Of a DNA stretch of 64,000 nt, positions 1 to 64,000 are shown piece by piece. The notes below the pieces were generated by a model. That model had not been told where the DNA came from and ran no database searches. It saw only the letters and a program-made list of their open reading frames with translations. The stretch spans positions 372,001 to 436,000 of the forward strand of contig NZ_CP096884.1 in assembly GCF_023273855.1 (NCBI RefSeq), in the 5' to 3' direction. A program made the translations under genes and the position numbers. Numbering within the stretch: position 1 is the stretch's first letter; every line of letters begins with the position of its first letter. This stretch comes from Seonamhaeicola sp. ML3 (GTDB lineage Bacteria; Bacteroidota; Bacteroidia; Flavobacteriales; Flavobacteriaceae).

Positions 1-380
1 GCAGCTTGCCTTTTGAGGACAATTCTTTTGATATCATTTTTTGCAATCATGTTCTAGAGCATATCCCTGATGACACAAAAGCCATGGAAGAAATGTATCG
101 TGTTATGAAAACTGGTGGCATGGGAATTTTTCAAATACCACAGGATTTGAACCGTCAAATTACTTTCGAAGATGATAGTATTATAGACCGTAAAGAGCGC
201 GCTAAAATTTTTGGACAATATGACCACGTTCGTATCTACGGACGCGACTATTTCGACAAGCTTAGAAATATTGGATTTACAGTTAAGGAAGTAGATTATA
301 CCGCTACCTTAAGCGAAGAAGAAAATAAAAAGTATTGCTTAGCAAAAGGGGAAATTATTCCCGTAGTTTTTAAATCTTGA
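1..380 (+). CDS. SAM-dependent methyltransferase, 5' end cut off by the window
   Basis: The reading frame is open from the first bases of the window and ends at 380, so only the C-terminal 125 or so residues are present. The visible part starts in the middle of a class I (Methyltransf_11-like) fold: a post-motif with PFEDNSFDIIFCNHVLEHI, where the acidic and NHVLEH segment corresponds to strand 4 and the helix after it, followed by a MYRVMKTGGMGIFQIP strand-5 hairpin. The glycine-rich SAM-binding motif I lies outside the window. The substrate cannot be told from this fragment. The stop codon lies 2 nt before the start of the next gene, so the two are probably co-transcribed. Confidence 0.8.
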   Translation, partial: SLPFEDNSFDIIFCNHVLEHIPDDTKAMEEMYRVMKTGGMGIFQIPQDLNRQITFEDDSIIDRKERAKIFGQYDHVRIYGRDYFDKLRNIGFTVKEVDYTATLSEEENKKYCLAKGEIIPVVFKS

Positions 381-382
381 TT

Positions 383-748
383 ATGATTCAGCAATTTATA
401 ATGACTGCCGCGATATTTGGAGCTTTAGCTGTTATTTTTGGGGCTTTTGGTGCCCATGCATTAAAAAAAATATTATCTGTAGAGGAACAAAAAAGTTTTG
501 AAACGGGTGTAAAATATCAAATGTATCATGCCCTTGTATTATTAGCTCTTGGGTTAAATCCTGAATACAGTTCCACTAGCATATATTGGTGCTTTACGTT
601 AGGTATTATATGCTTTTCCTTTAGTATTTATGGGTTAGTATTGTCTAGTGCAAAGAATAAAAAGCTAAAATTTTTGGGTCCAATAACTCCATTGGGAGGC
701 TTGCTTTTTGTTATGGGCTGGATACTTCTTCTATTTAAAACCTTTTAA
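383..748 (+). CDS. DUF423 family inner-membrane protein
   Basis: A 121-residue protein with four predicted hydrophobic segments and the family's signature N-terminus: a hydrophobic helix with AVIFGAFGAHALKK followed by a helix containing FETGVKYQMYHAL. These glycine and histidine positions are typical of the DUF423 (YgdD-like) family, whose function is unknown. I place the start at the ATG at 383; an in-frame TTG at 377 overlaps the stop of the methyltransferase. The gene ends 9 nt from the converging apbE. Confidence 0.85.
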   Translation: MIQQFIMTAAIFGALAVIFGAFGAHALKKILSVEEQKSFETGVKYQMYHALVLLALGLNPEYSSTSIYWCFTLGIICFSFSIYGLVLSSAKNKKLKFLGPITPLGGLLFVMGWILLLFKTF

Positions 749-757
749 ATCAAAGCC

Positions 758-1792
758 CTAATCAGGAAATCCGTTTAAAGATAAGGTCTCGAAAGCATTA
801 TCCTCATTTTCAAAAATCAAGAACACTTTTAACTCTGGGTGGTGTTTTAAAAACGATTTAATTTTTTCAATACCCATGGCCTTAAAAGCAGTTGCATAGG
901 CATCGGCTGTCATACAATCATCAGATATTACTGTTATACTTAGCAGGTTAGTTTTGCTGGGATAACCAGTTTTTGTATCAATGATATGAGAATACTTATT
1001 ACCGTTTTCATCAACCTTGAACTTTCTATAGGTGCCAGATGTAGCCATAGCAGCATCTTTTAATGGTATAGCCTTAAAAACCGATTGTGTCCCATCAAAA
1101 TGTGGTCTTTCAACACCAACTGTCCAAGCCTTTTGCTTTTCAGTATTAATACCTCTCACTCTAATCTCCCCTCCAATTTCAACAAGATAATTTTTAATGT
1201 TTTTCCCTTCCAGAAACTCACCAATCACATCAACACCATAGCCTTTTGCAATAGCGTTAAACTCCATATAAATATTGGGATGGTCTTTTTCAATACTTGT
1301 GTTAATCCTCCTTGTTTTATCAAATCCAACAAACTGCATTAAACTATCTATTTTTAGACTATCCAGTTCTTGGATAATGTCTTGAGCACCAAATTGCCAA
1401 GCATTAACGATATTACCAATTGTTGGATCAAAAGCACCATTGGTAAGTTCAAATATTTTTTTTGAGGCATCAAAAACCTTAATAAAATGTTCATCTATTT
1501 TCACGAGCTCATTTCTATTAAGCTTTGAAATATCAGAATCTATCTGATAAGTTGACAAAGACCCATTTAAGACTTCAAATAAATTTTCAAATGCCTTTTG
1601 ATAATTTTCATCTGAATCATAAATAACAGAATAGGATGTTCCGAATACAGTGCCAGACAATTTTGTGTTTTTTTCTTCATTGGTGCAAGACATAAAACAA
1701 CAAAACAAAAGGAATATCATAAAAATTCTGGCGGAGCTCAAGCGCTTCACCTTAATTTGAAACTGATTTAAAAGTATTTGTAAAAGTTCCAT
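758..1792 (-). CDS. apbE: FAD:protein FMN transferase ApbE (lipoprotein)
   Basis: ApbE transfers FMN from FAD to threonine residues of target proteins, including NqrB and NqrC of the sodium-pumping NADH dehydrogenase. The protein has a hydrophobic N-terminal segment ending in a lipobox-like FMSC, so it is probably anchored to the periplasmic face. Family motifs are visible: GTVFGTSYSVIYD near the mature N-terminus, an AIAKGYGVDVI segment, YLVEIGGEIRVRG, the metal-binding region with DAAMATSGTYRKF and HIIDTKTGYPS, and a C-terminal MTADAYATAFKAMG. The ATG at 1792 is chosen over a GTG two codons upstream. It lies about 3.4 kb downstream of the nqr operon on the same strand, and 19 nt after a small conserved gene. 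The context fits a role in maturing the Nqr complex. Confidence 0.92.
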   Translation of the reverse strand: MELLQILLNQFQIKVKRLSSARIFMIFLLFCCFMSCTNEEKNTKLSGTVFGTSYSVIYDSDENYQKAFENLFEVLNGSLSTYQIDSDISKLNRNELVKIDEHFIKVFDASKKIFELTNGAFDPTIGNIVNAWQFGAQDIIQELDSLKIDSLMQFVGFDKTRRINTSIEKDHPNIYMEFNAIAKGYGVDVIGEFLEGKNIKNYLVEIGGEIRVRGINTEKQKAWTVGVERPHFDGTQSVFKAIPLKDAAMATSGTYRKFKVDENGNKYSHIIDTKTGYPSKTNLLSITVISDDCMTADAYATAFKAMGIEKIKSFLKHHPELKVFLIFENEDNAFETLSLNGFPD

Positions 1793-1811
1793 TATCACAA
1801 TACAATAAAGA

Positions 1812-2189
1812 TTAATTCAAATGAGTATCTAAAACTTGTATACCATTGTATTCTAGTAAGTAATCTTCGTTTAGATAAATATGCTCCTTTTCACCATTTG
1901 GATTACCTAAACCAACCCCTGCATAAAGTACTTTCGCATCATTATCTCTAGCATGTTTTTTAAAGGATTCCATCCAAACCACATCGTAATTATTGGGATT
2001 ATCTGGTAAGATAACCGCCTTAACAATTACAAAATAATATTGCTTATGCTTGTCCATACAAACAAACTGGGGATGCTTTTTTAGTTTGCTGTTTATAGCA
2101 ATAAACTCAAAACCACGTTTCTCTAAATCTTTACCAACATGGTTCATTGCTAAATTATGAAGTTCTTGAGGTGTAAGTGGTTTACTCAT
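1812..2189 (-). CDS. Small conserved protein upstream of apbE, function unknown
   Basis: A 125-residue soluble protein of mixed alpha/beta character with no signal peptide or membrane segment. It starts MSKPLTPQELHNLAMNHVG and contains a hydrophobic strand YYFVIVKAVILP followed by MESFKKHA and VLYAGVGLGNP. I recall relatives in other flavobacteria labelled as an NADH-quinone reductase subunit F, but it has no ferredoxin cysteines and no FAD or NADH motifs, so that name is not supported by the sequence. It directly precedes apbE on the same strand and is probably co-transcribed with it, which suggests a link to flavinylation or to Nqr. That link is an inference only. Confidence 0.75.
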   Translation of the reverse strand: MSKPLTPQELHNLAMNHVGKDLEKRGFEFIAINSKLKKHPQFVCMDKHKQYYFVIVKAVILPDNPNNYDVVWMESFKKHARDNDAKVLYAGVGLGNPNGEKEHIYLNEDYLLEYNGIQVLDTHLN

Positions 2190-2265
2190 ATTGCAAAAAT
2201 AACATTTAAATTAGGCATTTTAAGGTATCTAAAAATGTTTATTTTTATACTTCAAATTTTTTAAA

Positions 2266-3705
2266 ATGAATGAATATACTTTTACTAAAAAAGTAGGATT
2301 GTGCCTTGGCCCTATAGTTTTCATTCTTTTTAAAATAATCCCTTTTGAAATTATTTCTGAAAAAGGGGACTTGGTCCTTTCTATTGCTTTTTGGATGGTG
2401 TGCTGGTGGATTACAGAAGCTGTAGCAATTTCAGTTACGGCACTTCTTCCGCTTTTATTATTTCCACTATGCAAGATAATGCCCATGACAGATGTTGGAG
2501 CAAATTACGGTAGCCCTATTGTGTTTTTGTTCTTTGGTGGTTTTGTTTTGGCATTAGCTTTAGAAAAGGTAAACCTGCACAAAAGAATAGCATTAACTAT
2601 TATAAAGAAAACAGGCAGCAGCCCCAATAAGGTCATCTTAGGTTTTATGATCGCCACAGCGTTTATGAGTATGTGGATAAGCAATACCGCTAGTACTGTT
2701 GTTATGCTACCTATAGCATTATCAGTAATCCAGCTATTAATAAATGACGAAGATGGTTTTACAAAACAAGATCAAAACTTTGCTTTAAGCGTTATGCTTG
2801 GTATAGCTTTTTCAGCCAATGCAGGTGGTATAGCTACTATTATTGGTACGCCACCAAATTCGGTTTTAATAGGTCTTTTAGAAAACGAATACAACATAGA
2901 AATATCCTTTTTAAACTGGATGTTGTTGGGTCTTCCGTTTTCAATTACTCTTGTTAGCATCATTTATTTAGTAATTGTTAAATGGTTGTTCCCTAACACA
3001 GGGTTACAATTTAGAGCTTCAGAAAACATTATAAATAATGAACTTAAAGCCTTAGGAAAAATTACAGCAAGGGAAAAGCATGTCCTTATTATATTTGGTA
3101 TAACCATTTGTTTGTGGATTTTTAGATCACTTATAAACTCTATCATTCCTAGTTTAGATTTATCTGACACCATGATTAGTATTTTTGGAGCCCTGGCTCT
3201 TTTTACCGTGCCTTTTAATTTTAAAAACGGAGATTTCATACTGGTATGGAAAGACACTAAAAATCTGGCTTGGGGCATTCTAATACTGTTCGGAGGCGGA
3301 TTGGCTCTAGCGAAAGGCATGTCTTCTACTGGGATTGTAGATGCTATTGCAAATACTTTAGCAAATAGTAACATTAGTATTTTGCTAATGGCTTCTCTAC
3401 TAATCTTTTTAATGTTATTTATGACCGAACTTATGAGCAATGTGGCCCTAGTAGCCGTTTTAGCACCAGTTGTTGCTGGAATTGCAATAGGCTTAGAAAT
3501 ACCCGTACTTTATTTATTAATCCCTGTAACTATGGCAAGCAGTTGTGCTTTTATGCTCCCTATGGCAACACCGCCTAATGCTATTGTATTTGCTAGTAGT
3601 TTTATTAAAGTAAAAGACATGGCTAGAGTGGGTATTATTTTAAACCTCATTGCAGTTGTTTTACTGATTCTAGTTTTTAAATTTTTTGTGCCACTTATAT
3701 TTTAA
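2266..3705 (+). CDS. SLC13/DASS family sodium-coupled anion transporter
   Basis: A 479-residue polytopic membrane protein with about eleven hydrophobic segments. Two SNT-type motifs that form the sodium and substrate sites of the divalent anion:sodium symporter family are visible: ISNTASTVVMLPIALSVI in the first half and LMSNVALVAVLAPVVAG in the second, each followed by a conserved GTPPN or ATPPNA segment. Known family substrates are C4-dicarboxylates, citrate and sulfate; the sequence does not decide between them. In an organism with a sodium pump, a sodium-driven uptake carrier makes sense. The gene ends 2 nt from the converging DUF4846 gene. Confidence 0.88.
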   Translation: MNEYTFTKKVGLCLGPIVFILFKIIPFEIISEKGDLVLSIAFWMVCWWITEAVAISVTALLPLLLFPLCKIMPMTDVGANYGSPIVFLFFGGFVLALALEKVNLHKRIALTIIKKTGSSPNKVILGFMIATAFMSMWISNTASTVVMLPIALSVIQLLINDEDGFTKQDQNFALSVMLGIAFSANAGGIATIIGTPPNSVLIGLLENEYNIEISFLNWMLLGLPFSITLVSIIYLVIVKWLFPNTGLQFRASENIINNELKALGKITAREKHVLIIFGITICLWIFRSLINSIIPSLDLSDTMISIFGALALFTVPFNFKNGDFILVWKDTKNLAWGILILFGGGLALAKGMSSTGIVDAIANTLANSNISILLMASLLIFLMLFMTELMSNVALVAVLAPVVAGIAIGLEIPVLYLLIPVTMASSCAFMLPMATPPNAIVFASSFIKVKDMARVGIILNLIAVVLLILVFKFFVPLIF

Positions 3706-3707
3706 AA

Positions 3708-4577
3708 CTATTTAAACCTTACAAATTTAGAATTATGGAAAATGTAGTTAGACACAGGAATAACTTTATCTTTTTCTAAGTGATACCATGGAGATATATC
3801 ATTATTTTCAAGATTTTTAACTAAATGAACACTCTGTGCAGGTGTATTTCCTTGGAATAAGAGATATAGTTTTTCGCCTCTTGAGTTTATAATTTCATCA
3901 CAAATCATTACGATATGACCTGGTGTACCACCTATAATTAACATGTCTCCTGTTTTTAGGTTTTTAACATCATTTATCTTAGGCAACTCGTGATAAAGAG
4001 ATAAAGTTCCGGAATAGGTATAAATCAAATTCAGGTATTTATAAAAGTTAGATTTTGAATGATTAGCCTTTGCAGTTTTATGAAAACTCACCTTATTCCC
4101 TTTAATTTTTGGTCTGTATCCCTCTGCATATTTATTCCATGAGCAATAGTGCCCACTTGTAAAGTTAAATCCGATATCATCCTTTCTATTGTTATCCCAT
4201 AGGTATTCACTTCTTACTCTAATTAAGGCATCGGCACATTGCTGTAATCCGTTCTTGGGAACAGGAATATCCAAAATACCAATATGTCCCATTTGCCAAT
4301 AATATTCTGAACCATCATAATTTATGATTTTAGAACCAAAGGCTTTCAATTTATAATTCCTGAGGTATTCCTGAAATGAACCCTTGGTATATTCAACCCG
4401 TTTAAAATTCTCTGGAACACTTACCCTACTTTTGATCGTTAAACCATCTTTATTGATTAAATCAACTGGTCGTATGGATGAAACTATAGAAATAGCACTA
4501 AATCTCACTGGTTTAAATTGGTAAGCTACTAGGACTAAAAACGCTAAAATTGATAAAGTGAAAACTAATTTACGCAT
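3708..4577 (-). CDS. DUF4846 domain protein, membrane-anchored or exported
   Basis: A 289-residue protein with an N-terminal hydrophobic helix (residues about 4-20) and a long domain that I recognise as DUF4846. Visible conserved pieces are YYWQMGHIGILDIPV, a CADALIRVRSEYLW helix, FTSGHYCSWNKYAEGYRP, a TGDMLIIGGTPGHIVMICDE core and FQGNTPAQSVHLV near the C-terminus. The family is common in Bacteroidota and has no assigned activity. The PGH and FQGNTPAQ region, with its glycine, histidine and aspartate residues, resembles a papain-like or NlpC-like core, but I would not assign an activity on that. Confidence 0.8.
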   Translation of the reverse strand: MRKLVFTLSILAFLVLVAYQFKPVRFSAISIVSSIRPVDLINKDGLTIKSRVSVPENFKRVEYTKGSFQEYLRNYKLKAFGSKIINYDGSEYYWQMGHIGILDIPVPKNGLQQCADALIRVRSEYLWDNNRKDDIGFNFTSGHYCSWNKYAEGYRPKIKGNKVSFHKTAKANHSKSNFYKYLNLIYTYSGTLSLYHELPKINDVKNLKTGDMLIIGGTPGHIVMICDEIINSRGEKLYLLFQGNTPAQSVHLVKNLENNDISPWYHLEKDKVIPVSNYIFHNSKFVRFK

Positions 4578-4685
4578 GTTGTGCTAACGTAAGACTAATC
4601 CCCTTGGTATACTACAAGGGTAATATTAACTTAAATTTTAGAAGCTATATTTCAAGTTTTTGTAACTTAATGAAAAATTACTTCT

Positions 4686-5132
4686 ATGAATACCTCACAA
4701 CGTTTTGAATCTGCAATTAATAAACTTTATGTTGCTTTTAACAACAATACTTTAAATCCTGAATGCTGTAAACAGTGTGCTGTGGGTAATATTTTAGATA
4801 ACACCGATAGTTGGAAACACTTATCGGACAACCATGGCAGCTTTCAACTAAACTATGTTGGTAAAGTACACCAAAGTTTTGGCAGAACATTTAACGGTTA
4901 TACACCTTTGGAATTACTACAGATAGAAATTACCTTTTTAAAAGCATGTGGATATCAATTACCACTTCACCACAAAAATAAGAAACCTGAAAATCCAACC
5001 GATAAGAGTGTTCTTTTTAATGGACTTTCTAAGGTTATAGAACTCCTATGCAAGTTAGACGATATTCCTAATGTTATGGACTATCAGGAGTTGTTTAATC
5101 ATAAAAAAGACAAAGAATTGCAAAATGCATGA
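4686..5132 (+). CDS. Conserved cysteine-containing protein of unknown function
   Basis: A 148-residue soluble protein with a CCKQCAVG motif near residues 27-34 and an otherwise helical make-up. A FGRTFNGYTPLELLQIEITFLKACGYQLPL stretch is present (given here only as a landmark across residues about 62-92). No signal peptide is seen. The cysteine triplet could bind a metal or an iron-sulfur cluster, but no partner cysteines are obvious downstream apart from single ones near residues 88 and 129. It lies between DUF4846 and the end of the nqr operon, and shares a bidirectional terminator with nqrF. I do not recognise a function. Confidence 0.75.
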   Translation: MNTSQRFESAINKLYVAFNNNTLNPECCKQCAVGNILDNTDSWKHLSDNHGSFQLNYVGKVHQSFGRTFNGYTPLELLQIEITFLKACGYQLPLHHKNKKPENPTDKSVLFNGLSKVIELLCKLDDIPNVMDYQELFNHKKDKELQNA

Positions 5133-5172
5133 AAACAAAAACCAACTCTATATATGAGTTGGTTTTTGTTTT
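5132..5172. terminator. Bidirectional intrinsic terminator between the cysteine protein and nqrF
   Basis: A perfect 17-bp stem (arms 5132-5148 and 5156-5172) of ACCAACTC/GAGTTGGT flanked by A-rich and T-rich ends gives a U-tract on both strands. It would end the plus-strand gene at 5132 and the minus-strand nqr operon. Confidence 0.85.
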
Positions 5173-5178
5173 ATATAA

Positions 5179-5199
5179 GATGCTAAAACAAGTTCAGCA
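5179..5199 (+). repeat. Copy 1 of the GATGCT-AAAACAAGTTCAGCA intergenic repeat
   Basis: This 21-base stretch matches 49084-49104 with one difference (GCTAAAAC against GCTGAAAC). Both copies lie directly 3' of a minus-strand gene (nqrF here, tpiA there). The palindromic GCTGAA...TTCAGC arms are intact only in the second copy. It looks like a dispersed REP-like element. Confidence 0.6.
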
Positions 5200-5219
5200 C
5201 AAGACTTGTTGTTTAAGAT

Positions 5220-6530
5220 TTATCCTCCAAAGTCATCGAATCTAATATTCTCATCTGGGATACCAAAATCCTCTCCCATTTTCTGAACAGCCTTGTTCAT
5301 TAATGGCGGTCCACAGAAATATAACTCTATATCTTCTGGCGCTTCATGATGGTTTAAATAATTATCAATAACACAATTATGGATAAAACCAACAAAACCG
5401 TCTCCTTCTGTATCATTAATGTCTTTCTTAACTTTCCAATTGTCTTCCTCTAATGGTTCAGATAAAGCTAAGAAAAATTTAAAGTTGTCGAACTTACGCT
5501 CTAGCTCATAGAAATGCTCTAGATAGAATAACTCGCGTTTAGAACGTCCACCGTACCAATACGTTACTGTTCTACCAGTTTCTAGAGTTTTAAATAAGTG
5601 ATATAAGTGTGAGCGCATTGGTGCCATACCAGCTCCACCTCCAACATAAAGCATTTCAGCTTCACTTTCATTAATAAAGAACTCTCCGTATGGTCCTGAA
5701 ATAGTACACTTATCACCTTTCTTTAGGTTAAAGATATAAGAGGATGCTACACCCGGATTAACATCCATCCAACCATTTTTTGCACGATCCCATGGTGGCG
5801 TAGCAATACGTACATTAAGCATAATCTCTCTACCTTCAGCAGGGTAAGAGGCCATAGAGTAAGCACGCTCTACAGTTTCTGTATTCTTCATTACTAAAGG
5901 CCATAGACCAAATTTATCCCATTCTTGTTGGAATTTATCAGGAGTTTCATGCTCCTCAGGATGTGCCGTGATATCCATATCGGAATACTTCACTTCGCAT
6001 GGAGGAATTTCAATTTGAATATATCCGCCTGCCTTGTATCCCATATCTTCAGGAATCTCAACAACGAATTCTTTGATAAAAGAGGCTACATTGTAATTTC
6101 TAACAACAACTGCTTCCCACTTTTTTATACCAAATACCTCCTCAGGTATGCTGATATCCATGTCTTGCTTCACCTTCACTTGACAAGCCAAACGTGCTCC
6201 GTGTTGTAATTCCTTTCTAGTAAAATGAGGTGTTTCAGTTGGAAGTGCTTCTCCTCCACCAGAGTTTACATGACACTCACATTGAATACAAGTACCTCCA
6301 CCACCACAAGCAGATGGTAAAAATATTTTCTCGTTTCCTAGAGTGGACAATAAGCTTCCTCCTGAGGGTACCTCAATTTCCTTTTCACCATTAATCTTAA
6401 TCTTTACAGGACCAGATGGTGCCAATTTTTGTTTTACAAATAACAACAACCCAACTAAGATTAGTGTAATTACTAAAAAAGCTGCTACAGTTGCTACAAT
6501 AGTTCCCGTTGTACTAGCTAATACTATCAT
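5220..6530 (-). CDS. nqrF: Na+-translocating NADH:quinone reductase subunit F
   Basis: The electron-entry subunit of the Nqr complex: it oxidises NADH through FAD and passes electrons to a 2Fe-2S centre. There is one N-terminal membrane helix (residues about 10-33), then a ferredoxin domain with cysteines at 75, 81, 84 and 116 in the canonical spacing, then a ferredoxin-reductase-type FAD domain with RAYSMASYP and an NADH domain with GGGAGMAPMRSH, WYGGRSKRELFY and FCGPPLMNKAV. Length (436 aa) is usual for bacteroidete NqrF. It is the last gene of the operon and follows nqrE with 1 nt between them. Confidence 0.97.
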   Translation of the reverse strand: MIVLASTTGTIVATVAAFLVITLILVGLLLFVKQKLAPSGPVKIKINGEKEIEVPSGGSLLSTLGNEKIFLPSACGGGGTCIQCECHVNSGGGEALPTETPHFTRKELQHGARLACQVKVKQDMDISIPEEVFGIKKWEAVVVRNYNVASFIKEFVVEIPEDMGYKAGGYIQIEIPPCEVKYSDMDITAHPEEHETPDKFQQEWDKFGLWPLVMKNTETVERAYSMASYPAEGREIMLNVRIATPPWDRAKNGWMDVNPGVASSYIFNLKKGDKCTISGPYGEFFINESEAEMLYVGGGAGMAPMRSHLYHLFKTLETGRTVTYWYGGRSKRELFYLEHFYELERKFDNFKFFLALSEPLEEDNWKVKKDINDTEGDGFVGFIHNCVIDNYLNHHEAPEDIELYFCGPPLMNKAVQKMGEDFGIPDENIRFDDFGG

Positions 6531-6531
6531 G

Positions 6532-7251
6532 TTATTCTACTACTTTTATTGTGTTGTCGGCTATTTCCTTGCTTTCCTTTTCCTTAACCTCTTCTGCTTT
6601 AGCCGTCTTTTCTTCTTTCTTCTCGTCATCACCTCCAGTTAACATACCACCAAAACTCATAAATCCTATGGCCATTAAACCTGTAATGATAAATGTAATT
6701 CCCAGTCCTCTCAATGCTGGTGGCACATGAGAATATCTAATCTTTTCGCGAATAGCTGCAATAGCCAAAATTGCTAAGAACCAACCTATTCCTGAACCTA
6801 ATCCGTAAACAGTTGCTAAGCTAATTGTAGGTATTTCACGAGACTGCATGAATAAAGACCCTCCTAAAATCGCACAGTTTACAGCTATTAAGGGTAAAAA
6901 TATACCTAATGAATTATATAGTGCTGGTGCAAATTTTTCTACTATAATCTCTACTAACTGTACCATAGTTGCTATGGTTGCTATAAACATTATGAAGGAA
7001 AGAAAGCTTAAATCATAAGAAGCATAATCTTCACCTAGCCACTTACCAAGTGCACCTGGTTGTAATATATATTGATCTAACAACCAGTTTACTGGTACTG
7101 TTACTAACAATACAAAAATCACAGCAGCTCCAAGACCAACAGCTGTAGATACTTTCTTAGATACTGCCAGATAAGAACACATTCCTAAGAATGTAGCAAA
7201 TACCATGTTATCTATAAATATTGATTTAAAAAATAACTCTAAATGTTCCAT
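6532..7251 (-). CDS. nqrE: Na+-translocating NADH:quinone reductase subunit E, with an extra charged tail
   Basis: A six-helix membrane subunit paralogous to NqrD. The conserved cysteines that hold the intramembrane iron centre are present in [11 protein letters not shown] and [14 protein letters not shown]. The core ends near residue 203. It is followed by a tail of about 35 residues made almost wholly of K and E ([20 protein letters not shown] and onward), which the Vibrio type of the protein lacks. The tail probably faces the cytoplasm, but this is inferred. It sits between nqrD (60 nt gap) and nqrF. Confidence 0.96.
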
Positions 7252-7311
7252 ATTTTTTAGTTTTCAGTTAGAAGTGAGTTAGGTAAACTTTGACTGCCAA
7301 CTGTTTCCTGA

Positions 7312-7959
7312 TTAATGATCTTCTACTAATGCTTTATTTCTTGTTCGTTGTACCCATATAATTACGCCTACAACGATTAATGCCATTGGAGATAATAACA
7401 TAAATCCGTTATTTTCATATCCGATAGCATATAATCCGGTTTTTTCTATTGGATCTCCTAAAACTTTAAAACCTAATAAAGTACCAGAACCTAATAACTC
7501 TCTGAAAAAACCAACAATTATCAAAATCACGCCATAGCCTAAGGCATTACCTATACCATCAAGAAATGATTTCCAAGGACCATTCCCTAAAGCAAAAGCC
7601 TCAAAACGCCCCATGATGATACAGTTGGTTATAATTAATCCAACAAACACCGAAAGTGTTTTACTTAATTCATATGCAAAAGCCTTTAGTACTTGGTCAA
7701 CAATTATTACTAGTGCTGCAACTACTATTAACTGAACAATAATTCTAATTTTAGAAGGTATAATGTTTCTCATCAAAGAGATTACCACGTTACCTACACC
7801 TAAAACGAATAATACGGAAATAGACATTACTATTGAAGCTTTCAACTCAGCCGTAATAGCTAATGCTGAACAAATACCCAATACTTGAATGGTAATTGGA
7901 TTATTATCTGCTAATGGATCCGTAATTAACTTAGCATCTTTTTTTGAAAGTAAACCCAT
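7312..7959 (-). CDS. nqrD: Na+-translocating NADH:quinone reductase subunit D
   Basis: A 215-residue six-helix membrane subunit. The iron-centre cysteines appear in IQVLGICSALAIT and LIITNCIIMGRFEAFA, matching those in NqrE, its paralogue; the pair forms an inverted-topology dimer in known Nqr structures. It starts 2 nt after the stop of nqrC, so translation is probably coupled. The 60-nt space before nqrE is the only sizeable gap inside the operon and shows no clear promoter. Confidence 0.96.
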   Translation of the reverse strand: MGLLSKKDAKLITDPLADNNPITIQVLGICSALAITAELKASIVMSISVLFVLGVGNVVISLMRNIIPSKIRIIVQLIVVAALVIIVDQVLKAFAYELSKTLSVFVGLIITNCIIMGRFEAFALGNGPWKSFLDGIGNALGYGVILIIVGFFRELLGSGTLLGFKVLGDPIEKTGLYAIGYENNGFMLLSPMALIVVGVIIWVQRTRNKALVEDH

Positions 7960-7961
7960 GT

Positions 7962-8708
7962 TTATTTAAGTGTTTTGAAGTAAGGTAAGTAAAGTTTTAA
8001 TTCAGATTTAATCATAGCAGAAACACCATCACCGGTTATTGTTGCTCCGGCTATTGCGTCTACTTCGTTATCTGTTTTATCCTCGTTTTTTGGATCAGCA
8101 TTAGACTTAGAAGCCGTAATACCTACAAAATTACCATTGGCATCGTTTAAGTGCTCACCAATGAAATCATCCATAAAGAAACGTTGCTTAATATTTGCTC
8201 CTAAACCAGGAGTTTCACCTTTATGGTCAAAATAAGCACCTTGAACAATCAATTCTTTATCTAGTGCAACATAACCCCATATAGCATCCCAAAGACCTTT
8301 ACCTCTTATTGGGGCTATATAAAAAGTTTCACCGTCTTTCTCTCCAACGAATAGAGGTAAGCGTCTCTGTTTTCCTGCTTTAGCATTCGCTTGTTCCTTT
8401 TTTACATCTATTAGGAAAGCCTCTTTATTTTCTATTGCTTTAGTGCCCTCTGTTATAACTAATTGTTTTGTGATGTATTTTTCAAACAAGTCTGGTGCCT
8501 CTTCTGTAGAAACAAAAATGGCGCTACTCTCATCGTTATCATTCACACCCATAGCGTAAAGAATATTTTTTTGTTTTTCTAAACGCTGGTTTTCAATGAT
8601 ATTCGGTTTTAAGGAAGAAGCTGTAAAGGCTAACAAACCACCAACTAAGAATACCATTCCTATGGCGAATATTATTGTGTATGAATTTTTATCTGTATTC
8701 ATTGCCAT
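7962..8708 (-). CDS. nqrC: Na+-translocating NADH:quinone reductase subunit C
   Basis: A subunit with one N-terminal membrane helix (residues about 12-32) and a periplasmic FMN-binding domain. The flavinylation motif is DAIAGATITGDGVSAMI near residues 214-230. The FMN is expected on the threonine of GAT, attached by ApbE. The residue before GAT is A where S or T is usual, which is a mild deviation. Also visible is PIRGKGLWDAIWGYVAL, typical of the family's FMN-binding domain. It is 2 nt from nqrB. Confidence 0.95.
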   Translation of the reverse strand: MAMNTDKNSYTIIFAIGMVFLVGGLLAFTASSLKPNIIENQRLEKQKNILYAMGVNDNDESSAIFVSTEEAPDLFEKYITKQLVITEGTKAIENKEAFLIDVKKEQANAKAGKQRRLPLFVGEKDGETFYIAPIRGKGLWDAIWGYVALDKELIVQGAYFDHKGETPGLGANIKQRFFMDDFIGEHLNDANGNFVGITASKSNADPKNEDKTDNEVDAIAGATITGDGVSAMIKSELKLYLPYFKTLK

Positions 8709-8710
8709 AA

Positions 8711-9907
8711 CTAAGCTGTTTTAACTTTTAATCGTTTCATTCTTTTCTTAACATTACCCTGAACAACATAGTGGTCAATAGTTGGTGCAAATACATTCAT
8801 CAATAGTATTGCCAACATAACACCTTCAGGATAAGCTGGATTGAATACACGAATCATAATTGATATAAACCCAACAAAGAAACCGTAAATCCATTTCCCT
8901 TTATTAGTCTGTGAAGCCGTTACTGGATCTGTTGCCATGAATACCGTACCGAAGGCAAAACCACCTATTAATAAATGCTGCCAGAACGGAAGGCTTGCTA
9001 GGCCTTGGAATTTTGCTGGCATGATTCCTGCAAAACTGTTGAAGATAAGCCCCATTGCTATTGCACCTAAAACTGAAGATAACATAATTCTCCAACTTCC
9101 TACTTTTGTGAAAATCAAGAACAAACCTCCTATCAAAATCAACAAGGCAGATGTTTCTCCTACAGAACCAGGAATAAAACCATAAAACATATCTAACCAA
9201 TCAAATCCGAGTACACCTTTATTTTGTGCTAATCCACCTAGTATAGTTTCTCCTGAGATGGCGTCTGGGGTACCCTCTAACAACTTTGCATCTCGAACCC
9301 ATACTTTATCTCCAGACATCCAAGTAGGGTATGCGAAGAAAAGAAATGCTCTAATAGTTAAAGCAGGGTTTAGTATGTTCATTCCTGTACCACCAAATAC
9401 TTCTTTACCAATTACAACACCAAATGCAACAGCTACCGCTAACATCCATAAAGGTATATCGATTGGCACAATAAGAGGCACTAACATACCTGTAACTAAA
9501 TATCCCTCTTCAACTTCATGTTTCTTTATTACAGCGAATAAGAACTCAATAGCTAATCCCACTCCATAAGAAACAACTACGAGAGGTAATCCTTTAATTA
9601 TCCCAATTACGAAATAGTGGAATTTCCAAAATTCAGAACTAAAGAAACTTGTTACTGGTTCTATTTCCCCTAATGCTAGATTGTGTTGATAACCTATATT
9701 AAACATTCCAAAAATAAAACATGGAAGCATAGCCATAATAACTGTATTCATGGTACGCTTTAAATCATCGGCTGCCTTTATGTGAGTCCCATTGTGAGTG
9801 GTCTCGTTCGGCAAATACAAAAAAGTATGAATAGCATTGAAAGCTGGAGCCATCTTGGTACCTTCATACTTCTTTTTTAACTTATGTAAATTCTGTTTTA
9901 AACCCAT
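8711..9907 (-). CDS. nqrB: Na+-translocating NADH:quinone reductase subunit B
   Basis: The large ten-helix membrane subunit that carries covalent FMN and riboflavin and forms part of the sodium path. Conserved pieces are GKEVFGGTGMNILNPAL and FMATDPVTASQTNKGKWIYG. The covalent FMN site corresponds to DAISGETILGG (residues about 217-227). Here the motif reads SGET where the published consensus is SGAT, so the alanine before the acceptor threonine is replaced by glutamate. The nucleotide reading (GGA GAA ACT, near 9249-9257) is unambiguous. The start overlaps the stop of nqrA by one base. Confidence 0.96.
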   Translation of the reverse strand: MGLKQNLHKLKKKYEGTKMAPAFNAIHTFLYLPNETTHNGTHIKAADDLKRTMNTVIMAMLPCFIFGMFNIGYQHNLALGEIEPVTSFFSSEFWKFHYFVIGIIKGLPLVVVSYGVGLAIEFLFAVIKKHEVEEGYLVTGMLVPLIVPIDIPLWMLAVAVAFGVVIGKEVFGGTGMNILNPALTIRAFLFFAYPTWMSGDKVWVRDAKLLEGTPDAISGETILGGLAQNKGVLGFDWLDMFYGFIPGSVGETSALLILIGGLFLIFTKVGSWRIMLSSVLGAIAMGLIFNSFAGIMPAKFQGLASLPFWQHLLIGGFAFGTVFMATDPVTASQTNKGKWIYGFFVGFISIMIRVFNPAYPEGVMLAILLMNVFAPTIDHYVVQGNVKKRMKRLKVKTA

Positions 9908-11262
9908 TATCCTATCTCTTTAAGCATTAAGTCCAAACCTTCTCTAATTATCTTTTGATGAGGCTGTTTAGATACACAAACAAATTCTGTTAAAGCAAAA
10001 TCCTCTGGAGCCACCTCATACATTCCCAAAGCTTCCATTTCATCTAAGTCTTTATACATACAAGCCTTTAAGATTTGTAAAGGATATATGTCTAATGGGA
10101 AGACTTCTTCATATCCCCCTGTAACTACAAAAGCTCTATGCTCACCGTTTGTATTGGTATTTAAATCATATTCTTTTTTGGGGTTCAACCAAGAGAAAGT
10201 CAATGCTCTAGATGTTGAAACTTTGTTAAATACAGGCTTATTCCACCCAAAGAACTCATAGTCATCACCTTCAGGAATAATAGAAACTACGTTACTGTAG
10301 TAATCTAATTCTCCATCTGGTTTTACCTCTTTACCACTTAAAACATTTCCTGAGATTATCCTAGCATTATCACCTTTTGGTATGCCTTTGTCATATATCA
10401 TAGTTGATATTTCGCTTCCTATTTTAGTTACAAAATATCTTGGTGATTCTACAGATGAACCAGCCATAGCTACAATTCTTTCAGCATTGAATTTTCCGGT
10501 TAACAGCAATTCACCAATAATAACAAGATCTTGAGCGCTTATTGTCCAAACTACCTCTCCCTTGTTTACAGGGTCGATTTTGTTAATCTGTGTACCAACA
10601 TTCCCTGACGGGTGCGGCCCAGATACTTTGTGGATAGTGGCACCAGAAACACTTGCTAAAGGGGAGTTAGAATTTTGCCCTACGGAAACATGCACGCTTC
10701 CTTCGGTTAACTTTCCAAGAGCTGAAATGGCAGCTTGAAGTTCGGCTTCTTTTCCTTGAAGCGTAAAATCTAAATCTGCAGATAACGGCGCACTGGCATA
10801 AGCCGAAACAAATATAGATTTCGGAGCCTTATCAGGATTTGCTATAACGTCATAAGGACGTTGTTTTACAAACGGCCAGCAACCAGAAGCTAACAAATGT
10901 GCTTTTAGTTCATCTGTACTTGCCGATTCTAAATTAAATACACCTTGATCTAAGTAAACCTGTTTTTTGTCTGCCTGAATTTTAATGGCTAGAATTCTAC
11001 GTTTTTCCCCACGGATAATTTCAACTATCTCTCCAGAAACCGGAGAAACAAATTTTAAATCTTCATTGGTCTTATCATGAAACACAGCTTCACCTGCCTT
11101 TACTTTAGATCCAACTTTTAAAATCAATTTAGGAATAACGCCATGGAAATCTTCTGGTCTAATAGTGCAGAAATTACTAACAATAGCTTTGTCTAGTGTT
11201 TTTTCTGCTGCACCTTTAAGGTTGATATCTAGACCTTTTTTAATGCGGATGTCGTTTGACAT
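9907..11262 (-). CDS. nqrA: Na+-translocating NADH:quinone reductase subunit A
   Basis: The cytosolic ubiquinone/menaquinone-associated subunit without cofactors that begins the operon. It starts with IRIKKGLDINLKGAAE, the family N-terminus, followed by a biotinyl/lipoyl-like hammerhead (VGSKVKAGEAVFHDKTNEDL), and has SGPHPSGNVGTQINKIDPV in the core. A length of 451 aa is normal. The conserved GPHPSGN loop is intact. A good -7 box (11300-11307) lies 38-45 nt upstream on the minus strand. Confidence 0.97.
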   Translation of the reverse strand: MSNDIRIKKGLDINLKGAAEKTLDKAIVSNFCTIRPEDFHGVIPKLILKVGSKVKAGEAVFHDKTNEDLKFVSPVSGEIVEIIRGEKRRILAIKIQADKKQVYLDQGVFNLESASTDELKAHLLASGCWPFVKQRPYDVIANPDKAPKSIFVSAYASAPLSADLDFTLQGKEAELQAAISALGKLTEGSVHVSVGQNSNSPLASVSGATIHKVSGPHPSGNVGTQINKIDPVNKGEVVWTISAQDLVIIGELLLTGKFNAERIVAMAGSSVESPRYFVTKIGSEISTMIYDKGIPKGDNARIISGNVLSGKEVKPDGELDYYSNVVSIIPEGDDYEFFGWNKPVFNKVSTSRALTFSWLNPKKEYDLNTNTNGEHRAFVVTGGYEEVFPLDIYPLQILKACMYKDLDEMEALGMYEVAPEDFALTEFVCVSKQPHQKIIREGLDLMLKEIG

Positions 11263-11299
11263 ATTTTTTTCTTTGAAATTTGTTGTCTAAAAACAGGTG

Positions 11300-11307
11300 C
11301 AAAAATA
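11300..11307 (-). promoter_or_regulatory. Promoter -7 box for the nqr operon
   Basis: On the minus strand the sequence is TATTTTTG, an exact match to the Bacteroidota -7 consensus TAnnTTTG. It would give an mRNA leader of about 30 nt before nqrA. A TTG lies 13 nt upstream, which is too close for a normal -33 box. Confidence 0.6.
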
Positions 11308-11429
11308 CGAATTAATAAGACAATTTTTTACCATAATACAGTAACGGTTTATTATTTATATTAATTCTAAATAACTAAAAATAGCTCAGGCATGAATTTT
11401 GTTTATCTTTACCTAAACAACAACTACTT

Positions 11430-12680
11430 ATGACATTAAAATTTACTGGCTTTATTGTTTTTCTTTTACTAACAACTACGGTATTTGCTCAACTCGAAGA
11501 AGTACCACCGCCAGATTTTATAAAAACCATAAATTTTAAAGGCAACACCCCAGAGACTCAATTACCTGTATTAAGATTAGGAGACCCTGTAATTCTAGAA
11601 TTTGATGCTTTGAATGGTAACGAAGACGACTACTACTATAAAATACAGCATTGCGATTTCGATTGGTCACCTTCTATTCTAGCAAAGACAGAGTATCTTG
11701 ACGGATTCGACAATCAACGCATTAGAGATTATGAAAACTCATATAACACACTTCAAATATACTCCCATTATAGACTATCCATTCCAAACCAATTTTCAAG
11801 AAGATTAAAGAAAACAGGAAATTACATGCTAAGTATTTATAACAGCTATGATGAACTTGTTTTTTCTAGAAAATTCATGATATACGAAGAGCGATCTAAT
11901 GTTGGAGTTACCATAAAAAGATCCAGAGACATAGAGTTTCTTGAAGAGAAACAGCGGGTGGAAATTACCATAGCCCCAAGAGGCATGCAACTTAATAACC
12001 CTATGCAAACCGTAAAAACCCTTGTAGTACAAAACAACAACCTCAACACAGCTATATCTAACTTAAAACCACAGTTTACAGTAGGCAATCAGCTCATTTA
12101 CAGATATGATAACGAAGCTAGTTTTTGGGGTGGTAATGAATTTTTAAATTTTGAAAACAAAGATGTTCGGGCTGCTGCTAACGGTGTACAAAGTATAGAC
12201 TTAAAAGACATTTATCATAATTATTTATTTACTAATATTCAAAGAAGCAACAGACCATATACCTACAATCCAGATATTAATGGTAACTACCTTATCACCA
12301 ACGTGAATGAAGGAGACATTAGTATTGAATCTGATTATGTTTGGGTTCATTTTTCTTTACGCCCTAACCCTGATTTTGACACAGACACACCTGTTTTTGT
12401 TTATGGAAACTTCAATAATTACGTTATTGAGGACAGCAACAAAATGACTTATAATTCTGCTAGCAACATATATACTGGCTCTATTTTGCTCAAACAAGGG
12501 TTTTATAATTATAAGTATGTTACTTTGGAAAACGGCAGTATAAATGAAAGTATAATTAGCGGAAGTTTCTACCAAACAGAGAACAACTACAAGATTTTAG
12601 TTTATTATCGTGATTTAGCAGGTCGATATGACCGAATTATTGGCCTGGGTGAAGCTAGCTCCATTAACATCAGCAATTAA
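11430..12680 (+). CDS. Type IX secretion plug-type protein (DUF5103)
   Basis: A 416-residue exported protein with a signal peptide ending in VFAQ. The N-terminal part (residues about 26-145) has PEDYYYKIQHCDFDW-like strands (here DDYYYKIQHCDFDWSP) and IRDYENSYNTLQIYSHY, which mark DUF5103. This family is known as the plug protein that binds the periplasmic side of the SprA translocon of the type IX secretion system. A second Ig-like or CBM-like beta domain follows, with FVYGNFNNY. The gene is divergent from nqrA and has its own leader. Confidence 0.82.
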   Translation: MTLKFTGFIVFLLLTTTVFAQLEEVPPPDFIKTINFKGNTPETQLPVLRLGDPVILEFDALNGNEDDYYYKIQHCDFDWSPSILAKTEYLDGFDNQRIRDYENSYNTLQIYSHYRLSIPNQFSRRLKKTGNYMLSIYNSYDELVFSRKFMIYEERSNVGVTIKRSRDIEFLEEKQRVEITIAPRGMQLNNPMQTVKTLVVQNNNLNTAISNLKPQFTVGNQLIYRYDNEASFWGGNEFLNFENKDVRAAANGVQSIDLKDIYHNYLFTNIQRSNRPYTYNPDINGNYLITNVNEGDISIESDYVWVHFSLRPNPDFDTDTPVFVYGNFNNYVIEDSNKMTYNSASNIYTGSILLKQGFYNYKYVTLENGSINESIISGSFYQTENNYKILVYYRDLAGRYDRIIGLGEASSINISN

Positions 12681-12701
12681 AAAAGGTATTTTAACCATTT
12701 T

Positions 12702-12734
12702 TTTGATTTCTGATTTTAAAAAATATTATTTTTG
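12702..12734 (+). promoter_or_regulatory. Promoter of apaG (-33 TTTG and -7 TATTTTTG)
   Basis: TTTG at 12702-12705 and TATTTTTG at 12727-12734 are separated by 21 nt. Both match the Bacteroidota primary-sigma consensus, and this is the only place in the window where I found both elements well spaced. The leader to the apaG ATG would be about 27 nt. Confidence 0.7.
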
Positions 12735-12766
12735 CACATCAAAAGTATTGAATATCAGCATAGAAC

Positions 12767-13153
12767 ATGGTACAACAAGTAACCAAAGGCATTAAAATTT
12801 CGGTGGAAACCACTTTTGAAGGGTCATTTTATAGAAACTATAAAATACAATATGCTTTTGGCTATAAAATCACCATAGAAAATCAAAGCAAAGATTCTGT
12901 ACAATTACAATCACGCCATTGGGAAATCTTAGACGCCTTAAACAACGAAGAAATTGTTGATGGAGAAGGTGTTATCGGGAAAAAACCGGTTTTAAAGCCT
13001 GGCGAATCACACACCTATAATTCAGGTTGCCTACTCGCGTCTCCTTTTGGAGCCATGCAAGGCTATTACACCATGGTAAATTTCACCACAACCAAGAAGT
13101 TTCAAGTAGACATTCCAACATTCAAGCTCAGCGCTCCTTTTGCTGTTAACTAA
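12767..13153 (+). CDS. apaG: ApaG family protein
   Basis: A 128-residue single-domain protein of the ApaG (fibronectin-III-like beta sandwich) family. Conserved strands are seen: YKIQYAFGYKITIENQ, VQLQSRHWEILDA, VVDGEGVIGKKPVLKPG-like (here EGVIGKKPVLKPGE), and the C-terminal GAMQGYYTMV. The family is named for a cobalt/magnesium resistance phenotype; its biochemical role is unsettled. It overlaps the end of the converging DUF6695 gene by 4 nt. Confidence 0.93.
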   Translation: MVQQVTKGIKISVETTFEGSFYRNYKIQYAFGYKITIENQSKDSVQLQSRHWEILDALNNEEIVDGEGVIGKKPVLKPGESHTYNSGCLLASPFGAMQGYYTMVNFTTTKKFQVDIPTFKLSAPFAVN

Positions 13154-14145
13154 AAAGCAATTTTATCAAACCTAAAAATTGCCCCATTCTGTTTTACATG
13201 GAAAAATTTGCAGTTGGAGTAATGTACAAACTCATAGCTTTCTTGATACACAAAGTTGTCATCTTCTACTTTAAAAATGGCATCAACATCAATATTTCCA
13301 TAAGGTGAGAGTCTCCTAAAACGATACTCCATATTATTATCTGTTTGATGCAATTCAAACCAAGCTCCAGCAGCAATTCCAGAGAGCCATTGTCCGTTTT
13401 CATGAACCTCATCATTTGGCTTCGGCTTTAAAGTCCCAAAAAGATTGACCTTATGGTCTTTAAGTTTATCTAAAAAACAACGGATGTTTTCACTTCTTTG
13501 GGAACCAGTGAATTCTGAAATCACTCCCGATTCAGAAACTTCATAAACTTTATTTTGAGTATCAGCTAAAACCACATTACCAACTGTACTTGGCGTAAAC
13601 CATTTTGATTTCACGAGCCGTTTTTTAATGACAGTATCGGTTAGACCGGCAATCAAACTATCGGTAACAAACCGGGCACAGTTACAAGCATCTTTTATAA
13701 AGGCAGCATATCTTATAAAATGTTTATCCTGCATTTGAGAAATATGTACTCTAGCCTTTTTGTAATCTATCGCATTGCAAACCGAAGCTACCAATTTACC
13801 TTCACCATGTGTTAATTTTGGATGGGTTCCTAAAAACTCTAAAATCTCATCTAGGTTTTTTATTTCATTATTTTCAATTTCGGCTTTTAAAGGAAAGTCC
13901 AATTCATTATCTGTATTGCGACCACGAACACGCCCTGTTGGTTCTGGTGTAATGTATCTGCCAAAGTCATGGTATTCCAGAACACCGGTTTCTTTATTTA
14001 TCAACACTAAAGCAGCGTGACCAGCCCTTAAATAATCCTTTTTGCCTATGCCTATATACCTCAAAAAAGGTGAATACCACTCATCGGCCACCATAACAAT
14101 GGTCTCCGGATAAGCCAAGGTTAAAATGATTCCGGTATTATTCAT
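13150..14145 (-). CDS. DUF6695 family protein, partner of NRDE
   Basis: A 331-residue soluble protein that I recognise as DUF6695, a flavobacterial family. The N-terminus reads like an Ntn-hydrolase-fold strand pair (GIILTLAYPETIVMVADEWYSP), and other conserved parts are GHAALVLINKETGVLEYHDFGRY, GRVRGRNTDNELDFP and NCARFVTDSLIAG. The GHAALVL and NCARFV segments hold a histidine and a cysteine that could form a papain-like pair; that is only a suggestion. It starts 8 nt before the stop of the NRDE gene, so the two are translationally coupled. Confidence 0.75.
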   Translation of the reverse strand: MNNTGIILTLAYPETIVMVADEWYSPFLRYIGIGKKDYLRAGHAALVLINKETGVLEYHDFGRYITPEPTGRVRGRNTDNELDFPLKAEIENNEIKNLDEILEFLGTHPKLTHGEGKLVASVCNAIDYKKARVHISQMQDKHFIRYAAFIKDACNCARFVTDSLIAGLTDTVIKKRLVKSKWFTPSTVGNVVLADTQNKVYEVSESGVISEFTGSQRSENIRCFLDKLKDHKVNLFGTLKPKPNDEVHENGQWLSGIAAGAWFELHQTDNNMEYRFRRLSPYGNIDVDAIFKVEDDNFVYQESYEFVHYSNCKFFHVKQNGAIFRFDKIAF

Positions 14146-14863
14146 TAACTATCTGAGGTAATCTAAAAATCTTATTGGTAACAGTTCCATCTTGTAGGTT
14201 TTCGTAAGACATAATAAGGTTACCTCCCTGTTTTTCTACTTGGGTAATACTAGTCGTCTTTACAAAACCTCGATCCATAAGAACACCATAATCTAAATTT
14301 TTACCAGCTCCCTCTTTATGGAAAGCCATTAAAGACTGAGGGGTCAAGTCATTCTCGGCTTTAAAATCTTTAAACCACTGCTGCCGTTCAATCTTCATTT
14401 CCTCATCATATAATGTTGAAGATGACCATAGCTTAGATTCTAAGGGCAATTCAGCAATATGTTTTTTATTTCCATCCCAAACCAATTCAATAAATTTCAA
14501 TTGGATATTCCAGTCAGCTATTACAATAGTAAAGGGTTCAACATCTTCTAAATCATAAGTTTTGATAAAAGAAAAAACATCATCGGCAACCATAAAATCC
14601 TTAGCTACTATACCTCTACTTTTCCTGTATTCTGCCTTTCTTTCGTGAATGATAAATCCGCCATTAAGCACACACACCAATCTATTTTTTTCACTAACAC
14701 CAATCCAGGTACCACCAGACAATTCATCTTTGGGAAATAACGTCTTTACACCTTCGACATCATAAAACTCAGGAGATAAGGATTTCCTATTGGGCGCCTC
14801 ATCTCTATTAGAGGTTAACACAAAACCATTATTATCTATAGGGCTAATTGTTACAGTACACAT
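14138..14863 (-). CDS. NRDE (TANGO2-like) family protein
   Basis: A 241-residue member of the NRDE/TANGO2 family, named for the SNRDE motif seen here as VLTSNRDEAPNR at residues about 16-27. The cysteine at position 2 (MCTV) and the arrangement match an N-terminal-nucleophile-like fold; GGTWIGVSEKNRLVCVLNGG is the second conserved block. Human TANGO2 has been tied to haem and lipid handling, but bacterial members have no firm role. It is the first gene of a two-gene unit with the DUF6695 gene. Confidence 0.88.
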   Translation of the reverse strand: MCTVTISPIDNNGFVLTSNRDEAPNRKSLSPEFYDVEGVKTLFPKDELSGGTWIGVSEKNRLVCVLNGGFIIHERKAEYRKSRGIVAKDFMVADDVFSFIKTYDLEDVEPFTIVIADWNIQLKFIELVWDGNKKHIAELPLESKLWSSSTLYDEEMKIERQQWFKDFKAENDLTPQSLMAFHKEGAGKNLDYGVLMDRGFVKTTSITQVEKQGGNLIMSYENLQDGTVTNKIFRLPQIVNE

Positions 14864-15076
14864 GCAGAATGTAGTCTAAATACAAAGTGCCAACTTACAA
14901 AAAAAACATAATTAGAGGAAACTCCTCTTAATAAGAATAGAACACCATTACTTCTAAATAATGAATTATTGTTAATTTTAATAAAAGACTTGTATTCTAA
15001 AACACAACTAACCAAAAAAGGAAAAAATTAACGCTATTTTAGAAGTTTAATAAGCAAATAATAATTTTAATATTCT

Positions 15077-15084
15077 TAGATTTG
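15077..15084 (+). promoter_or_regulatory. Promoter -7 box for pruA
   Basis: TAGATTTG is an exact match to TAnnTTTG, 43-50 nt upstream of the pruA start. No good -33 box is seen. A short perfect hairpin (AGAGGA/TCCTCT, 14914-14928) lies further upstream in the 263-nt gap. That gap holds nothing else that I can support. Confidence 0.5.
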
Positions 15085-15126
15085 CATCATATTTACTGAA
15101 TATTTTTTAACGAAAACACACAAATC

Positions 15127-16755
15127 ATGGGAAAAGGCTTTTTTAATGTACCAATTGCGGTTAACGAACCCGTAAAAGGTTATGCTCCAGGATCACCTGA
15201 ACGCGAAGAAGTTTTAAACACCTATAAAGACATGTTTAACAGTAAAGTTGATGTGCCTTTATTTATTAATGGTCAATATGTTAAAACCGGTAATACAAGA
15301 ACCATGTCACCACCCCATGACCATAAACATATTGTTGGGACCTATCATTTAGCTGAACCATCTCATATTGATGACGCCATTACCACCGCTCTTGAAGCCA
15401 GAAAAACTTGGGCTCAAACCCCATGGGAGCAGCGTGCAGCTATATTCTTGAAAGCCGCTGAACTAGTTGCAGGACCATACAGAGCCAAAATCAATGCCGC
15501 TACCATGATTGCGCAATCTAAAACCATTCACCAAGCAGAAATTGATGCGGCTTGTGAGTTCACAGATTTCCTCCGTTTCAATGTTCAGTTTATGACAGAT
15601 ATCTACACAGAACAACCAGAAAGTACAAACGATTCTTGGAATAGAATAGAATACAGACCATTAGAAGGATTCACATATGCGGTAACGCCTTTTAATTTTA
15701 CAGCTATCGCCGGTAATTTACCTGCTTGTATGGCTTTAATGGGGAATGTAGTAGTTTGGAAACCAAGTGACAGCCAAGTCTATTCTGCTAAAGTCATCAT
15801 GGATATTTTTGAGGAGGCAGGTGTACCTCCAGGTGTTATTAATGTGGTTTTTGGAGACCCAGTAATGATAACAAACACTGTTTTAGCCAGCCCTGATTTT
15901 TCAGGATTGCACTTTACAGGCTCTACATTTATTTTTAAAGAACTTTGGAAACAGATAGGCGCCAATATCCACAATTACAAAACATATCCGAGAATAGTGG
16001 GAGAAACTGGCGGTAAGGATTTTATCATAGCACACAAATCGGCCAATCCTAAGCAAGTTTCCACCGCCATTACTCGTGGGGCTTTTGAATTTCAGGGGCA
16101 AAAGTGTAGTGCAGCCTCCAGAGTTTATATTCATGAAAGCATCTGGGTAGAAGTAAAAGAAAACCTAATTACCGATATTAATTCATTTAAAATGGGTTCA
16201 CCTGAAGACATGAACAATTTTATAACAGCGGTAATCCATGAAGGTTCTTTTGATAAATTGGCCAAATACATTGACCAAGCGAAAGAAGACACTGAAGTTG
16301 AAGTCATCGCTGGTGGTAATTACGATAAAAGTAAAGGCTATTTTATTGAGCCGACTGTTTTATTAACAAAGGACCCTAAATACACCACCATGTGTACAGA
16401 ATTATTTGGTCCAGTGGTTACAATATATGTCTATGAAGATGATGCCTATACCGAAACTTTAAAACTTGTTGACAGCACCAGCGATTACGCATTAACCGGA
16501 GCTGTTATTTCAACAGACAGATATGCTATTGTTGAGGCCACAGATATTCTTCAAAATAGTGCTGGTAATTTTTATATAAACGATAAACCAACTGGGGCTG
16601 TTGTTGGCCAACAACCATTTGGAGGCGCTAGAGCATCTGGAACAAATGATAAAGCAGGAAGTCCTCAAAACTTATTACGCTGGGTATCACCTAGGTTAAT
16701 TAAGGAAACTTTTGTTACCCCTACTGATTATAGATATCCGTTTTTAGGAGAGTAG
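15127..16755 (+). CDS. pruA: L-glutamate gamma-semialdehyde dehydrogenase
   Basis: Oxidises glutamate-5-semialdehyde (from proline) to glutamate with NAD+, the second step of proline use. The 542-residue protein has the NAD-binding region with FTAIAGNLPACMALMGN and GLHFTGSTFIF, the catalytic glutamate E293 in VGETGGKDF, and the catalytic cysteine C327 in FQGQKCSAASRVY. The C-terminus carries PFGGARASGTNDKAGSP, which distinguishes P5C dehydrogenases from other aldehyde dehydrogenases. There is no fused proline dehydrogenase and no putA nearby. Confidence 0.95.
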   Translation: MGKGFFNVPIAVNEPVKGYAPGSPEREEVLNTYKDMFNSKVDVPLFINGQYVKTGNTRTMSPPHDHKHIVGTYHLAEPSHIDDAITTALEARKTWAQTPWEQRAAIFLKAAELVAGPYRAKINAATMIAQSKTIHQAEIDAACEFTDFLRFNVQFMTDIYTEQPESTNDSWNRIEYRPLEGFTYAVTPFNFTAIAGNLPACMALMGNVVVWKPSDSQVYSAKVIMDIFEEAGVPPGVINVVFGDPVMITNTVLASPDFSGLHFTGSTFIFKELWKQIGANIHNYKTYPRIVGETGGKDFIIAHKSANPKQVSTAITRGAFEFQGQKCSAASRVYIHESIWVEVKENLITDINSFKMGSPEDMNNFITAVIHEGSFDKLAKYIDQAKEDTEVEVIAGGNYDKSKGYFIEPTVLLTKDPKYTTMCTELFGPVVTIYVYEDDAYTETLKLVDSTSDYALTGAVISTDRYAIVEATDILQNSAGNFYINDKPTGAVVGQQPFGGARASGTNDKAGSPQNLLRWVSPRLIKETFVTPTDYRYPFLGE

Positions 16756-16780
16756 TTTTTATTCAACATAAATAATCATA

Positions 16781-16815
16781 AAGCCCTATCAAAATTTCGA
16801 TAGGGCTTACTTTTT
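16781..16815 (+). terminator. Intrinsic terminator of pruA
   Basis: A 10-bp stem of AAGCCCTATC/GATAGGGCTT followed by ACTTTTT, 26 nt after the stop codon. Confidence 0.85.
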
Positions 16816-16867
16816 CAGTATCAATTCAAATCTTCTTAACTTAGTAAACAAACCTTTCTTGATAAAC

Positions 16868-19294
16868 ATGAAAAGACATTTATTCATTTTAGCTTTATCC
16901 CTTTTCTTTTACAATTTCAGTTTTTCCCAATGGACCAACAGATATCCCAAAGTTGATGGCTTTGGACATCATGTATATCTAGAAGGTTATGAACTTCCAA
17001 TTTTAAATTCGGGACCAACCTACCCAGCACCTTCCCCTACCAAAAACCAAGTTGTTTTTTCGGCTAAAGGCTGGCTATGGCTCATGGACTTAAATAGCTT
17101 GGAAGCAAAAAGAATAACCTATTCACCTGATATTGACTCAAGCCCTAACTGGTCTCCAGATGGTAATCAGATTGTCTTTGTTAGAGACAATAGTAGCGAC
17201 ACAAAAATTGTTATCTTAGATTTAGCCTCTAAGACCGAAACTACTATTGTAAATGCCAAAGCCTTAGACCTTGACCCCATATACTCAAAAGATGGTAAAC
17301 ATATTTATTACGCTTCAGCAGAAAACGGGTCACTCGATATTTGGAAAGTCAACATATCCACCAAAGAAAAGCAAGTCATCACTAACTCAAAAAACTTAGA
17401 ACGCCTTCCCATTTCTTTTAACTCTGAAGAAAGTTTAATATATCTCAAAAAAATGGGGTTTTCTTATGATTCAATTGAACTATTCGATACTGCCCAAAAT
17501 ACGTCACAACCCTTGGCCGAAGAGAATTTTATGTCTCAAACATCATTTTCACTTTCACCAGACAATAGAACATTAGTCTATACTTGGCCCAAAGACGACA
17601 ATTATGAATTAAGGTTACTAGATATTCAAATACCAAAAAGCACTTTACTCTTAACCAAAAGTAACAACCTACCAATAAACCCTAAATTCAGCTATGACGG
17701 AAAGTGGATTTATTATTCTGAATTCAATCAAAATGAGAGGTCAAAATTAAAACGTATAAACGTAAATGGTGGCAAATCTGAAACCTTAAATCCAAAAACA
17801 TGGGATTGGAATTCTCCGACTGGTAAACTAAAGATTATAAGTCGAGTTGATAACGTAAAAGCTCCAGTAAGATTGAATGTTAAGGATATAAACGGACATC
17901 CAATAATTCCATGGTCAGGCATTATTCATTCTGATGGACAGAACGGCATGGTCTTCTTCTACTCGCCCGGAGAAATTGAAATTGAAGCACCACTTGGTGA
18001 AATTACTATAACCGGAGTTCAAGGATTCACTACAATAAAAACTGAGCAGAAAGTGAATCTTAGAAAAGATTCTCAAACCACCACCGTGAATCTATCCAAA
18101 ATTTGGGATGCCAATGCTAATGGTTGGTATTCTGGGGATAACCATTTTCATTTAAATTACGGAGGCACCAACCAATTAGACCCAGATGATATTGTATTGG
18201 ATTTGAAAGCAGAAGATTTAGATGTTGCCTTTCCTCTTTTGGCAAACCTTGGGCAACGGTTCTTGGAACAAGACCTTTGGGATTGGAATAGAAAAGAACC
18301 TCCATTCATCCAATTTGGGCAAGAAGTACGTTCTCATTTTCTGGGGCATTTAGGTTTATTGGGAACTAAAAAACTTTATTGGCCTTGGGTTTGGGGACCT
18401 TATTATGACATTTATGGCCGTGACGACAGGTTAAATGCAGAACCCTTAAGATTTGCCCGAAGTCAAAATGCCATTGGAGGCTATGTACATCCTGTTAGCG
18501 TAAGAAACCCATTTGATGAAAAAGGCTCCAGACGCATCCCCATAGAACTTATAGCAGATTGTGTTTTAGGCGAAGCCGATGTTATAGAAATTGGTTGTCT
18601 ATGGTCTGATGAAATAGGCACGGCTTCTTTATGGCATCAAATTCTAAATATTGGTGTTCCCTTAACAATTTCAGCGGGTAGCGATGTGATGAATGACCTA
18701 TATAGAACCATGGCTATTGGAGCTTCAAGGGTTTATGTTAAACCTGAAGGAGAATTAAGCATAGACTCATATTTGGAAGCTCTAAAAAAAGGACAAAGCT
18801 TTGTATCTACAGGACCTTTAATAGAATTTCAAGTTGATGGAAACAATCCTGGAGACATTGTAAAATCTGAAAAAAGAAAAACTAAATGGTCCCTAAATAT
18901 TCATTCGGTTGTTGCCTATGAGAAAGTTGAAATTTTCGTGAACGGGAAAGTTATTTGGAGCAAAAAAGGAAGCGAAAAACCAGGAACAAAAACCTATAAA
19001 GGTTCCATTGATATACCTTCTGGTGGTTGGGTTACAGCTAGAGCATCTGGAGGGACTGTAGAATGGCCCTTAATGGACAGCTATCCCTATGCCGAAACCA
19101 GCCCTATTTGGTTTGACAAAATAGGCAGTACCCACCCAGAAAGCAAAGTATTGGCCGCAAAAGAATTATTAAAACTTCTAGATGTTTCTGAAGAACGTTT
19201 AAAAAAAGGGTATGGTTCAAACCCTATACCCCAATTGGAGTCGCATTTTAATAAAGCAAAAAATCACTTGATAGAGCTATCTAAAACGGAATAA
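16868..19294 (+). CDS. Secreted CehA/McbA-type metallohydrolase fused to a beta-propeller
   Basis: An 808-residue exported protein with a signal peptide ending in FSFSQ. Residues about 30-330 form a TolB/WD40-like propeller with repeated PD40-type units (SSPNWSPDGNQIVFV, PIYSKDGKHIYYAS, TSFSLSPDNRTLVYT, NPKFSYDGKWIYYS). The C-terminal half is a PHP-type domain of the CehA/McbA family, with metal-ligand motifs GDNHFHLNYGG, SHFLGHLGLLG, GYVHPVS and SAGSDVMND. Known CehA and McbA are phosphoesterases or carbamate hydrolases; the substrate here is unknown. The ATG at 16868 gives a clean signal peptide; a TTG three codons upstream is possible. Confidence 0.82.
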   Translation: MKRHLFILALSLFFYNFSFSQWTNRYPKVDGFGHHVYLEGYELPILNSGPTYPAPSPTKNQVVFSAKGWLWLMDLNSLEAKRITYSPDIDSSPNWSPDGNQIVFVRDNSSDTKIVILDLASKTETTIVNAKALDLDPIYSKDGKHIYYASAENGSLDIWKVNISTKEKQVITNSKNLERLPISFNSEESLIYLKKMGFSYDSIELFDTAQNTSQPLAEENFMSQTSFSLSPDNRTLVYTWPKDDNYELRLLDIQIPKSTLLLTKSNNLPINPKFSYDGKWIYYSEFNQNERSKLKRINVNGGKSETLNPKTWDWNSPTGKLKIISRVDNVKAPVRLNVKDINGHPIIPWSGIIHSDGQNGMVFFYSPGEIEIEAPLGEITITGVQGFTTIKTEQKVNLRKDSQTTTVNLSKIWDANANGWYSGDNHFHLNYGGTNQLDPDDIVLDLKAEDLDVAFPLLANLGQRFLEQDLWDWNRKEPPFIQFGQEVRSHFLGHLGLLGTKKLYWPWVWGPYYDIYGRDDRLNAEPLRFARSQNAIGGYVHPVSVRNPFDEKGSRRIPIELIADCVLGEADVIEIGCLWSDEIGTASLWHQILNIGVPLTISAGSDVMNDLYRTMAIGASRVYVKPEGELSIDSYLEALKKGQSFVSTGPLIEFQVDGNNPGDIVKSEKRKTKWSLNIHSVVAYEKVEIFVNGKVIWSKKGSEKPGTKTYKGSIDIPSGGWVTARASGGTVEWPLMDSYPYAETSPIWFDKIGSTHPESKVLAAKELLKLLDVSEERLKKGYGSNPIPQLESHFNKAKNHLIELSKTE

Positions 19295-19386
19295 AATATC
19301 TTTATCGAATGACTCTATTTTTATTTTAAAAATTAAGTATCTTTCGGTTAAAAATTGCGGCATGTTATTTGTAGCTGTGTATTGAT

Positions 19387-20343
19387 ATGAAAAAAATCCT
19401 AATTGTTTTAATAACCGTTCTGCCACTTTTAGTCTTCGGTCAGACTAATAAGAATTTCAGAAAAGCTCTTAGAACTGCAGATATAGAAGAGAAATTAAAA
19501 CTTCTAAACCTAGCAATTAAGGAAAACCCTTCTAACCTTGACGCGTATTTTCAAAGAGCCTTGGTAAAAAATGATTTGGGAGATTATAGTGCTGCAATTG
19601 TAGATTATTCAAAAATTATTTTGTCTAAACCTGATGCTGATAGTTATTTCAACCGTGGCAATGCTAGATTTAGTTTAAAAGACCTTGAAGGTGCAAAAAG
19701 CGATTATGCTAAAGCTTTCGAACTCGACCCATATTTTGTAGATGCCCTATACAGCTTAGCTTGTGTAAAATACGATCTAGAGGAATACGTTGAAGCTATT
19801 AAAGATTTCAATAAGGTTTTAAAAATCGCACCAAATTCGCCTAAGGTATACATGTTACGTGCAGCATCGTTCAAAGCGATAGACCGCCCAAAAGAAGCTT
19901 TAAAGGATTACTCTATAGCCATATACATATCTCCAAACGCTAACACTTACTATAATCGAGGTGTATTCTTCATGGACATAAACAACTATGCAAAAGCTAA
20001 TAAAGACCTTACGAAATCCATTCGTATTAACAGTAATAATACTTTTGCACATTTTTACAGAGGTGTTTCTTTCCTTTTACTTGGCAAATACGAAAACGCG
20101 TTGAAAGACTTTTCGAATGCGCTTGCTTTAGACTCTTTAGATTTTGATGCTTATATAGGCTTGGCAATTACCCATCATAAAATGAACAATGTAGCACTAG
20201 CCAAAGAACAGTTAAAAAAGGCCAACAATATTCTGGGAAATGGAGAATTCCCTAAACTATACGAGAATACGTTTTGGTACCAAAACCACTACTACTTTTT
20301 CACAAATAACATCAAGGCTTTACAGGACTCATTAAATAATTAG
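19387..20343 (+). CDS. Exported tetratricopeptide-repeat protein
   Basis: A 318-residue protein with a signal peptide (cleavage near VFGQ) followed by about seven TPR units through residue 280. Typical TPR phrases are visible: AYFQRALVKNDLGDYSAAI, SYFNRGNARFSLKDLEGA, ALYSLACVKYDLEEYVEAI, YYNRGVFFMDINNYAKA and AHFYRGVSFLLLGKYENAL. TPR arrays bind partner proteins; no enzymatic domain is present. The last 4 nt overlap the end of rsmG on the other strand. Confidence 0.85.
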   Translation: MKKILIVLITVLPLLVFGQTNKNFRKALRTADIEEKLKLLNLAIKENPSNLDAYFQRALVKNDLGDYSAAIVDYSKIILSKPDADSYFNRGNARFSLKDLEGAKSDYAKAFELDPYFVDALYSLACVKYDLEEYVEAIKDFNKVLKIAPNSPKVYMLRAASFKAIDRPKEALKDYSIAIYISPNANTYYNRGVFFMDINNYAKANKDLTKSIRINSNNTFAHFYRGVSFLLLGKYENALKDFSNALALDSLDFDAYIGLAITHHKMNNVALAKEQLKKANNILGNGEFPKLYENTFWYQNHYYFFTNNIKALQDSLNN

Positions 20344-20969
20344 ACTTTAAACTTTTGAGGTAAATGCACCAGCTTCTTGGTTTCAAAAAAGTCTTCGGAA
20401 TAATAATCTGTTAAATTGTATACTGTTGCGGTAGCGTAGTCTTTGAGTTCTTCTTCTAAATCACCCCCTTTGAGATAAAGAATGCCATTCTTTAATTTGT
20501 GGTTTTGTTTTTTGGAAACCTTACCCTTAACCCAATGAACAAAAGTAGGCATTGCCGCTACAGCTCTACTCACAATAAAATCATAAACATCATCAATTTC
20601 CTCTACTCTGCTATGGGATGTTTTTACATTAGTCAAACCAAGACCATCAACTACCTCATTTACTACCCTAATTTTTTTTGCGATACTATCTACCAAATGA
20701 AACGAACAATCTGGAAACATGATTGCCAGAGGAATACCTGGAAAACCACCTCCTGTTCCAACATCCATAATTTTAGCCCCATCATTAAATGATATTAGTT
20801 TGGCAATGGCCAAAGAATGTAACACGTGTCTTAAATAAAGCTCATCTATATCTTTTCGAGATACCACATTGATCTTTAAATTCCAATCTTTGTAGAGCTC
20901 CTCTAGCTTTTCGAATTTAGAAATCTGATCTTCTGTAAGGTCAGGAAAATACTTTAGGATAAGTTCCAT
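20340..20969 (-). CDS. rsmG: 16S rRNA (guanine-N7) methyltransferase
   Basis: RsmG (GidB) methylates a guanine in helix 18 of 16S rRNA. The 209-residue protein has the family N-terminus (KFEKLEELYKDWNLKINVVS), the LRHVLHSLAIA helix, SAM motif I MDVGTGGGFPGIPLAI, and IVSRAVAAMPTFVHW. The length is normal. Confidence 0.95.
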   Translation of the reverse strand: MELILKYFPDLTEDQISKFEKLEELYKDWNLKINVVSRKDIDELYLRHVLHSLAIAKLISFNDGAKIMDVGTGGGFPGIPLAIMFPDCSFHLVDSIAKKIRVVNEVVDGLGLTNVKTSHSRVEEIDDVYDFIVSRAVAAMPTFVHWVKGKVSKKQNHKLKNGILYLKGGDLEEELKDYATATVYNLTDYYSEDFFETKKLVHLPQKFKV

Positions 20970-21050
20970 TGTGTTAAATTTTCAACAAAAATATGTTTTT
21001 TATGTGCATATTTTTACGAAAAAACGTTATTACTTAAATTCGATTATAGC

Positions 21051-21058
21051 TATCTTTG
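21051..21058 (+). promoter_or_regulatory. Promoter -7 box for the desaturase gene
   Basis: TATCTTTG exactly matches TAnnTTTG and would start a leader of about 43 nt before the ATG at 21107. The -33 region has no TTG. Confidence 0.6.
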
Positions 21059-21106
21059 CGCCTTGTGAAGTAAAATAAACTTCTTACTATAACTAAAAAT
21101 AAGAAC

Positions 21107-22201
21107 ATGACTAAACAAGCATTGTCCTTTTCTAGAAACGATTCTGCAAAGTTTTTCAAAACTTTAAATAAACGTGTTAACAATTACTTTAAAGAAAACA
21201 ATTTAAAGAAAACTGGCAACTGGAAACTCTATCTTAAAACAGTGGTTATGTTTACATTGTTAATAGGACCTGTAGCTCTAGTTCTAACACAAGAACTTCC
21301 AGGATGGGCACAGGGATTATGTATGGTTATAGTTGGTGTTGGCATGGCTGGTGTTGGCATGAATGTTATGCATGATGCCAACCATGGTTCATTTTCCAGC
21401 AAAAAATGGGTAAATAAACTTATGGGAAGTAGCATCTATATTTTAGCTGGCAATGATTACAACTGGAAAGTGCAGCACAATGTATTACACCACACATACA
21501 CCAATATTCAAGGGCATGATGAAGACATTGATGCCGGTAGGATAATTAGATTTTCAAAACATGCCAAGTGGTTTAAAATTCATAAATATCAAAAATACTA
21601 TGCTTTCTTCCTTTATGGGCTTTTAACCGCAAATTGGGCCATAGTTACTGATTTTGTTCAAACTTCGAAATACCTAAAGAGAAAACTCTCTTATGGAAAA
21701 TTCCCTAACCCTGCCACACAATGGACTAAACTCATTATTGGTAAAATTGTATATTACACGGTTTGGATTTTACTGCCATTGTTATTGGGTATAGTTTGGT
21801 GGAAAGTACTGATTGGATTTTTCATTATGCATTACACAGCGGGTATTATACTTAGTGTAATTTTTCAATTAGCGCATGTAATGCCTAATACAGAAATGCC
21901 TCTTCCAGACAAGGAAGGCAACATGAAAAACACTTGGGCCATACATCAACTCTTCACAACTTCAAATTTTTCGCCAAAAAGTTGGCTTGTTGGATTTTAC
22001 ACAGGAGGATTGAACAGACAGGTAGAACACCATTTATTTGCTCATATCAGTCATATTCATTACAAGAAAATTGCAAAAATCGTTAAAGAAACTGCACAAG
22101 AATTTAGCTTACCATATAACGAATACAATACGTTCTGGAAAGCTGTAGCAGAACACTATAATCAACTTAAAGAATTAGGAAAAAAACCTAGTTTTGCTTA
22201 A
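21107..22201 (+). CDS. Membrane fatty-acid (acyl-CoA/acyl-lipid) desaturase
   Basis: A di-iron membrane desaturase of 364 residues. The three histidine boxes are present: HDANHG from H89, HNVLHH from H124 and QVEHHLF with the first H at 308. The QVEHH form, with Q in place of the first histidine, places it in the front-end (delta-5/6-type, linoleoyl-CoA desaturase) group, here without a fused cytochrome b5 domain. Four hydrophobic helices flank the boxes. Position and substrate specificity cannot be read from the sequence. The aminotransferase follows 30 nt downstream on the same strand. Confidence 0.9.
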   Translation: MTKQALSFSRNDSAKFFKTLNKRVNNYFKENNLKKTGNWKLYLKTVVMFTLLIGPVALVLTQELPGWAQGLCMVIVGVGMAGVGMNVMHDANHGSFSSKKWVNKLMGSSIYILAGNDYNWKVQHNVLHHTYTNIQGHDEDIDAGRIIRFSKHAKWFKIHKYQKYYAFFLYGLLTANWAIVTDFVQTSKYLKRKLSYGKFPNPATQWTKLIIGKIVYYTVWILLPLLLGIVWWKVLIGFFIMHYTAGIILSVIFQLAHVMPNTEMPLPDKEGNMKNTWAIHQLFTTSNFSPKSWLVGFYTGGLNRQVEHHLFAHISHIHYKKIAKIVKETAQEFSLPYNEYNTFWKAVAEHYNQLKELGKKPSFA

Positions 22202-22231
22202 CAATTAACTACCAAAAACATAGAAAATAAA

Positions 22232-23416
22232 ATGAGCTTATTATCCGAAAGAATTTTAAGTATGTCAACTTCTGCAACTTTAGCTATGGCGGCTAAAGCC
22301 AGAGAGCTTAGAGGAGAAGGAAAAGATATTATTGGGCTAAGCCTTGGTGAACCCGATTTTAAGGTTCCCGACTTTGTAAAAGAAGCCGCAATTGACGCCA
22401 TTAACGAGGGTTACAATTCATACACTCCAGTTGATGGATATGGCGACTTGAAAGAAGCTATCATCACTAAATTTAAAAGGGACAATAATTTATCTTACGA
22501 CCCATCGCAAATAGTAGTCTCTACTGGAGCAAAACAAGCTTTGTTCAATGTTGCTGGTGTTATGCTTAACGATGGCGATGAAGTTATTCTACCTTGTCCT
22601 TATTGGGTAAGCTACTCTGATATAGTTAAACTCTTTGGAGGTGTTCCTGTTGAAGTTGAAACTTCTATAGATACAGATTTTAAAATGACTGCCGAACAAT
22701 TGGAGGCAGCTATTACTCCTAAAACTAAAATGATGTGGTTTAGCTCGCCGTGCAACCCAAGTGGTTCAGTTTACAGTAAAGAAGAGCTTAAATCTCTAGT
22801 AGATGTATTAGCAAAACACCCTGATATTTATGTGGTTTCAGATGAAATATACGAACACATAAACTACGGTAAAGGACATACCAGTATTGCTGAGTTTGAC
22901 GCCTTATACGACCGTACTATAACTGTAAACGGTGTTTCAAAAGCATATGCTATGACTGGTTGGCGTATAGGATTTATTGGTGCTCCTGAAAAAATTGCCA
23001 GAGCTTGTAATAAATTACAGGGACAAACAACCAGTGGTGCAAACTGTATCGCACAGAGAGCGGTAATTACAGCTTTAAATGAATCTCCCTCTCGTATTAA
23101 ATACATGATTGATGAGTTTAATGTGCGTAGAGATTTAATCTTAGATTTATTAAATAACATCGAAGGTTTTAACACCAACACCCCCGATGGTGCTTTTTAT
23201 GTATTCCCAGATATTTCCCATTATTTTGGTAAAACTTTACGAGGCAAAACTATTAACAATGCTACAGACTTCTCGCTTTATTTACTTGAAGAAGCTTTAG
23301 TCGCTACAGTTACAGGAGACGCCTTTGGAAACCCGAATTGCATTAGAATCTCTTATGCGGCTTCGCAAGAACAAATTATTGAAGCTATAAAGAGAATTAA
23401 AGACGTTGTTAATTAA
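22232..23416 (+). CDS. Aspartate aminotransferase-like PLP enzyme
   Basis: A fold-type I, class I/II aminotransferase of 394 residues. The motifs are GLSLGEPDFKVPDFV, STGAKQALFN, FSSPCNPSGSVY, VVSDEIYEHINY and the PLP lysine K237 in GVSKAYAMTGWRIGF, followed by the substrate arginine in NCIRISYA. This is the 1-beta-type AspC of bacteria; related enzymes also accept prephenate or aromatic acids. It lies 30 nt after the desaturase and is closed by a strong terminator, so the two genes are probably one transcript, though their functions are unrelated. Confidence 0.92.
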   Translation: MSLLSERILSMSTSATLAMAAKARELRGEGKDIIGLSLGEPDFKVPDFVKEAAIDAINEGYNSYTPVDGYGDLKEAIITKFKRDNNLSYDPSQIVVSTGAKQALFNVAGVMLNDGDEVILPCPYWVSYSDIVKLFGGVPVEVETSIDTDFKMTAEQLEAAITPKTKMMWFSSPCNPSGSVYSKEELKSLVDVLAKHPDIYVVSDEIYEHINYGKGHTSIAEFDALYDRTITVNGVSKAYAMTGWRIGFIGAPEKIARACNKLQGQTTSGANCIAQRAVITALNESPSRIKYMIDEFNVRRDLILDLLNNIEGFNTNTPDGAFYVFPDISHYFGKTLRGKTINNATDFSLYLLEEALVATVTGDAFGNPNCIRISYAASQEQIIEAIKRIKDVVN

Positions 23417-23440
23417 CAACAGAAAAAACTAAAACAAATA

Positions 23441-23481
23441 AAAAAAGCCACTGATTTCTCTCATATATTCAGTGGCTTTTT
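23441..23481 (+). terminator. Intrinsic terminator after the aminotransferase
   Basis: Arms AAAAAGCCACTGA and TCAGTGGCTTTTT form a 13-bp stem with a 14-nt loop and a T-tract. Confidence 0.9.
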
Positions 23482-23544
23482 GCTGTAAAAAATTTATTCG
23501 TTTCTATAAAGTTTTAATGATTAATAACAACCAAAAAGTTAATC

Positions 23545-23784
23545 TTACCAAAACTCAATATGAACTTTATTACCAACAGCTTTTAAGGTAACCTTTACAG
23601 CATCATTTTCACAAAGTTTTACTAGTTCGATGAGCTGTTGCTTAACCAAAGGCTCATCTACTACAGTAATTAAACCATTATTTCCTATAAATTGAGATTC
23701 TTCATCACCATCAATCACTTCAGTTTTAAAAATACTATACACGCCATCTTTTAACCTTTCATGATATCGCTTTTTAAAAATCAT
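23545..23784 (-). CDS. Small hypothetical protein
   Basis: A 79-residue soluble protein with no signal peptide or membrane helix. The N-terminus is basic (MIFKKRYHERLKDGVYSIFK) and the rest is mixed charge, with a helical QQLIELVKLCEN and a final beta hairpin. I do not recognise the family. It is supported by a good reading frame, an ATG and a plausible position between a terminator and a gap. The 262-nt gap upstream (23785-24046) holds only the response-regulator promoter. Confidence 0.55.
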   Translation of the reverse strand: MIFKKRYHERLKDGVYSIFKTEVIDGDEESQFIGNNGLITVVDEPLVKQQLIELVKLCENDAVKVTLKAVGNKVHIEFW

Positions 23785-23989
23785 ATCTCAAAATTTAGTT
23801 CTTGCATTTAATTTGTAAATCAAAACTGCAGGAGTTAAAACATATAAAATCAGTGTTCTAAATCTGTTGTTCTAACACTACAAAAATTAAATTCTAAATT
23901 AATCACAAATAAATGATTAAAAACCATAACTGCACTGCGGTTTTACCACATATTTTATAAGGTTATTCTCAAATAAAGGAAACAATGTA

Positions 23990-23997
23990 TATTTTTG
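23990..23997 (+). promoter_or_regulatory. Promoter -7 box for the orphan response regulator
   Basis: TATTTTTG matches TAnnTTTG exactly, about 50 nt before the start codon. No convincing -33 box is visible. Confidence 0.5.
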
Positions 23998-24046
23998 CCT
24001 ACAGCTTATTCATAAAGATTAATGGTGTAGAAAATTTGAATTCCTA

Positions 24047-24703
24047 ATGAAGCTAAACGATTTAAACTTTTTAATAATTGAAGACCACAAAATCATAGCT
24101 AATGCCTACAAGAACATTTTAATGGCAATTCCTGGTATTAACTTTAATATTAGTATTGCCAATAATTGTGATGAGGCTGTTAACTTAATACGTCGAAAAA
24201 AGCATCATATAGCTATACTGGACCTTCAATTGCCCATTTCTGAAAATGAAAGGTTTATTTGTGGAGAAGATTTAGGTACACTACTAAGGAATGAGATTAC
24301 TTCTTGCAAATTGATAATACTTACCTCTGTTACAGATCATTCTAGAATACTTAGTATCATTCAACAGATAGACCCAGAAGGCTTTTTAATTAAGGCCGAT
24401 ATTGACTCAGAAGACCTAAAAACTGCTGTATTGGATGTACTCAATAACAAAAGATATTATAGTAAGACCATAAATTCCCTCACTAAAAAAACTACAATTA
24501 ATGGAATAACCATTGATGATTTTGATCGTCAAATATTGTATCACCTATCCATGGGAGAAAAAACCAAAGACCTCACCAAATTCATACCTTTATCCATAAG
24601 AGCTATAGAAGTTAGAAAAACAAAACTTAAAACACTTTTAAGTAATACAAGTGAGGAAAACTTTAATTTAGTAAAGGGCGCTAAAAAACTAGGATTGATT
24701 TAA
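24047..24703 (+). CDS. Orphan response regulator
   Basis: A 218-residue protein with an N-terminal receiver domain (LNFLIIEDHKIIANAY with the acidic E-D pair, the phospho-acceptor aspartate in HIAILDLQLPI near residue 59, LIILTSVTDH, and a K in FLIKADIDS). The C-terminal part (residues about 160-205) is a LuxR/FixJ-type helix-turn-helix with DRQILYHLSMGEKTKDL and SIRAIEVRKTKLKT. No sensor kinase is encoded in the window. It converges with trkH (7 nt apart), but nothing in the sequence links it to potassium. Confidence 0.85.
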   Translation: MKLNDLNFLIIEDHKIIANAYKNILMAIPGINFNISIANNCDEAVNLIRRKKHHIAILDLQLPISENERFICGEDLGTLLRNEITSCKLIILTSVTDHSRILSIIQQIDPEGFLIKADIDSEDLKTAVLDVLNNKRYYSKTINSLTKKTTINGITIDDFDRQILYHLSMGEKTKDLTKFIPLSIRAIEVRKTKLKTLLSNTSEENFNLVKGAKKLGLI

Positions 24704-24710
24704 ATCTTAA

Positions 24711-26204
24711 TTACCTGTTTCGCCAAAAGAAGGGTGTAAATAATATAAGCACCGTAAAAAGCTCCAATCTTCCAATAAGCATCAAAAACGATGCCCACCA
24801 CTTAGCCAAAGCTGGTAAGGACGCATAATTATTTACAGGGCCATAATCTCCTAAAGCTGGTCCTACATTACCTAAGGTAGAAGCGGATAAACCGATAGCT
24901 GATTTAAAATCGATATCGAACATAGAAAACACCAAACCACCAATAATAAAGGACAGCATATAGAGAATAAAAAACGCCAGGACATTGAAAACAATAAATC
25001 TATTTATGGCTTTTTTATTATACCTAACCGGTACAATCGCATTGGGATGTAACGTACGTTTAAATTCAAGAAAACCGTTCTTAATCAAAATTAAATGACG
25101 AACTACTTTTACCCCACCAGATGTACTTCCTGCAGAGCCTCCTAAAAACATTAATCCGAAAAAGAAAACAACCAAAAATGGTGTCCACATAGTATAATCT
25201 GCAGTAACAAAACCTGTTGTCGTAATTATTGCCAAAACCTGAAAAAGTGCATGCCTAAAAGCACTCTCTCCTTCACCTAAAACCATGGGGTGGGAAACAC
25301 TCGAAGCGCTCACATCTGCTCTAAAGTAAATAATTAAGGCTGCAATAATTGTAAAAACCGTAATGAACTTAAAATACAACTTAAACTCTTCATCTTGGAT
25401 AATCTTCTGCACTCTTCCCTTAAAAGCAAAATAACTAAGCACAAAGTTTGTACCCGCTAAAAACATGAAGAGAATTATAATATACTGTATCATCGGATTG
25501 CCATTCCAATGAGCAACACTCGCATTTTTTGTTGAAAACCCTCCGGTAGACAATGTACAGAGCGCATGGTTTATAGCATCAAAGAATGACATTCCAGCTA
25601 AATTCAAAAGAATTGTTTCTGCTGCTGTATAACCAAAGTAAATAAGCCATAATCGTTTGGCGGTATCAGTTATTCTTGGGTGTAATTTATCGCCACTTGG
25701 ACCGGGCGCCTCGGCTGCAAACAACTGCATACCTCCAATACCCAATAACGGCAAAATTGCAATAGCCAGTACAATAATACCCATACCCCCAATCCAATGC
25801 GTAAGACTTCGCCAAAATAAAACACCTTCAGGCATAGCCTCTATATCGTTTAAAATAGAAGCGCCAGTGGTGGTATAACCAGACATGGTCTCAAAAAAAG
25901 CATTGGTAAACGATGGGATACTTTCGGTAAACACATAAGGCATTGTTCCAGAAAGTGACATAACCACCCACCCAAAAGCTACTACTACATAGCCTTCTCT
26001 TTTATTAATTTCTTTTTTATGGTCTCTGGTAACAAAAAAGCCTATTAAACCAATTATGATGGTTACCACACCTGCCATAAGGATTTGCAAGGTTACCCCA
26101 TCATTGTATGTCCAACTTACTAGGGCAGACAACAACATGAAACCTCCGTTAAAAAGGAGTAATAAACCTAAAAAATGAAAAATGATTTTGTAGTTAAGCT
26201 TCAT
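24711..26204 (-). CDS. trkH: Trk-type potassium uptake, membrane subunit
   Basis: TrkH forms the potassium-conducting pore. The 497-residue protein has about ten membrane helices and the four selectivity-filter loops: GYTTTGASIL, LSTGGFSTKN, ITTTGFVTAD and ASTLGNVGPA. It is the second gene of a two-gene operon, 9 nt after trkA. Confidence 0.95.
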   Translation of the reverse strand: MKLNYKIIFHFLGLLLLFNGGFMLLSALVSWTYNDGVTLQILMAGVVTIIIGLIGFFVTRDHKKEINKREGYVVVAFGWVVMSLSGTMPYVFTESIPSFTNAFFETMSGYTTTGASILNDIEAMPEGVLFWRSLTHWIGGMGIIVLAIAILPLLGIGGMQLFAAEAPGPSGDKLHPRITDTAKRLWLIYFGYTAAETILLNLAGMSFFDAINHALCTLSTGGFSTKNASVAHWNGNPMIQYIIILFMFLAGTNFVLSYFAFKGRVQKIIQDEEFKLYFKFITVFTIIAALIIYFRADVSASSVSHPMVLGEGESAFRHALFQVLAIITTTGFVTADYTMWTPFLVVFFFGLMFLGGSAGSTSGGVKVVRHLILIKNGFLEFKRTLHPNAIVPVRYNKKAINRFIVFNVLAFFILYMLSFIIGGLVFSMFDIDFKSAIGLSASTLGNVGPALGDYGPVNNYASLPALAKWWASFLMLIGRLELFTVLILFTPFFWRNR

Positions 26205-26213
26205 CTATCAGAA

Positions 26214-27563
26214 TTAAAGGAATAATTTTTCAACACGCTTTATAGATTTGAGCAAGCAACATACCACTACGCGATCTCCTTTTTGTATAACAAAATCACC
26301 AAGAGCTATCATACCAACACCATCCCTAATTACTCCTCCAACGATTGCCGATCTAGGAAAATCTATATGTTTTATCGCTTTATAACATACGGCAGATGTA
26401 TCTTTCACTTCAAACTCCAATAACTCGGCATTAAGATTGCTTAACTTGGTCATGGCCACAACTTCTCCTCTACGTATATACCTAAAGATATTGTTTGCGG
26501 CTAGTAATTTTTTATTGATTAGAGTATCAATTCCTATGGAATGCGATAAATCGAAGTAATCCATATTCTCAACTAAGGCAATCGTTTTTTTAACCTCTTT
26601 GGATTTGGCAACCAAACAAGACATAATATTGGTTTCAGAATTTGGACCTACAGCAATAAAAGCATCCATATCGCTAATATTTTCCTCATCAAGCATATCT
26701 GCATTTCTGCCATCACTATTAATAACCAATACTTTGGTAAGGGCTTCGGCAACCTCGAAAGCACGATCTCTATTACCCTCTAATAGTTTAACATTCAACC
26801 CTTTTTCACTTAAATCCTTTGCAGTTTTATAAGCTATCTCGGAGCCTCCTAGAATCATAACGTTTTTTATGTCCCTGTTAACCTTACCAGTTAATCTACA
26901 AAGCTCGTCATCTCCACCCTCCGAGGTAATAAAAACAACTGTATCGCCTCGCTTAAAAACCGTGTCACCACGGGGTATGATAGTATACTGGGTTCCAAAA
27001 CGTTGTATGGCAATAGGTACAAAATGAATTTCAGGAAAAATCTGTGCTGCTTCCTTCACCGTTTTACCAACAAACGAGGCTGTTTTTGAAAGCGTTAATC
27101 CTGCCATGGTTAGGGCGCCACCTTCAAATTCATAATTTTCATCGAACGAAGACTGTTTTAAAGACAATTCTATTTCGGCTGCTGCCAATGCCTCTGGTGA
27201 AATCAACTCATCAATTCCAAATTTAGTAAAACCAACTTCGTCTTTATATTGAATAAACTCCGTATTGGTAATTCTAGCTATCGTTCTTTTGGCTCCAAGT
27301 TGTTTTGCCAAAACACTAACCGTAATATTGGTGGTTTCACTAGAAGTAACGGCAATAAACAAATCGGTATTATCAACCCTGGCTTCTTTTAAAACAGCAA
27401 TTGAAGTCGCATCTCCCTTTACTGCTCTAATATCCAGCAAAGAATCTGCATATGCTATCCTTTTTTTATTGGGGTCTATTAAAGTAATTTCTTGAGATTC
27501 GTAAGATAGTAGTTTAGCTAAATGAAATCCAACTTCACCTGCTCCTGCAATAATTATCTTCAT
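26214..27563 (-). CDS. trkA: Trk-type potassium uptake, NAD-binding regulatory subunit
   Basis: TrkA gates TrkH from the cytoplasm. The 449-residue protein has two RCK units. The first begins MKIIIAGAGEVGFHLAKLL with a Rossmann GxGxxG and DAT/RAVKGDATS; the second begins VMILGGSEIAYKTAKDL. Each is followed by a TrkA-C domain (around residues 135-220 and 360-449). It precedes trkH by 9 nt on the same strand. Confidence 0.95.
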   Translation of the reverse strand: MKIIIAGAGEVGFHLAKLLSYESQEITLIDPNKKRIAYADSLLDIRAVKGDATSIAVLKEARVDNTDLFIAVTSSETTNITVSVLAKQLGAKRTIARITNTEFIQYKDEVGFTKFGIDELISPEALAAAEIELSLKQSSFDENYEFEGGALTMAGLTLSKTASFVGKTVKEAAQIFPEIHFVPIAIQRFGTQYTIIPRGDTVFKRGDTVVFITSEGGDDELCRLTGKVNRDIKNVMILGGSEIAYKTAKDLSEKGLNVKLLEGNRDRAFEVAEALTKVLVINSDGRNADMLDEENISDMDAFIAVGPNSETNIMSCLVAKSKEVKKTIALVENMDYFDLSHSIGIDTLINKKLLAANNIFRYIRRGEVVAMTKLSNLNAELLEFEVKDTSAVCYKAIKHIDFPRSAIVGGVIRDGVGMIALGDFVIQKGDRVVVCCLLKSIKRVEKLFL

Positions 27564-27588
27564 GTTCTTTTAATCATAAAAAGTACAA

Positions 27589-27596
27589 CAAAAGTA
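27589..27596 (-). promoter_or_regulatory. Promoter -7 box for trkAH
   Basis: On the minus strand the sequence is TACTTTTG, an exact TAnnTTTG, 26-33 nt upstream of the trkA ATG. The -33 region is not convincing. Confidence 0.5.
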
Positions 27597-27783
27597 CATT
27601 AATTTTTTCATTTAAAAATTAAATCTCCAAGCACTGGCTTCTAATTAATCTAAGTGTTTACAACGAAAAACACACCTTTTTACATTCATGCACAAAACCT
27701 ATAGCTCAAGTCTAGTTAAGATAAACCTTTTCAATGGTTAACAAAGTATTGACCATTGCTTTTTAAACTAGGAATAAATATTG

Positions 27784-27791
27784 TAGGTTTG
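27784..27791 (+). promoter_or_regulatory. Candidate -7 box of menG/porT
   Basis: TAGGTTTG exactly matches TAnnTTTG, 16 nt before the TTG start chosen for menG, with a TTG 25 nt upstream. The box overlaps the first copy of a small tandem repeat (27786-27821). Confidence 0.4.
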
Positions 27792-27821
27792 TCAAAAAAT
27801 ATTGGTTTGTCAAAAATAAAG
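27786..27821 (+). repeat. 18-bp imperfect tandem duplication at the menG start
   Basis: GGTTTGTCAAAAAATATT is followed by GGTTTGTCAAAAATAAAG; the first 13 bases are shared, and the repeat duplicates the TTG TCA AAA context of the start codon. Confidence 0.7.
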
Positions 27822-28532
27822 CCCTACAAAAACAGTGATTTAGGCAAGAAAGAACAAGTCACACAGATGTTCGATAATATTTCTGGAGACTACGATGGTC
27901 TAAATCGGGTTATCTCCTTTGGTGTTGATGTAAAATGGAGAAACAAGGTTGTTGATATTGTTAAAGAAGCCCAGCCTGAAACTGTTCTTGACATCGCTAC
28001 CGGAACAGGTGACTTAGCCATAAATTTAGCGCAAACAAATGCCTCTCGAATTGTTGGCCTAGATATTAGTAGTGGCATGCTCGAAATTGGCAAGAAAAAA
28101 ATAAAAACCAAGAATTTAGATAACAAAATAGAGATGGTACTCGGAGATAGCGAGAAGCTCCCTTTTAAGGACAATACCTTCGATGCTATTACTGTCGCTT
28201 TTGGAATTAGGAATTTCGAAAATCTTGAAAATGGATTAATTGAGATTTTAAGGGTACTTAAACATAACGGAACTTTTGTTATTTTAGAAACTTCGGTGCC
28301 TACAAAAGCTCTATTTAAAGCAGGTTATAATCTCTACACGAAAAATATTATGCCTTTAATAGGAAAACTGTTTTCTAAAGACAGAAGCGCTTATAAATAC
28401 TTAAGTGAATCTGCTTCGGTTTTTCCTTATGGCGAAGCTCTAAACAATATTTTACGCAAAATTGGGTTTATTAATGTTGAAGATTTTCCGCAGACCTTTG
28501 GTGTTGCTACAATTTACAAATCATCAAAATAA
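27807..28532 (+). CDS. menG: Demethylmenaquinone methyltransferase (MenG/UbiE), TTG start
   Basis: Carries out the last step of menaquinone synthesis, C-methylation of demethylmenaquinone. SAM motif I is VLDIATGTGDLAINLA and the family signatures are FGVDVKWR, GDSEKLPFKDNTFDAITVAFGIRNFEN and AYKYLSESASVFPYG. No ATG lies in the correct region. The family's usual N-terminus (S-K-x-x-x-P-Y-K) matches a TTG at 27807; a second in-frame TTG at 27789 exists because of a tandem repeat. The protein would be 241 aa. porT follows after 4 nt. Menaquinone is the acceptor for Nqr, but the genes are far apart. Confidence 0.92.
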   Translation: MSKIKPYKNSDLGKKEQVTQMFDNISGDYDGLNRVISFGVDVKWRNKVVDIVKEAQPETVLDIATGTGDLAINLAQTNASRIVGLDISSGMLEIGKKKIKTKNLDNKIEMVLGDSEKLPFKDNTFDAITVAFGIRNFENLENGLIEILRVLKHNGTFVILETSVPTKALFKAGYNLYTKNIMPLIGKLFSKDRSAYKYLSESASVFPYGEALNNILRKIGFINVEDFPQTFGVATIYKSSK

Positions 28533-28536
28533 TATA

Positions 28537-29274
28537 ATGAAGGCTTTTTTTTTACCGCTCTTACTTTTATCTCTGTCACTAAATTGTAATGCACAGCTAT
28601 TCAAGAAAGAAAAGGTAACTTATGATGCCAACCAAGGACGTGGCTCAACAGACAACAATCTTTTACGTTGGGGTTATTTTTTAGGAATTAGTCATTATGA
28701 TTTTAATTTTGACTATGACTTTGGCAATCAGGGAGACCTTAGGGATATCTATGTTAACCGAAGTCCTGGTTTTAATGTAGGACTTATTGGGAATTTAAGG
28801 ATTAATAGCTTTTTAGATTTACGCTTAGAACCTGGATTATGCATAACCAATAGAGAAGTTAACTATAGTGAAAGTTACTTTAGCGGAGAAATTCAGAGCA
28901 ACGATTTAATACGGGAAGTAAAGTCTACATATATCCATATTCCTCTTTTATTAAAAGTATCGACCAAGAGAATAAACAATTTTAAACCTTTTATTGTAGG
29001 AGGATTTTCTACGGCTTTAAACCTTTCAAGTAATGAAAACAACCCTGAAGACAACAGTAATGGTCAATTTAGAACAAAAAGGAATTCTATCTTTTACGAA
29101 TTGGGTTTTGGTATAGACCTCTACCTATATAACTTTAAGTTCTCACCTTCAATACGAGGTATTTTTGGTATAAATGATGAACTGGTAAGGGATAACGACC
29201 CTAATAGTCCGTGGACCAGTAACATTTCCAGTATGAAAACAAGAGGGCTGTTTATAAACTTTACCTTTCAGTAA
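28537..29274 (+). CDS. porT: Type IX secretion / gliding protein PorT
   Basis: A 245-residue protein with a signal peptide ending in CNAQ and an outer-membrane beta-barrel make-up of alternating polar and hydrophobic strands (PSFNVGLIGNLRI-like, LRLEPGLCITNR, FKPFIVGGFSTALNL, YELGFGIDLYLY), ending in F-T-F-Q. PorT is required for type IX secretion, and its place right after menG is a common arrangement in flavobacteria, which supports the call. The C-terminal aromatic residue fits an outer-membrane protein. The gene converges with a small membrane protein gene 3 nt away. Confidence 0.85.
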   Translation: MKAFFLPLLLLSLSLNCNAQLFKKEKVTYDANQGRGSTDNNLLRWGYFLGISHYDFNFDYDFGNQGDLRDIYVNRSPGFNVGLIGNLRINSFLDLRLEPGLCITNREVNYSESYFSGEIQSNDLIREVKSTYIHIPLLLKVSTKRINNFKPFIVGGFSTALNLSSNENNPEDNSNGQFRTKRNSIFYELGFGIDLYLYNFKFSPSIRGIFGINDELVRDNDPNSPWTSNISSMKTRGLFINFTFQ

Positions 29275-29277
29275 CAC

Positions 29278-29517
29278 TTACAGGTTTGAGAAAACCCAAA
29301 TCAAAAAAAACAAAAACAGCACTCCTATAAGCGTGTTGAAACCTTGGTGGGTAAGTTCATCGTAATAATCTGGAGATTTTGGTCCAAACAAATACTCTTT
29401 GAAAGTAAATTTAGGTTTTCTGAAAATGGTACGCCAAATACTACCGTAAACCCATCTCACACATCCCCCGATAAAATTGAAAACAAGATAGAAAATCCCT
29501 TTAAAAAGTTCTTCCAT
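29278..29517 (-). CDS. Small membrane protein of unknown function
   Basis: A 79-residue protein with two hydrophobic segments (residues about 5-22 and 60-78) joined by a basic, aromatic loop (WRTIFRKPKFTFKEYLFGPK). I do not recognise the family. It starts 5 nt after the stop of the rRNA methyltransferase and is probably co-transcribed with it. Confidence 0.7.
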   Translation of the reverse strand: MEELFKGIFYLVFNFIGGCVRWVYGSIWRTIFRKPKFTFKEYLFGPKSPDYYDELTHQGFNTLIGVLFLFFLIWVFSNL

Positions 29518-29522
29518 CGTTA

Positions 29523-30242
29523 TTATCCCCGCTTGAATTCGCTCAATAATATGGCTGTGGCCATTGCTACATTTAGGCTTTCTGTAGCTTGAATATTCCC
29601 AAACCTGGGAATACTAATCCTTTCATTTGTAAGGCTTTTTATCTCATGAGAAATTCCATTACCCTCATTTCCCATAACTAAAATGCCTTTTTCTGGTAAA
29701 CTAGACTTATATACAGAATCTCCATCCATAAAAGCCCCGAATATTGGCAGCTTTGTTTTTTTTAAGTAGTCACTTAAATCCACATAACTAATATTTACCC
29801 TCGATATAGAGCCCATTGTAGCTTGAATTACCTTGGGGTTATAACAATCCACAGTTGCTTTGCTACAAACCAAATCTCTTATCCCAAACCAATCACAAAG
29901 TCTTATAATAGTACCCAAATTCCCTGGGTCTTGAAGTTCGTCTAGTGCAAGAATTAAATTACTGTCATTAATTGGCTGAGCGTCAGGAATTCTAAAAACA
30001 GCCAATGCTTTGTTTGGGGTCTTTAGAAAACTAATTCTTTTAAGTTCAGATTCTGAGATTAAATTTTCCTTTTTGGCATCAATATTGAACGATTCTGTTG
30101 TATATAAGCTATAGAGCTTCAATTTAGACTGCAACAGTTCTTGTATTGTCTTTACTCCCTCAACAACAAATAAACCATGGAGTAGTCTATATTTTTTTTG
30201 CTTTAAACTCGTTATTAGTTTTACTTGACTTTTAGACAGCAT
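29523..30242 (-). CDS. SpoU/TrmH-type RNA 2'-O-methyltransferase
   Basis: A SPOUT-family enzyme of 239 residues. An N-terminal L30e-like substrate-binding domain starts KSQVKLITSLKQKKYR and is followed by the knotted catalytic core with LALDELQDPGNLGTIIRLCDWFG (motif 1 spans residues about 92-114), ILVMGNEGNGIS (motif 2) and SIPRFGNIQATESLNVAMAT (motif 3). The target RNA cannot be told; the gene is like the flavobacterial RlmB-type relatives. Confidence 0.88.
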   Translation of the reverse strand: MLSKSQVKLITSLKQKKYRLLHGLFVVEGVKTIQELLQSKLKLYSLYTTESFNIDAKKENLISESELKRISFLKTPNKALAVFRIPDAQPINDSNLILALDELQDPGNLGTIIRLCDWFGIRDLVCSKATVDCYNPKVIQATMGSISRVNISYVDLSDYLKKTKLPIFGAFMDGDSVYKSSLPEKGILVMGNEGNGISHEIKSLTNERISIPRFGNIQATESLNVAMATAILLSEFKRG

Positions 30243-30340
30243 ATAGTCATGAGAATTTATTTCAATTTATAAAGAAAATGAAAATATCTGGTTAAGATCA
30301 TCTAAGATTAAAATTATTTAAATTAACACATGAAATAGCT

Positions 30341-30348
30341 TATTTTTG
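30341..30348 (+). promoter_or_regulatory. Promoter -7 box for tamL
   Basis: TATTTTTG is an exact TAnnTTTG, 67-74 nt upstream of the TTG start codon of tamL. No -33 box is seen. Confidence 0.45.
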
Positions 30349-30414
30349 ATCAAGTATTTTGCATATACAAACTCAATTTATTAAAGCTATATCTAAAATT
30401 AACCTAGGGTTATT

Positions 30415-32937
30415 TTGAAAAAAACTCTCTTAAAAATACTATTTCTCTTTTTACTTGTAGAATGCTTTACAGCATGCGATGCTACCAAAAGAGTTACAGA
30501 AGGAGAATATCTGCTTACAGATAACGATATAATGGTTAACGGAAAAAAGAGAAGCACAGAAGCTTTGAACAACCTTATTTCACAAAGTCCAAACAGAAAA
30601 ATATTAGGCATACCCCTAAGGTTGCATATATACAATTTAGCTAGAGAACGAAGAGATTCGCTTTTCGAAGTCTGGTTAGACAAAAAGCCAAAACGCAGGG
30701 AGCGACTAACAAAAAAACTCTCAAAGAAACAGCTAGACCAATTAAAAATGACATCTATTGGGTTTAACGACTGGTTAAAAAGAACTGGAGAGGCACCAGT
30801 TATAGTTGATGAGGCTAAAGCAAAAAAATCTGCCAAACGTATTGAAGATTATCATATTAACAATGGCTGGTTTGATGTAGATGCAGCTTACAAGATTAAT
30901 AAAGGCGAAAACAAACGTGCCAAAATAGAGTATAACGTAGAAACAGGAGTTCCCTATATTTTAGATTCTATTTCAACAACGGTAAAATCTGTAGTTGTAG
31001 ACTCACTTTACCAAAACATAAAAGAACAATCTTTAATTCGGACAAATGAACAATACAAAACCGAAAACTTTGTTCAAGAACGCGATAGAATTTCAAGTGA
31101 GTTAAGAAACTCTGGAGTATATCATTTTAGCACCGATTATATAACTTTTGAAATAGATACTATAGGCACCAATAAAAAGGTAAACGTAGATATTAACATT
31201 CTAAATAGGGCCATTAGAACGCCCGATTCTATAAGAAGAGAACCTTTTCAAATATATGATATTAGAGAAGTGAATATTATCACAGATTACACTTACGGTA
31301 ACAGGAACAAACCTTTTCAAGATTCCATACGATTTGGAGGATATAACTTTTACAGTTATGGAAAAATGCGATATAAACCACGTGCCATAACCGATGCTAT
31401 ATTTATTACACCAGGCGATATTTTCAGGGAGCAAGATAGAACTTTTACCTATAGACAGATTAATCAGCTTAAAACCTTTAAGTATCCTAACATTGAATAT
31501 ACCGAGAATTTAGATAATTCCCTTTCCAGTACCATCCGATTGGCACCATTAAAGAAATTTAGTTTGGGTATTGGAACCGACGCCTCAACAAGTAACATAC
31601 AAACTGTAGGGTTTTCAGTTAATCCAAGTTTACAAATTAGAAACATTTTTAAAGGCGCTGAAACACTTCAAGTATCTGGGTTGGCTTCTATAGGTGCTTC
31701 TAAAGATGAAAATAATGACGATTCGTTTTTTGATATAGTAGAATATGGCTTAGATTTAAAACTCACCATACCACGTTTATTATCACCATTTTACACAGAA
31801 CGTATCATTCCTAAATACATGTCGCCAAGCACCAAAATAGGTGTCTCACTTTCCAGTCAGACCAATATTGGTTTAGATAAGCAATCCCTTAGCGGTACCA
31901 TTAATTATAATTGGCACCCTAACAACAAAAAAACGAATACTTTAGACCTTTTTAATGTACAATATGTTAGAAACCTTAACATCGACAATTACTTCGATGT
32001 TTATCAAAATTCTTTTTCTCTTTTAAATAGTATTGCTCAAGATGTGAATTTCATTGATCAAAATTCAGATTTAGACAAACCAGAACAAGCTAATGCCTTT
32101 ATTGCTTATGCTTTAGGTAATCCAACTCCTGGTGAAATATCAGAAAGCCAGCTAACAACTGTTAATAGTATTAACGAAAGAAAAGAACGTCTTACAGAAA
32201 ACAACTTAATATTATCGTCCAGTTTTAGTTTCACTAATGATGGCCGTACAAACCTTTTCGATGAAAATTTCTCGATTTTTAGATTTAAAATAGAATTTGC
32301 CGGCAACTTGCTATCCAACGCATCTAAACTTTTAGGTTTAGAAAAAGATGAAAATAATCGCTTTAAACTTTTTAATGTTGCCTTTTCTCAATACGCAAAA
32401 ACCGAATTGGAATATACGAAACACTGGGACCTTGGAAGGAAAAACGTGTTAGCTTTCAGGAGTTTTTTCGGTATAGCAATTCCATACGGCAACTCCGATA
32501 ACATTCCTTTTGCAAAGAGTTTCTTTGCTGGTGGACCCAATGATAATAGAGCATGGACAGCATATCGCCTTGGCCCCGGTAGCCTGCTATCTGCTAACGA
32601 ATTTAACGAAGCAAATTTAAAATTAGCATTTAACCTAGAACAGCGCTTTAATATTTTTGAAAACTTAAATGGCGCTATTTTTGTAGACGCCGGAAATATT
32701 TGGAATGTTCTTGATAACATCGAAGATAGTAGAGCCACATTTACAGACCTAGGCTCACTAAAAGATATAGCCGTAGGGTCTGGTTTTGGGCTACGCTACG
32801 ATTTAAGCTACTTTATTTTCAGGTTTGATATTGGTTTTAAAACTTATAACCCAACATATACATTGGGTAATCGTTGGTTTAAAGACTACAATTTCTCTAA
32901 TGCTGTTTACAACATAGGGATAAACTACCCTTTTTAA
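30415..32937 (+). CDS. tamL: TamL-type BamA-family outer-membrane lipoprotein, TTG start
   Basis: An 840-residue Omp85 protein. The signal peptide follows immediately on a TTG start codon (KKTLLKILFLFLLVECFTAC), with a lipobox cysteine, so this is a lipidated BamA relative of the kind called TamL in Bacteroidota. POTRA-like domains occupy residues about 110-400 (for example NNGWFDVDAAYKINKG and FKYPNIEYTENLD). The rest is a 16-strand barrel, with KSFFAGGPNDNRAWTAYRLGPG (a region of about 22 residues near 700) containing the conserved RAW/Y motif of Omp85 barrels. It is thought to work with an inner-membrane TamB; none is in the window. Confidence 0.85.
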   Translation: MKKTLLKILFLFLLVECFTACDATKRVTEGEYLLTDNDIMVNGKKRSTEALNNLISQSPNRKILGIPLRLHIYNLARERRDSLFEVWLDKKPKRRERLTKKLSKKQLDQLKMTSIGFNDWLKRTGEAPVIVDEAKAKKSAKRIEDYHINNGWFDVDAAYKINKGENKRAKIEYNVETGVPYILDSISTTVKSVVVDSLYQNIKEQSLIRTNEQYKTENFVQERDRISSELRNSGVYHFSTDYITFEIDTIGTNKKVNVDINILNRAIRTPDSIRREPFQIYDIREVNIITDYTYGNRNKPFQDSIRFGGYNFYSYGKMRYKPRAITDAIFITPGDIFREQDRTFTYRQINQLKTFKYPNIEYTENLDNSLSSTIRLAPLKKFSLGIGTDASTSNIQTVGFSVNPSLQIRNIFKGAETLQVSGLASIGASKDENNDDSFFDIVEYGLDLKLTIPRLLSPFYTERIIPKYMSPSTKIGVSLSSQTNIGLDKQSLSGTINYNWHPNNKKTNTLDLFNVQYVRNLNIDNYFDVYQNSFSLLNSIAQDVNFIDQNSDLDKPEQANAFIAYALGNPTPGEISESQLTTVNSINERKERLTENNLILSSSFSFTNDGRTNLFDENFSIFRFKIEFAGNLLSNASKLLGLEKDENNRFKLFNVAFSQYAKTELEYTKHWDLGRKNVLAFRSFFGIAIPYGNSDNIPFAKSFFAGGPNDNRAWTAYRLGPGSLLSANEFNEANLKLAFNLEQRFNIFENLNGAIFVDAGNIWNVLDNIEDSRATFTDLGSLKDIAVGSGFGLRYDLSYFIFRFDIGFKTYNPTYTLGNRWFKDYNFSNAVYNIGINYPF

Positions 32938-33066
32938 TATTATCTGTACCTCTTAAAAACTATAACGTTTTAGTACTTATTTGTATTTTTCAAAAGGAAA
33001 AACAGGCTGTAATTCGCTAAAATTTAATTACTTTTGAAATCAATAATTATTAAAAATCAATAAAAA

Positions 33067-34134
33067 ATGGGACACAACATAAAACCGGGCGTTGCTGCTG
33101 GATACGAAGTTCAAGAAATCTTCAAACTTGCTAAGGAAAAGGGATTTGCTTTACCCGCAGTTAATGTAATTGGCTCAAATGCTATAAATGGTGTATTAGA
33201 AACTGCTGCAGCTTTAAATGCTCCAGTTATCATTCAGTTTTCTAATGGTGGAGCTCAGTTTAATGCTGGGAAAGGATTAAGCAATGAAGGTCAGAACGCT
33301 GCCATCCAGGGTGCTATTGCTGGTGCTAAACATGTACATACTATGGCAGAAGCCTATGGTGTTCCTGTAATTCTACATACCGATCACTGTGCCAAGAAAC
33401 TATTACCTTGGATTGATGGTTTATTAGATGCTAGTGAAAAACACTTTGCCGAAACAGGAAGATCACTTTTTAGTTCGCATATGATAGACCTTTCTGAAGA
33501 GCCAATAGAAGAAAACATCGAACTTTGTAAAACTTATCTTGAGCGCATGAGCAAAATGAACATGACGCTTGAAATAGAATTAGGTATTACTGGTGGTGAA
33601 GAAGATGGTGTTGACAATACAGATGTGGATGACTCTAAACTCTACACACAACCAGAGGAAGTTGCTTATGCTTATGAAGAGTTGAGTAAAGTGAGTGACC
33701 AGTTTACAATTGCAGCTGCTTTTGGTAACGTTCATGGTGTCTACAAACCTGGTAACGTAAAATTAACGCCTAAAATCCTAAAAAATTCTCAGGAACACAT
33801 TTCAGAAAAATATGGTGTTGGACATAATCACATAGACTTTGTTTTCCATGGTGGTTCTGGTTCTACTGTAGAAGAAATAAGAGAAGGTATAAGCTATGGT
33901 GTAATTAAAATGAACATCGATACCGATTTGCAATATGCTTTTATGAGTGGTATTAGAGATTACATGGATGAAAAATCAGAGTATTTGAAATCTCAAATAG
34001 GTAACCCAGATGGGGATGACGTTCCTAACAAAAAGTATTACGACCCTCGTGTATGGTTACGCGAAGGAGAAAAATCTTTTGTTGAGCGTTTAAAGAAAGC
34101 TTTTGAAGACTTAAACAACGTAAACACATTATAG
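33067..34134 (+). CDS. fbaA: Class II fructose-bisphosphate aldolase
   Basis: Glycolysis/gluconeogenesis enzyme that splits fructose 1,6-bisphosphate. The 355-residue protein is a zinc-dependent TIM barrel. Zinc ligands are in VILHTDHCAKK and in AFGNVHGVY and DFVFHGGSGS, and MTLEIELGITGGEEDGVD is the conserved loop. It is the class IIA type. Confidence 0.97.
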   Translation: MGHNIKPGVAAGYEVQEIFKLAKEKGFALPAVNVIGSNAINGVLETAAALNAPVIIQFSNGGAQFNAGKGLSNEGQNAAIQGAIAGAKHVHTMAEAYGVPVILHTDHCAKKLLPWIDGLLDASEKHFAETGRSLFSSHMIDLSEEPIEENIELCKTYLERMSKMNMTLEIELGITGGEEDGVDNTDVDDSKLYTQPEEVAYAYEELSKVSDQFTIAAAFGNVHGVYKPGNVKLTPKILKNSQEHISEKYGVGHNHIDFVFHGGSGSTVEEIREGISYGVIKMNIDTDLQYAFMSGIRDYMDEKSEYLKSQIGNPDGDDVPNKKYYDPRVWLREGEKSFVERLKKAFEDLNNVNTL

Positions 34135-34161
34135 TAAACACGATATATTTTCAAAATAACT

Positions 34162-34190
34162 AAGGTTCCGTTTCATCGGAACCTTTTTTT
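34162..34190 (+). terminator. Intrinsic terminator of fbaA
   Basis: A 9-bp stem AAGGTTCCG/CGGAACCTT with a 6-nt loop and seven T, 28 nt after the stop. The rest of the gap (34191-34372) holds nothing I can support. Confidence 0.85.
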
Positions 34191-34372
34191 ATGGGTCAAA
34201 ATTATATGCATGCATGATAATAAAACAACATGGTGTTACCTCAAAATTAAAAAAAGGTTTAATTTTGTCATTAGGCTTCTAGCTGTATTGTCTAAGCAAG
34301 CCTTAATCCTTAACGCAAACAATGGTAGTGTAATTAATTATTTTTATCATTGCATAACTAAAATTAACAAGC

Positions 34373-35233
34373 ATGTCATCTTGGTTTAAAAGAAAAACAA
34401 AAGGAATAACAACTTCTACCGAGGAGAAAAAAGATACACCTAAAGGACTTTGGTACAAAACACCAACTGGTAAAATCGTAGATACTGAAGAATTAGAACT
34501 AAATTTCTATGTAAGTCCAGAAGATGGTTACCACGTTAGAATAGGAAGTAAAGAATATTTCGAAATTCTTTTTGACGACAATAAATTTAAAGAACTAGAT
34601 GCCGGTCTAGAATCTAAAGACCCTCTAAAATTCGAGGACACTAAAAAGTACCCAGACCGTTTAAAGGCTGCTCAGGACAAAACAAAACTAAAAGATGCTG
34701 TAAGAACAGCAGTAGGAAAATCGAAAGGTAAAGATTTAGTTATCGCTTGTATGGACTTTAGCTTTATTGGAGGTTCAATGGGAAGTGTAGTTGGCGAAAA
34801 AATTGCTAGAGCGGCAGATTATGCCTTAAAAAACAAGTTGCCTTTAATGGTTATTTCAAAATCTGGTGGCGCTAGAATGATGGAAGCTGCTCTATCGTTA
34901 ATGCAACTAGCAAAAACCTCTGTAAAATTAGCACAATTAGCAGAAGCTAAATTGCCATACATATCATTATGTACAGATCCAACTACAGGAGGTACAACCG
35001 CTTCATTTGCTATGCTAGGAGATATTAATATTAGCGAACCAGGGGCTTTAATTGGTTTTGCTGGACCACGTGTGGTAAAAGATACTACCGGTCAAGATTT
35101 ACCAGAAGGTTTTCAAACCTCTGAGTTTCTGTTAGAACATGGGTTCTTAGACTTTATAACGGTTAGAAAAGAATTAAAAAACAAGGTTAATCAGTATATC
35201 GATTTAATACTCAATCAACCTTTAAGAGCATAA
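34373..35233 (+). CDS. accD: Acetyl-CoA carboxylase carboxyltransferase beta, lacking the zinc-ribbon cysteines
   Basis: Carboxyltransferase beta subunit that starts fatty-acid synthesis, partnering AccA (not in the window). The crotonase-fold core is intact: [53 protein letters not shown] and GFAGPRVV. In E. coli and many other bacteria the N-terminus carries four cysteines in a C4 zinc ribbon. Here the equivalent segment ([12 protein letters not shown] near residues 25-36 and [15 protein letters not shown] near 43-57) has none of the four; they read T, G, S and D at those sites. The protein is 286 aa. Confidence 0.92.
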
Positions 35234-35241
35234 AAAACTAT

Positions 35242-35274
35242 AAAAACTCTCAGACAATGTTTGAGAGTTTTTTT
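35242..35274 (+). terminator. Intrinsic terminator of accD
   Basis: An 11-bp stem AAAAACTCTCA/TGAGAGTTTTT with a 9-nt loop and a T-run begins 8 nt after the accD stop. It contains the ATG (35257) that could be taken as the start of the next gene. Confidence 0.85.
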
Positions 35275-35286
35275 AGCTTTCAAAAC

Positions 35287-35826
35287 TTGACAGATAAACT
35301 AAAAATACCTTTCAACAAGAAAAGAATCTTAATACTGCTTCTCTGCAGCTTTCTGTTTATCCTAGCTGGTTTATGGTTATTTATTGAATCTGAACGATTT
35401 GTAAATACATTTCAAAATTCAATTATAATTACAAAATTAGTAGGAAGTATAAGCGTTTTGTTTTTTGGATTAGCTTTCGTCTCAATGCTAAAAAAATTAA
35501 TTGGGAACAGCCATGCTTTAATTATTGATAAAAAAGGGATAGTTGATAATGCCAGTGGCGTTTCTGCAGGTTTAGTCGAATGGAAAGATATTACTGAAAC
35601 CTTTTTACCAAGTATAGATACATCTCAACAATTCATATACATTCATGTAAAAAACCCCAAACACTATATTGAAAGAAAAAGAAATATTGTGTCTAAACTT
35701 TTCATGAAAGCCAACTATAAATTTTATGGAACTCCAATAACCATACCCATTAAAATGTTAGGTTGTGACTCCGCATCATTAGAAAAAAACTTAAGTGAGT
35801 ATTTTTCCAAATATTATAATACTTAA
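35287..35826 (+). CDS. STM3941-like membrane protein
   Basis: A protein with two hydrophobic helices (KKRILILLLCSFLFILAGLW and the following IITKLVGSISVLFFGLAFVS) and a soluble PH-like domain (HALIIDKKGIVDNASGVSAG, LVEWKDITETFLP) typical of the STM3941 family, function unknown. An open frame runs from an ATG at 35257, but that ATG lies in the loop of the accD terminator. The family usually begins near a lysine-rich KIPFNKKRI, so a TTG at 35287 (protein 179 aa) is the more likely start. The end is 29 nt before the rpsO promoter region. Confidence 0.75.
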   Translation: MTDKLKIPFNKKRILILLLCSFLFILAGLWLFIESERFVNTFQNSIIITKLVGSISVLFFGLAFVSMLKKLIGNSHALIIDKKGIVDNASGVSAGLVEWKDITETFLPSIDTSQQFIYIHVKNPKHYIERKRNIVSKLFMKANYKFYGTPITIPIKMLGCDSASLEKNLSEYFSKYYNT

Positions 35827-35849
35827 AGATGTTAGTTAATAAAAAAACG

Positions 35850-35857
35850 TATATTTG
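35850..35857 (+). promoter_or_regulatory. Promoter -7 box for rpsO, with a leader hairpin
   Basis: TATATTTG exactly matches TAnnTTTG, 55-62 nt before the rpsO ATG. The transcript would begin near 35863, directly at a hairpin TGAAAG/CTTTCA (35863-35879). Confidence 0.6.
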
Positions 35858-35911
35858 CCGCTTGAAAGAAAGGCTTTCATATACATAAAAATCATTTACA
35901 ATAATATTAGC

Positions 35912-36181
35912 ATGTATTTAACAAAAGAAATCAAAGAAGAAATCTTCGCAAAACACGGAAAAGGAAAGAACGATTCTGGTACTGCGGAGGCGCAAATTGC
36001 ACTATTTACTCACAGAATTAACCACCTAACAGAACACTTAAAAAAGAACAGAAAAGACTTTAACACTGAGCGTTCGTTAGTAAAATTAGTAGGTAAGCGC
36101 AGAGCGTTACTAGATTACTTAACTAAGAAAGATATCTTAAGATATCGTGCAATAGTTAAAGAATTAGGATTAAGAAAATAA
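35912..36181 (+). CDS. rpsO: 30S ribosomal protein S15
   Basis: 89 residues, the usual length. Conserved segments DSGTAEAQIALFTHRINHL, HLKKNRKDF and GKRRALLDYL are complete. The start is the ATG at 35912; an upstream open frame in the leader is not part of the protein. pnp follows, the order found in most bacteria. Confidence 0.98.
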   Translation: MYLTKEIKEEIFAKHGKGKNDSGTAEAQIALFTHRINHLTEHLKKNRKDFNTERSLVKLVGKRRALLDYLTKKDILRYRAIVKELGLRK

Positions 36182-36183
36182 TA

Positions 36184-36210
36184 AAAAGAGGCTTTAACAG
36201 CCTCTTTTTT
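36184..36210 (+). terminator. Intrinsic terminator of rpsO
   Basis: A stem AAAAGAGGCT/AGCCTCTTTT with a short loop and a T-tract, 3 nt after the stop codon. It separates rpsO from pnp. Confidence 0.85.
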
Positions 36211-36221
36211 GTTTAAATATA

Positions 36222-36397
36222 ACTCTTTCGAAAGAGTATAAATTTCGTAATAAGAAGCTGGATCCCAAAAAATTTTGGGACTAAAGGTTTTTCATTGGTC
36301 AAGGCACACATGCCAAACACAACAACTACAACAACACAACGACCATTGTTTAACATAGTTCGGGCTATATGTTTGCTTGAACTCGAAGAAAAAATTT
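36222..36397 (+). promoter_or_regulatory. Structured untranslated leader of pnp
   Basis: The 186-nt region between the rpsO terminator and pnp contains a perfect 16-bp palindrome (ACTCTTTCGAAAGAGT, 36222-36237), an 8-bp hairpin (TCCCAAAA AA TTTTGGGA, 36263-36280) and two weaker stems (GGCA/TGCC at 36303-36314; AACATAG/CTATATGTT near 36352-36373), with an unstructured CAA-rich stretch between. In enterobacteria, pnp is autoregulated through a leader stem; whether this leader does so is a guess. Confidence 0.45.
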
Positions 36398-38662
36398 ATG
36401 ATTCCAAAAGTATTTAAAGAGGTCATAGACCTTGGTGACGGTAGAGAAATCTCTATCGAAACCGGAAAATTAGCAAAACAAGCTCATGGTAGCGTTGTTG
36501 TGCAATCTGGAAAATGTATGTTATTATGTACAGTTGTTTCCAACTACAAAGCTGCAGATGTAGACTTTTTACCTTTAACGGTAGATTACCGTGAAAAATT
36601 TGCTGCTGCAGGACGTTACCCTGGTGGTTTCTTCAAGAGAGAAGCTAGACCAAGTGACGGCGAGGTTTTAACCATGCGTTTAGTAGACCGTGTGTTACGC
36701 CCATTATTTCCAAAAGATTATCATTCAGAAACTCAGGTTATGATTCAGTTAATGTCTCATGACCCTGAAGTTATGCCAGATGCTATGGCTGGTTTAGCTG
36801 CTTCTGCTGCTATTCAATTATCAGATTTCCCGTTTGAGTGCCCAATTTCTGAAGTAAGAGTTGGTAGAATAAACGGTGAATTGATTATCAACCCTTCTTT
36901 TACGCAATTAGAAGAATCTGATATTGATATGGTTATTGGCGCATCTGCCGATTCTGTGATGATGGTTGAAGGTGAAATGGATGAGATTTCTGAAGAAGAA
37001 ATGACTGAAGCTATCAAATTTGCTCACGAAGCTATTAAAGTACAATGTGATGCTCAGGTTGCATTAGCTGAAGCTTTTGGTAAAAAAGAAGTACGTGAGT
37101 ACGAGCCTGAAAGAGAAGATGCTGATTTAGCTCAAAAAATTCATGATATGGCATATGATAAAGTATATGCTGTAGCTAAAGCAGGTTCTTCAAAACATGA
37201 AAGAGGCGCTGCTTTTGCTGAAATTAAAGAAGAAATAACTGCTTCTTTTTCTGAAGAAGAATTAGAAGATATTAGTGATTTAGTTTCTAAATACTACAGC
37301 AAAGCAGAAAAAGCGGCTGTTAGAGATTTAACATTGAACGAAGGGTTACGTTTAGACGGACGTAAAACAACAGATATTAGACCTATTTGGTGTGAGGTAG
37401 ATTATTTACCATCTACTCACGGTTCTTCAATCTTTACTCGTGGAGAAACTCAAGCATTAGCAACAGTTACTTTAGGTACGTCTCGTGAAGCCAACCAAAT
37501 AGATATGCCATCATACGAAGGTGAAGAGCGTTTCTATTTACACTATAACTTCCCTCCTTTTTCAACAGGTGAAGCTAGACCAATTCGTGGAACATCTCGT
37601 CGTGAGGTAGGACACGGAAACTTAGCGCAACGTGCCTTAAAAGGAATGGTTCCTGAAGATTGCCCTTATACCGTACGTGTAGTTTCTGAGATTTTAGAAT
37701 CTAACGGTTCTTCATCTATGGCGACAGTTTGTGCTGGAACTATGGCTATGATGGATGCAGGTGTACAATTAAAGAAACCTGTTTCTGGTATTGCAATGGG
37801 ATTAATTTCTGATGCTGAAACTGGAAACTATGCAGTTCTTTCTGATATTTTAGGTGATGAAGATCATTTAGGTGATATGGACTTTAAAGTTACAGGTACT
37901 GCAGACGGTATTACTGCTTGTCAAATGGATATCAAAGTTAAAGGATTATCATATGAGATTTTAGTAAATGCACTAAAACAAGCGCGTGATGGTCGTTTAC
38001 ATATCTTAGGTAAAATCACTGATACGATTGAAACTCCAAATGCAGATGTGAAAGCTCATGCTCCTAAAATGGTAACTGCAATTTTACCAAACGACTTAAT
38101 TGGAGCCTTTATTGGGCCTGGCGGAAAAGTAATTCAAGAATTACAAAAAGAAACAGGAACCACTATTGTTATCAATGAAGATCCTGTAACTGAAGAAGGA
38201 ATCGTTGAAATTTTAGGCACAGACCAAGAAGGTATTGATGCTGTTTTAGCAAAAATAGACTCTCTTAAATTTAAGCCTGAAGTTGGTAGCGTTTACGAAG
38301 TGAAAGTTATTAAAATGTTAGACTTTGGAGCCGTAGTGGAATATACTGAAGCTCCAGGCAATGAAGTACTTTTACATGTAAGCGAGTTAGCTTGGGAACG
38401 CACTGAAAATGTTTCTGATGTTGTAAACATGGGTGATGTTTTTGATGTTAAGTATTTTGGAATTGACCAAAGAACACGCAAAGAAAAAGTTTCTAGAAAA
38501 GCTATTTTACCAAAACCTGAAGGTTGGCAGCCAAGACCTCCAAGAGATAACAATCGTGGTGGACGTGATAACAAAGGCAGAGACAATCGTGGACGTGACA
38601 ACCGCAATAGAGATAATCGCAGAGACGATAGAAAACCTAGAGAAGATAAAAAAGAAGATTAA
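36398..38662 (+). CDS. pnp: Polynucleotide phosphorylase
   Basis: 3'-5' exoribonuclease that works phosphorolytically in mRNA decay. Two RNase PH domains (first with [14 protein letters not shown], second with [16 protein letters not shown] and [17 protein letters not shown]), a KH domain ([17 protein letters not shown]), and an S1 domain ([21 protein letters not shown]) are in order. After about residue 695 comes a tail of roughly 60 residues rich in R, D, N and G (repeats of GRDN), which is basic/acidic and disordered. The ATG at 36398 gives the family N-terminus [15 protein letters not shown]; an in-frame TTG upstream is not needed. Confidence 0.97.
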
Positions 38663-38678
38663 TTTCTTTTTATTATAC

Positions 38679-38717
38679 AAACCAAAGCCCATCAAAATTG
38701 ATGGGCTTTGGTTTTTT
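38679..38717 (+). terminator. Intrinsic terminator of pnp
   Basis: A 17-bp perfect stem, CCAAAGCCCATCAA/TTGATGGGCTTTGG in its core, with a 2-nt loop and a T-tract. Confidence 0.92.
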
Positions 38718-38747
38718 ATTTCTATTAGTGATGTATTGAATGAGCTA

Positions 38748-39116
38748 CTATACACCACCACCGGTAGCAAATGCAATAGCAGGAGTTAAAGCGCACAGTA
38801 CTCCAAACAGCAAAATACTCATAAATGTAGACACCTCTCTATTTTTTAACCTAACGGTTTCAATATCTTGTTCATCAATATCTATTCGCACCAGTTCTCC
38901 TTGTACTTTTTTCATACCATAATATCTACCATTTTCAAAAACTATACTTTTATATTTAAGTTTTTGACCATCTTTTGTCTTAATTTTAGTCTTAGTAGGA
39001 GCTTTAACAGTATTCTCTAGAGTAGTTGGTTGCCTGTATACCGAACAACTTTGAAAAAAAATCAACCCTACCAATATTGTAATTAATAATCTGTTGCTGT
39101 TATTTAAAGTTTTCAT
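38748..39116 (-). CDS. Small exported lipoprotein-like protein, cluster member 1
   Basis: A 122-residue protein with a signal sequence ending in a lipobox-like FFQSC (residues about 20-24). A basic, strand-rich domain follows (IKTKDGQKLKYKSIVFENGR, LVRIDIDEQDIETVRLKN), then a hydrophobic segment ending in ATGGGV. The middle domain has the same pattern as the two proteins that follow upstream on the same strand. I do not recognise a family. Confidence 0.65.
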   Translation of the reverse strand: MKTLNNSNRLLITILVGLIFFQSCSVYRQPTTLENTVKAPTKTKIKTKDGQKLKYKSIVFENGRYYGMKKVQGELVRIDIDEQDIETVRLKNREVSTFMSILLFGVLCALTPAIAFATGGGV

Positions 39117-39140
39117 TTTATGATTATTTATAACTGGATA

Positions 39141-39668
39141 TTATTCAGACTGCTTTACCATAGCGTACCTATCAAGTTCTTCATATTTTGTTTTAAAAAC
39201 GCTGTCATATCCATAGATTATAAATTCCTTTCTACGTATGCCAGCTAAAGCTCCAATTGGAGCACCAAAGACAACACCAGTTGCTGCTGCAGCGACCTCA
39301 TTTGAAATCCACGATTCCCCTCCTCCTCCAGAAACCATTATTAGCTCTACAACCACAGCAGTGCCTAACATTCCTTTTAGTGCATTTCTCCAAACTTTCC
39401 CTCTCCTTTTAATATAAACCTTATAAATATCTTTAGCATTTATTGTTGTAATCTCGTTTAAATCTTTTAAAGATTTTCTTGAAACAATCTTTAGAGATAA
39501 ATCATCTACCGCATACAAAAACCCCTTTTGTTTGGTTTTATCTGTAAGCTCTACCCATATCTTATAAATTTTCACTTTTTTAGTTTCCTCTTGTGAATTT
39601 ACTTTGAAACATAACAAAAGCGTTAAGCATAGTATTATCAGACTTAAATTAGTTCCTATTGTTTTCAT
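39141..39668 (-). CDS. Exported protein with a conserved N-terminal domain, duplicate A
   Basis: A 175-residue protein with a signal peptide (LTLLLCFKVNSQ) followed by a strand-rich domain: KIYKIWVELTDKTKQKGFLY, DLSLKIVSRKSLKDL, IYKVYIKRRGKV. The second half is glycine-rich and hydrophobic (VVVELIMVSGGGGES, GAPIGALAGI), ending in a short basic part with DRYAMVKQSE. The start is the ATG at 39668, which matches the second copy; the reading frame continues upstream in vain. The N-terminal 60 residues are nearly the same as in the protein at 39869-40414, while the second halves differ. Confidence 0.7.
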   Translation of the reverse strand: MKTIGTNLSLIILCLTLLLCFKVNSQEETKKVKIYKIWVELTDKTKQKGFLYAVDDLSLKIVSRKSLKDLNEITTINAKDIYKVYIKRRGKVWRNALKGMLGTAVVVELIMVSGGGGESWISNEVAAAATGVVFGAPIGALAGIRRKEFIIYGYDSVFKTKYEELDRYAMVKQSE

Positions 39669-39868
39669 AATTACTAGTTTAAAAGTTAGTATTTTTAAAA
39701 TCCACAGCATGAACAGTCTCATATCCCCTTATTTTTCTATTTCAACTCCCTTTGTAATAACTAACTCATCTTTACAATCATTATCCAGAACCAACATAAC
39801 GTATAATTTGTAAGATTTGGTTAGTAAAACTTGCCTCATTAAAGATATGAGTAGTAATTTTTCTTAAT

Positions 39869-40414
39869 TTATCTAGATTTCTTTACCATAGCATATCTAC
39901 TAAGTTCTTCTCGCTTTGATTTAAATATGGCCGCATCACCAGAAATGTCAATTTTCTTTTTACCTGTGCCAATTATCGCCCCTAATGAAGTACCTACAAG
40001 CGTCCCAAAAACAATTGACCCGGCTTTAGCAGCTTCACTATATATCTGAACAACAACAGAATCATCGTCACTGGTATCTGAAGAACCCAAAGTAGCCAAC
40101 AAGCCTCCAGATAGTCCGCCAATTAAAATGCTTCTCACCATTTTCCCTTTTCTTTGAATCTTTATTTGATTAATATCTTCGGGATTAATATTTAGTATTT
40201 CACTTTCGTTTTTTAAAGGCAAATCACTAATAATCTTTAAGGATTTATCATCAATAGCATACAAAAAACCCTTTTGTTTAGTTTTATCTGTAAGCTCTAC
40301 CCATATCTTATATATTCTTACTTTCTTAGCTTCCTCTTGTGAATTTACTTTGAAACACAATAAAAGTGTTAAGCATAGTATTACTGTACTTAAATGAATT
40401 GTCACTGTTTTCAT
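39869..40414 (-). CDS. Exported protein with a conserved N-terminal domain, duplicate B
   Basis: A 181-residue paralogue of the previous gene. It shares the signal peptide (LTLLLCFKVNSQ), KIWVELTDKTKQKGFLYA, and the final SRYAMVKKSR. The central part differs (SSDTSDDDSVVVQIYSEAAK), but both proteins keep a glycine-rich hydrophobic region (here LIGGLSGGLLATLG and GTLVGTSLGAIIG). About 130 bases around the signal and first domain are close to 90% identical between the two genes by eye. The region between the genes is 200 nt and has no other gene. Confidence 0.7.
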   Translation of the reverse strand: MKTVTIHLSTVILCLTLLLCFKVNSQEEAKKVRIYKIWVELTDKTKQKGFLYAIDDKSLKIISDLPLKNESEILNINPEDINQIKIQRKGKMVRSILIGGLSGGLLATLGSSDTSDDDSVVVQIYSEAAKAGSIVFGTLVGTSLGAIIGTGKKKIDISGDAAIFKSKREELSRYAMVKKSR

Positions 40415-40788
40415 GATGAATGATTTAAGTTTAATTAATAATCAAGCTCAGAGCTAATAGATGAAGCATTATAGCGTTGTCACTATTGTTGGAATAGAAA
40501 ACAATAATCTAATCATTAATTGATGCTATTATTAAAGTTTCATAATCTTTAGCATTATCAAAATCTATGAACTTACACACTTACTGACATCGAGTAATTT
40601 CCTAAATTAAAAAAAATCTTACACGCTACAAACATTTTTTCGCTGAAAATGAGCAAGTTAACAACTACTATAAAAATTAGCACAGTCGAAATCTAACTAA
40701 TTCAACGTTAATTAGATGTCTTTCGACTGCGCTCTTAAGGAGACAAGCACCTGTTTTATTTGAAGTTTTTTTTTACACACTTGATCAG
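40415..40788. other. Gene-free stretch of 374 nt
   Basis: No reading frame of note is seen. It contains an imperfect hairpin element (40680-40732) and otherwise A/T-rich sequence with homopolymer runs. It lies downstream of the serine hydrolase (minus strand) and upstream of duplicate B (minus strand), so it should hold the promoter of the duplicate cluster; I see no TAnnTTTG there that I would call. Confidence 0.6.
40680..40732. repeat. REP-like inverted repeat (TTTCGACTGCGC type)
   Basis: Arms GCACAGTCGAAA and TTTCGACTGCGC pair at 11 of 12 positions, followed by an inner stem CTAATT/AATTAG with a small internal loop. This end sequence resembles short dispersed repeats I know from flavobacterial intergenic regions; no second copy is in this window. 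Confidence 0.55.
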
Positions 40789-42000
40789 TTAAGGCTGTAC
40801 CCAAGCATCATTATAGGCATTGTATATCATTTGCCTTAAACTGGTAGTACCTTCTAAGGTAACACCTTGAGAATTCATAACAATAACACAATCTACACCT
40901 GTACCAGGAAACATTACGATTTGTGTTCTCACACCTTGAGAAACTGTTGGGTCGCTACTTGTGCCTATAGATCCTGCTTTTCCGTAGTAATTCCCATGGA
41001 TTTCATCGGCTGGATCTGCAACATCCATTCCCAAACGGTGCAATTTCATTAAATCCCTTTGGTCTTTATTGACTAAAACTTCGGTATGTTCAAAATACGC
41101 ATTGACTTTAGACATCTCTAGAGTAGTCATAAAATAACCGCCGCCTCCAGATTTATTATTCCAATCTCCATAGTATACTCCCCCATTATTACTACCATCA
41201 TTTACATTGTAGTATAGTGTTGAAATATCTCTACTCTCTGGAAAACAACCTACTAGTGGCAAAGACAACCTATCAAAAATATTCTGCTGCATATAGAGCA
41301 AGTACATAAATTGTGTATTTGCATCATTTTCAATATCAATAACCGGGCTTCCTTCTAAGTTACTCCACAATGAGGGAATTAAAACTCTATAAAGTGCAAA
41401 ATTAACGTTTAGATAAGTTCTTGTTTTGGCATTTACAACACCAGTTTGGATACAATCCCTTAATCCCTGATACCCTAACGTAGTATCAAAATTATTGTTT
41501 GTACTCTGAAGTCCAGACTCGTGTTTTAATAAATCCTTAAAGCTAAGACCATTAACGCCGGGACCTTTAACCCATGATTCTGGAAGCCAATCGGCAATAT
41601 TATCTTCAATGGTCAAATCATTTGCCTCTAACAGTTGCATTACCGCTATAGCGGTGTAAAATTTAGAGACACTAGCAACATTTATTTCTTTATTTAATGT
41701 AAAGTCTAAAGTACCATCAGCAGAATTTCTAGCTTTACCAAAGGCATTAGATCGTTGTAAATTTCCATTTTTGCTAATAGTGTAAGCCCATCCTATCGGA
41801 CTATCTCCTCCAGACTCAACATAATCGATAATATTCTGTTCAAAAAGATTTATATCAAATACTGGTAGATTGGTCTGTAAATCATTGAACGAATCTTCTA
41901 CTTCACAGCTAAAAAAAGATGCAAATAAAAAGATTAGGAATAGTTGTTTTACTAACTTACTGTTATTCGGCAGAGTAAACATGTGGTTTGTAGTTATCAT
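40789..42000 (-). CDS. Serine beta-lactamase-like hydrolase, exported lipoprotein
   Basis: A 403-residue class C beta-lactamase/esterase-fold protein. The N-terminus is a signal with a lipobox-like FFSC. The catalytic SxxK is S-V-S-K in INVASVSKFYTAIAVMQLL (near residue 112), and DLLKHESGLQS is the next conserved block. The usual YxN site reads YLNVNFALYRVL, and the KTG-type triad is replaced by YGKAGSIG near the C-terminus. It is likely a cell-surface or periplasmic peptidase/esterase; the substrate is unknown. The ATG at 42000 gives a complete signal. Confidence 0.82.
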   Translation of the reverse strand: MITTNHMFTLPNNSKLVKQLFLIFLFASFFSCEVEDSFNDLQTNLPVFDINLFEQNIIDYVESGGDSPIGWAYTISKNGNLQRSNAFGKARNSADGTLDFTLNKEINVASVSKFYTAIAVMQLLEANDLTIEDNIADWLPESWVKGPGVNGLSFKDLLKHESGLQSTNNNFDTTLGYQGLRDCIQTGVVNAKTRTYLNVNFALYRVLIPSLWSNLEGSPVIDIENDANTQFMYLLYMQQNIFDRLSLPLVGCFPESRDISTLYYNVNDGSNNGGVYYGDWNNKSGGGGYFMTTLEMSKVNAYFEHTEVLVNKDQRDLMKLHRLGMDVADPADEIHGNYYGKAGSIGTSSDPTVSQGVRTQIVMFPGTGVDCVIVMNSQGVTLEGTTSLRQMIYNAYNDAWVQP

Positions 42001-42074
42001 TGCTGTTTTTAATTATTGTTACACCAATAGATAAACCAGATGTGTTTTTTGTTACCCTATTTTTTTATTTTTTT

Positions 42075-42998
42075 TTAATATTTATCTAACCAATCAAAAT
42101 GTTTCTTTATGATTGCCTCTTTATTTAGCTCAATATGCTCTATTAATGCTTTAGCTATATTGGTTAGATTTTTTGAACTCAACCAAATTAAGTTCCAATT
42201 GGTCGTAATGGGTAATTGCTTGACTGGAATTATCTGCAATTCCCCATTTGCTATTGCATTTTTTATACCTATTAAGGGCATTATGGAACATCCTAATCCT
42301 GAAATAACTGCCTGTTTTAGAGCCTCATTAGATTTTAATTCCATTTTTTTATAGGTTGATATTTTTCTAGAATCGATAAATTTCTCCATTGCTAAGCGCG
42401 TGGCCGAACCTTGCTCTCTGTATATTAAAGGTAACTTTTGAAATTCAGAATAAGACAGATGCTTTCCTTTGAGTTTATAATCCTTTCCTGCGACCATAAA
42501 CAATTTGTTCTCCATTAATTCAATTCTATTAATTTTCAGATTACTCGGAATGGTAGAGACCATAGCAAAATCTACCTCGTTGTTTTCAAGAGCACGAACA
42601 ACCTCTGCCTTATTAGTTACATCCATAATAAGATCCACCCCTTTGTTCTGGTTCATAAAATCAGCCAAAAAATAAGGCATAACATATTTTGCAGTTGAAA
42701 CAATAGCTATTTTAAGTTTCCCTGCTAGCTCTCCTTGAAACGACAAAGCCTTGTAGTTTATCGCCTGAACCTCGTTAAGAATATTTTCGGCAGCATCTGC
42801 AATCTCGTGACCAAACTCCGTGATATAAATCTTTCTACCTACAACTTCAAAAAGCGGGGTTTTAAACTGTTCTTGGAATTTTTTTAACTGAATTGAAACG
42901 GCTGGCTGGGTTAAATAAAGTGCTTCAGAAGCTTTAGTAACACTCTGTAGCTGAGCTATTTTTAAAAATATCTCTAGTTGATGCAATGTATAATTCAT
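42075..42998 (-). CDS. LysR-family regulator (CbbR/CmpR-like)
   Basis: A 307-residue transcription factor. The N-terminal helix-turn-helix is YTLHQLEIFLKIAQLQSVTK and SEALYLTQPAVSIQLKKFQ. The effector-binding domain follows, with LKIAIVSTAKYVMPYFLADF, a pattern typical of CbbR/CmpR regulators of carbon fixation and bicarbonate uptake. The ATG at 42998 is used because the first 19 residues of the longer frame are hydrophobic and unlike the family. It is divergent from the small membrane protein and sbtA (82 nt between the starts), the usual LysR arrangement, so it probably regulates them. Confidence 0.85.
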   Translation of the reverse strand: MNYTLHQLEIFLKIAQLQSVTKASEALYLTQPAVSIQLKKFQEQFKTPLFEVVGRKIYITEFGHEIADAAENILNEVQAINYKALSFQGELAGKLKIAIVSTAKYVMPYFLADFMNQNKGVDLIMDVTNKAEVVRALENNEVDFAMVSTIPSNLKINRIELMENKLFMVAGKDYKLKGKHLSYSEFQKLPLIYREQGSATRLAMEKFIDSRKISTYKKMELKSNEALKQAVISGLGCSIMPLIGIKNAIANGELQIIPVKQLPITTNWNLIWLSSKNLTNIAKALIEHIELNKEAIIKKHFDWLDKY

Positions 42999-43080
42999 AA
43001 ATAAAACATATAAATAACATAATAAATATAAATAAAAATATATAAATAAAAACATTCAACTTTGCAAAAAAATAAATCAC

Positions 43081-43284
43081 ATGAGAGAACTATTAAACAA
43101 CAACTTAAAAAGGTTAAAATTTAAATCTAGAGCGATAAATGAAATTATACTGTTATTTACCTACTGTATTTTTTTAGTGCTTTCCATAAAAAATGATAAT
43201 CTCTTTTTAAAAGAAATTACTCTAGGCGGACTTATTATAATTTTTGCAATGATTAGTTCAATTAATAAAAAAAACAACAAATAA
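43081..43284 (+). CDS. Small membrane protein upstream of the bicarbonate transporter
   Basis: A 67-residue protein with a basic N-terminus (MRELLNNNLKRLKFKSRAIN) and two hydrophobic helices (residues about 20-37 and 44-62). It starts at the first ATG downstream of the divergent LysR gene and ends 21 nt before the transporter gene, so it is almost certainly in the same transcript. I do not recognise a family; it has no relation to the soluble PII-like SbtB. Confidence 0.6.
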   Translation: MRELLNNNLKRLKFKSRAINEIILLFTYCIFLVLSIKNDNLFLKEITLGGLIIIFAMISSINKKNNK

Positions 43285-43305
43285 GAACTCAAACAAAACA
43301 CTTGT

Positions 43306-44274
43306 ATGGATCTACATTTACTAATAGACAACTTATCAAACCCGGCGTTATTATTCTTTTTTTTAGGAGTTATAGCAGTGCAGCTTAAAAGTGATTTGAG
43401 CATACCTGAAAACTCTTCAAAATTCATATCATTATACCTTTTGCTAGCCATAGGCTTTAAGGGTGGACAAGAGTTGGCACATAGTGAGTTTAATCTAGAA
43501 ATACTTTGGTCTTTACTTTTTGGAATTTTTTTGGCAGTTGCTGTTCCAGTATATGCGTACTTTATCTTAAGAAGAAAGTTTAATGTTGAGAACGCAGGTG
43601 CTATTGCAGCCTCTTACGGATCAGTTAGTGCTGTAACTTTTGTGACCGCCATTTCTTTTTTGGAATTAGAACAAATTGCATTTAGTGGTCATATGGTGGC
43701 CGTGATGGCTCTTATGGAAGCTCCTTCTATTATGATCGGCCTTCTATTAATCATGCTTTTCAGCGGAGGGAAGAAAAAATCAAACATTCCATTAAAAACA
43801 GTGCTTCAGCATGCGCTTTTTAATGGTAGTGTATTACTCATTCTAGGAAGCTTGGTTATAGGATTTTTGGCAAGCGAAGCTCAGGCTGAAGGAATAAAAC
43901 CTTTTACAACAGACATTTTTAAAGGCTTTTTAGCTGTATTTCTTTTAGATATGGGGATTACCAGTGGTAAAAAGCTAAACGAATTTATTAAGAAGGGTAA
44001 ATTCGCTCTCATTTTTGCAATCATAGTACCTATTGTTAATGGATGTATTGTAGCATTAGTTACTGGATCTTTTGTCACTGGAGTAGGAAACAGACTTTTA
44101 TTTGCAATACTGGCTGCAAGTGCTTCTTATATTGCTGTACCTGCTGCTATGAAAATTGCTGTACCCAAGGCGAGCCCGAGTTTGTATATACCTATGGCTC
44201 TTGCTATAACCTTCCCATTTAATATTACACTTGGTATGCCTTTATACTTATATCTCATTCAGAGTAGCTTTTAA
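43306..44274 (+). CDS. sbtA: SbtA-type sodium-dependent bicarbonate transporter
   Basis: A 322-residue polytopic membrane protein of the DUF897/SbtA family, with about ten helices in an inverted-repeat pattern. Family stretches include LLLAIGFKGGQELAHSEF (the conserved GFKGG), AASYGSVSAVTFVTA, MALMEAPSIMIGLLL, and the mirrored FLLDMGITSGKKLN and ASASYIAVPAAMKIAVPKAS. SbtA imports bicarbonate with sodium in cyanobacteria; the local sodium pump would suit that. It is somewhat shorter than cyanobacterial forms. No SbtB or carbonic anhydrase gene is nearby. Confidence 0.88.
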   Translation: MDLHLLIDNLSNPALLFFFLGVIAVQLKSDLSIPENSSKFISLYLLLAIGFKGGQELAHSEFNLEILWSLLFGIFLAVAVPVYAYFILRRKFNVENAGAIAASYGSVSAVTFVTAISFLELEQIAFSGHMVAVMALMEAPSIMIGLLLIMLFSGGKKKSNIPLKTVLQHALFNGSVLLILGSLVIGFLASEAQAEGIKPFTTDIFKGFLAVFLLDMGITSGKKLNEFIKKGKFALIFAIIVPIVNGCIVALVTGSFVTGVGNRLLFAILAASASYIAVPAAMKIAVPKASPSLYIPMALAITFPFNITLGMPLYLYLIQSSF

Positions 44275-44306
44275 ATAAATTTATCTTCTTTTAAAAGTAA
44301 ATCATT

Positions 44307-44342
44307 AAAAAACCATCTTAAAAAAAATTGCGATGGTTTTTT
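44307..44342 (+). terminator. Intrinsic terminator of sbtA
   Basis: A stem AAAACCATC/GATGGTTTT with a 14-nt A-rich loop followed by TTTTTT, 33 nt after the stop. Confidence 0.75.
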
Positions 44343-44512
44343 ATCTCTAAAAACTAAATGGGTAAAATAAATAAAGCTCTCTAATGTGACCTTACCAATA
44401 TCTATGTGTCATAACTTATGAGAAAAAGAAAATAATTTATATGTTTTTGTAACATAATTTGATTTATGTACGTATAACTACTGAATGCCCTAACATTCAT
44501 AAATTAAATTAC

Positions 44513-44518
44513 AGGAGA
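44513..44518 (+). promoter_or_regulatory. Shine-Dalgarno sequence in front of rpoD
   Basis: AGGAGA sits with its AGGAG core 7 nt before the rpoD ATG (44525). Other start sites in the window that I inspected have no such sequence, and it decides nothing about the start but is unusual for the phylum. Confidence 0.7.
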
Positions 44519-44524
44519 TTTTAG

Positions 44525-45388
44525 ATGAGACAACTTAAAATTACGAAGCAGGTTACTAATAGAGAAACGGCTTCCCTAGACAAGTATTTACAAGAAATTG
44601 GGAAGGTAGATCTTATTACTGCGGATGAAGAAGTGGAGTTAGCACAGCGTATAAAAGCGGGTGACCAAATTGCTCTGGAAAAATTAACAAAGGCTAATTT
44701 ACGTTTCGTAGTATCGGTAGCTAAACAATATCAAAACCAAGGACTTACATTACCGGATCTTATTAACGAAGGAAACCTTGGATTAATTAAAGCTGCACAA
44801 CGTTTTGACGAGACTCGTGGTTTTAAATTTATCTCTTATGCGGTTTGGTGGATACGTCAGTCCATTCTTCAAGCATTAGCTGAACAATCTAGGATTGTAC
44901 GATTACCTCTAAATAAAATTGGTTCGATCAACAAAATCAATAAGACCTTTGCTTTTTTAGAGCAAAGTCATGAACGACCACCAAGTGCCGAGGAAATTGC
45001 TAAAGAGCTAGACATGACAATTAACGACGTAAAAGAATCTATGAAGAATTCTGGTCGTCATGTTAGTATGGATGCGCCCCTTGTTGAAGGTGAAGACTCA
45101 AACTTGTACGATGTTTTAAATAGTGGCGAATCTCCAAATCCTGATAAAGAATTACTACACGAATCTTTAAGAACCGAGATAGAACGTGCACTAGAAACAC
45201 TAACACCTCGAGAAGCTGATGTTATTCGTTTGTACTTTGGTCTAGGAAACCAACACCCTATGACGCTTGAAGAAATTGGAGAAACTTTCGATTTAACAAG
45301 AGAGCGTGTTAGACAAATTAAGGAAAAAGCTATTCGTAGATTAAAACATACGTCTAGAAGCAAAATATTAAAAACTTATTTAGGATAA
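44525..45388 (+). CDS. rpoD: Primary RNA polymerase sigma factor
   Basis: The housekeeping sigma-70 of Bacteroidota, 287 residues, without the long N-terminal region 1.1 of proteobacterial RpoD. Region 2.2 reads [21 protein letters not shown] (a 21-residue stretch, named here by its ends), region 2.4 [19 protein letters not shown], region 3 SIN, and region 4.2 [20 protein letters not shown]. The gene has its own leader and two terminators. Confidence 0.97.
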
Positions 45389-45417
45389 TAATCAAAATAC
45401 TCCTAAATTACCGCAAC

Positions 45418-45446
45418 AACAGTTACACATAACTGTTCGTTTTTTG
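45418..45446 (+). terminator. First terminator of rpoD
   Basis: An 8-bp stem AACAGTTA/TAACTGTT with a 4-nt loop and a six-T run, 29 nt after the stop. Confidence 0.75.
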
Positions 45447-45457
45447 ATTGATGAAAG

Positions 45458-45488
45458 AACCCCCGGCTGATTACCGGGGGTTTATTTT
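45458..45488 (+). terminator. Second terminator of rpoD
   Basis: A 9-bp GC-rich stem AACCCCCGG/CCGGGGGTT with a 7-nt loop and a T-rich end, 12 nt after the first terminator. Confidence 0.85.
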
Positions 45489-45569
45489 TAAATACTAATT
45501 TGTAAGTATTCTTTTAATGTTTATCTGTTTTTTCTTAACTTTAATTCGTTTTAATGAAATACCCCTAAC

Positions 45570-45980
45570 ATGATTAAAACCATTTGTTATTTAAGTGATT
45601 CTATAGCCCACGAATCTATGGAAAAGTTAGAAACACTCTATCTTAAGGCAAGGGCGAATAACAAAAAAAACAACATTACTGGAGTATTAATCTACAACAA
45701 TCTTAATTTCTTACAAGTTCTTGAAGGAGAAGAAGAGGTAGTGAACGCCACGTTTGACAGAATTCGGTTTGACAGAAGACACAGGAATATTTTCGAGGTA
45801 ATTAACACTACCGTAGATGTACGGATTTTCGAAGATTACAATTTTGGCTTTACCATTGTTAATAGTAAATCAGAACTAAAAAATCTTTACGACTACTTAG
45901 AATGGTTAAGAAATGGAGACCACAAACTAGCTAATGATGTCATAAACATGGTTGAAAACTTTATAGACAGGAAGTCCTAG
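45570..45980 (+). CDS. BLUF blue-light photoreceptor protein
   Basis: A 136-residue single-domain BLUF protein. BLUF domains bind FAD and rearrange hydrogen bonds in blue light. The three photochemical residues are present: Y7 (ICYLSDS), N31 (ARANNKKNNITG) and Q49 (FLQVLEG). The C-terminal part after residue 95 is helical and holds no output domain, so the signal must pass by protein-protein contact. It sits between rpoD and rpe. Confidence 0.9.
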   Translation: MIKTICYLSDSIAHESMEKLETLYLKARANNKKNNITGVLIYNNLNFLQVLEGEEEVVNATFDRIRFDRRHRNIFEVINTTVDVRIFEDYNFGFTIVNSKSELKNLYDYLEWLRNGDHKLANDVINMVENFIDRKS

Positions 45981-45998
45981 AAGAACCAACAAAAATGC

Positions 45999-46006
45999 TA
46001 TTTTTG
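45999..46006 (+). promoter_or_regulatory. Promoter -7 box for rpe
   Basis: TATTTTTG matches TAnnTTTG exactly, 23-30 nt before the ATG, giving a leader of about 15-20 nt. Confidence 0.5.
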
Positions 46007-46028
46007 CCAAAATTAAAGATGCTTTCTT

Positions 46029-46691
46029 ATGAATTCTAAACTAATAGCACCCTCTATTCTGGCGGCTGATTTCGCAAATCTACAGCGAGATATTGAAATG
46101 GTTAATAATAGTGATGCAGATTGGTTTCATATTGATGTGATGGATGGTCATTTTGTACCCAACATTTCTTATGGCATGCCCGTTATAGAAGCTATTAAGA
46201 AGCATGCTAAAAAGCCTTTGGATGTTCACTTAATGATAGAAAAACCTGAGCGCTACATTGAGGAATTCGCTCGAATTGGTGCAGATATTATCACTGTTCA
46301 CTATGAAGCTACGGTGCACTTACACCGAACTCTAACACAAATAGAAAATGTAGGCTGTAAAGCTGGTGTTGTACTCAATTTAACTACACCTGTATCGGTT
46401 CTAGAAGATATTTTACCTAAGTGCTACATGGTACTCTTAATGTCCATTAATCCAGGTTTTGGTGGTCAAAAATTCGAGGACATCACTTATGATAGAGTTA
46501 AGAAACTAAGACAAATGGTTAACGAAAAAGGCTTAGATACTCGTATAGAAATTGACGGAGGTGTATCCAATAAAAACATTAAAGCACTTGTAGAGGCTGG
46601 TGCAGACACGTTTGTTGCCGGCAGTTATATTTTCAAAAGTGACAACCAGACTGAAACCATTAAAGACTTAAAGGTTCTAGCTAACTCTTAG
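46029..46691 (+). CDS. rpe: Ribulose-phosphate 3-epimerase
   Basis: Pentose-phosphate enzyme, TIM barrel of 220 residues. Motifs: PSILAADFANL, FHIDVMDGHFVPNISYG (the metal-binding HIDVMDGHF), HLMIEKPERYI, VLLMSINPGFGGQKF and EIDGGVSNKN. Its stop codon abuts that of a converging CBS protein with no spacer. Confidence 0.97.
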   Translation: MNSKLIAPSILAADFANLQRDIEMVNNSDADWFHIDVMDGHFVPNISYGMPVIEAIKKHAKKPLDVHLMIEKPERYIEEFARIGADIITVHYEATVHLHRTLTQIENVGCKAGVVLNLTTPVSVLEDILPKCYMVLLMSINPGFGGQKFEDITYDRVKKLRQMVNEKGLDTRIEIDGGVSNKNIKALVEAGADTFVAGSYIFKSDNQTETIKDLKVLANS

Positions 46692-47108
46692 TTAAAGTTC
46701 AGCAAAATATTTTAAAACGTCTGTGGTTGTTACTATTCCAACCAATTTATCGTTATCAACTACTGGTAGTGCATGAAATTCCTTCTCGGCGAGTATTGCT
46801 GCAACCTGCTTTATGGAAGTTTTACTATTTACGGTAAAAACATCTTTAACCATAACCTGTTCAATGCTAAACATATTAAAAACTAATGAGTCGACGGTAT
46901 CTGAGTCATCTTCAGACAATTCCGCATAACTTATACGCATTAAATCTGTAAAACTTAATATCCCCAAAAGTGTTTCGTTAGACACTATTGGAATATGCCT
47001 TATTTTATGCTTTTCGAAAAGTTTTTCGGCTTTTTGTAAGTCATCAGAAAGTGTTAAAGTAATTAACGCCTTAGTCATTATTGTTGCTACGGGGATATGA
47101 TGTCTCAT
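46692..47108 (-). CDS. CBS-pair protein, copy 2
   Basis: A 138-residue protein consisting of two CBS domains and little else (KALITLTLSDDLQKAEKLFEKHKIRHIPIV and SKTSIKQVAAILAEKEFHALPVV as landmarks). Stand-alone CBS pairs bind adenine nucleotides and act as sensors. It lies 22 nt downstream of a near twin on the same strand, about 45-50% alike by eye. Confidence 0.88.
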   Translation of the reverse strand: MRHHIPVATIMTKALITLTLSDDLQKAEKLFEKHKIRHIPIVSNETLLGILSFTDLMRISYAELSEDDSDTVDSLVFNMFSIEQVMVKDVFTVNSKTSIKQVAAILAEKEFHALPVVDNDKLVGIVTTTDVLKYFAEL

Positions 47109-47130
47109 AACATAAAATCATTAATTCTAA

Positions 47131-47550
47131 CTAAAACTGTTTTATAAGATACCTAATCAAGTCTGTTGTAGTTACAATACCTACTAATTGATTGTTTTCT
47201 AAAACTGGAAGGGCGTGAAACTCTCTGCTCGCAAGGACTTCGGCTACTTCTTTTATAGAATTTGATGTACACACACTTACCACCTTCTTTTTCATAATTT
47301 GGTTAATAGTAAACATATTGTATACCATGGCATCTGTATCCAACTGATTTTCTGTGGTGATATCAATAAAGCTCAAGCGTTGTAAATCGGTATAACTTAA
47401 CATACCAATAACCTCTTTATCCTCTACCACTGGAATATGTCTTATGTGGTGGTGTTTGAATAAATACTCGGCCTTTTCTAATGAATCTGTTCTGTTTAAT
47501 GTAATGACCGGCTCTGTCATAATCATCGTAATAGGTGCTTTTCGAATCAT
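47131..47550 (-). CDS. CBS-pair protein, copy 1
   Basis: A 139-residue paralogue of the next gene with the same two CBS repeats (PVITLNRTDSLEKAEYLFKH, SNSIKEVAEVLASREFHALPVL) and the same end, VGIVTTTDLIRYL. It is the first gene of the pair. The 210-nt gap upstream (47551-47760) contains nothing else that I can support. Confidence 0.88.
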   Translation of the reverse strand: MIRKAPITMIMTEPVITLNRTDSLEKAEYLFKHHHIRHIPVVEDKEVIGMLSYTDLQRLSFIDITTENQLDTDAMVYNMFTINQIMKKKVVSVCTSNSIKEVAEVLASREFHALPVLENNQLVGIVTTTDLIRYLIKQF

Positions 47551-47760
47551 AACATTTATTATTTAGATTAGTTACCTCTAAAATTAATAAACATCAATTT
47601 TTTAAAGCATGACAAATATCATGAAGATTTCTAGCAGCCAGAAAATAAACATTGATATATATGGTGGCCTAATTCAATTATTTAAAATCAAAAAGTCTTG
47701 TGAAAAAATGATAATAAACTAGTTAAAATCTATTTGGTCCAACCGTATATTTGAAATAGT

Positions 47761-48036
47761 TTAAACTATTTCCGCACTTAAACCCGCATTTAATAGTATG
47801 GTGCAACGTGGTTCTAAATCGTTATACTCACCAGTTTTAACTGTGCATTTACCCTTATAGTGTACAATAATCGAGCACTGCTCAGCCTGTTCGGCTGTAT
47901 GGTCGCAAGCGTGAATGAGTGTTTCTATAACATGATCGAAAGTGTTTACATCATCGTTATACAACACAATTTCATTTAAATTAGTTTCTTGTTCTAAGAC
48001 CTCTAATTCTTCCTGTAATTTTTCTTTTGTACTCAT
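47761..48036 (-). CDS. clpS: ClpS protease adaptor
   Basis: Adaptor that delivers N-degron substrates to ClpAP-type proteases. The 91-residue protein has the core motif VLYNDDVNTFDHVIETL, with the conserved N-D-D, and HYKGKCTVKTG. It is 60 nt downstream of prmA on the same strand. Confidence 0.93.
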   Translation of the reverse strand: MSTKEKLQEELEVLEQETNLNEIVLYNDDVNTFDHVIETLIHACDHTAEQAEQCSIIVHYKGKCTVKTGEYNDLEPRCTILLNAGLSAEIV

Positions 48037-48096
48037 AGCAGTTCAAATTTACAAAAAAATTCACCACAGGCTTTATGCTAAACAAATATTTAACAT

Positions 48097-48930
48097 CTAA
48101 GCATACTTCAAGGCTACCCAATTATTATGTTCTAAAGTCTCCTGAATTGTAAGTCCGTATTTAGTAACCTCAGCATCAATGGTGGGTATATCACTATTGT
48201 AAAACCCACTTAAAAACAACACACCACCTTTTTTTAAGCAAGCGGTATAGGTGTTCATATCCTGAAGCAAAATGTTTCTATTAATGTTAGCAATAATCAC
48301 ATCATATGTTTTGCCTTCCAATAAAGAGGCGTCTCCCTCAAAAACTGTAATTTCATTGCAGTTATTACGCGCTACGTTCTCCAAACTGTTCAAATAGCAC
48401 CAATTATCGATATCGATAGCTTCAATGGGCTTTGCGCCTTTCATTTCAGCTAGAATAGCCAAAACACCTGTGCCGCAGCCCATATCTAAAACCGATTTCT
48501 CATCAAAATCATTTTTTAAAATATGCTGAATCATCATATGGGTAGTTTCATGGTGTCCCGTACCAAAACTCATTTTTGGTTCGATAACGATGTCATATTC
48601 GGTATCAAACTTATCGTGGAATGGCGCCCTAACGGCACAAACATCATCTACTACAATAGGATTAAAGTTTTTTTCCCATTCGGCATTCCAATTGGTTTGT
48701 TCTATTTCAGAAAACGTATAGGCGATTTCGAATTCATCGGAATTCAAAATGTGAATATCATCTAAAATCGATGCATTCCATTCTTCTTTTTGGATATATG
48801 CAGTAACACCCGTTTCGTTTTCAACAAAACTTTCAAAACCGGCGTAACCTAATTCTGCAATAAGGATTTCTACTACGGGTTGCAACGGTTCAACTTTAAA
48901 CTCGTAACCTATGTAAATGGTGTTAGACAT
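48097..48930 (-). CDS. prmA: Ribosomal protein L11 methyltransferase
   Basis: 277-residue SAM methyltransferase. Motif I is VLDMGCGTGVLAI, preceded by MSFGTGHHETTHMM, and the post-motif is YDVIIANINRNILLQDM, all typical of PrmA. The N-terminal domain of about 120 residues is the L11-recognition part. Confidence 0.94.
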   Translation of the reverse strand: MSNTIYIGYEFKVEPLQPVVEILIAELGYAGFESFVENETGVTAYIQKEEWNASILDDIHILNSDEFEIAYTFSEIEQTNWNAEWEKNFNPIVVDDVCAVRAPFHDKFDTEYDIVIEPKMSFGTGHHETTHMMIQHILKNDFDEKSVLDMGCGTGVLAILAEMKGAKPIEAIDIDNWCYLNSLENVARNNCNEITVFEGDASLLEGKTYDVIIANINRNILLQDMNTYTACLKKGGVLFLSGFYNSDIPTIDAEVTKYGLTIQETLEHNNWVALKYA

Positions 48931-49010
48931 ATCTCTATTTATTTTGGTATTCTCGTCTTAATAAGAATGAAAATTTAGATGATACCTCAACATTATTGAG
49001 GCTTTTATTT

Positions 49011-49049
49011 AAATTAAAAACCTCAAGAATATACTAATTCGTGAGGTTT
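49011..49049 (-). terminator. Intrinsic terminator of tpiA
   Basis: On the minus strand, AAACCTCA/TGAGGTTT stem followed by TTTTAATTT. A second small hairpin (CCTCAA/TTGAGG, 48984-49000) lies just beyond. Confidence 0.7.
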
Positions 49050-49083
49050 GTTTTGTACTGCTTATTGAAGCTTTTTATAGTGA

Positions 49084-49109
49084 GATGCTGAAACAAGTTC
49101 AGCATGACA
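49084..49109 (+). repeat. Copy 2 of the GATGCTGAAACAAGTTCAGCA repeat
   Basis: GCTGAA and TTCAGC arms form a hairpin with a 5-nt loop; the 3' end is ATGACA. The unit differs by one base from the copy at 5179-5199. It lies 16 nt downstream of the tpiA stop. Confidence 0.6.
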
Positions 49110-49124
49110 TAGAAAGTTTATTTA

Positions 49125-49874
49125 TTAGAATGCATTTACAATAGCGAAGAAATCTTCGGCTTTTAAAGAAGCACCTCCAATTAATCCACCATCTACATCA
49201 GGTTTAGAGAAAATCTCTTGAGCATTGGCTGGCTTTACGCTTCCTCCATAAAGAATAGACACAGAATCTGCAACTTCAGCTCCGTATTTGTCTGCTAATG
49301 TTTTTCTAATGAACGCATGCATATCTTGCGCTTGCTCTGGCGAAGCAGTTTCACCAGTACCAATAGCCCAAACAGGTTCGTAGGCTAAAATGATATTTTT
49401 AAATGCAGAAGCTTCTAGATGAAACAATGCATTTTTAATTTGGCTTTCAACTACCGCTTCTTCGTTTCCTGCTTTTCTATCGGCTAATTCTTCACCAAAA
49501 CAGAAAATCACGCTCATTTCATTCGCTAAAGCAGCATCCACTTTCTTAGCAAGAAGCTCATCGGTTTCGTTGAAATATTCTCTACGTTCACTGTGACCTA
49601 AGATAACAGTCTGTACACCTACGCTCTTTAACATAGCTGCACTAACTTCACCTGTATAAGCTCCATTTTCAGCAAAGTGCATGTTTTGAGCAATCACTTC
49701 AATGCCTGTTGGTTTTAAAACATTAAAGGCTTGATATAAGTTTGGGTATGTTGGTGCTACCATCACCTCTGCATTAGAGGTTTTTGTTTGTTGTGTTAAA
49801 TCTGCCAATAACGCTTCAGTTTGTGATAAATCGTTATTCATTTTCCAGTTTCCGGCAACGATATTTTTTCTCAT
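49125..49874 (-). CDS. tpiA: Triosephosphate isomerase
   Basis: 249 residues, usual length. Landmarks are RKNIVAGNWKMNND, ILGHSERREYF with the catalytic histidine, AYEPVWAIGTG with the catalytic glutamate, and ILYGGSVKPAN. The start is the ATG at 49874, matching the family; another ATG at 49883 lies in the loop-proximal part of a REP-like hairpin just upstream. Confidence 0.97.
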   Translation of the reverse strand: MRKNIVAGNWKMNNDLSQTEALLADLTQQTKTSNAEVMVAPTYPNLYQAFNVLKPTGIEVIAQNMHFAENGAYTGEVSAAMLKSVGVQTVILGHSERREYFNETDELLAKKVDAALANEMSVIFCFGEELADRKAGNEEAVVESQIKNALFHLEASAFKNIILAYEPVWAIGTGETASPEQAQDMHAFIRKTLADKYGAEVADSVSILYGGSVKPANAQEIFSKPDVDGGLIGGASLKAEDFFAIVNAF

Positions 49875-49884
49875 AATTCCCATC

Positions 49885-49908
49885 CTAACCTTCCATACGG
49901 GAAGGATT
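49885..49908. repeat. Hairpin repeat upstream of tpiA
   Basis: CCTTCC/GGAAGG arms with a 5-nt loop (49889-49905) in the 5' leader of tpiA, of the same general kind as the other intergenic palindromes in this part of the window. Confidence 0.45.
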
Positions 49909-49955
49909 GTTTATTTAAAATTGAATACTAATTAAAATTTCAAGTGCTAAAGTAC

Positions 49956-50444
49956 TTATTTTTTTAAAGCCTTAATAAGTTTTTTGTCATTAGCTTTAAT
50001 AACATCAAATACAACGATTTCGCTGGCTTCATTAATCACCAAATATCTGGGAATCCAATCTAAATCAAGAAATTTCCCAAAGGCACCTTTCCATCCAGAT
50101 TGCATGAAATAATGATCACCGACTACCCCGTATTTCTTAATGCCTTTTTTCCAAGCCACTTGTCCTCTATCTAATGATAAAAACACATAAGCAACATCAT
50201 TGTATTTAGACTGTAAATCTTTCACCTTAGGCATACCACGTAAACAATCGCCGCACCATGATGCCCATACATCAATAACGATAGTTTTTCCTTTATGTCT
50301 TTCTAAAATAGATTCAAAGGCAACTTCATTTCCTTCAAGAGTGATAAAGGTATCATTTAAGGCTTCTTGACTAAATTGTGTTGGAGGTTCGGCACAGCTA
50401 AAGAGACTAATTAGCAGAACAATAAGTATATTCATTTTTTTCAT
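49956..50444 (-). CDS. TlpA-like thioredoxin-fold lipoprotein
   Basis: A 162-residue exported thiol-disulfide protein. The signal ends in a lipobox-like LFSC. The thioredoxin active site is VIDVWASWCGDCLRGMP. The cis-proline region reads WIPRYLVI. Proteins of this type reduce disulfides in the periplasm or assist cytochrome or cofactor assembly; the target here is unknown. Confidence 0.87.
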   Translation of the reverse strand: MKKMNILIVLLISLFSCAEPPTQFSQEALNDTFITLEGNEVAFESILERHKGKTIVIDVWASWCGDCLRGMPKVKDLQSKYNDVAYVFLSLDRGQVAWKKGIKKYGVVGDHYFMQSGWKGAFGKFLDLDWIPRYLVINEASEIVVFDVIKANDKKLIKALKK

Positions 50445-50464
50445 TTTTATTTTTTGTTATTGAG

Positions 50465-50484
50465 ATTTCCGCCTTCGCGGAAAT
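50465..50484. repeat. REP-like palindrome (ATTTCCGC-CTTC-GCGGAAAT)
   Basis: Perfect 8-bp arms around a CTTC loop, in the 45-nt space between two minus-strand genes. The CTTC loop and the size match the elements at 52895-52973. Confidence 0.65.
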
Positions 50485-50489
50485 AAAAC

Positions 50490-51566
50490 TTAGTTAAGTT
50501 TTACTTTTGGATCTAACCAAGCATAGATTAAGTCGACAAAAATATTAATCATTACAAACATGGTAGCTATAACCAATACAGCCCCCATGATGACAGGCAG
50601 ATCCAATGTATTCAAGGCATTTACGATTTCTTTCCCCAAACCGTTCCAACCAAAAATATACTCCACAAAAACTGCTCCGGCTAACATGGATGCAAACCAA
50701 CCCGAAATAGCCGTAACTACGGGATTCATAGCATTTTTTATAGCATGTTTTTTTATAATTTGAAACTCACTTAAACCTTTAGCTCTGGCAGTTCTAATAT
50801 AGTCCTGATTAAAAACTTCCAACAAAGAATTTCGCATAAGCTGAATCACCACAGCTAAGGGGCGAATGCCTAAAACAATGGCCGGCAATATTAAATTCTT
50901 CCATTTTATATGCATGGCCTCACCAAAATCATCCAGTTCATAAAGGCTTCCTGTCATTTCTAGGTTAGTATACTCATGCAATACAAACCCAAACACCCAG
51001 GCAAACAGAATGGCACTAAAAAAAGAAGGCACACTCATTCCTAAAGTACTCACCACTTGAATAACCTTATCCAACCATTGATCTTTAAACAACGCTGAAA
51101 CTATACCTAGAGCAATTCCCAAAAGAATGGCTATTATAATCGCTGATACTGCCAAAACAAAAGTATTAGGCAAGGTTTCTCCTAAAACCTCAGTAACTCG
51201 TTTTCCCTGTTTTGTAAACGATTCCCTCAAGTATGGGAATTTTAAAACCGTAGTCGTGTTTCCAATTGAAAATAGTTTAGTTGCCGAATATTTTCCACTT
51301 TGTAAAGCGGTATAATCTTCTTTGGAGCTAGAGTGAAATGAAATTGGAGACAAATCATTTAAATAATAGAAATACTGCGTAGATATAGGCTTATCAAATC
51401 CGTATTTCTTTTTTACCAAAGCTAATTGTTCTGTATCCTCATTTTGCCCCAACATCATTTGAGCAGGGTCTCCAGGTAGCACGTTAAATAAAAAGAATAT
51501 GACGGTTATTACTCCAAATAAGGTGAGTAAGGCGTAAGTGATTTTATTTAGTAAATAGGTTATCAG
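50490..51566 (-). CDS. ABC transporter permease (DppB-like), CTG start
   Basis: A binding-protein-dependent transport permease of about 358 residues with six membrane helices and the family sequence AKGLSEFQIIKKHAIKNAMNP (EAA loop, named by its ends; about 20 residues). The first ATG/GTG in frame (GTG, 51482) would cut off the first helix. The frame stays open upstream for LLNKITYALLTLFGVITV, which is the usual first helix of DppB, and begins at CTG (51566) overlapping the preceding stop codon as CTGA. I therefore set the start there. It resembles peptide or oligopeptide permeases, but no ATPase, second permease or binding protein is close by. Confidence 0.78.
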   Translation of the reverse strand: MITYLLNKITYALLTLFGVITVIFFLFNVLPGDPAQMMLGQNEDTEQLALVKKKYGFDKPISTQYFYYLNDLSPISFHSSSKEDYTALQSGKYSATKLFSIGNTTTVLKFPYLRESFTKQGKRVTEVLGETLPNTFVLAVSAIIIAILLGIALGIVSALFKDQWLDKVIQVVSTLGMSVPSFFSAILFAWVFGFVLHEYTNLEMTGSLYELDDFGEAMHIKWKNLILPAIVLGIRPLAVVIQLMRNSLLEVFNQDYIRTARAKGLSEFQIIKKHAIKNAMNPVVTAISGWFASMLAGAVFVEYIFGWNGLGKEIVNALNTLDLPVIMGAVLVIATMFVMINIFVDLIYAWLDPKVKLN

Positions 51567-52888
51567 TGTTCTTTATATTGTGGTTTTAGTTCTACTTCTA
51601 TAAAAGAAGTATACTCTGAATTGTTGGCTTCATTTATTGATTTCAAGACCTCTTCATCTTCTACCACATATAGTTTAGTTATATCATCTTGATTTAATTT
51701 ATCAAAATCAGATTTAGTTGACATCTTTCCATTTGTGAGAAACAAATTACCTCGATTATTTAAATTTAGAAGTTCATACTTTCTTTCAACTTTTGGCAAC
51801 TCTAAATCCTCAATATCATTCCAATGTACTTTTTGCATCACCGTTCCCTTATCCAACTCTAAAATTCCTGGATTAGAGCGCACTACCGTTTTCAATACTT
51901 TTTCATCACATAGATACCATGTAAAACTAAGTTTGTAGGCTTCATTTATACGTTGTTTAGTTTCAGGACCAGATGCTGTTAAGCCAATAACTTGATATCC
52001 ATTCTTTTCAGCAGTTTCAGAGAAGGCCTTTAACTTCTTGGCGCCTTCATATTCTATCTTATCTAAATTATAGGATATGATTACTATTAGATTTTCTTGG
52101 TTTAAAAAGTGTTCGGTTAAATCTTCCTCATCACTCTCCATAGAGAAATCGACTACTGAAGGCGAATACCCTTCCTCTAAAACTTTTGTGTCAACACTTA
52201 TAAATTCACCTTCTACTGAGGGATAAGAACCATCGGTAACAATTACTTGCTCTTCCCCATTCACATTAAACTTCCAACTATATTCCAATACAGGCTTAGG
52301 CGCATCTTCCGGAATAATCATGCCTTCGGTAATATTATTTCCAATTTTATAAGCTCTGAAATCGATAGCTGGCAAATGCATCAAAACATGATACCCAAAC
52401 CATAAACTCACTATAAAACTCAATAGAGCCAAAACTGTAGTTGGTAGTTTTCCAAAAACTGGTTTAATGTGTTTTATTCCGAAGAATAGCAGGAGAATCA
52501 ACACCAATAGAATAACATCTTTTGCAAAGCTTTCCCAAGGTGTTAGTTTTAAGGCATCGCCAAAACAACCACAGTCTTTCACTTTATCAAAGTAAGCTGA
52601 ATAGAACGTTAAAAATGTGAAAAACACAATCATTAACAGTAAACTCCATATTGTGAATTTCGGTTTATAACCAATTAGTAGAAACATACCTAGCACGACC
52701 TCAAAAACAACCACAAATACCGAAATCCCCAAAGCATAGGGTTCTAAAAAGGGTACATTTAAAACCTCAGGGCTAAAATACTCTTGTAACTTATAAGAAA
52801 ACCCAAGCGGGTCATTGAGCTTAATAAACCCTGAAATAATAAAAAGGACTCCAACGAATATTCTTGATAATGCTACTAATGGTTTCAT
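51563..52888 (-). CDS. BT_3928-type DoxX-like membrane protein
   Basis: A 441-residue protein with a four-helix DoxX/MauE-type domain at the N-terminus (PLVALSRIFVGVLFIISGFI, GCFGDALKLTPWESF, with a CGC/CFGD cysteine pair) and a C-terminal domain of about 290 residues with a thioredoxin-like appearance. I recognise it as the BT_3928 family of Bacteroidota, function unknown. The ATG at 52888 is chosen because the ATG at 52900 belongs to a repeat element. It ends 4 nt into the start of the next permease. Confidence 0.82.
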   Translation of the reverse strand: MKPLVALSRIFVGVLFIISGFIKLNDPLGFSYKLQEYFSPEVLNVPFLEPYALGISVFVVVFEVVLGMFLLIGYKPKFTIWSLLLMIVFFTFLTFYSAYFDKVKDCGCFGDALKLTPWESFAKDVILLVLILLLFFGIKHIKPVFGKLPTTVLALLSFIVSLWFGYHVLMHLPAIDFRAYKIGNNITEGMIIPEDAPKPVLEYSWKFNVNGEEQVIVTDGSYPSVEGEFISVDTKVLEEGYSPSVVDFSMESDEEDLTEHFLNQENLIVIISYNLDKIEYEGAKKLKAFSETAEKNGYQVIGLTASGPETKQRINEAYKLSFTWYLCDEKVLKTVVRSNPGILELDKGTVMQKVHWNDIEDLELPKVERKYELLNLNNRGNLFLTNGKMSTKSDFDKLNQDDITKLYVVEDEEVLKSINEANNSEYTSFIEVELKPQYKEH

Positions 52889-52894
52889 AATTTT

Positions 52895-52973
52895 TGTCAT
52901 TCCTGCGTGGGCAGGAATTTACTTTTAAAAATCTACAATATCTTTATGGATTCCTGCTTTCGCAGGAATGACA
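52895..52973. repeat. Inverted pair of REP-like palindromes
   Basis: Two copies of a 26-nt unit, one in each orientation, fill the space between two genes. The outer ends are TGTCATTCCTGC (52895-52906) and GCAGGAATGACA (52962-52973), exact complements. Each unit is itself a hairpin (TTCCTGC/GCAGGAA) with a 4- or 5-nt loop. Together they form a 79-bp inverted element. Confidence 0.8.
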
Positions 52974-52974
52974 G

Positions 52975-53514
52975 TTAACTTTCACTTAAGTGAATAAGCG
53001 CAAAAACTGCATAGTTAATCATGTCCTGATAATTGGCATCAATACCTTCGCTTACCAAAGTTTTACCAGCATTGTCTTCAATTTGTTTTACACGGAGCAA
53101 TTTTTGTAATATCAAATCGGTTAAACTACTCACTCTCATATCTCGCCAAGCCTCACCATAATCATGGTTTTTATCCTCCATTAATTTTTTGGTAATACCA
53201 ATATGCTTTTCATACAATTCAACGGCCTCATCAGTCTCTAAATCCGGTTGTTCAACAACCCCTTTTTCAATTTGAATCAATGCCATCACACAATAGTTTA
53301 TAATCCCTATAAACTCGCTTTCCTGTCCTTCATCAACTTTCCTAACATCATTCTCCTGCAACCCTCTAATGCGCTGTGCTTTTATAAAAATTTGGTCGGT
53401 TAAAGATGGTAGTCTTAATATCCGCCAAGCACTGCCATAATCGGTCATTTTCTTTTTGAATAAACTTTTACAGGTATCAATGACATCATTGTATTGTTTT
53501 GAAGTATCTTGCAT
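52975..53514 (-). CDS. DUF1599 protein with an internal duplication
   Basis: A 179-residue protein of two homologous halves. The first half has MTDYGSAWRILRLPSLTDQI and the second has NHDYGEAWRDMRVSSLTDLI, each followed by a helix with YCVMALIQIE or YAVFALIHL. The DYG-AWR motif marks DUF1599, a family that occurs beside modified-nucleotide and folate genes. The start is the ATG at 53514; the upstream frame adds 17 residues that do not match. Divergent from folP. Confidence 0.82.
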   Translation of the reverse strand: MQDTSKQYNDVIDTCKSLFKKKMTDYGSAWRILRLPSLTDQIFIKAQRIRGLQENDVRKVDEGQESEFIGIINYCVMALIQIEKGVVEQPDLETDEAVELYEKHIGITKKLMEDKNHDYGEAWRDMRVSSLTDLILQKLLRVKQIEDNAGKTLVSEGIDANYQDMINYAVFALIHLSES

Positions 53515-53619
53515 AAAATAAAATGTATTTTGTGTAAATTTCGCATAAAATTGTTTAAACATCAAGGTTTACGGTTTAAACTTTTAAACTAAGTGCAAAC
53601 ACCTTATAAAACGGGATTA

Positions 53620-54444
53620 ATGACCATTAATTGCAAAGGAAAACTCATTGATTTGGCGTCACCAAAAGTGATGGGGATTTTAAATATTACCCCTGATTCT
53701 TTTTTTGACGGAGGGAAGTACAATGATGAAAAGGAAATACTAAGACAGGTTGATAAAATGTTAAGCGGAGGTGCTACTTTTATTGATGTGGGCGCTTATA
53801 GTTCGCGACCGGGAGCTGATTTTTTGAGTGAGAAAGAAGAACTTAAACGTATTGTCCCAATTGTTGAATTAATCCTAGAACATTTCCCTGAAACTTTAAT
53901 TTCTGTTGACACTTATAGAGCAAAAGTCGCCAGAAAATGTATAGAAGTTGGAGCGGCATTGATAAACGATATTTCTGGTGGCAAAATGGATGAATACATG
54001 CTACAAACGGTTGCCGATTTACAAGTTCCATACATTATGATGCACATGCGTGGCAACCCGAAAACCATGCAAGGACTGACCGATTATGACGATTTGGTTA
54101 AAGACATCATTTTCTATTTTTCTGAACGTATTGTAACCGCTAGGGCTTTAGGTGTTATTGATATTATTATTGACCCAGGTTTTGGATTCGCAAAAACCCT
54201 TGAACAGAACTATGAACTTTTGAGCAAACTTGAATTATTCAAAATGACTGACAAACCTTTGTTGGTTGGCATTTCAAGAAAATCCATGATTTATAAACTT
54301 TTGGAAACTACACCCGATAAAGCTTTAAATGCCACAACATCATTAAATACGGTTGCCTTACAAAAAGGCGCTTCCATTTTACGTGTGCATGATGTAAAAG
54401 AAGCTATGGAATGTGTTAAACTAGTTGAGATGTTAAGTCAATAA
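53620..54444 (+). CDS. folP: Dihydropteroate synthase
   Basis: Folate-pathway enzyme of 274 residues. Motifs: VMGILNITPDSFFDGG, FIDVGAYSSRPGADF, VDTYRAKVARK, LINDISGGKMDEY, MHMRGNPKTMQ, IDPGFGFAKT and GISRKSMIY. The ATG at 53620 is used; an upstream GTG at 53593 would add nine residues without family support. A small lipoprotein gene follows after 6 nt. Confidence 0.96.
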   Translation: MTINCKGKLIDLASPKVMGILNITPDSFFDGGKYNDEKEILRQVDKMLSGGATFIDVGAYSSRPGADFLSEKEELKRIVPIVELILEHFPETLISVDTYRAKVARKCIEVGAALINDISGGKMDEYMLQTVADLQVPYIMMHMRGNPKTMQGLTDYDDLVKDIIFYFSERIVTARALGVIDIIIDPGFGFAKTLEQNYELLSKLELFKMTDKPLLVGISRKSMIYKLLETTPDKALNATTSLNTVALQKGASILRVHDVKEAMECVKLVEMLSQ

Positions 54445-54450
54445 TCTACC

Positions 54451-55116
54451 ATGAAAAATATCACCTTATTACTTTTAATTACCCTAGTCTTTTCATGTAA
54501 CAAGAAAGTTGTAGAGCTACCCGAGATTAGCCATTCGGATATTACCGAAATTAAAGATGTCTCTGCCGCCTACTTGTTTTATGACGAAACCCAAACCGAT
54601 AGTGTTGAACTAAACCGAAAAAACCTGATAAGTACAACCAATTGGTTAGTAAACGTTGATAAACGCTTGACTTTAAAACAAGTAATCCCGCATATTAAAT
54701 TTCTACAAGAAAAAAAGGCCAATGGTGCTCATAAGAACGAAAGTGCTAAAAACTATTTTACGTGTCATGATACCAATAGGAATAATTTGGGGTTTGTGGA
54801 GTTTACGGATGTAAATTACATTATGGACGGAGCAGGACATGCTTTGGAACCCGATGAGGACCTCACCAATATGTTAATTTTTGAAAACAAAGAAATTAGT
54901 ATTATTACCTTAGAAAACAGGATATATCAGACCAACATAAATTCTCTATTGAGTACTCTCAAGGATTCATTAGATAGTAATTCTAAAGAAAGACAAATAT
55001 TTATGAGTATTCATGGAAACTTAAAATTTCAGGATTATATCGTATTAAAATCTATTATGAAGAATATTAAAAATGAGCGGATAAAGGTTTCGAACTATGA
55101 ATTTATAGGAGATTAA
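54451..55116 (+). CDS. Small exported lipoprotein
   Basis: A 221-residue protein with a signal peptide ending in a lipobox, LITLVFSC, and a soluble, largely strand/helix domain. I do not recognise a family; a CHDTNRNNLGFVEFTDVNYI stretch (residues about 102-121) is the most distinctive part. It lies between folP and cdaA, close to both. Confidence 0.65.
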   Translation: MKNITLLLLITLVFSCNKKVVELPEISHSDITEIKDVSAAYLFYDETQTDSVELNRKNLISTTNWLVNVDKRLTLKQVIPHIKFLQEKKANGAHKNESAKNYFTCHDTNRNNLGFVEFTDVNYIMDGAGHALEPDEDLTNMLIFENKEISIITLENRIYQTNINSLLSTLKDSLDSNSKERQIFMSIHGNLKFQDYIVLKSIMKNIKNERIKVSNYEFIGD

Positions 55117-55151
55117 ACGTAATTTCTTAAATTTACAAAAACCATTCGCCA

Positions 55152-55937
55152 TTGGACATCTTTAACGACATTTTAAACCTACGCTTTATAGATTATCTTG
55201 ATGTTGTTCTGGTGGCTCTTCTACTCTACTACCTTTATAAACTAGTTAAGGGTACTGTTGCCATAAATATCTTTTTGGGAATCATTATTATTTACGGCGC
55301 ATGGAAACTCACTGAGTTTCTAGACATGGAATTGCTTTCTGGTATTTTTGGTGGTTTTATGAAAGTTGGGCTTATTGCATTAATTGTAGTGTTTCAACCC
55401 GAAATCAGGAAGTTCTTATTAATGGTTGGCTCCACAAACTTTGGTAGGCGCGTTAAGTTTTTACAACGTTTTAATTTCTTAAAAACCGATGTCACCAATG
55501 CTACAAATGTTGATGCTATTGTTTCGGCTTGCAACAAAATGTCTATGTCTAAAACGGGGGCTTTAATTGTTTTTGAACGCAACAATAACCTGGATTTCTT
55601 AACCTCCTCTGGTGATGAAATGAATATACAGGTTACCCAACCTATTATTGAAAGTATCTTTTTTAAGAATAGTCCGTTGCATGATGGCGCCATTATAGTG
55701 AGTAATAACGTGGTTAAGGCCACAAGAGTTATTCTTCCTGTTAATAATGAAAAGAAGATTCCTTTACGCTTTGGCCTGCGCCACAGAGCTGCTATTGGAG
55801 TAACCGAAAAGACTGATGCTTTAGCTTTAGCAGTTAGTGAAGAAACCGGTCATATATCCTATTTTAAAGATGGTGAGTTTATCGCTTTTGAAGATAGCTC
55901 TGAATTGATAACATTGATTAAAAAAGATTTGGTGTAA
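55152..55937 (+). CDS. cdaA: Diadenylate cyclase CdaA, TTG start
   Basis: Makes cyclic di-AMP. A 261-residue protein with three N-terminal membrane helices and a DAC domain with the two catalytic motifs DGAIIVSNN and RHRAAIGV. The family's LHDGA pattern is visible as SPLHDGAIIV. The frame starts at a TTG (55152); there is no ATG before residue 60, so TTG is the start. folP and cdaA are adjacent in many flavobacteria. Confidence 0.92.
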   Translation: MDIFNDILNLRFIDYLDVVLVALLLYYLYKLVKGTVAINIFLGIIIIYGAWKLTEFLDMELLSGIFGGFMKVGLIALIVVFQPEIRKFLLMVGSTNFGRRVKFLQRFNFLKTDVTNATNVDAIVSACNKMSMSKTGALIVFERNNNLDFLTSSGDEMNIQVTQPIIESIFFKNSPLHDGAIIVSNNVVKATRVILPVNNEKKIPLRFGLRHRAAIGVTEKTDALALAVSEETGHISYFKDGEFIAFEDSSELITLIKKDLV

Positions 55938-56725
55938 TGAATTGTAAGAATTGCGGAAGTAGTTTAAGAACAGATTACAGCTTTTGTCCAGATTGCGGAG
56001 CAAAGGTTATTAGAAATAGAATTACAACTAAAAATCTGTTTTACGATGTTATTGAACGTTATTTTAATCTAGATAATACCTTTTTGCTAACACTGTGGCA
56101 TATGATTATTAAACCAAAAGATGTTTGCGGTGGTTACATATCTGGGGTAAGAAAAAAATATCTCAACCCTGTGAGCATGTTAGCTATTTCGTTGACCGCA
56201 TCTGGTTTTGTTCTTTATTTAATGAAGAAGACTGCTTGGCAAAAAATAGACTTCTCCTCCATAAGTTATGCTCAAACCAGCACCGGAGGAAGCGGTACTG
56301 AAAAAATTATGGCTGCCACTATGGAATATAGCTCTTTTCTTTATTTTTTATATATTCCAATAATTGCATTTGCCAGTTATTGCGTCTTTAATAAAAAGAA
56401 CTACAATTATGCCGAACATGTTGTTATTAGCATATACTCCCTCACAAGTTTTAGTATTCTATCTACCCTTTATGCTGTTGTTTTATTAATTTGGTTTCCA
56501 CAGATATACATAGATACTGCCTTAATTTATGTTTTGGTAATGATTCTATTTTGTGCTTATGCCTCCTATAAAAATTCTGAAGACAAACCAGTTTCTTTGT
56601 TATGGAGACTGCCCTCTTTTTTGGTTATTTTCTTTGTGGGCTACATGGGTGTTTCAATTATGGCAGTAGTTATGCTCTTTGTTACTGGAGAAATTTCTAT
56701 TCAAGACGTTATTCCCAAGCAATAG
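55937..56725 (+). CDS. DUF3667 zinc-ribbon membrane protein
   Basis: A 262-residue protein with an N-terminal zinc ribbon (C3, C6, C17, C20; NCKNCGSSLRTDYSFCPDCG) and four or five membrane helices after it, containing the family phrase YLNPVSMLAISL. Family function unknown. Its ATG overlaps the cdaA stop by one base. Confidence 0.85.
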   Translation: MNCKNCGSSLRTDYSFCPDCGAKVIRNRITTKNLFYDVIERYFNLDNTFLLTLWHMIIKPKDVCGGYISGVRKKYLNPVSMLAISLTASGFVLYLMKKTAWQKIDFSSISYAQTSTGGSGTEKIMAATMEYSSFLYFLYIPIIAFASYCVFNKKNYNYAEHVVISIYSLTSFSILSTLYAVVLLIWFPQIYIDTALIYVLVMILFCAYASYKNSEDKPVSLLWRLPSFLVIFFVGYMGVSIMAVVMLFVTGEISIQDVIPKQ

Positions 56726-56726
56726 G

Positions 56727-58493
56727 TTAAACCGCCTCTTGCTCCTGTAAGAACTGCACCTCGTAAAGGTTTTTATAGTACCCATTCTGTTTTTTAAGGA
56801 GTTCATCGTGTGTACCCTGCTCAACAATATTCCCAAGGTCCATAACTATAATCTTATCTGCTTTTTTAACAGTGGCTAAACGGTGGGCAATAACAATGGA
56901 TGTTCTTCCTTTAGTTATTTTATCGGTTGCATTTTGGATAAGTTGTTCTGAATATGAATCTACAGAAGAAGTTGCTTCATCTAAAACCAAAATACTCGGA
57001 TTAGTTACATAGGCTCTTAAAAAAGAAATAAGCTGTCTTTGTCCAGACGATAACATCACACCACGTTCCTTAACGTTATAATGATAACCGTTTGGAAGAC
57101 TCATAATAAATTCGTGAATCCCAATTTCTTTGGCTGCTTGCTGTACTTTATCCTCGGTTATTTCAGGGTTATTCAATGTGATATTATTCAAAATGGTATC
57201 AGCAAATAAAAATACATCCTGAAGCACTACTGCTATTTGTGTTCTCAACGAGGATAAGGTGACATCTTTTATATCGGTATTGTCTATGAGTATAGCGCCA
57301 TCGTTAATTTCATAAAAACGATTTAGTAAATTTATAATTGTGGACTTACCCGCACCTGTCGCTCCTACAATAGCAACGGTATCTCCTGCATTCACTTCAA
57401 AAGAAATACCTTTGAGTACCTTTTCATCTTCAACATAACTAAAATGCACGTTTTCGAATTTAATATTGCCTTTAAAATCCTCAGCTACTTTGGTTCCGGT
57501 ATCATCTATTTGAGAATTAGTATCTAATACCTTAAAAACACGATTGGCTGCTACCATCCCCATTTGAAGCGCATTAAACTTATCGGCCATTTGTCGTAGC
57601 GGCCTAAAGAGCATAGGTATATACATGATAAAGGCGATTAGCGTACCTTGTATTGCTTCACCTTCCAAAGCTTTTATACCACCATACCAAGACACTAAAC
57701 CAATTACTATTGAAGAAGCTAAATCTGGTATGGGAAAGAAAATGGAATTATACCATATCGTTTTTAACCACCCTTTTTTGTGACGTGCATTTATTTCTTT
57801 AAACTTTCTGTACTCAACTGTTTCTCTAGAAAAAAGCTGTAAAATTTTCATGCCTGTTATGCGCTCTTGCACAAAAGAGTTTAGGTTTGACACCTCGGTC
57901 CTAACCTCTTCAAAAGCCTTTTTCATGTATTTTTGAAAAATCTTTGTAGCATAGACCAAAACAGGCAACATCGCAAAAACAATCATACTTAATTGCCAAT
58001 CTATGGACAACATCACCACAAAGACAACTATCATGGTCAGTACATCCCTAAAAATCATAAACAGACCTTGACCGAATATATCTGCAATACGCTCCATATC
58101 GGTAACCGATCTTGTTATCAATACACCTACCGAAGAATTATCGTAATACTTCATTTTAAATCGAAGTAGGTGATTAAACAATTTACTCCTAATGTCCTTA
58201 ACCAAACTCTGCCCTAACCATGAAGCATAATAAATAAAGATAAGTTGAAATAGAGTTTGCAAAACTAGGGCTGCAAGCATTAACGTTAAGTAGAACAGAA
58301 ATGCATCTGGGTTATCTAACTCGATACCTTTATCTATGGCATCTTTGGTTAAGTAAGGAGTCGCAGTACTTATTCCCGCCAAAAGCAATACTAGAAGACA
58401 TAAACTTGAAAACACAAATTTATAAGGCTTAATGTACTTAAACAGACGTTTAAATAATACAAAATCAAATGTATTCTCTTTTGCTTTAGTCAT
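56727..58493 (-). CDS. MsbA-like ABC exporter
   Basis: A half-size ABC exporter of 588 residues with six membrane helices and one nucleotide-binding domain: Walker A GATGAGKSTI, signature MLSSGQRQLIS (LSSGQ where LSGGQ is usual), Walker B ILVLDEATSSVD, and the H-loop IAHRLATV. It is like lipid A or multidrug exporters. It overlaps the end of truA by 8 nt. Confidence 0.93.
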   Translation of the reverse strand: MTKAKENTFDFVLFKRLFKYIKPYKFVFSSLCLLVLLLAGISTATPYLTKDAIDKGIELDNPDAFLFYLTLMLAALVLQTLFQLIFIYYASWLGQSLVKDIRSKLFNHLLRFKMKYYDNSSVGVLITRSVTDMERIADIFGQGLFMIFRDVLTMIVVFVVMLSIDWQLSMIVFAMLPVLVYATKIFQKYMKKAFEEVRTEVSNLNSFVQERITGMKILQLFSRETVEYRKFKEINARHKKGWLKTIWYNSIFFPIPDLASSIVIGLVSWYGGIKALEGEAIQGTLIAFIMYIPMLFRPLRQMADKFNALQMGMVAANRVFKVLDTNSQIDDTGTKVAEDFKGNIKFENVHFSYVEDEKVLKGISFEVNAGDTVAIVGATGAGKSTIINLLNRFYEINDGAILIDNTDIKDVTLSSLRTQIAVVLQDVFLFADTILNNITLNNPEITEDKVQQAAKEIGIHEFIMSLPNGYHYNVKERGVMLSSGQRQLISFLRAYVTNPSILVLDEATSSVDSYSEQLIQNATDKITKGRTSIVIAHRLATVKKADKIIVMDLGNIVEQGTHDELLKKQNGYYKNLYEVQFLQEQEAV

Positions 58494-59235
58494 TTAATTT
58501 AATACTTTCTGGATATTCGACTTTAACCAAGTAAAGGGCATGCGCAGGAACAGAATAACCAGCCTTACTTCTATCTTTAGATGCGATAATGGTATGCAAA
58601 TCCTGTACTTCCAATTTATTCAAACCTATATTAATCATTGTACCTACCATAGCTCTTACCATATTTCTCAAAAAACGATCAGCTTTTACCCTAAAATGGA
58701 GTTCGTTTTCTTTGAAGAACCAATCGGCTTTCATAATATCACAATAATACGTTTTTACATCTGTATTCGTTTTAGAAAAGCATTGAAAATCTTTATACTG
58801 AAATAATATTTTTGAGGCTTCTTGCATCCTATCGATATCCAAATCTTGCTTTACGTACAATGTATTATCAAAAGTGAACACATTTTTTTCTAAGGTAATC
58901 CTATACAGATATTCTCTACTCAAAGCATCAAATCGCGCATGAGCATTTGGGTTAACTCTGAAAATATCATGAATCGCAATATCTTTTGGCAAAAAGGCAT
59001 TGAGCTTATATACTAATTGACTTTCTTCAAACTTGGTATCAGATTCAAAATGGGCAAACATTTGTGAGGCATGAACCCCAGTATCTGTACGACCAGCTCC
59101 AATAATACTAACAGTTTCCTTGAGTAAGGTTGAAAGTGCTTTTTCAAGAACTTCTTGTACCGAAATAGCTGTTGGTTGAATTTGCCAACCATGATAGGCG
59201 CTACCATTATAAGAAAGTTCTATGAAATACCTCAA
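58486..59235 (-). CDS. truA: tRNA pseudouridine synthase A
   Basis: Makes pseudouridine 38-40 in tRNA. 249 residues. The catalytic aspartate is in GAGRTDTGVHASQ, with YNGSAYHGWQIQP at the N-terminus and FLRNMVRAMVGTM near the C-terminus. It is the first gene of a coupled pair with the ABC exporter. Confidence 0.96.
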   Translation of the reverse strand: MRYFIELSYNGSAYHGWQIQPTAISVQEVLEKALSTLLKETVSIIGAGRTDTGVHASQMFAHFESDTKFEESQLVYKLNAFLPKDIAIHDIFRVNPNAHARFDALSREYLYRITLEKNVFTFDNTLYVKQDLDIDRMQEASKILFQYKDFQCFSKTNTDVKTYYCDIMKADWFFKENELHFRVKADRFLRNMVRAMVGTMINIGLNKLEVQDLHTIIASKDRSKAGYSVPAHALYLVKVEYPESIKLND

Positions 59236-59343
59236 ACTGAATTAATACATTTGTAAAACAGCAAAGATAGATAGTTTTAGGTTTATGCCGAAGTTTGAAT
59301 TTCTTAATTAAATATTAAAAACGCGCCAAACGTAATTAATTAA

Positions 59344-59838
59344 ATGAAAAAGATTTTACTACTCTCAGATACCCACGGCTTCATGGACAATGATATCCTA
59401 AAGTATGTAAAACAAGCCGACGAAGTCTGGCATGCAGGAGATATAGGCGATTTAAAAGTAACCGATACTATAAAAGCATTAAAGCCACTGAAAGGCGTCT
59501 ATGGAAACATCGATGATGCCAAGGTAAGAGTTGAATTTCCCGAGCACAATCGCTTTATGTGTGAAGATGTTGATGTTTGGATAACCCATATTGGGGGCTA
59601 TCCACCAAAGTACAACCTTAGAGTATCTGAAAAAATAAAGCAAAATCCGCCAAGACTTTTTATATGCGGCCACTCACACATTTTAAAAGTAATGCCCGAT
59701 AAAAAACTAAACCTCATCCACATGAATCCCGGTGCTGTGGGCAAACATGGCTTTCATAAAACCCGTACTATGTTACGTTTTACTATTGATGGTAAAAAAA
59801 TTGATAATCTAGAAGTTATTGAATTCAATAAGCGGTAA
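59344..59838 (+). CDS. YfcE/MJ0936-type metallophosphoesterase
   Basis: A 164-residue calcineurin-like phosphoesterase. Metal motifs: LLSDTHGF, WHAGDIGD, VYGNIDD, WITHIGGY, ICGHSHIL and MNPGAVGKHG. The substrate is unknown. It is divergent from truA. Confidence 0.92.
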   Translation: MKKILLLSDTHGFMDNDILKYVKQADEVWHAGDIGDLKVTDTIKALKPLKGVYGNIDDAKVRVEFPEHNRFMCEDVDVWITHIGGYPPKYNLRVSEKIKQNPPRLFICGHSHILKVMPDKKLNLIHMNPGAVGKHGFHKTRTMLRFTIDGKKIDNLEVIEFNKR

Positions 59839-59872
59839 CAATATGCAGTTACAGGTAATAAAGGGAGGAGAC

Positions 59873-59903
59873 AAAAAAAGCCCAAAGTCTTCACCTTGGG
59901 CTT
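59873..59903 (-). terminator. Intrinsic terminator of the DUF4293 gene
   Basis: On the minus strand: AAGCCCAA/TTGGGCTT stem then a T-run, 31 nt after the stop codon of the gene at 59934. Confidence 0.75.
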
Positions 59904-59933
59904 ACGCACTAATACTACTAAGATATTAGGTTT

Positions 59934-60344
59934 TTATCGCAATCGATCTACAGATTTTACAAGATCCTCATCCTTTTTAATGGCTCTATTGGCTAATGCC
60001 AAAAACACGATAGAAATGATAGGAATGAACATCGAAATACCTTTCTCAGAAACCCCAGTTTCTCCAGATAAATTTAGAGATTGATACACAAAAAATCCTA
60101 GTAAAATAAAGTTTAATATGATGTTAAGTCGCCCCAACATAAACTGAGACTTCCTGTTTTTGTATCTAAATATGGCTACCAGCGAAAAAAATGCAGAAGT
60201 TACAAACCCAGCAAAAACATAATTAATGTCCTTTGCCCAAACTTGAGTACCATCTTCTAGTTCCCACAAATTGAAAACAAAAATCAACCCTCCCGAAACG
60301 GCAGCGGCAAGTATTAGGTAAACTGTTTGTATTCTTTGTAACAT
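59934..60344 (-). CDS. DUF4293 membrane protein
   Basis: A 136-residue protein with four membrane helices and the family N-terminus MLQRIQTVYLILAAA. Found only in Bacteroidota, function unknown. The start lies opposite rho (197 nt between). Confidence 0.88.
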   Translation of the reverse strand: MLQRIQTVYLILAAAVSGGLIFVFNLWELEDGTQVWAKDINYVFAGFVTSAFFSLVAIFRYKNRKSQFMLGRLNIILNFILLGFFVYQSLNLSGETGVSEKGISMFIPIISIVFLALANRAIKKDEDLVKSVDRLR

Positions 60345-60541
60345 GTCTTTTTAAAACTGGACAGCAAAAATAGCAGTTTCTTCAATAAATAAGCACTAAA
60401 AATTAAAATAAAGTTGTATAATTGCATTAATAATTCACAACAATCGCTGTTACAAGCGGTTAATTCTCCAGATTAAAATCTAATTTTTCTCAGAATTACT
60501 CAAAAATTTACACGCAAAAAATATATTCAACCTAAACTTAT

Positions 60542-62143
60542 ATGTTTGAAATTTCGCAATTAAAAGAAAAAAAACTCTCTGACTTACAAGAGATTGCAAA
60601 AGAATTAAGTATCCCTAAGTACCGTTCTTTAAAAAAACTAGATCTAGTATACCAAATACTAGACCACCAAGCAGCTAACCCAAAAGCCGTAGCGCAACCA
60701 AAACCTGCAACAGAAGAAAGTAAGCCAAAACCTAAAAGACAAAGGCAACGCATACAAAAACCAAATGCTAACGCCACAAAGGATGCTCCAATAGAAGAAG
60801 CAACCAAACAAGAAGTCCAAGAACCAAGAAAACAAGACCAGAAGAAAGAAGAGGTTAAAAAAGAGGACGCTCCTAGACAGGAAAACAAACCTAAACCTCA
60901 AGGGAATCAGCAAAAGCAACATCAACACAAAAATCAACATAGAAACCAACATCATAAAGGCCAAAAAGGCAATGTTGATAGTGGTAACAAAGACAATAGA
61001 AATCGTTACCGTGAACCTGATTATGAGTTTGATGCCATAATAGAAAGTGAAGGCGTTCTCGATATTATGCAAGATGGCTATGGGTTTTTAAGATCCTCAG
61101 ATTATAATTACCTATCATCTCCAGACGATATTTATGTATCCCAATCACAGATCAGACTATTTGGTTTAAAGAAGGGAGATACCGTACTTGGTAACGTAAG
61201 ACCTCCAAAGGAGGGTGAAAAATATTTCCCTTTAATCAAGGTTAACCAAATCAACGGACAGAAACCTGAGGTAGTAAGAGACCGTGTTTCTTTTGAGCAT
61301 TTAACGCCTTTATTCCCTAAGGAAAAGTTTGATATCGCTGAAAAACAAAGCACTATTTCAACTAGAATAATGGATTTATTCTCTCCCATAGGAAAAGGCC
61401 AACGTGGTATGATTGTATCGCAGCCAAAAACTGGTAAAACGATGTTACTAAAAGACGTTGCTAATGCCATAGCAGCTAACCATCCGGAGGTTTATCAAAT
61501 GATTCTATTAATTGATGAACGTCCTGAGGAAGTTACCGACATGCAGCGCAATGTTCGTGGTGAAGTTATCGCTTCAACTTTCGACAAAGAAGCACATGAG
61601 CACGTAAAAATTGCAGATATCGTTTTAGAAAAAGCAAAACGTTTGGTAGAATGTGGTCATGATGTTGTAATACTTCTAGATTCCATTACTCGTTTAGCTA
61701 GAGCCTATAATACAGTACAACCAGCTTCTGGTAAAATATTAAGTGGTGGTGTAGATGCTAACGCTTTACACAGGCCAAAACGTTTCTTTGGTGCTGCCAG
61801 AAATATTGAAAATGGTGGTTCTTTAACTATTATAGCTACAGCACTCACAGAAACTGGTTCTAAAATGGACGAGGTTATCTTCGAAGAATTTAAAGGAACA
61901 GGTAATATGGAACTTCAGTTAGATAGAAAGATATCTAACCGTAGAATATTCCCAGCTATCGACCTTACCTCGTCAAGTACTCGTAGAGATGACTTATTAC
62001 TAGATGAAAGTACCATACAACGTATGTGGGTATTACGTAAATACCTAGCCGACATGAACCCTGTTGAAGCCATGGAATTCACAAACGAACGCTTTAAGCA
62101 AACCAGAAATAACGAAGAGTTTTTAATATCCATGAATGGATAA
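60542..62143 (+). CDS. rho: Transcription termination factor Rho, with a long N-terminal insertion
   Basis: An RNA-dependent hexameric ATPase, 533 residues against about 420 in E. coli. The N-terminal helical bundle ([18 protein letters not shown]) is followed from about residue 42 to 155 by a region rich in K, Q, P, N and H. The RNA-binding OSN/CSD part begins near [20 protein letters not shown]. Walker A is [10 protein letters not shown] with K299, and Walker B is [13 protein letters not shown]. The insertion is usual for Bacteroidota. Confidence 0.97.
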
Positions 62144-62167
62144 CCTTTACCAACTAAACTAAACCCT

Positions 62168-62208
62168 AAAAAGCCTCATTACTTGTTTGTTTTGAGGCTT
62201 TTTTTTTG
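62168..62208 (+). terminator. Intrinsic terminator of rho
   Basis: An 11-bp stem AAAAAGCCTCA/TGAGGCTTTTT, a 14-nt loop, and a run of nine or more T. Confidence 0.88.
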
Positions 62209-62269
62209 GTTCTAATGAACCGTTCAGAACAATTCTTTTAGTCTGTGCACAAATAAGTCCACACAAAAT

Positions 62270-62298
62270 AAAAAAGCCTTTCATTTCTGAAAGGCTTT
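62270..62298 (-). terminator. Intrinsic terminator of rpsT
   Basis: On the minus strand: AAAGCCTTTCA/TGAAAGGCTTT with a 4-nt loop and a T-run, 26 nt after the rpsT stop. Confidence 0.85.
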
Positions 62299-62323
62299 CA
62301 AATATCTTTTTTGGTGACTTATC

Positions 62324-62575
62324 CTAAAGTGCAGAAACGTGTTTTGCTAAACCAGATTTAAGGTTTGCAGCTTTGTTAGCATGAATAACGTTCTTCTTAG
62401 CTAACTTATCCAACATAGAAACAACTTGAGGAAATAAAGCCTCAGCTTCTTTCTTGTCTGAAAGCTCACGTAATTTCTTAATAGCGTTACGTGTAGTTTT
62501 GTGTTGATATCTGTTTATCACACGCTTAGCTTCGTTACTTCTAATTCTTTTTAATGCTGACTTATGATTTGCCAT
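62324..62575 (-). CDS. rpsT: 30S ribosomal protein S20
   Basis: 83 residues with the family N-terminus [15 protein letters not shown] and a basic helical rest. It lies 26 nt downstream of the tRNA-Glu gene on the same strand. Confidence 0.97.
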
Positions 62576-62601
62576 GTTGTTTTTTTCTTTATAAAAAATT
62601 G

Positions 62602-62673
62602 TAGCCCGTAGGGGAATCGAACCCCTCTTACCAGGATGAAAACCTGGCGTCCTAGCCGATAGACGAACGGGCC
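62602..62673 (-). tRNA. tRNA-Glu (anticodon TTC)
   Basis: A 72-nt cloverleaf on the minus strand: acceptor stem GGCCCGT/ACGGGCT, D-arm with GGCTAGGAC, anticodon arm CCAGG-TTTTCAT-CCTGG with anticodon TTC (62638-62640 on the plus strand), and a T-arm GAGGGGTTCGATTCCCCTA. The discriminator is A and no CCA is encoded. There is a G-U pair at the top of the acceptor stem. Confidence 0.97.
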
Positions 62674-62723
62674 ATTTAGGTTACTTCATTATTTAATGAG
62701 CATGCAATTCGTGATTGCGGATG

Positions 62724-62731
62724 CAAAAATA
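62724..62731 (-). promoter_or_regulatory. Promoter -7 box for tRNA-Glu (and probably rpsT)
   Basis: On the minus strand the sequence is TATTTTTG, exact to TAnnTTTG, 51-58 nt upstream of the mature tRNA 5' end. No other promoter is visible between tRNA-Glu and rpsT. Confidence 0.5.
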
Positions 62732-62786
62732 CAACTATTTTTAAATGTTGCAATACTTATGCATTTTTTTTTGAAAAAATTTTAAT

Positions 62787-64000
62787 CTAATAAGCTTTTG
62801 CAAATAAAACCCTGCCTTTAGAAGGATTTCCAGAGTACACACAAGTACCTGTTTCTTCTTTAGAATCTAACGGAATACAACGAATGGTTGCTTTTGTAAG
62901 CTCCTTAATTTTTTCTTCGGTTTCATTAGTACCATCCCAATGTGCAGAAACAAACCCACCTTTACCTTCTAAAACTTCCTTAAACTCATTAAAAGTTTCT
63001 ACTGGGGTGATATGCTCATTTCTAAAGTCTAAAGCTTTGTTAAATAGGTTTTCCTGCATCTCTTCTAACAAATCTTCAATAACAACTGTAATTCTATCTA
63101 AAATTACGGTTTGCTTGCTCAAAGTGTCCCTTCTAGCGACTTCTACAGTTTCATTTTCTAGATCTTTTGGTCCAATTGCAATTCTTAAAGGAACCCCCTG
63201 TAACTCATGTTGGGCAAACTTTGCTCCAGGACGTAATGTATCCCTTTTATCAAATTTAACAGAAATACCTCGATCTCTTAAATCACTGATAATGTCTTCG
63301 GCTACTTTACTAATGGCTTCAAACTGCTCCTCACTTTTATATATTGGCACCACAACGACTTGGTAAGGTGCTAAATTTGGAGGTAGTACTAATCCGTTGT
63401 CATCACTATGGGTCATGATTAGAGCACCCATCAATCGCGTAGATACTCCCCAAGAAGTTGCCCAGACATAATCCTGTTTTCCTTCTTTTGTAGCGTACTT
63501 AACATCAAATGCTTTCGCAAAATTTTGTCCTAAAAAGTGGGATGTTCCAGCCTGTAACGCTTTTCCATCTTGCATCAAAGCTTCTATACAATAGGTATCC
63601 TCGGCTCCTGCAAAACGTTCACTTTCTGTTTTTACACCTTGTATAACCGGTATAGCCATGAAGTTTTCAACAAAATTGGCGTAAACATTATTCATTTGCT
63701 TAGTTTCTTCTATAGCTTCAGCTTTAGTGGCATGTGCTGTATGGCCTTCTTGCCATAAAAATTCAGCAGTCCTTAAAAACAATCGTGTTCGCATTTCCCA
63801 ACGAACCACATTTGCCCATTGGTTAATCAATATGGGTAGATCTCTGTAAGATTGGATCCAATTCCTGTAGGTATTCCATATAATGGCCTCACTTGTTGGT
63901 CTAACAACCAACTCTTCTTCTAACCTAGCTTCGGGGTCTACCCTTAACTTACCTGGTTTATCTGGATCATTTTGCAATCTGTAATGTGTTACAACTGCAC
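62787..64000 (-). CDS. proS: Prolyl-tRNA synthetase, 5' end beyond the window
   Basis: The frame is open to the end of the window; about 403 of an expected 490 residues are present. Motif 2 is [20 protein letters not shown] and motif 3 is [30 protein letters not shown] and the C-terminal zinc-binding-like extension with [18 protein letters not shown] are typical of the archaeal/eukaryotic-type ProRS without the editing insertion, which is common in Bacteroidota. Confidence 0.95.

Follow-up and report, generated by a model that had tools for sequence, protein, structure and literature searches.

Does the gene of the primary sigma factor, rpoD, carry a working Shine-Dalgarno (SD) sequence in a bacterium whose family uses almost none, and if so, is its translation tied to the ribosomal protein bS21, as reported for rpsU? 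The anti-SD sequence of Bacteroidota has been reported as sequestered, and SD control in Flavobacteriales was concluded to be limited to rpsU, in a study that looked for genes of one genome above the strength expected once by chance (PMC9976891, cited here and below from excerpts of the article). A literature search for an SD sequence of rpoD in Bacteroidota, judged mostly on titles and abstract openings, recognised none, and the term rpoD was absent from the main text of PMC9976891, PMC8710568, PMC6847099 and PMC9723704.

The site before rpoD

The window, i.e. the whole analysed stretch of 64,000 nucleotides, contained an SD-like site directly before rpoD:

44513..44517, + strand: SD-like AGGAG, pairing with CTCCT of the organism's own 16S tail, 7 nt from the start codon
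44525..45388, + strand: rpoD, primary sigma factor, 287 aa (open reading frame and Sigma70_r2 match)

Positions 44513-44527 read AGGAGATTTTAGATG, with a spacer of 7 nt (ATTTTAG) between AGGAG and the ATG at 44525. The first-pass annotation had placed AGGAGA 7 nt before the rpoD ATG; this distance holds for AGGAG but not for AGGAGA taken strictly. The open reading frame at 44525-45388 ranked first among the 25 Sigma70_r2 matches in the genome, and a full-length match to the 287-aa RpoD was found in 7/7 genomes of the genus.

Sixty open reading frames across the window (non-overlapping, ≥100 aa, ATG start) were compared; their starts were set mechanically and some will be wrong. AGGAG was present at −20 to −5 of a single start, that of rpoD, in line with the earlier remark that no other start checked has one. 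GGAG occurred in the same interval of two starts and AGGA in one. AGGAG was not rare in the window (93 occurrences on both strands, two of them in the arrangement AGGAG-N5-9-ATG), so the single site proves little and the comparison with relatives carries the proof.

Conservation of the site

Within the genus, AGGAG was present in six of seven rpoD leaders, and the seventh had AGGAA. It was found in 37 of 80 related genera (one genome each), at a spacing of 8 nt in 32, 9 nt in three, and 10 and 14 nt in one each, so that the usable distance of 7 nt seen here is near-constant in relatives. The 80 genera were drawn from the highest-listed hits of a family search (373/395 genomes matched, at least 194 genera; stretches up to ~20 kb) and hence overstate the family. 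The wider figure is that of a strict pattern, which misses variants such as AGGGAG: it was present in 90/395 genomes and 59/203 genera and absent in 144/203 genera, as AGGAG was in 43/80. The first-pass annotation had proposed to look for a conserved AGGAG at fixed spacing across Flavobacteriaceae. Such conservation was evident in the genus and in the 37 genera, 32 of them at one spacing, but extended to only the 59 of 203 genera.

Background was low in every control. AGGAG stood before 4/958 neighbouring open reading frames from the same stretches, and since their starts were also mechanical and partly wrong, rpe leaders were added, with 0/63. Eight mock windows further upstream gave 0-1/80 each. 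Per position, G was found in 1-6 of the 80 leaders between −30 and −14; the motif's own three G positions had it in 46, 44 and 40 of 80. Chance was rejected on the counts for neighbouring open reading frames, mock windows, rpe, window starts and the family pattern.

AGGAG with a spacer of 7-8 nt is an ordinary site in bacteria such as Escherichia coli. Here, unlike there, AGGAG hardly ever precedes a start (the 4/958 above), and PMC9976891 describes the anti-SD as sequestered.

Class-wide, 5/17 genomes of this family matched versus 2/379 others. A named set of 80 sequences was also inspected, from which 12 with another N-terminal start were split off (AGGAG in 0/12); AGGAG was present in 8 of the remaining 68, which span other orders and probably include some paralogues. 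The site is thus largely a trait of Flavobacteriaceae, where it is common, though not general, and far above background. The group names Flavobacteriaceae, Flavobacterium, Weeksellaceae and Chryseobacterium were assigned from RpoD identity to named records. As a separate observation, the RpoD-like loci L059, L062-L066, L074 and L080 had the N terminus MRQLKIIKQV and leaders without AGGAG; L063 is a paralogue, since its named genome also contains an ordinary rpoD (L042).

In a tree of 106 rpoD genes the AGGAG label needed 25 changes, fewer than in all 500 shuffles, and at least eight changes were forced by well-supported branches. The label is therefore clustered, and the genera are not independent counts. 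The tree was weak (16/103 inner branches starred) and cannot separate gain from loss. This clustering, together with the patchy distribution over 59/203 genera and the forced changes, would fit a motif that is a chance or ancestral inheritance with no function. The frequency speaks against such a relic, which we consider very improbable: 46% of the 80 genera had AGGAG versus 0.4% of neighbouring open reading frames and none of the 63 rpe leaders, although the end branches for rpoD coding DNA have a median length of 0.37 changes per site. AGGAG has persisted across many Flavobacteriaceae genera whose leaders otherwise diverged.

Predicted pairing with the 16S tail

The 16S 3' tail of this genome reads GGAACACCTCCTTTCT, and a CCUCC core is accordingly present. 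A search for the tail with GGATCACC found none in this genome because the actual tail differs. AGGAG is complementary to the tail; the predicted duplex with the rpoD leader has five pairs and an energy of −7.4 kcal/mol. By duplex energy rpoD tied for first among the 60 window open reading frames, with one that lacks AGGAG. Duplex energies of rpoD ranged from −6.5 to −9.7 kcal/mol across the 37 AGGAG genera, and −9.7 was also the strongest among all 80. A predicted fold speaks against use of the site, as it pairs the final G of AGGAG and the bases behind it with the coding region.

An energy of −5 kcal/mol was reached in 42 of the 80 genera with the canonical tail, and in eight with the changed tail of another family described below. 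Only five of the 43 genera without AGGAG reached it. Sixteen Flavobacterium-like leaders (12 taken by group code, four by record name) behaved differently: 14 were at −5 kcal/mol or lower and only eight had AGGAG, variants being AGGGAG, AAGGAAGGG and AAGGAA. Because the energy outlasts AGGAG, pairing rather than the exact letters seems to be kept in these leaders.

Together, conservation above background (six of seven in the genus, 37/80 genera versus 0/63 rpe leaders), spacing and complementarity led us to favour, with somewhat better than even confidence, AGGAG as a real, selected SD of moderate strength that would aid initiation by ribosomes with a free 16S tail. In this reading, AGGAG would pair with a 30S subunit once the 16S 3' tail has left the pocket of bS21, bS18 and bS6. 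This pairing would position the start codon and lift rpoD initiation above the level given by the leader alone. The contribution would add to ordinary SD-independent initiation rather than provide a switch of the rpsU kind, and its effect is expected to be modest since the site is weak.

Two neighbouring open reading frames (L174 and L185) had SD-like leaders of their own, TTAGGAGAAG and TTAGGAAAGGA. Their N termini resemble what we take to be glutamate 5-kinase, and this gene is possibly another with a conserved weak SD.

Leaders in the family with a changed anti-SD

According to excerpts of PMC8710568 and PMC9976891, the anti-SD of Chryseobacterium and its relatives is UCUCA, a change that their rpsU has followed. 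In the group holding Chryseobacterium-like RpoD, a changed 16S tail was present in 88/148 genomes, and 22/28 rpsU loci had ATGAGAT in their leaders. We compared 49 rpoD leaders of this family; the genera were picked from the 16S tail survey and the rpsU leaders, with the changed tail seen in not every genome. A further 21 of 70 leaders were excluded as Flavobacteriaceae or as genera without a sign of the change.

TGAGA was found in 0/49 of these rpoD leaders and AGGAG in 1/49. Among the 19 leaders outside the largest genus, 13 reached −5 kcal/mol with the changed tail; a mock window over all 49 gave 3/49. The changed tail paired better in 4/15 genera, in one of them trivially (−0.1), and the canonical tail in 11/15. 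The three other genera, which favoured the changed tail clearly or somewhat, had medians of −9.7 vs −8.9, −7.5 vs −3.0 and −7.8 vs −3.0. In the largest genus GAGG stood in 30/30 rpoD leaders, although its own tail gave only −4.3.

Covariation with the changed anti-SD was thus not found for rpoD. This weakens but does not settle the SD reading, as the element may simply have been lost there. Since rpoD does not follow the anti-SD in general, the letters may well have a different role. They might be kept as a site for a protein or a small RNA, or as an mRNA stability element that resembles an SD. The 30/30 leaders with GAGG in a genus whose anti-SD lacks CCUCC agree with such a role, as does the A that commonly follows AGGAG (A at −8, 58/80), though G would pair better.

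As an observation in its own right, the rpsU leaders L307, L310, L313, L314 and L317 had AAATAGAT or AAAGAGATG instead of AAATGAGAT, a hint that this family has additional variants of the anti-SD.

Promoter-like boxes, stems and start context

Three further features were found in the rpoD leader:

44448..44453, + strand: TGTAAC, putative upstream box of a promoter-like pair, kept in 80/80 genera
44471..44476, + strand: CGTATA, putative downstream box, 17 nt after TGTAAC
44482..44499, + strand: small stem-loop TGAATG/CATTCA in a predicted fold, near the probable mRNA 5' end

The TGTAAC/CGTATA pair preceded rpoD in 80/80 genera. With a spacer of 13-20 nt it occurred 80 times in 3,047,444 bases (both strands of the same stretches), always at rpoD. 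Both boxes were present in 66/70 leaders of the second set, and of the 146 leaders with both, 135 had a spacer of 17 nt. The pair does not resemble TAnnTTTG, the box of the main sigma factor; in excerpts of PMC9723704, a box with CGT is attributed to a sigma factor of ECF type. By analogy, this suggests that rpoD is transcribed via another, ECF-type sigma factor. The rpoD mRNA would then start near 44480-44485.

The 81-nt stretch as a whole was no more stable than shuffles (z 0.03). Stems just after the box exceeded shuffles, with z 5.1 in the 80 genera and, for the family with the changed anti-SD, 3.0 in 15 genera (at the best offset out of six in each case, relatedness not corrected), and were made of differing sequences at the same place across genera. 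The idea that a 5' hairpin is the main feature was rejected: with free placement p 0.05 was reached in 10/101 genera. With the 5' arm at a fixed offset, the stem sum at the best such offset was higher than in any of 200 shuffles, relatedness again not being corrected, and the hairpin is therefore treated as a secondary observation. Three Rfam matches within 43300-45600 were all far below gathering scores and none lay over the site, so a known structured RNA was also dismissed.

In the triplet before the start codon (44522-44524 here), T at −3 was present in 78/80 rpoD leaders versus 263/948 neighbouring open reading frames, and A at −2 in 76/80; both were more constant than the SD. In Flavobacterium johnsoniae, A at −3 is a positive determinant (excerpts of PMC6847099). 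An upstream open reading frame ending at the start was considered and rejected: the triplet before ATG was TAA or TAG in 62/80 and TAC in 11/80, and what is conserved is thus not strictly a stop codon.

The kept T at −3 and A at −2, and the stems near the probable 5' end, fit a role of the letters other than pairing with the ribosome. The spacing and complementarity suit an SD, and the Flavobacterium-like leaders change letters while retaining pairing, which argues against it. We regard such a role as rather unlikely.

Comparison with rpsU and possible dependence on bS21

The first-pass annotation had suggested, by analogy with rpsU, that sigma-factor supply is linked to the bS21 level, and had marked the analogy as inference. 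Under this proposal rpoD would be read preferentially by ribosomes lacking bS21. According to excerpts of PMC9976891, such ribosomes favour rpsU, and the SDs on which they act are exceptionally strong, with pairing below −13 kcal/mol as the mark of rpsU. The rpsU leader of this genome has AAAGAGAGGAGGTTAAGAACT before its ATG, with a predicted −17.6 kcal/mol, and 22/28 rpsU leaders of the family were at −17 kcal/mol or lower.

The rpoD site resembles the published extended SD of rpsU (PMC9976891, excerpts) in matching the 16S tail within an SD-avoiding lineage. The distance after AGGAG is also alike, with 7 nt for rpoD here, 8 nt for many rpoD genes and 10 nt for the organism's own rpsU. It differs in strength, as the own rpsU forms 11 bp (one G-U) and rpoD 5 bp. 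It also differs in distribution and covariation: the rpoD site is patchy among genera, and rpsU follows the changed anti-SD whereas rpoD mostly does not.

A link to bS21 draws on the presence of a conserved rpoD SD in a family with extended rpsU SDs, and on some Flavobacterium-like rpoD leaders that reach −9.6. In F. johnsoniae, an AGGAGGU reporter responded to bS21 loss, while an AGGA tuf reporter was virtually unaffected (excerpts of PMC9976891). With its 5 bp and −7.4 kcal/mol the rpoD site falls between these two. The energy here and the range of the 37 genera stay well short of the published rpsU class, which none of the 80 genera reached; the near-inert AGGA reporter and the poor tracking of the changed anti-SD also speak against the link. 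The proposal is hence not supported so far, and we consider it improbable that sigma supply is tied to the bS21 level as at rpsU. Some bS21 dependence of rpoD is possible, and neither strength nor covariation argues for it.

Another known case is the SDs of ribosomal genes such as rpsR in other Bacteroidia orders, with modes of −8 to −12 kcal/mol (PMC9976891, excerpts; the energies come from different programs). They are alike in their moderate strength and in occurring in only part of the lineages. They differ in belonging to ribosomal protein genes, whereas rpoD encodes a sigma factor, and in Flavobacteriales the ribosomal genes other than rpsU lack such SDs, according to the same excerpts.

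More than one match to bS21 was found in 15/31 genomes of the family, often two or three. The bS21 copies starting with MLKIIV lacked an extended SD and most MLIIP copies had one (L353, L355, L356, L359).

Possible implications for translation in Flavobacteriaceae

The moderate SD that we favour bears on the published conclusion of rpsU-only control. A weak site that recurs across genera would fail a single-genome threshold. In terms of strength, this conclusion is therefore not contradicted, though it may be incomplete. The conserved SD on a housekeeping sigma gene is too weak for such a threshold and is clear across genera. The sequence comparisons hint that, in a family nearly without SD use, one more gene may be translated with the help of base pairing to the ribosome.

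A more specific version, which we put forward tentatively and think doubtful, is that rpoD is the second Flavobacteriaceae gene read by free-tail subunits. Its weak, graded SD would raise sigma synthesis under a shortage of bS21 or delayed subunit assembly, and T at −3 would keep ordinary initiation low and thereby give the SD its weight. If rpoD is read by subunits with a free tail, transcription capacity would be coupled to ribosome state. The rpoD site bears on whether weak SDs respond to ribosome composition, and SD use in Flavobacteriales may be wider and graded, extending beyond rpsU.
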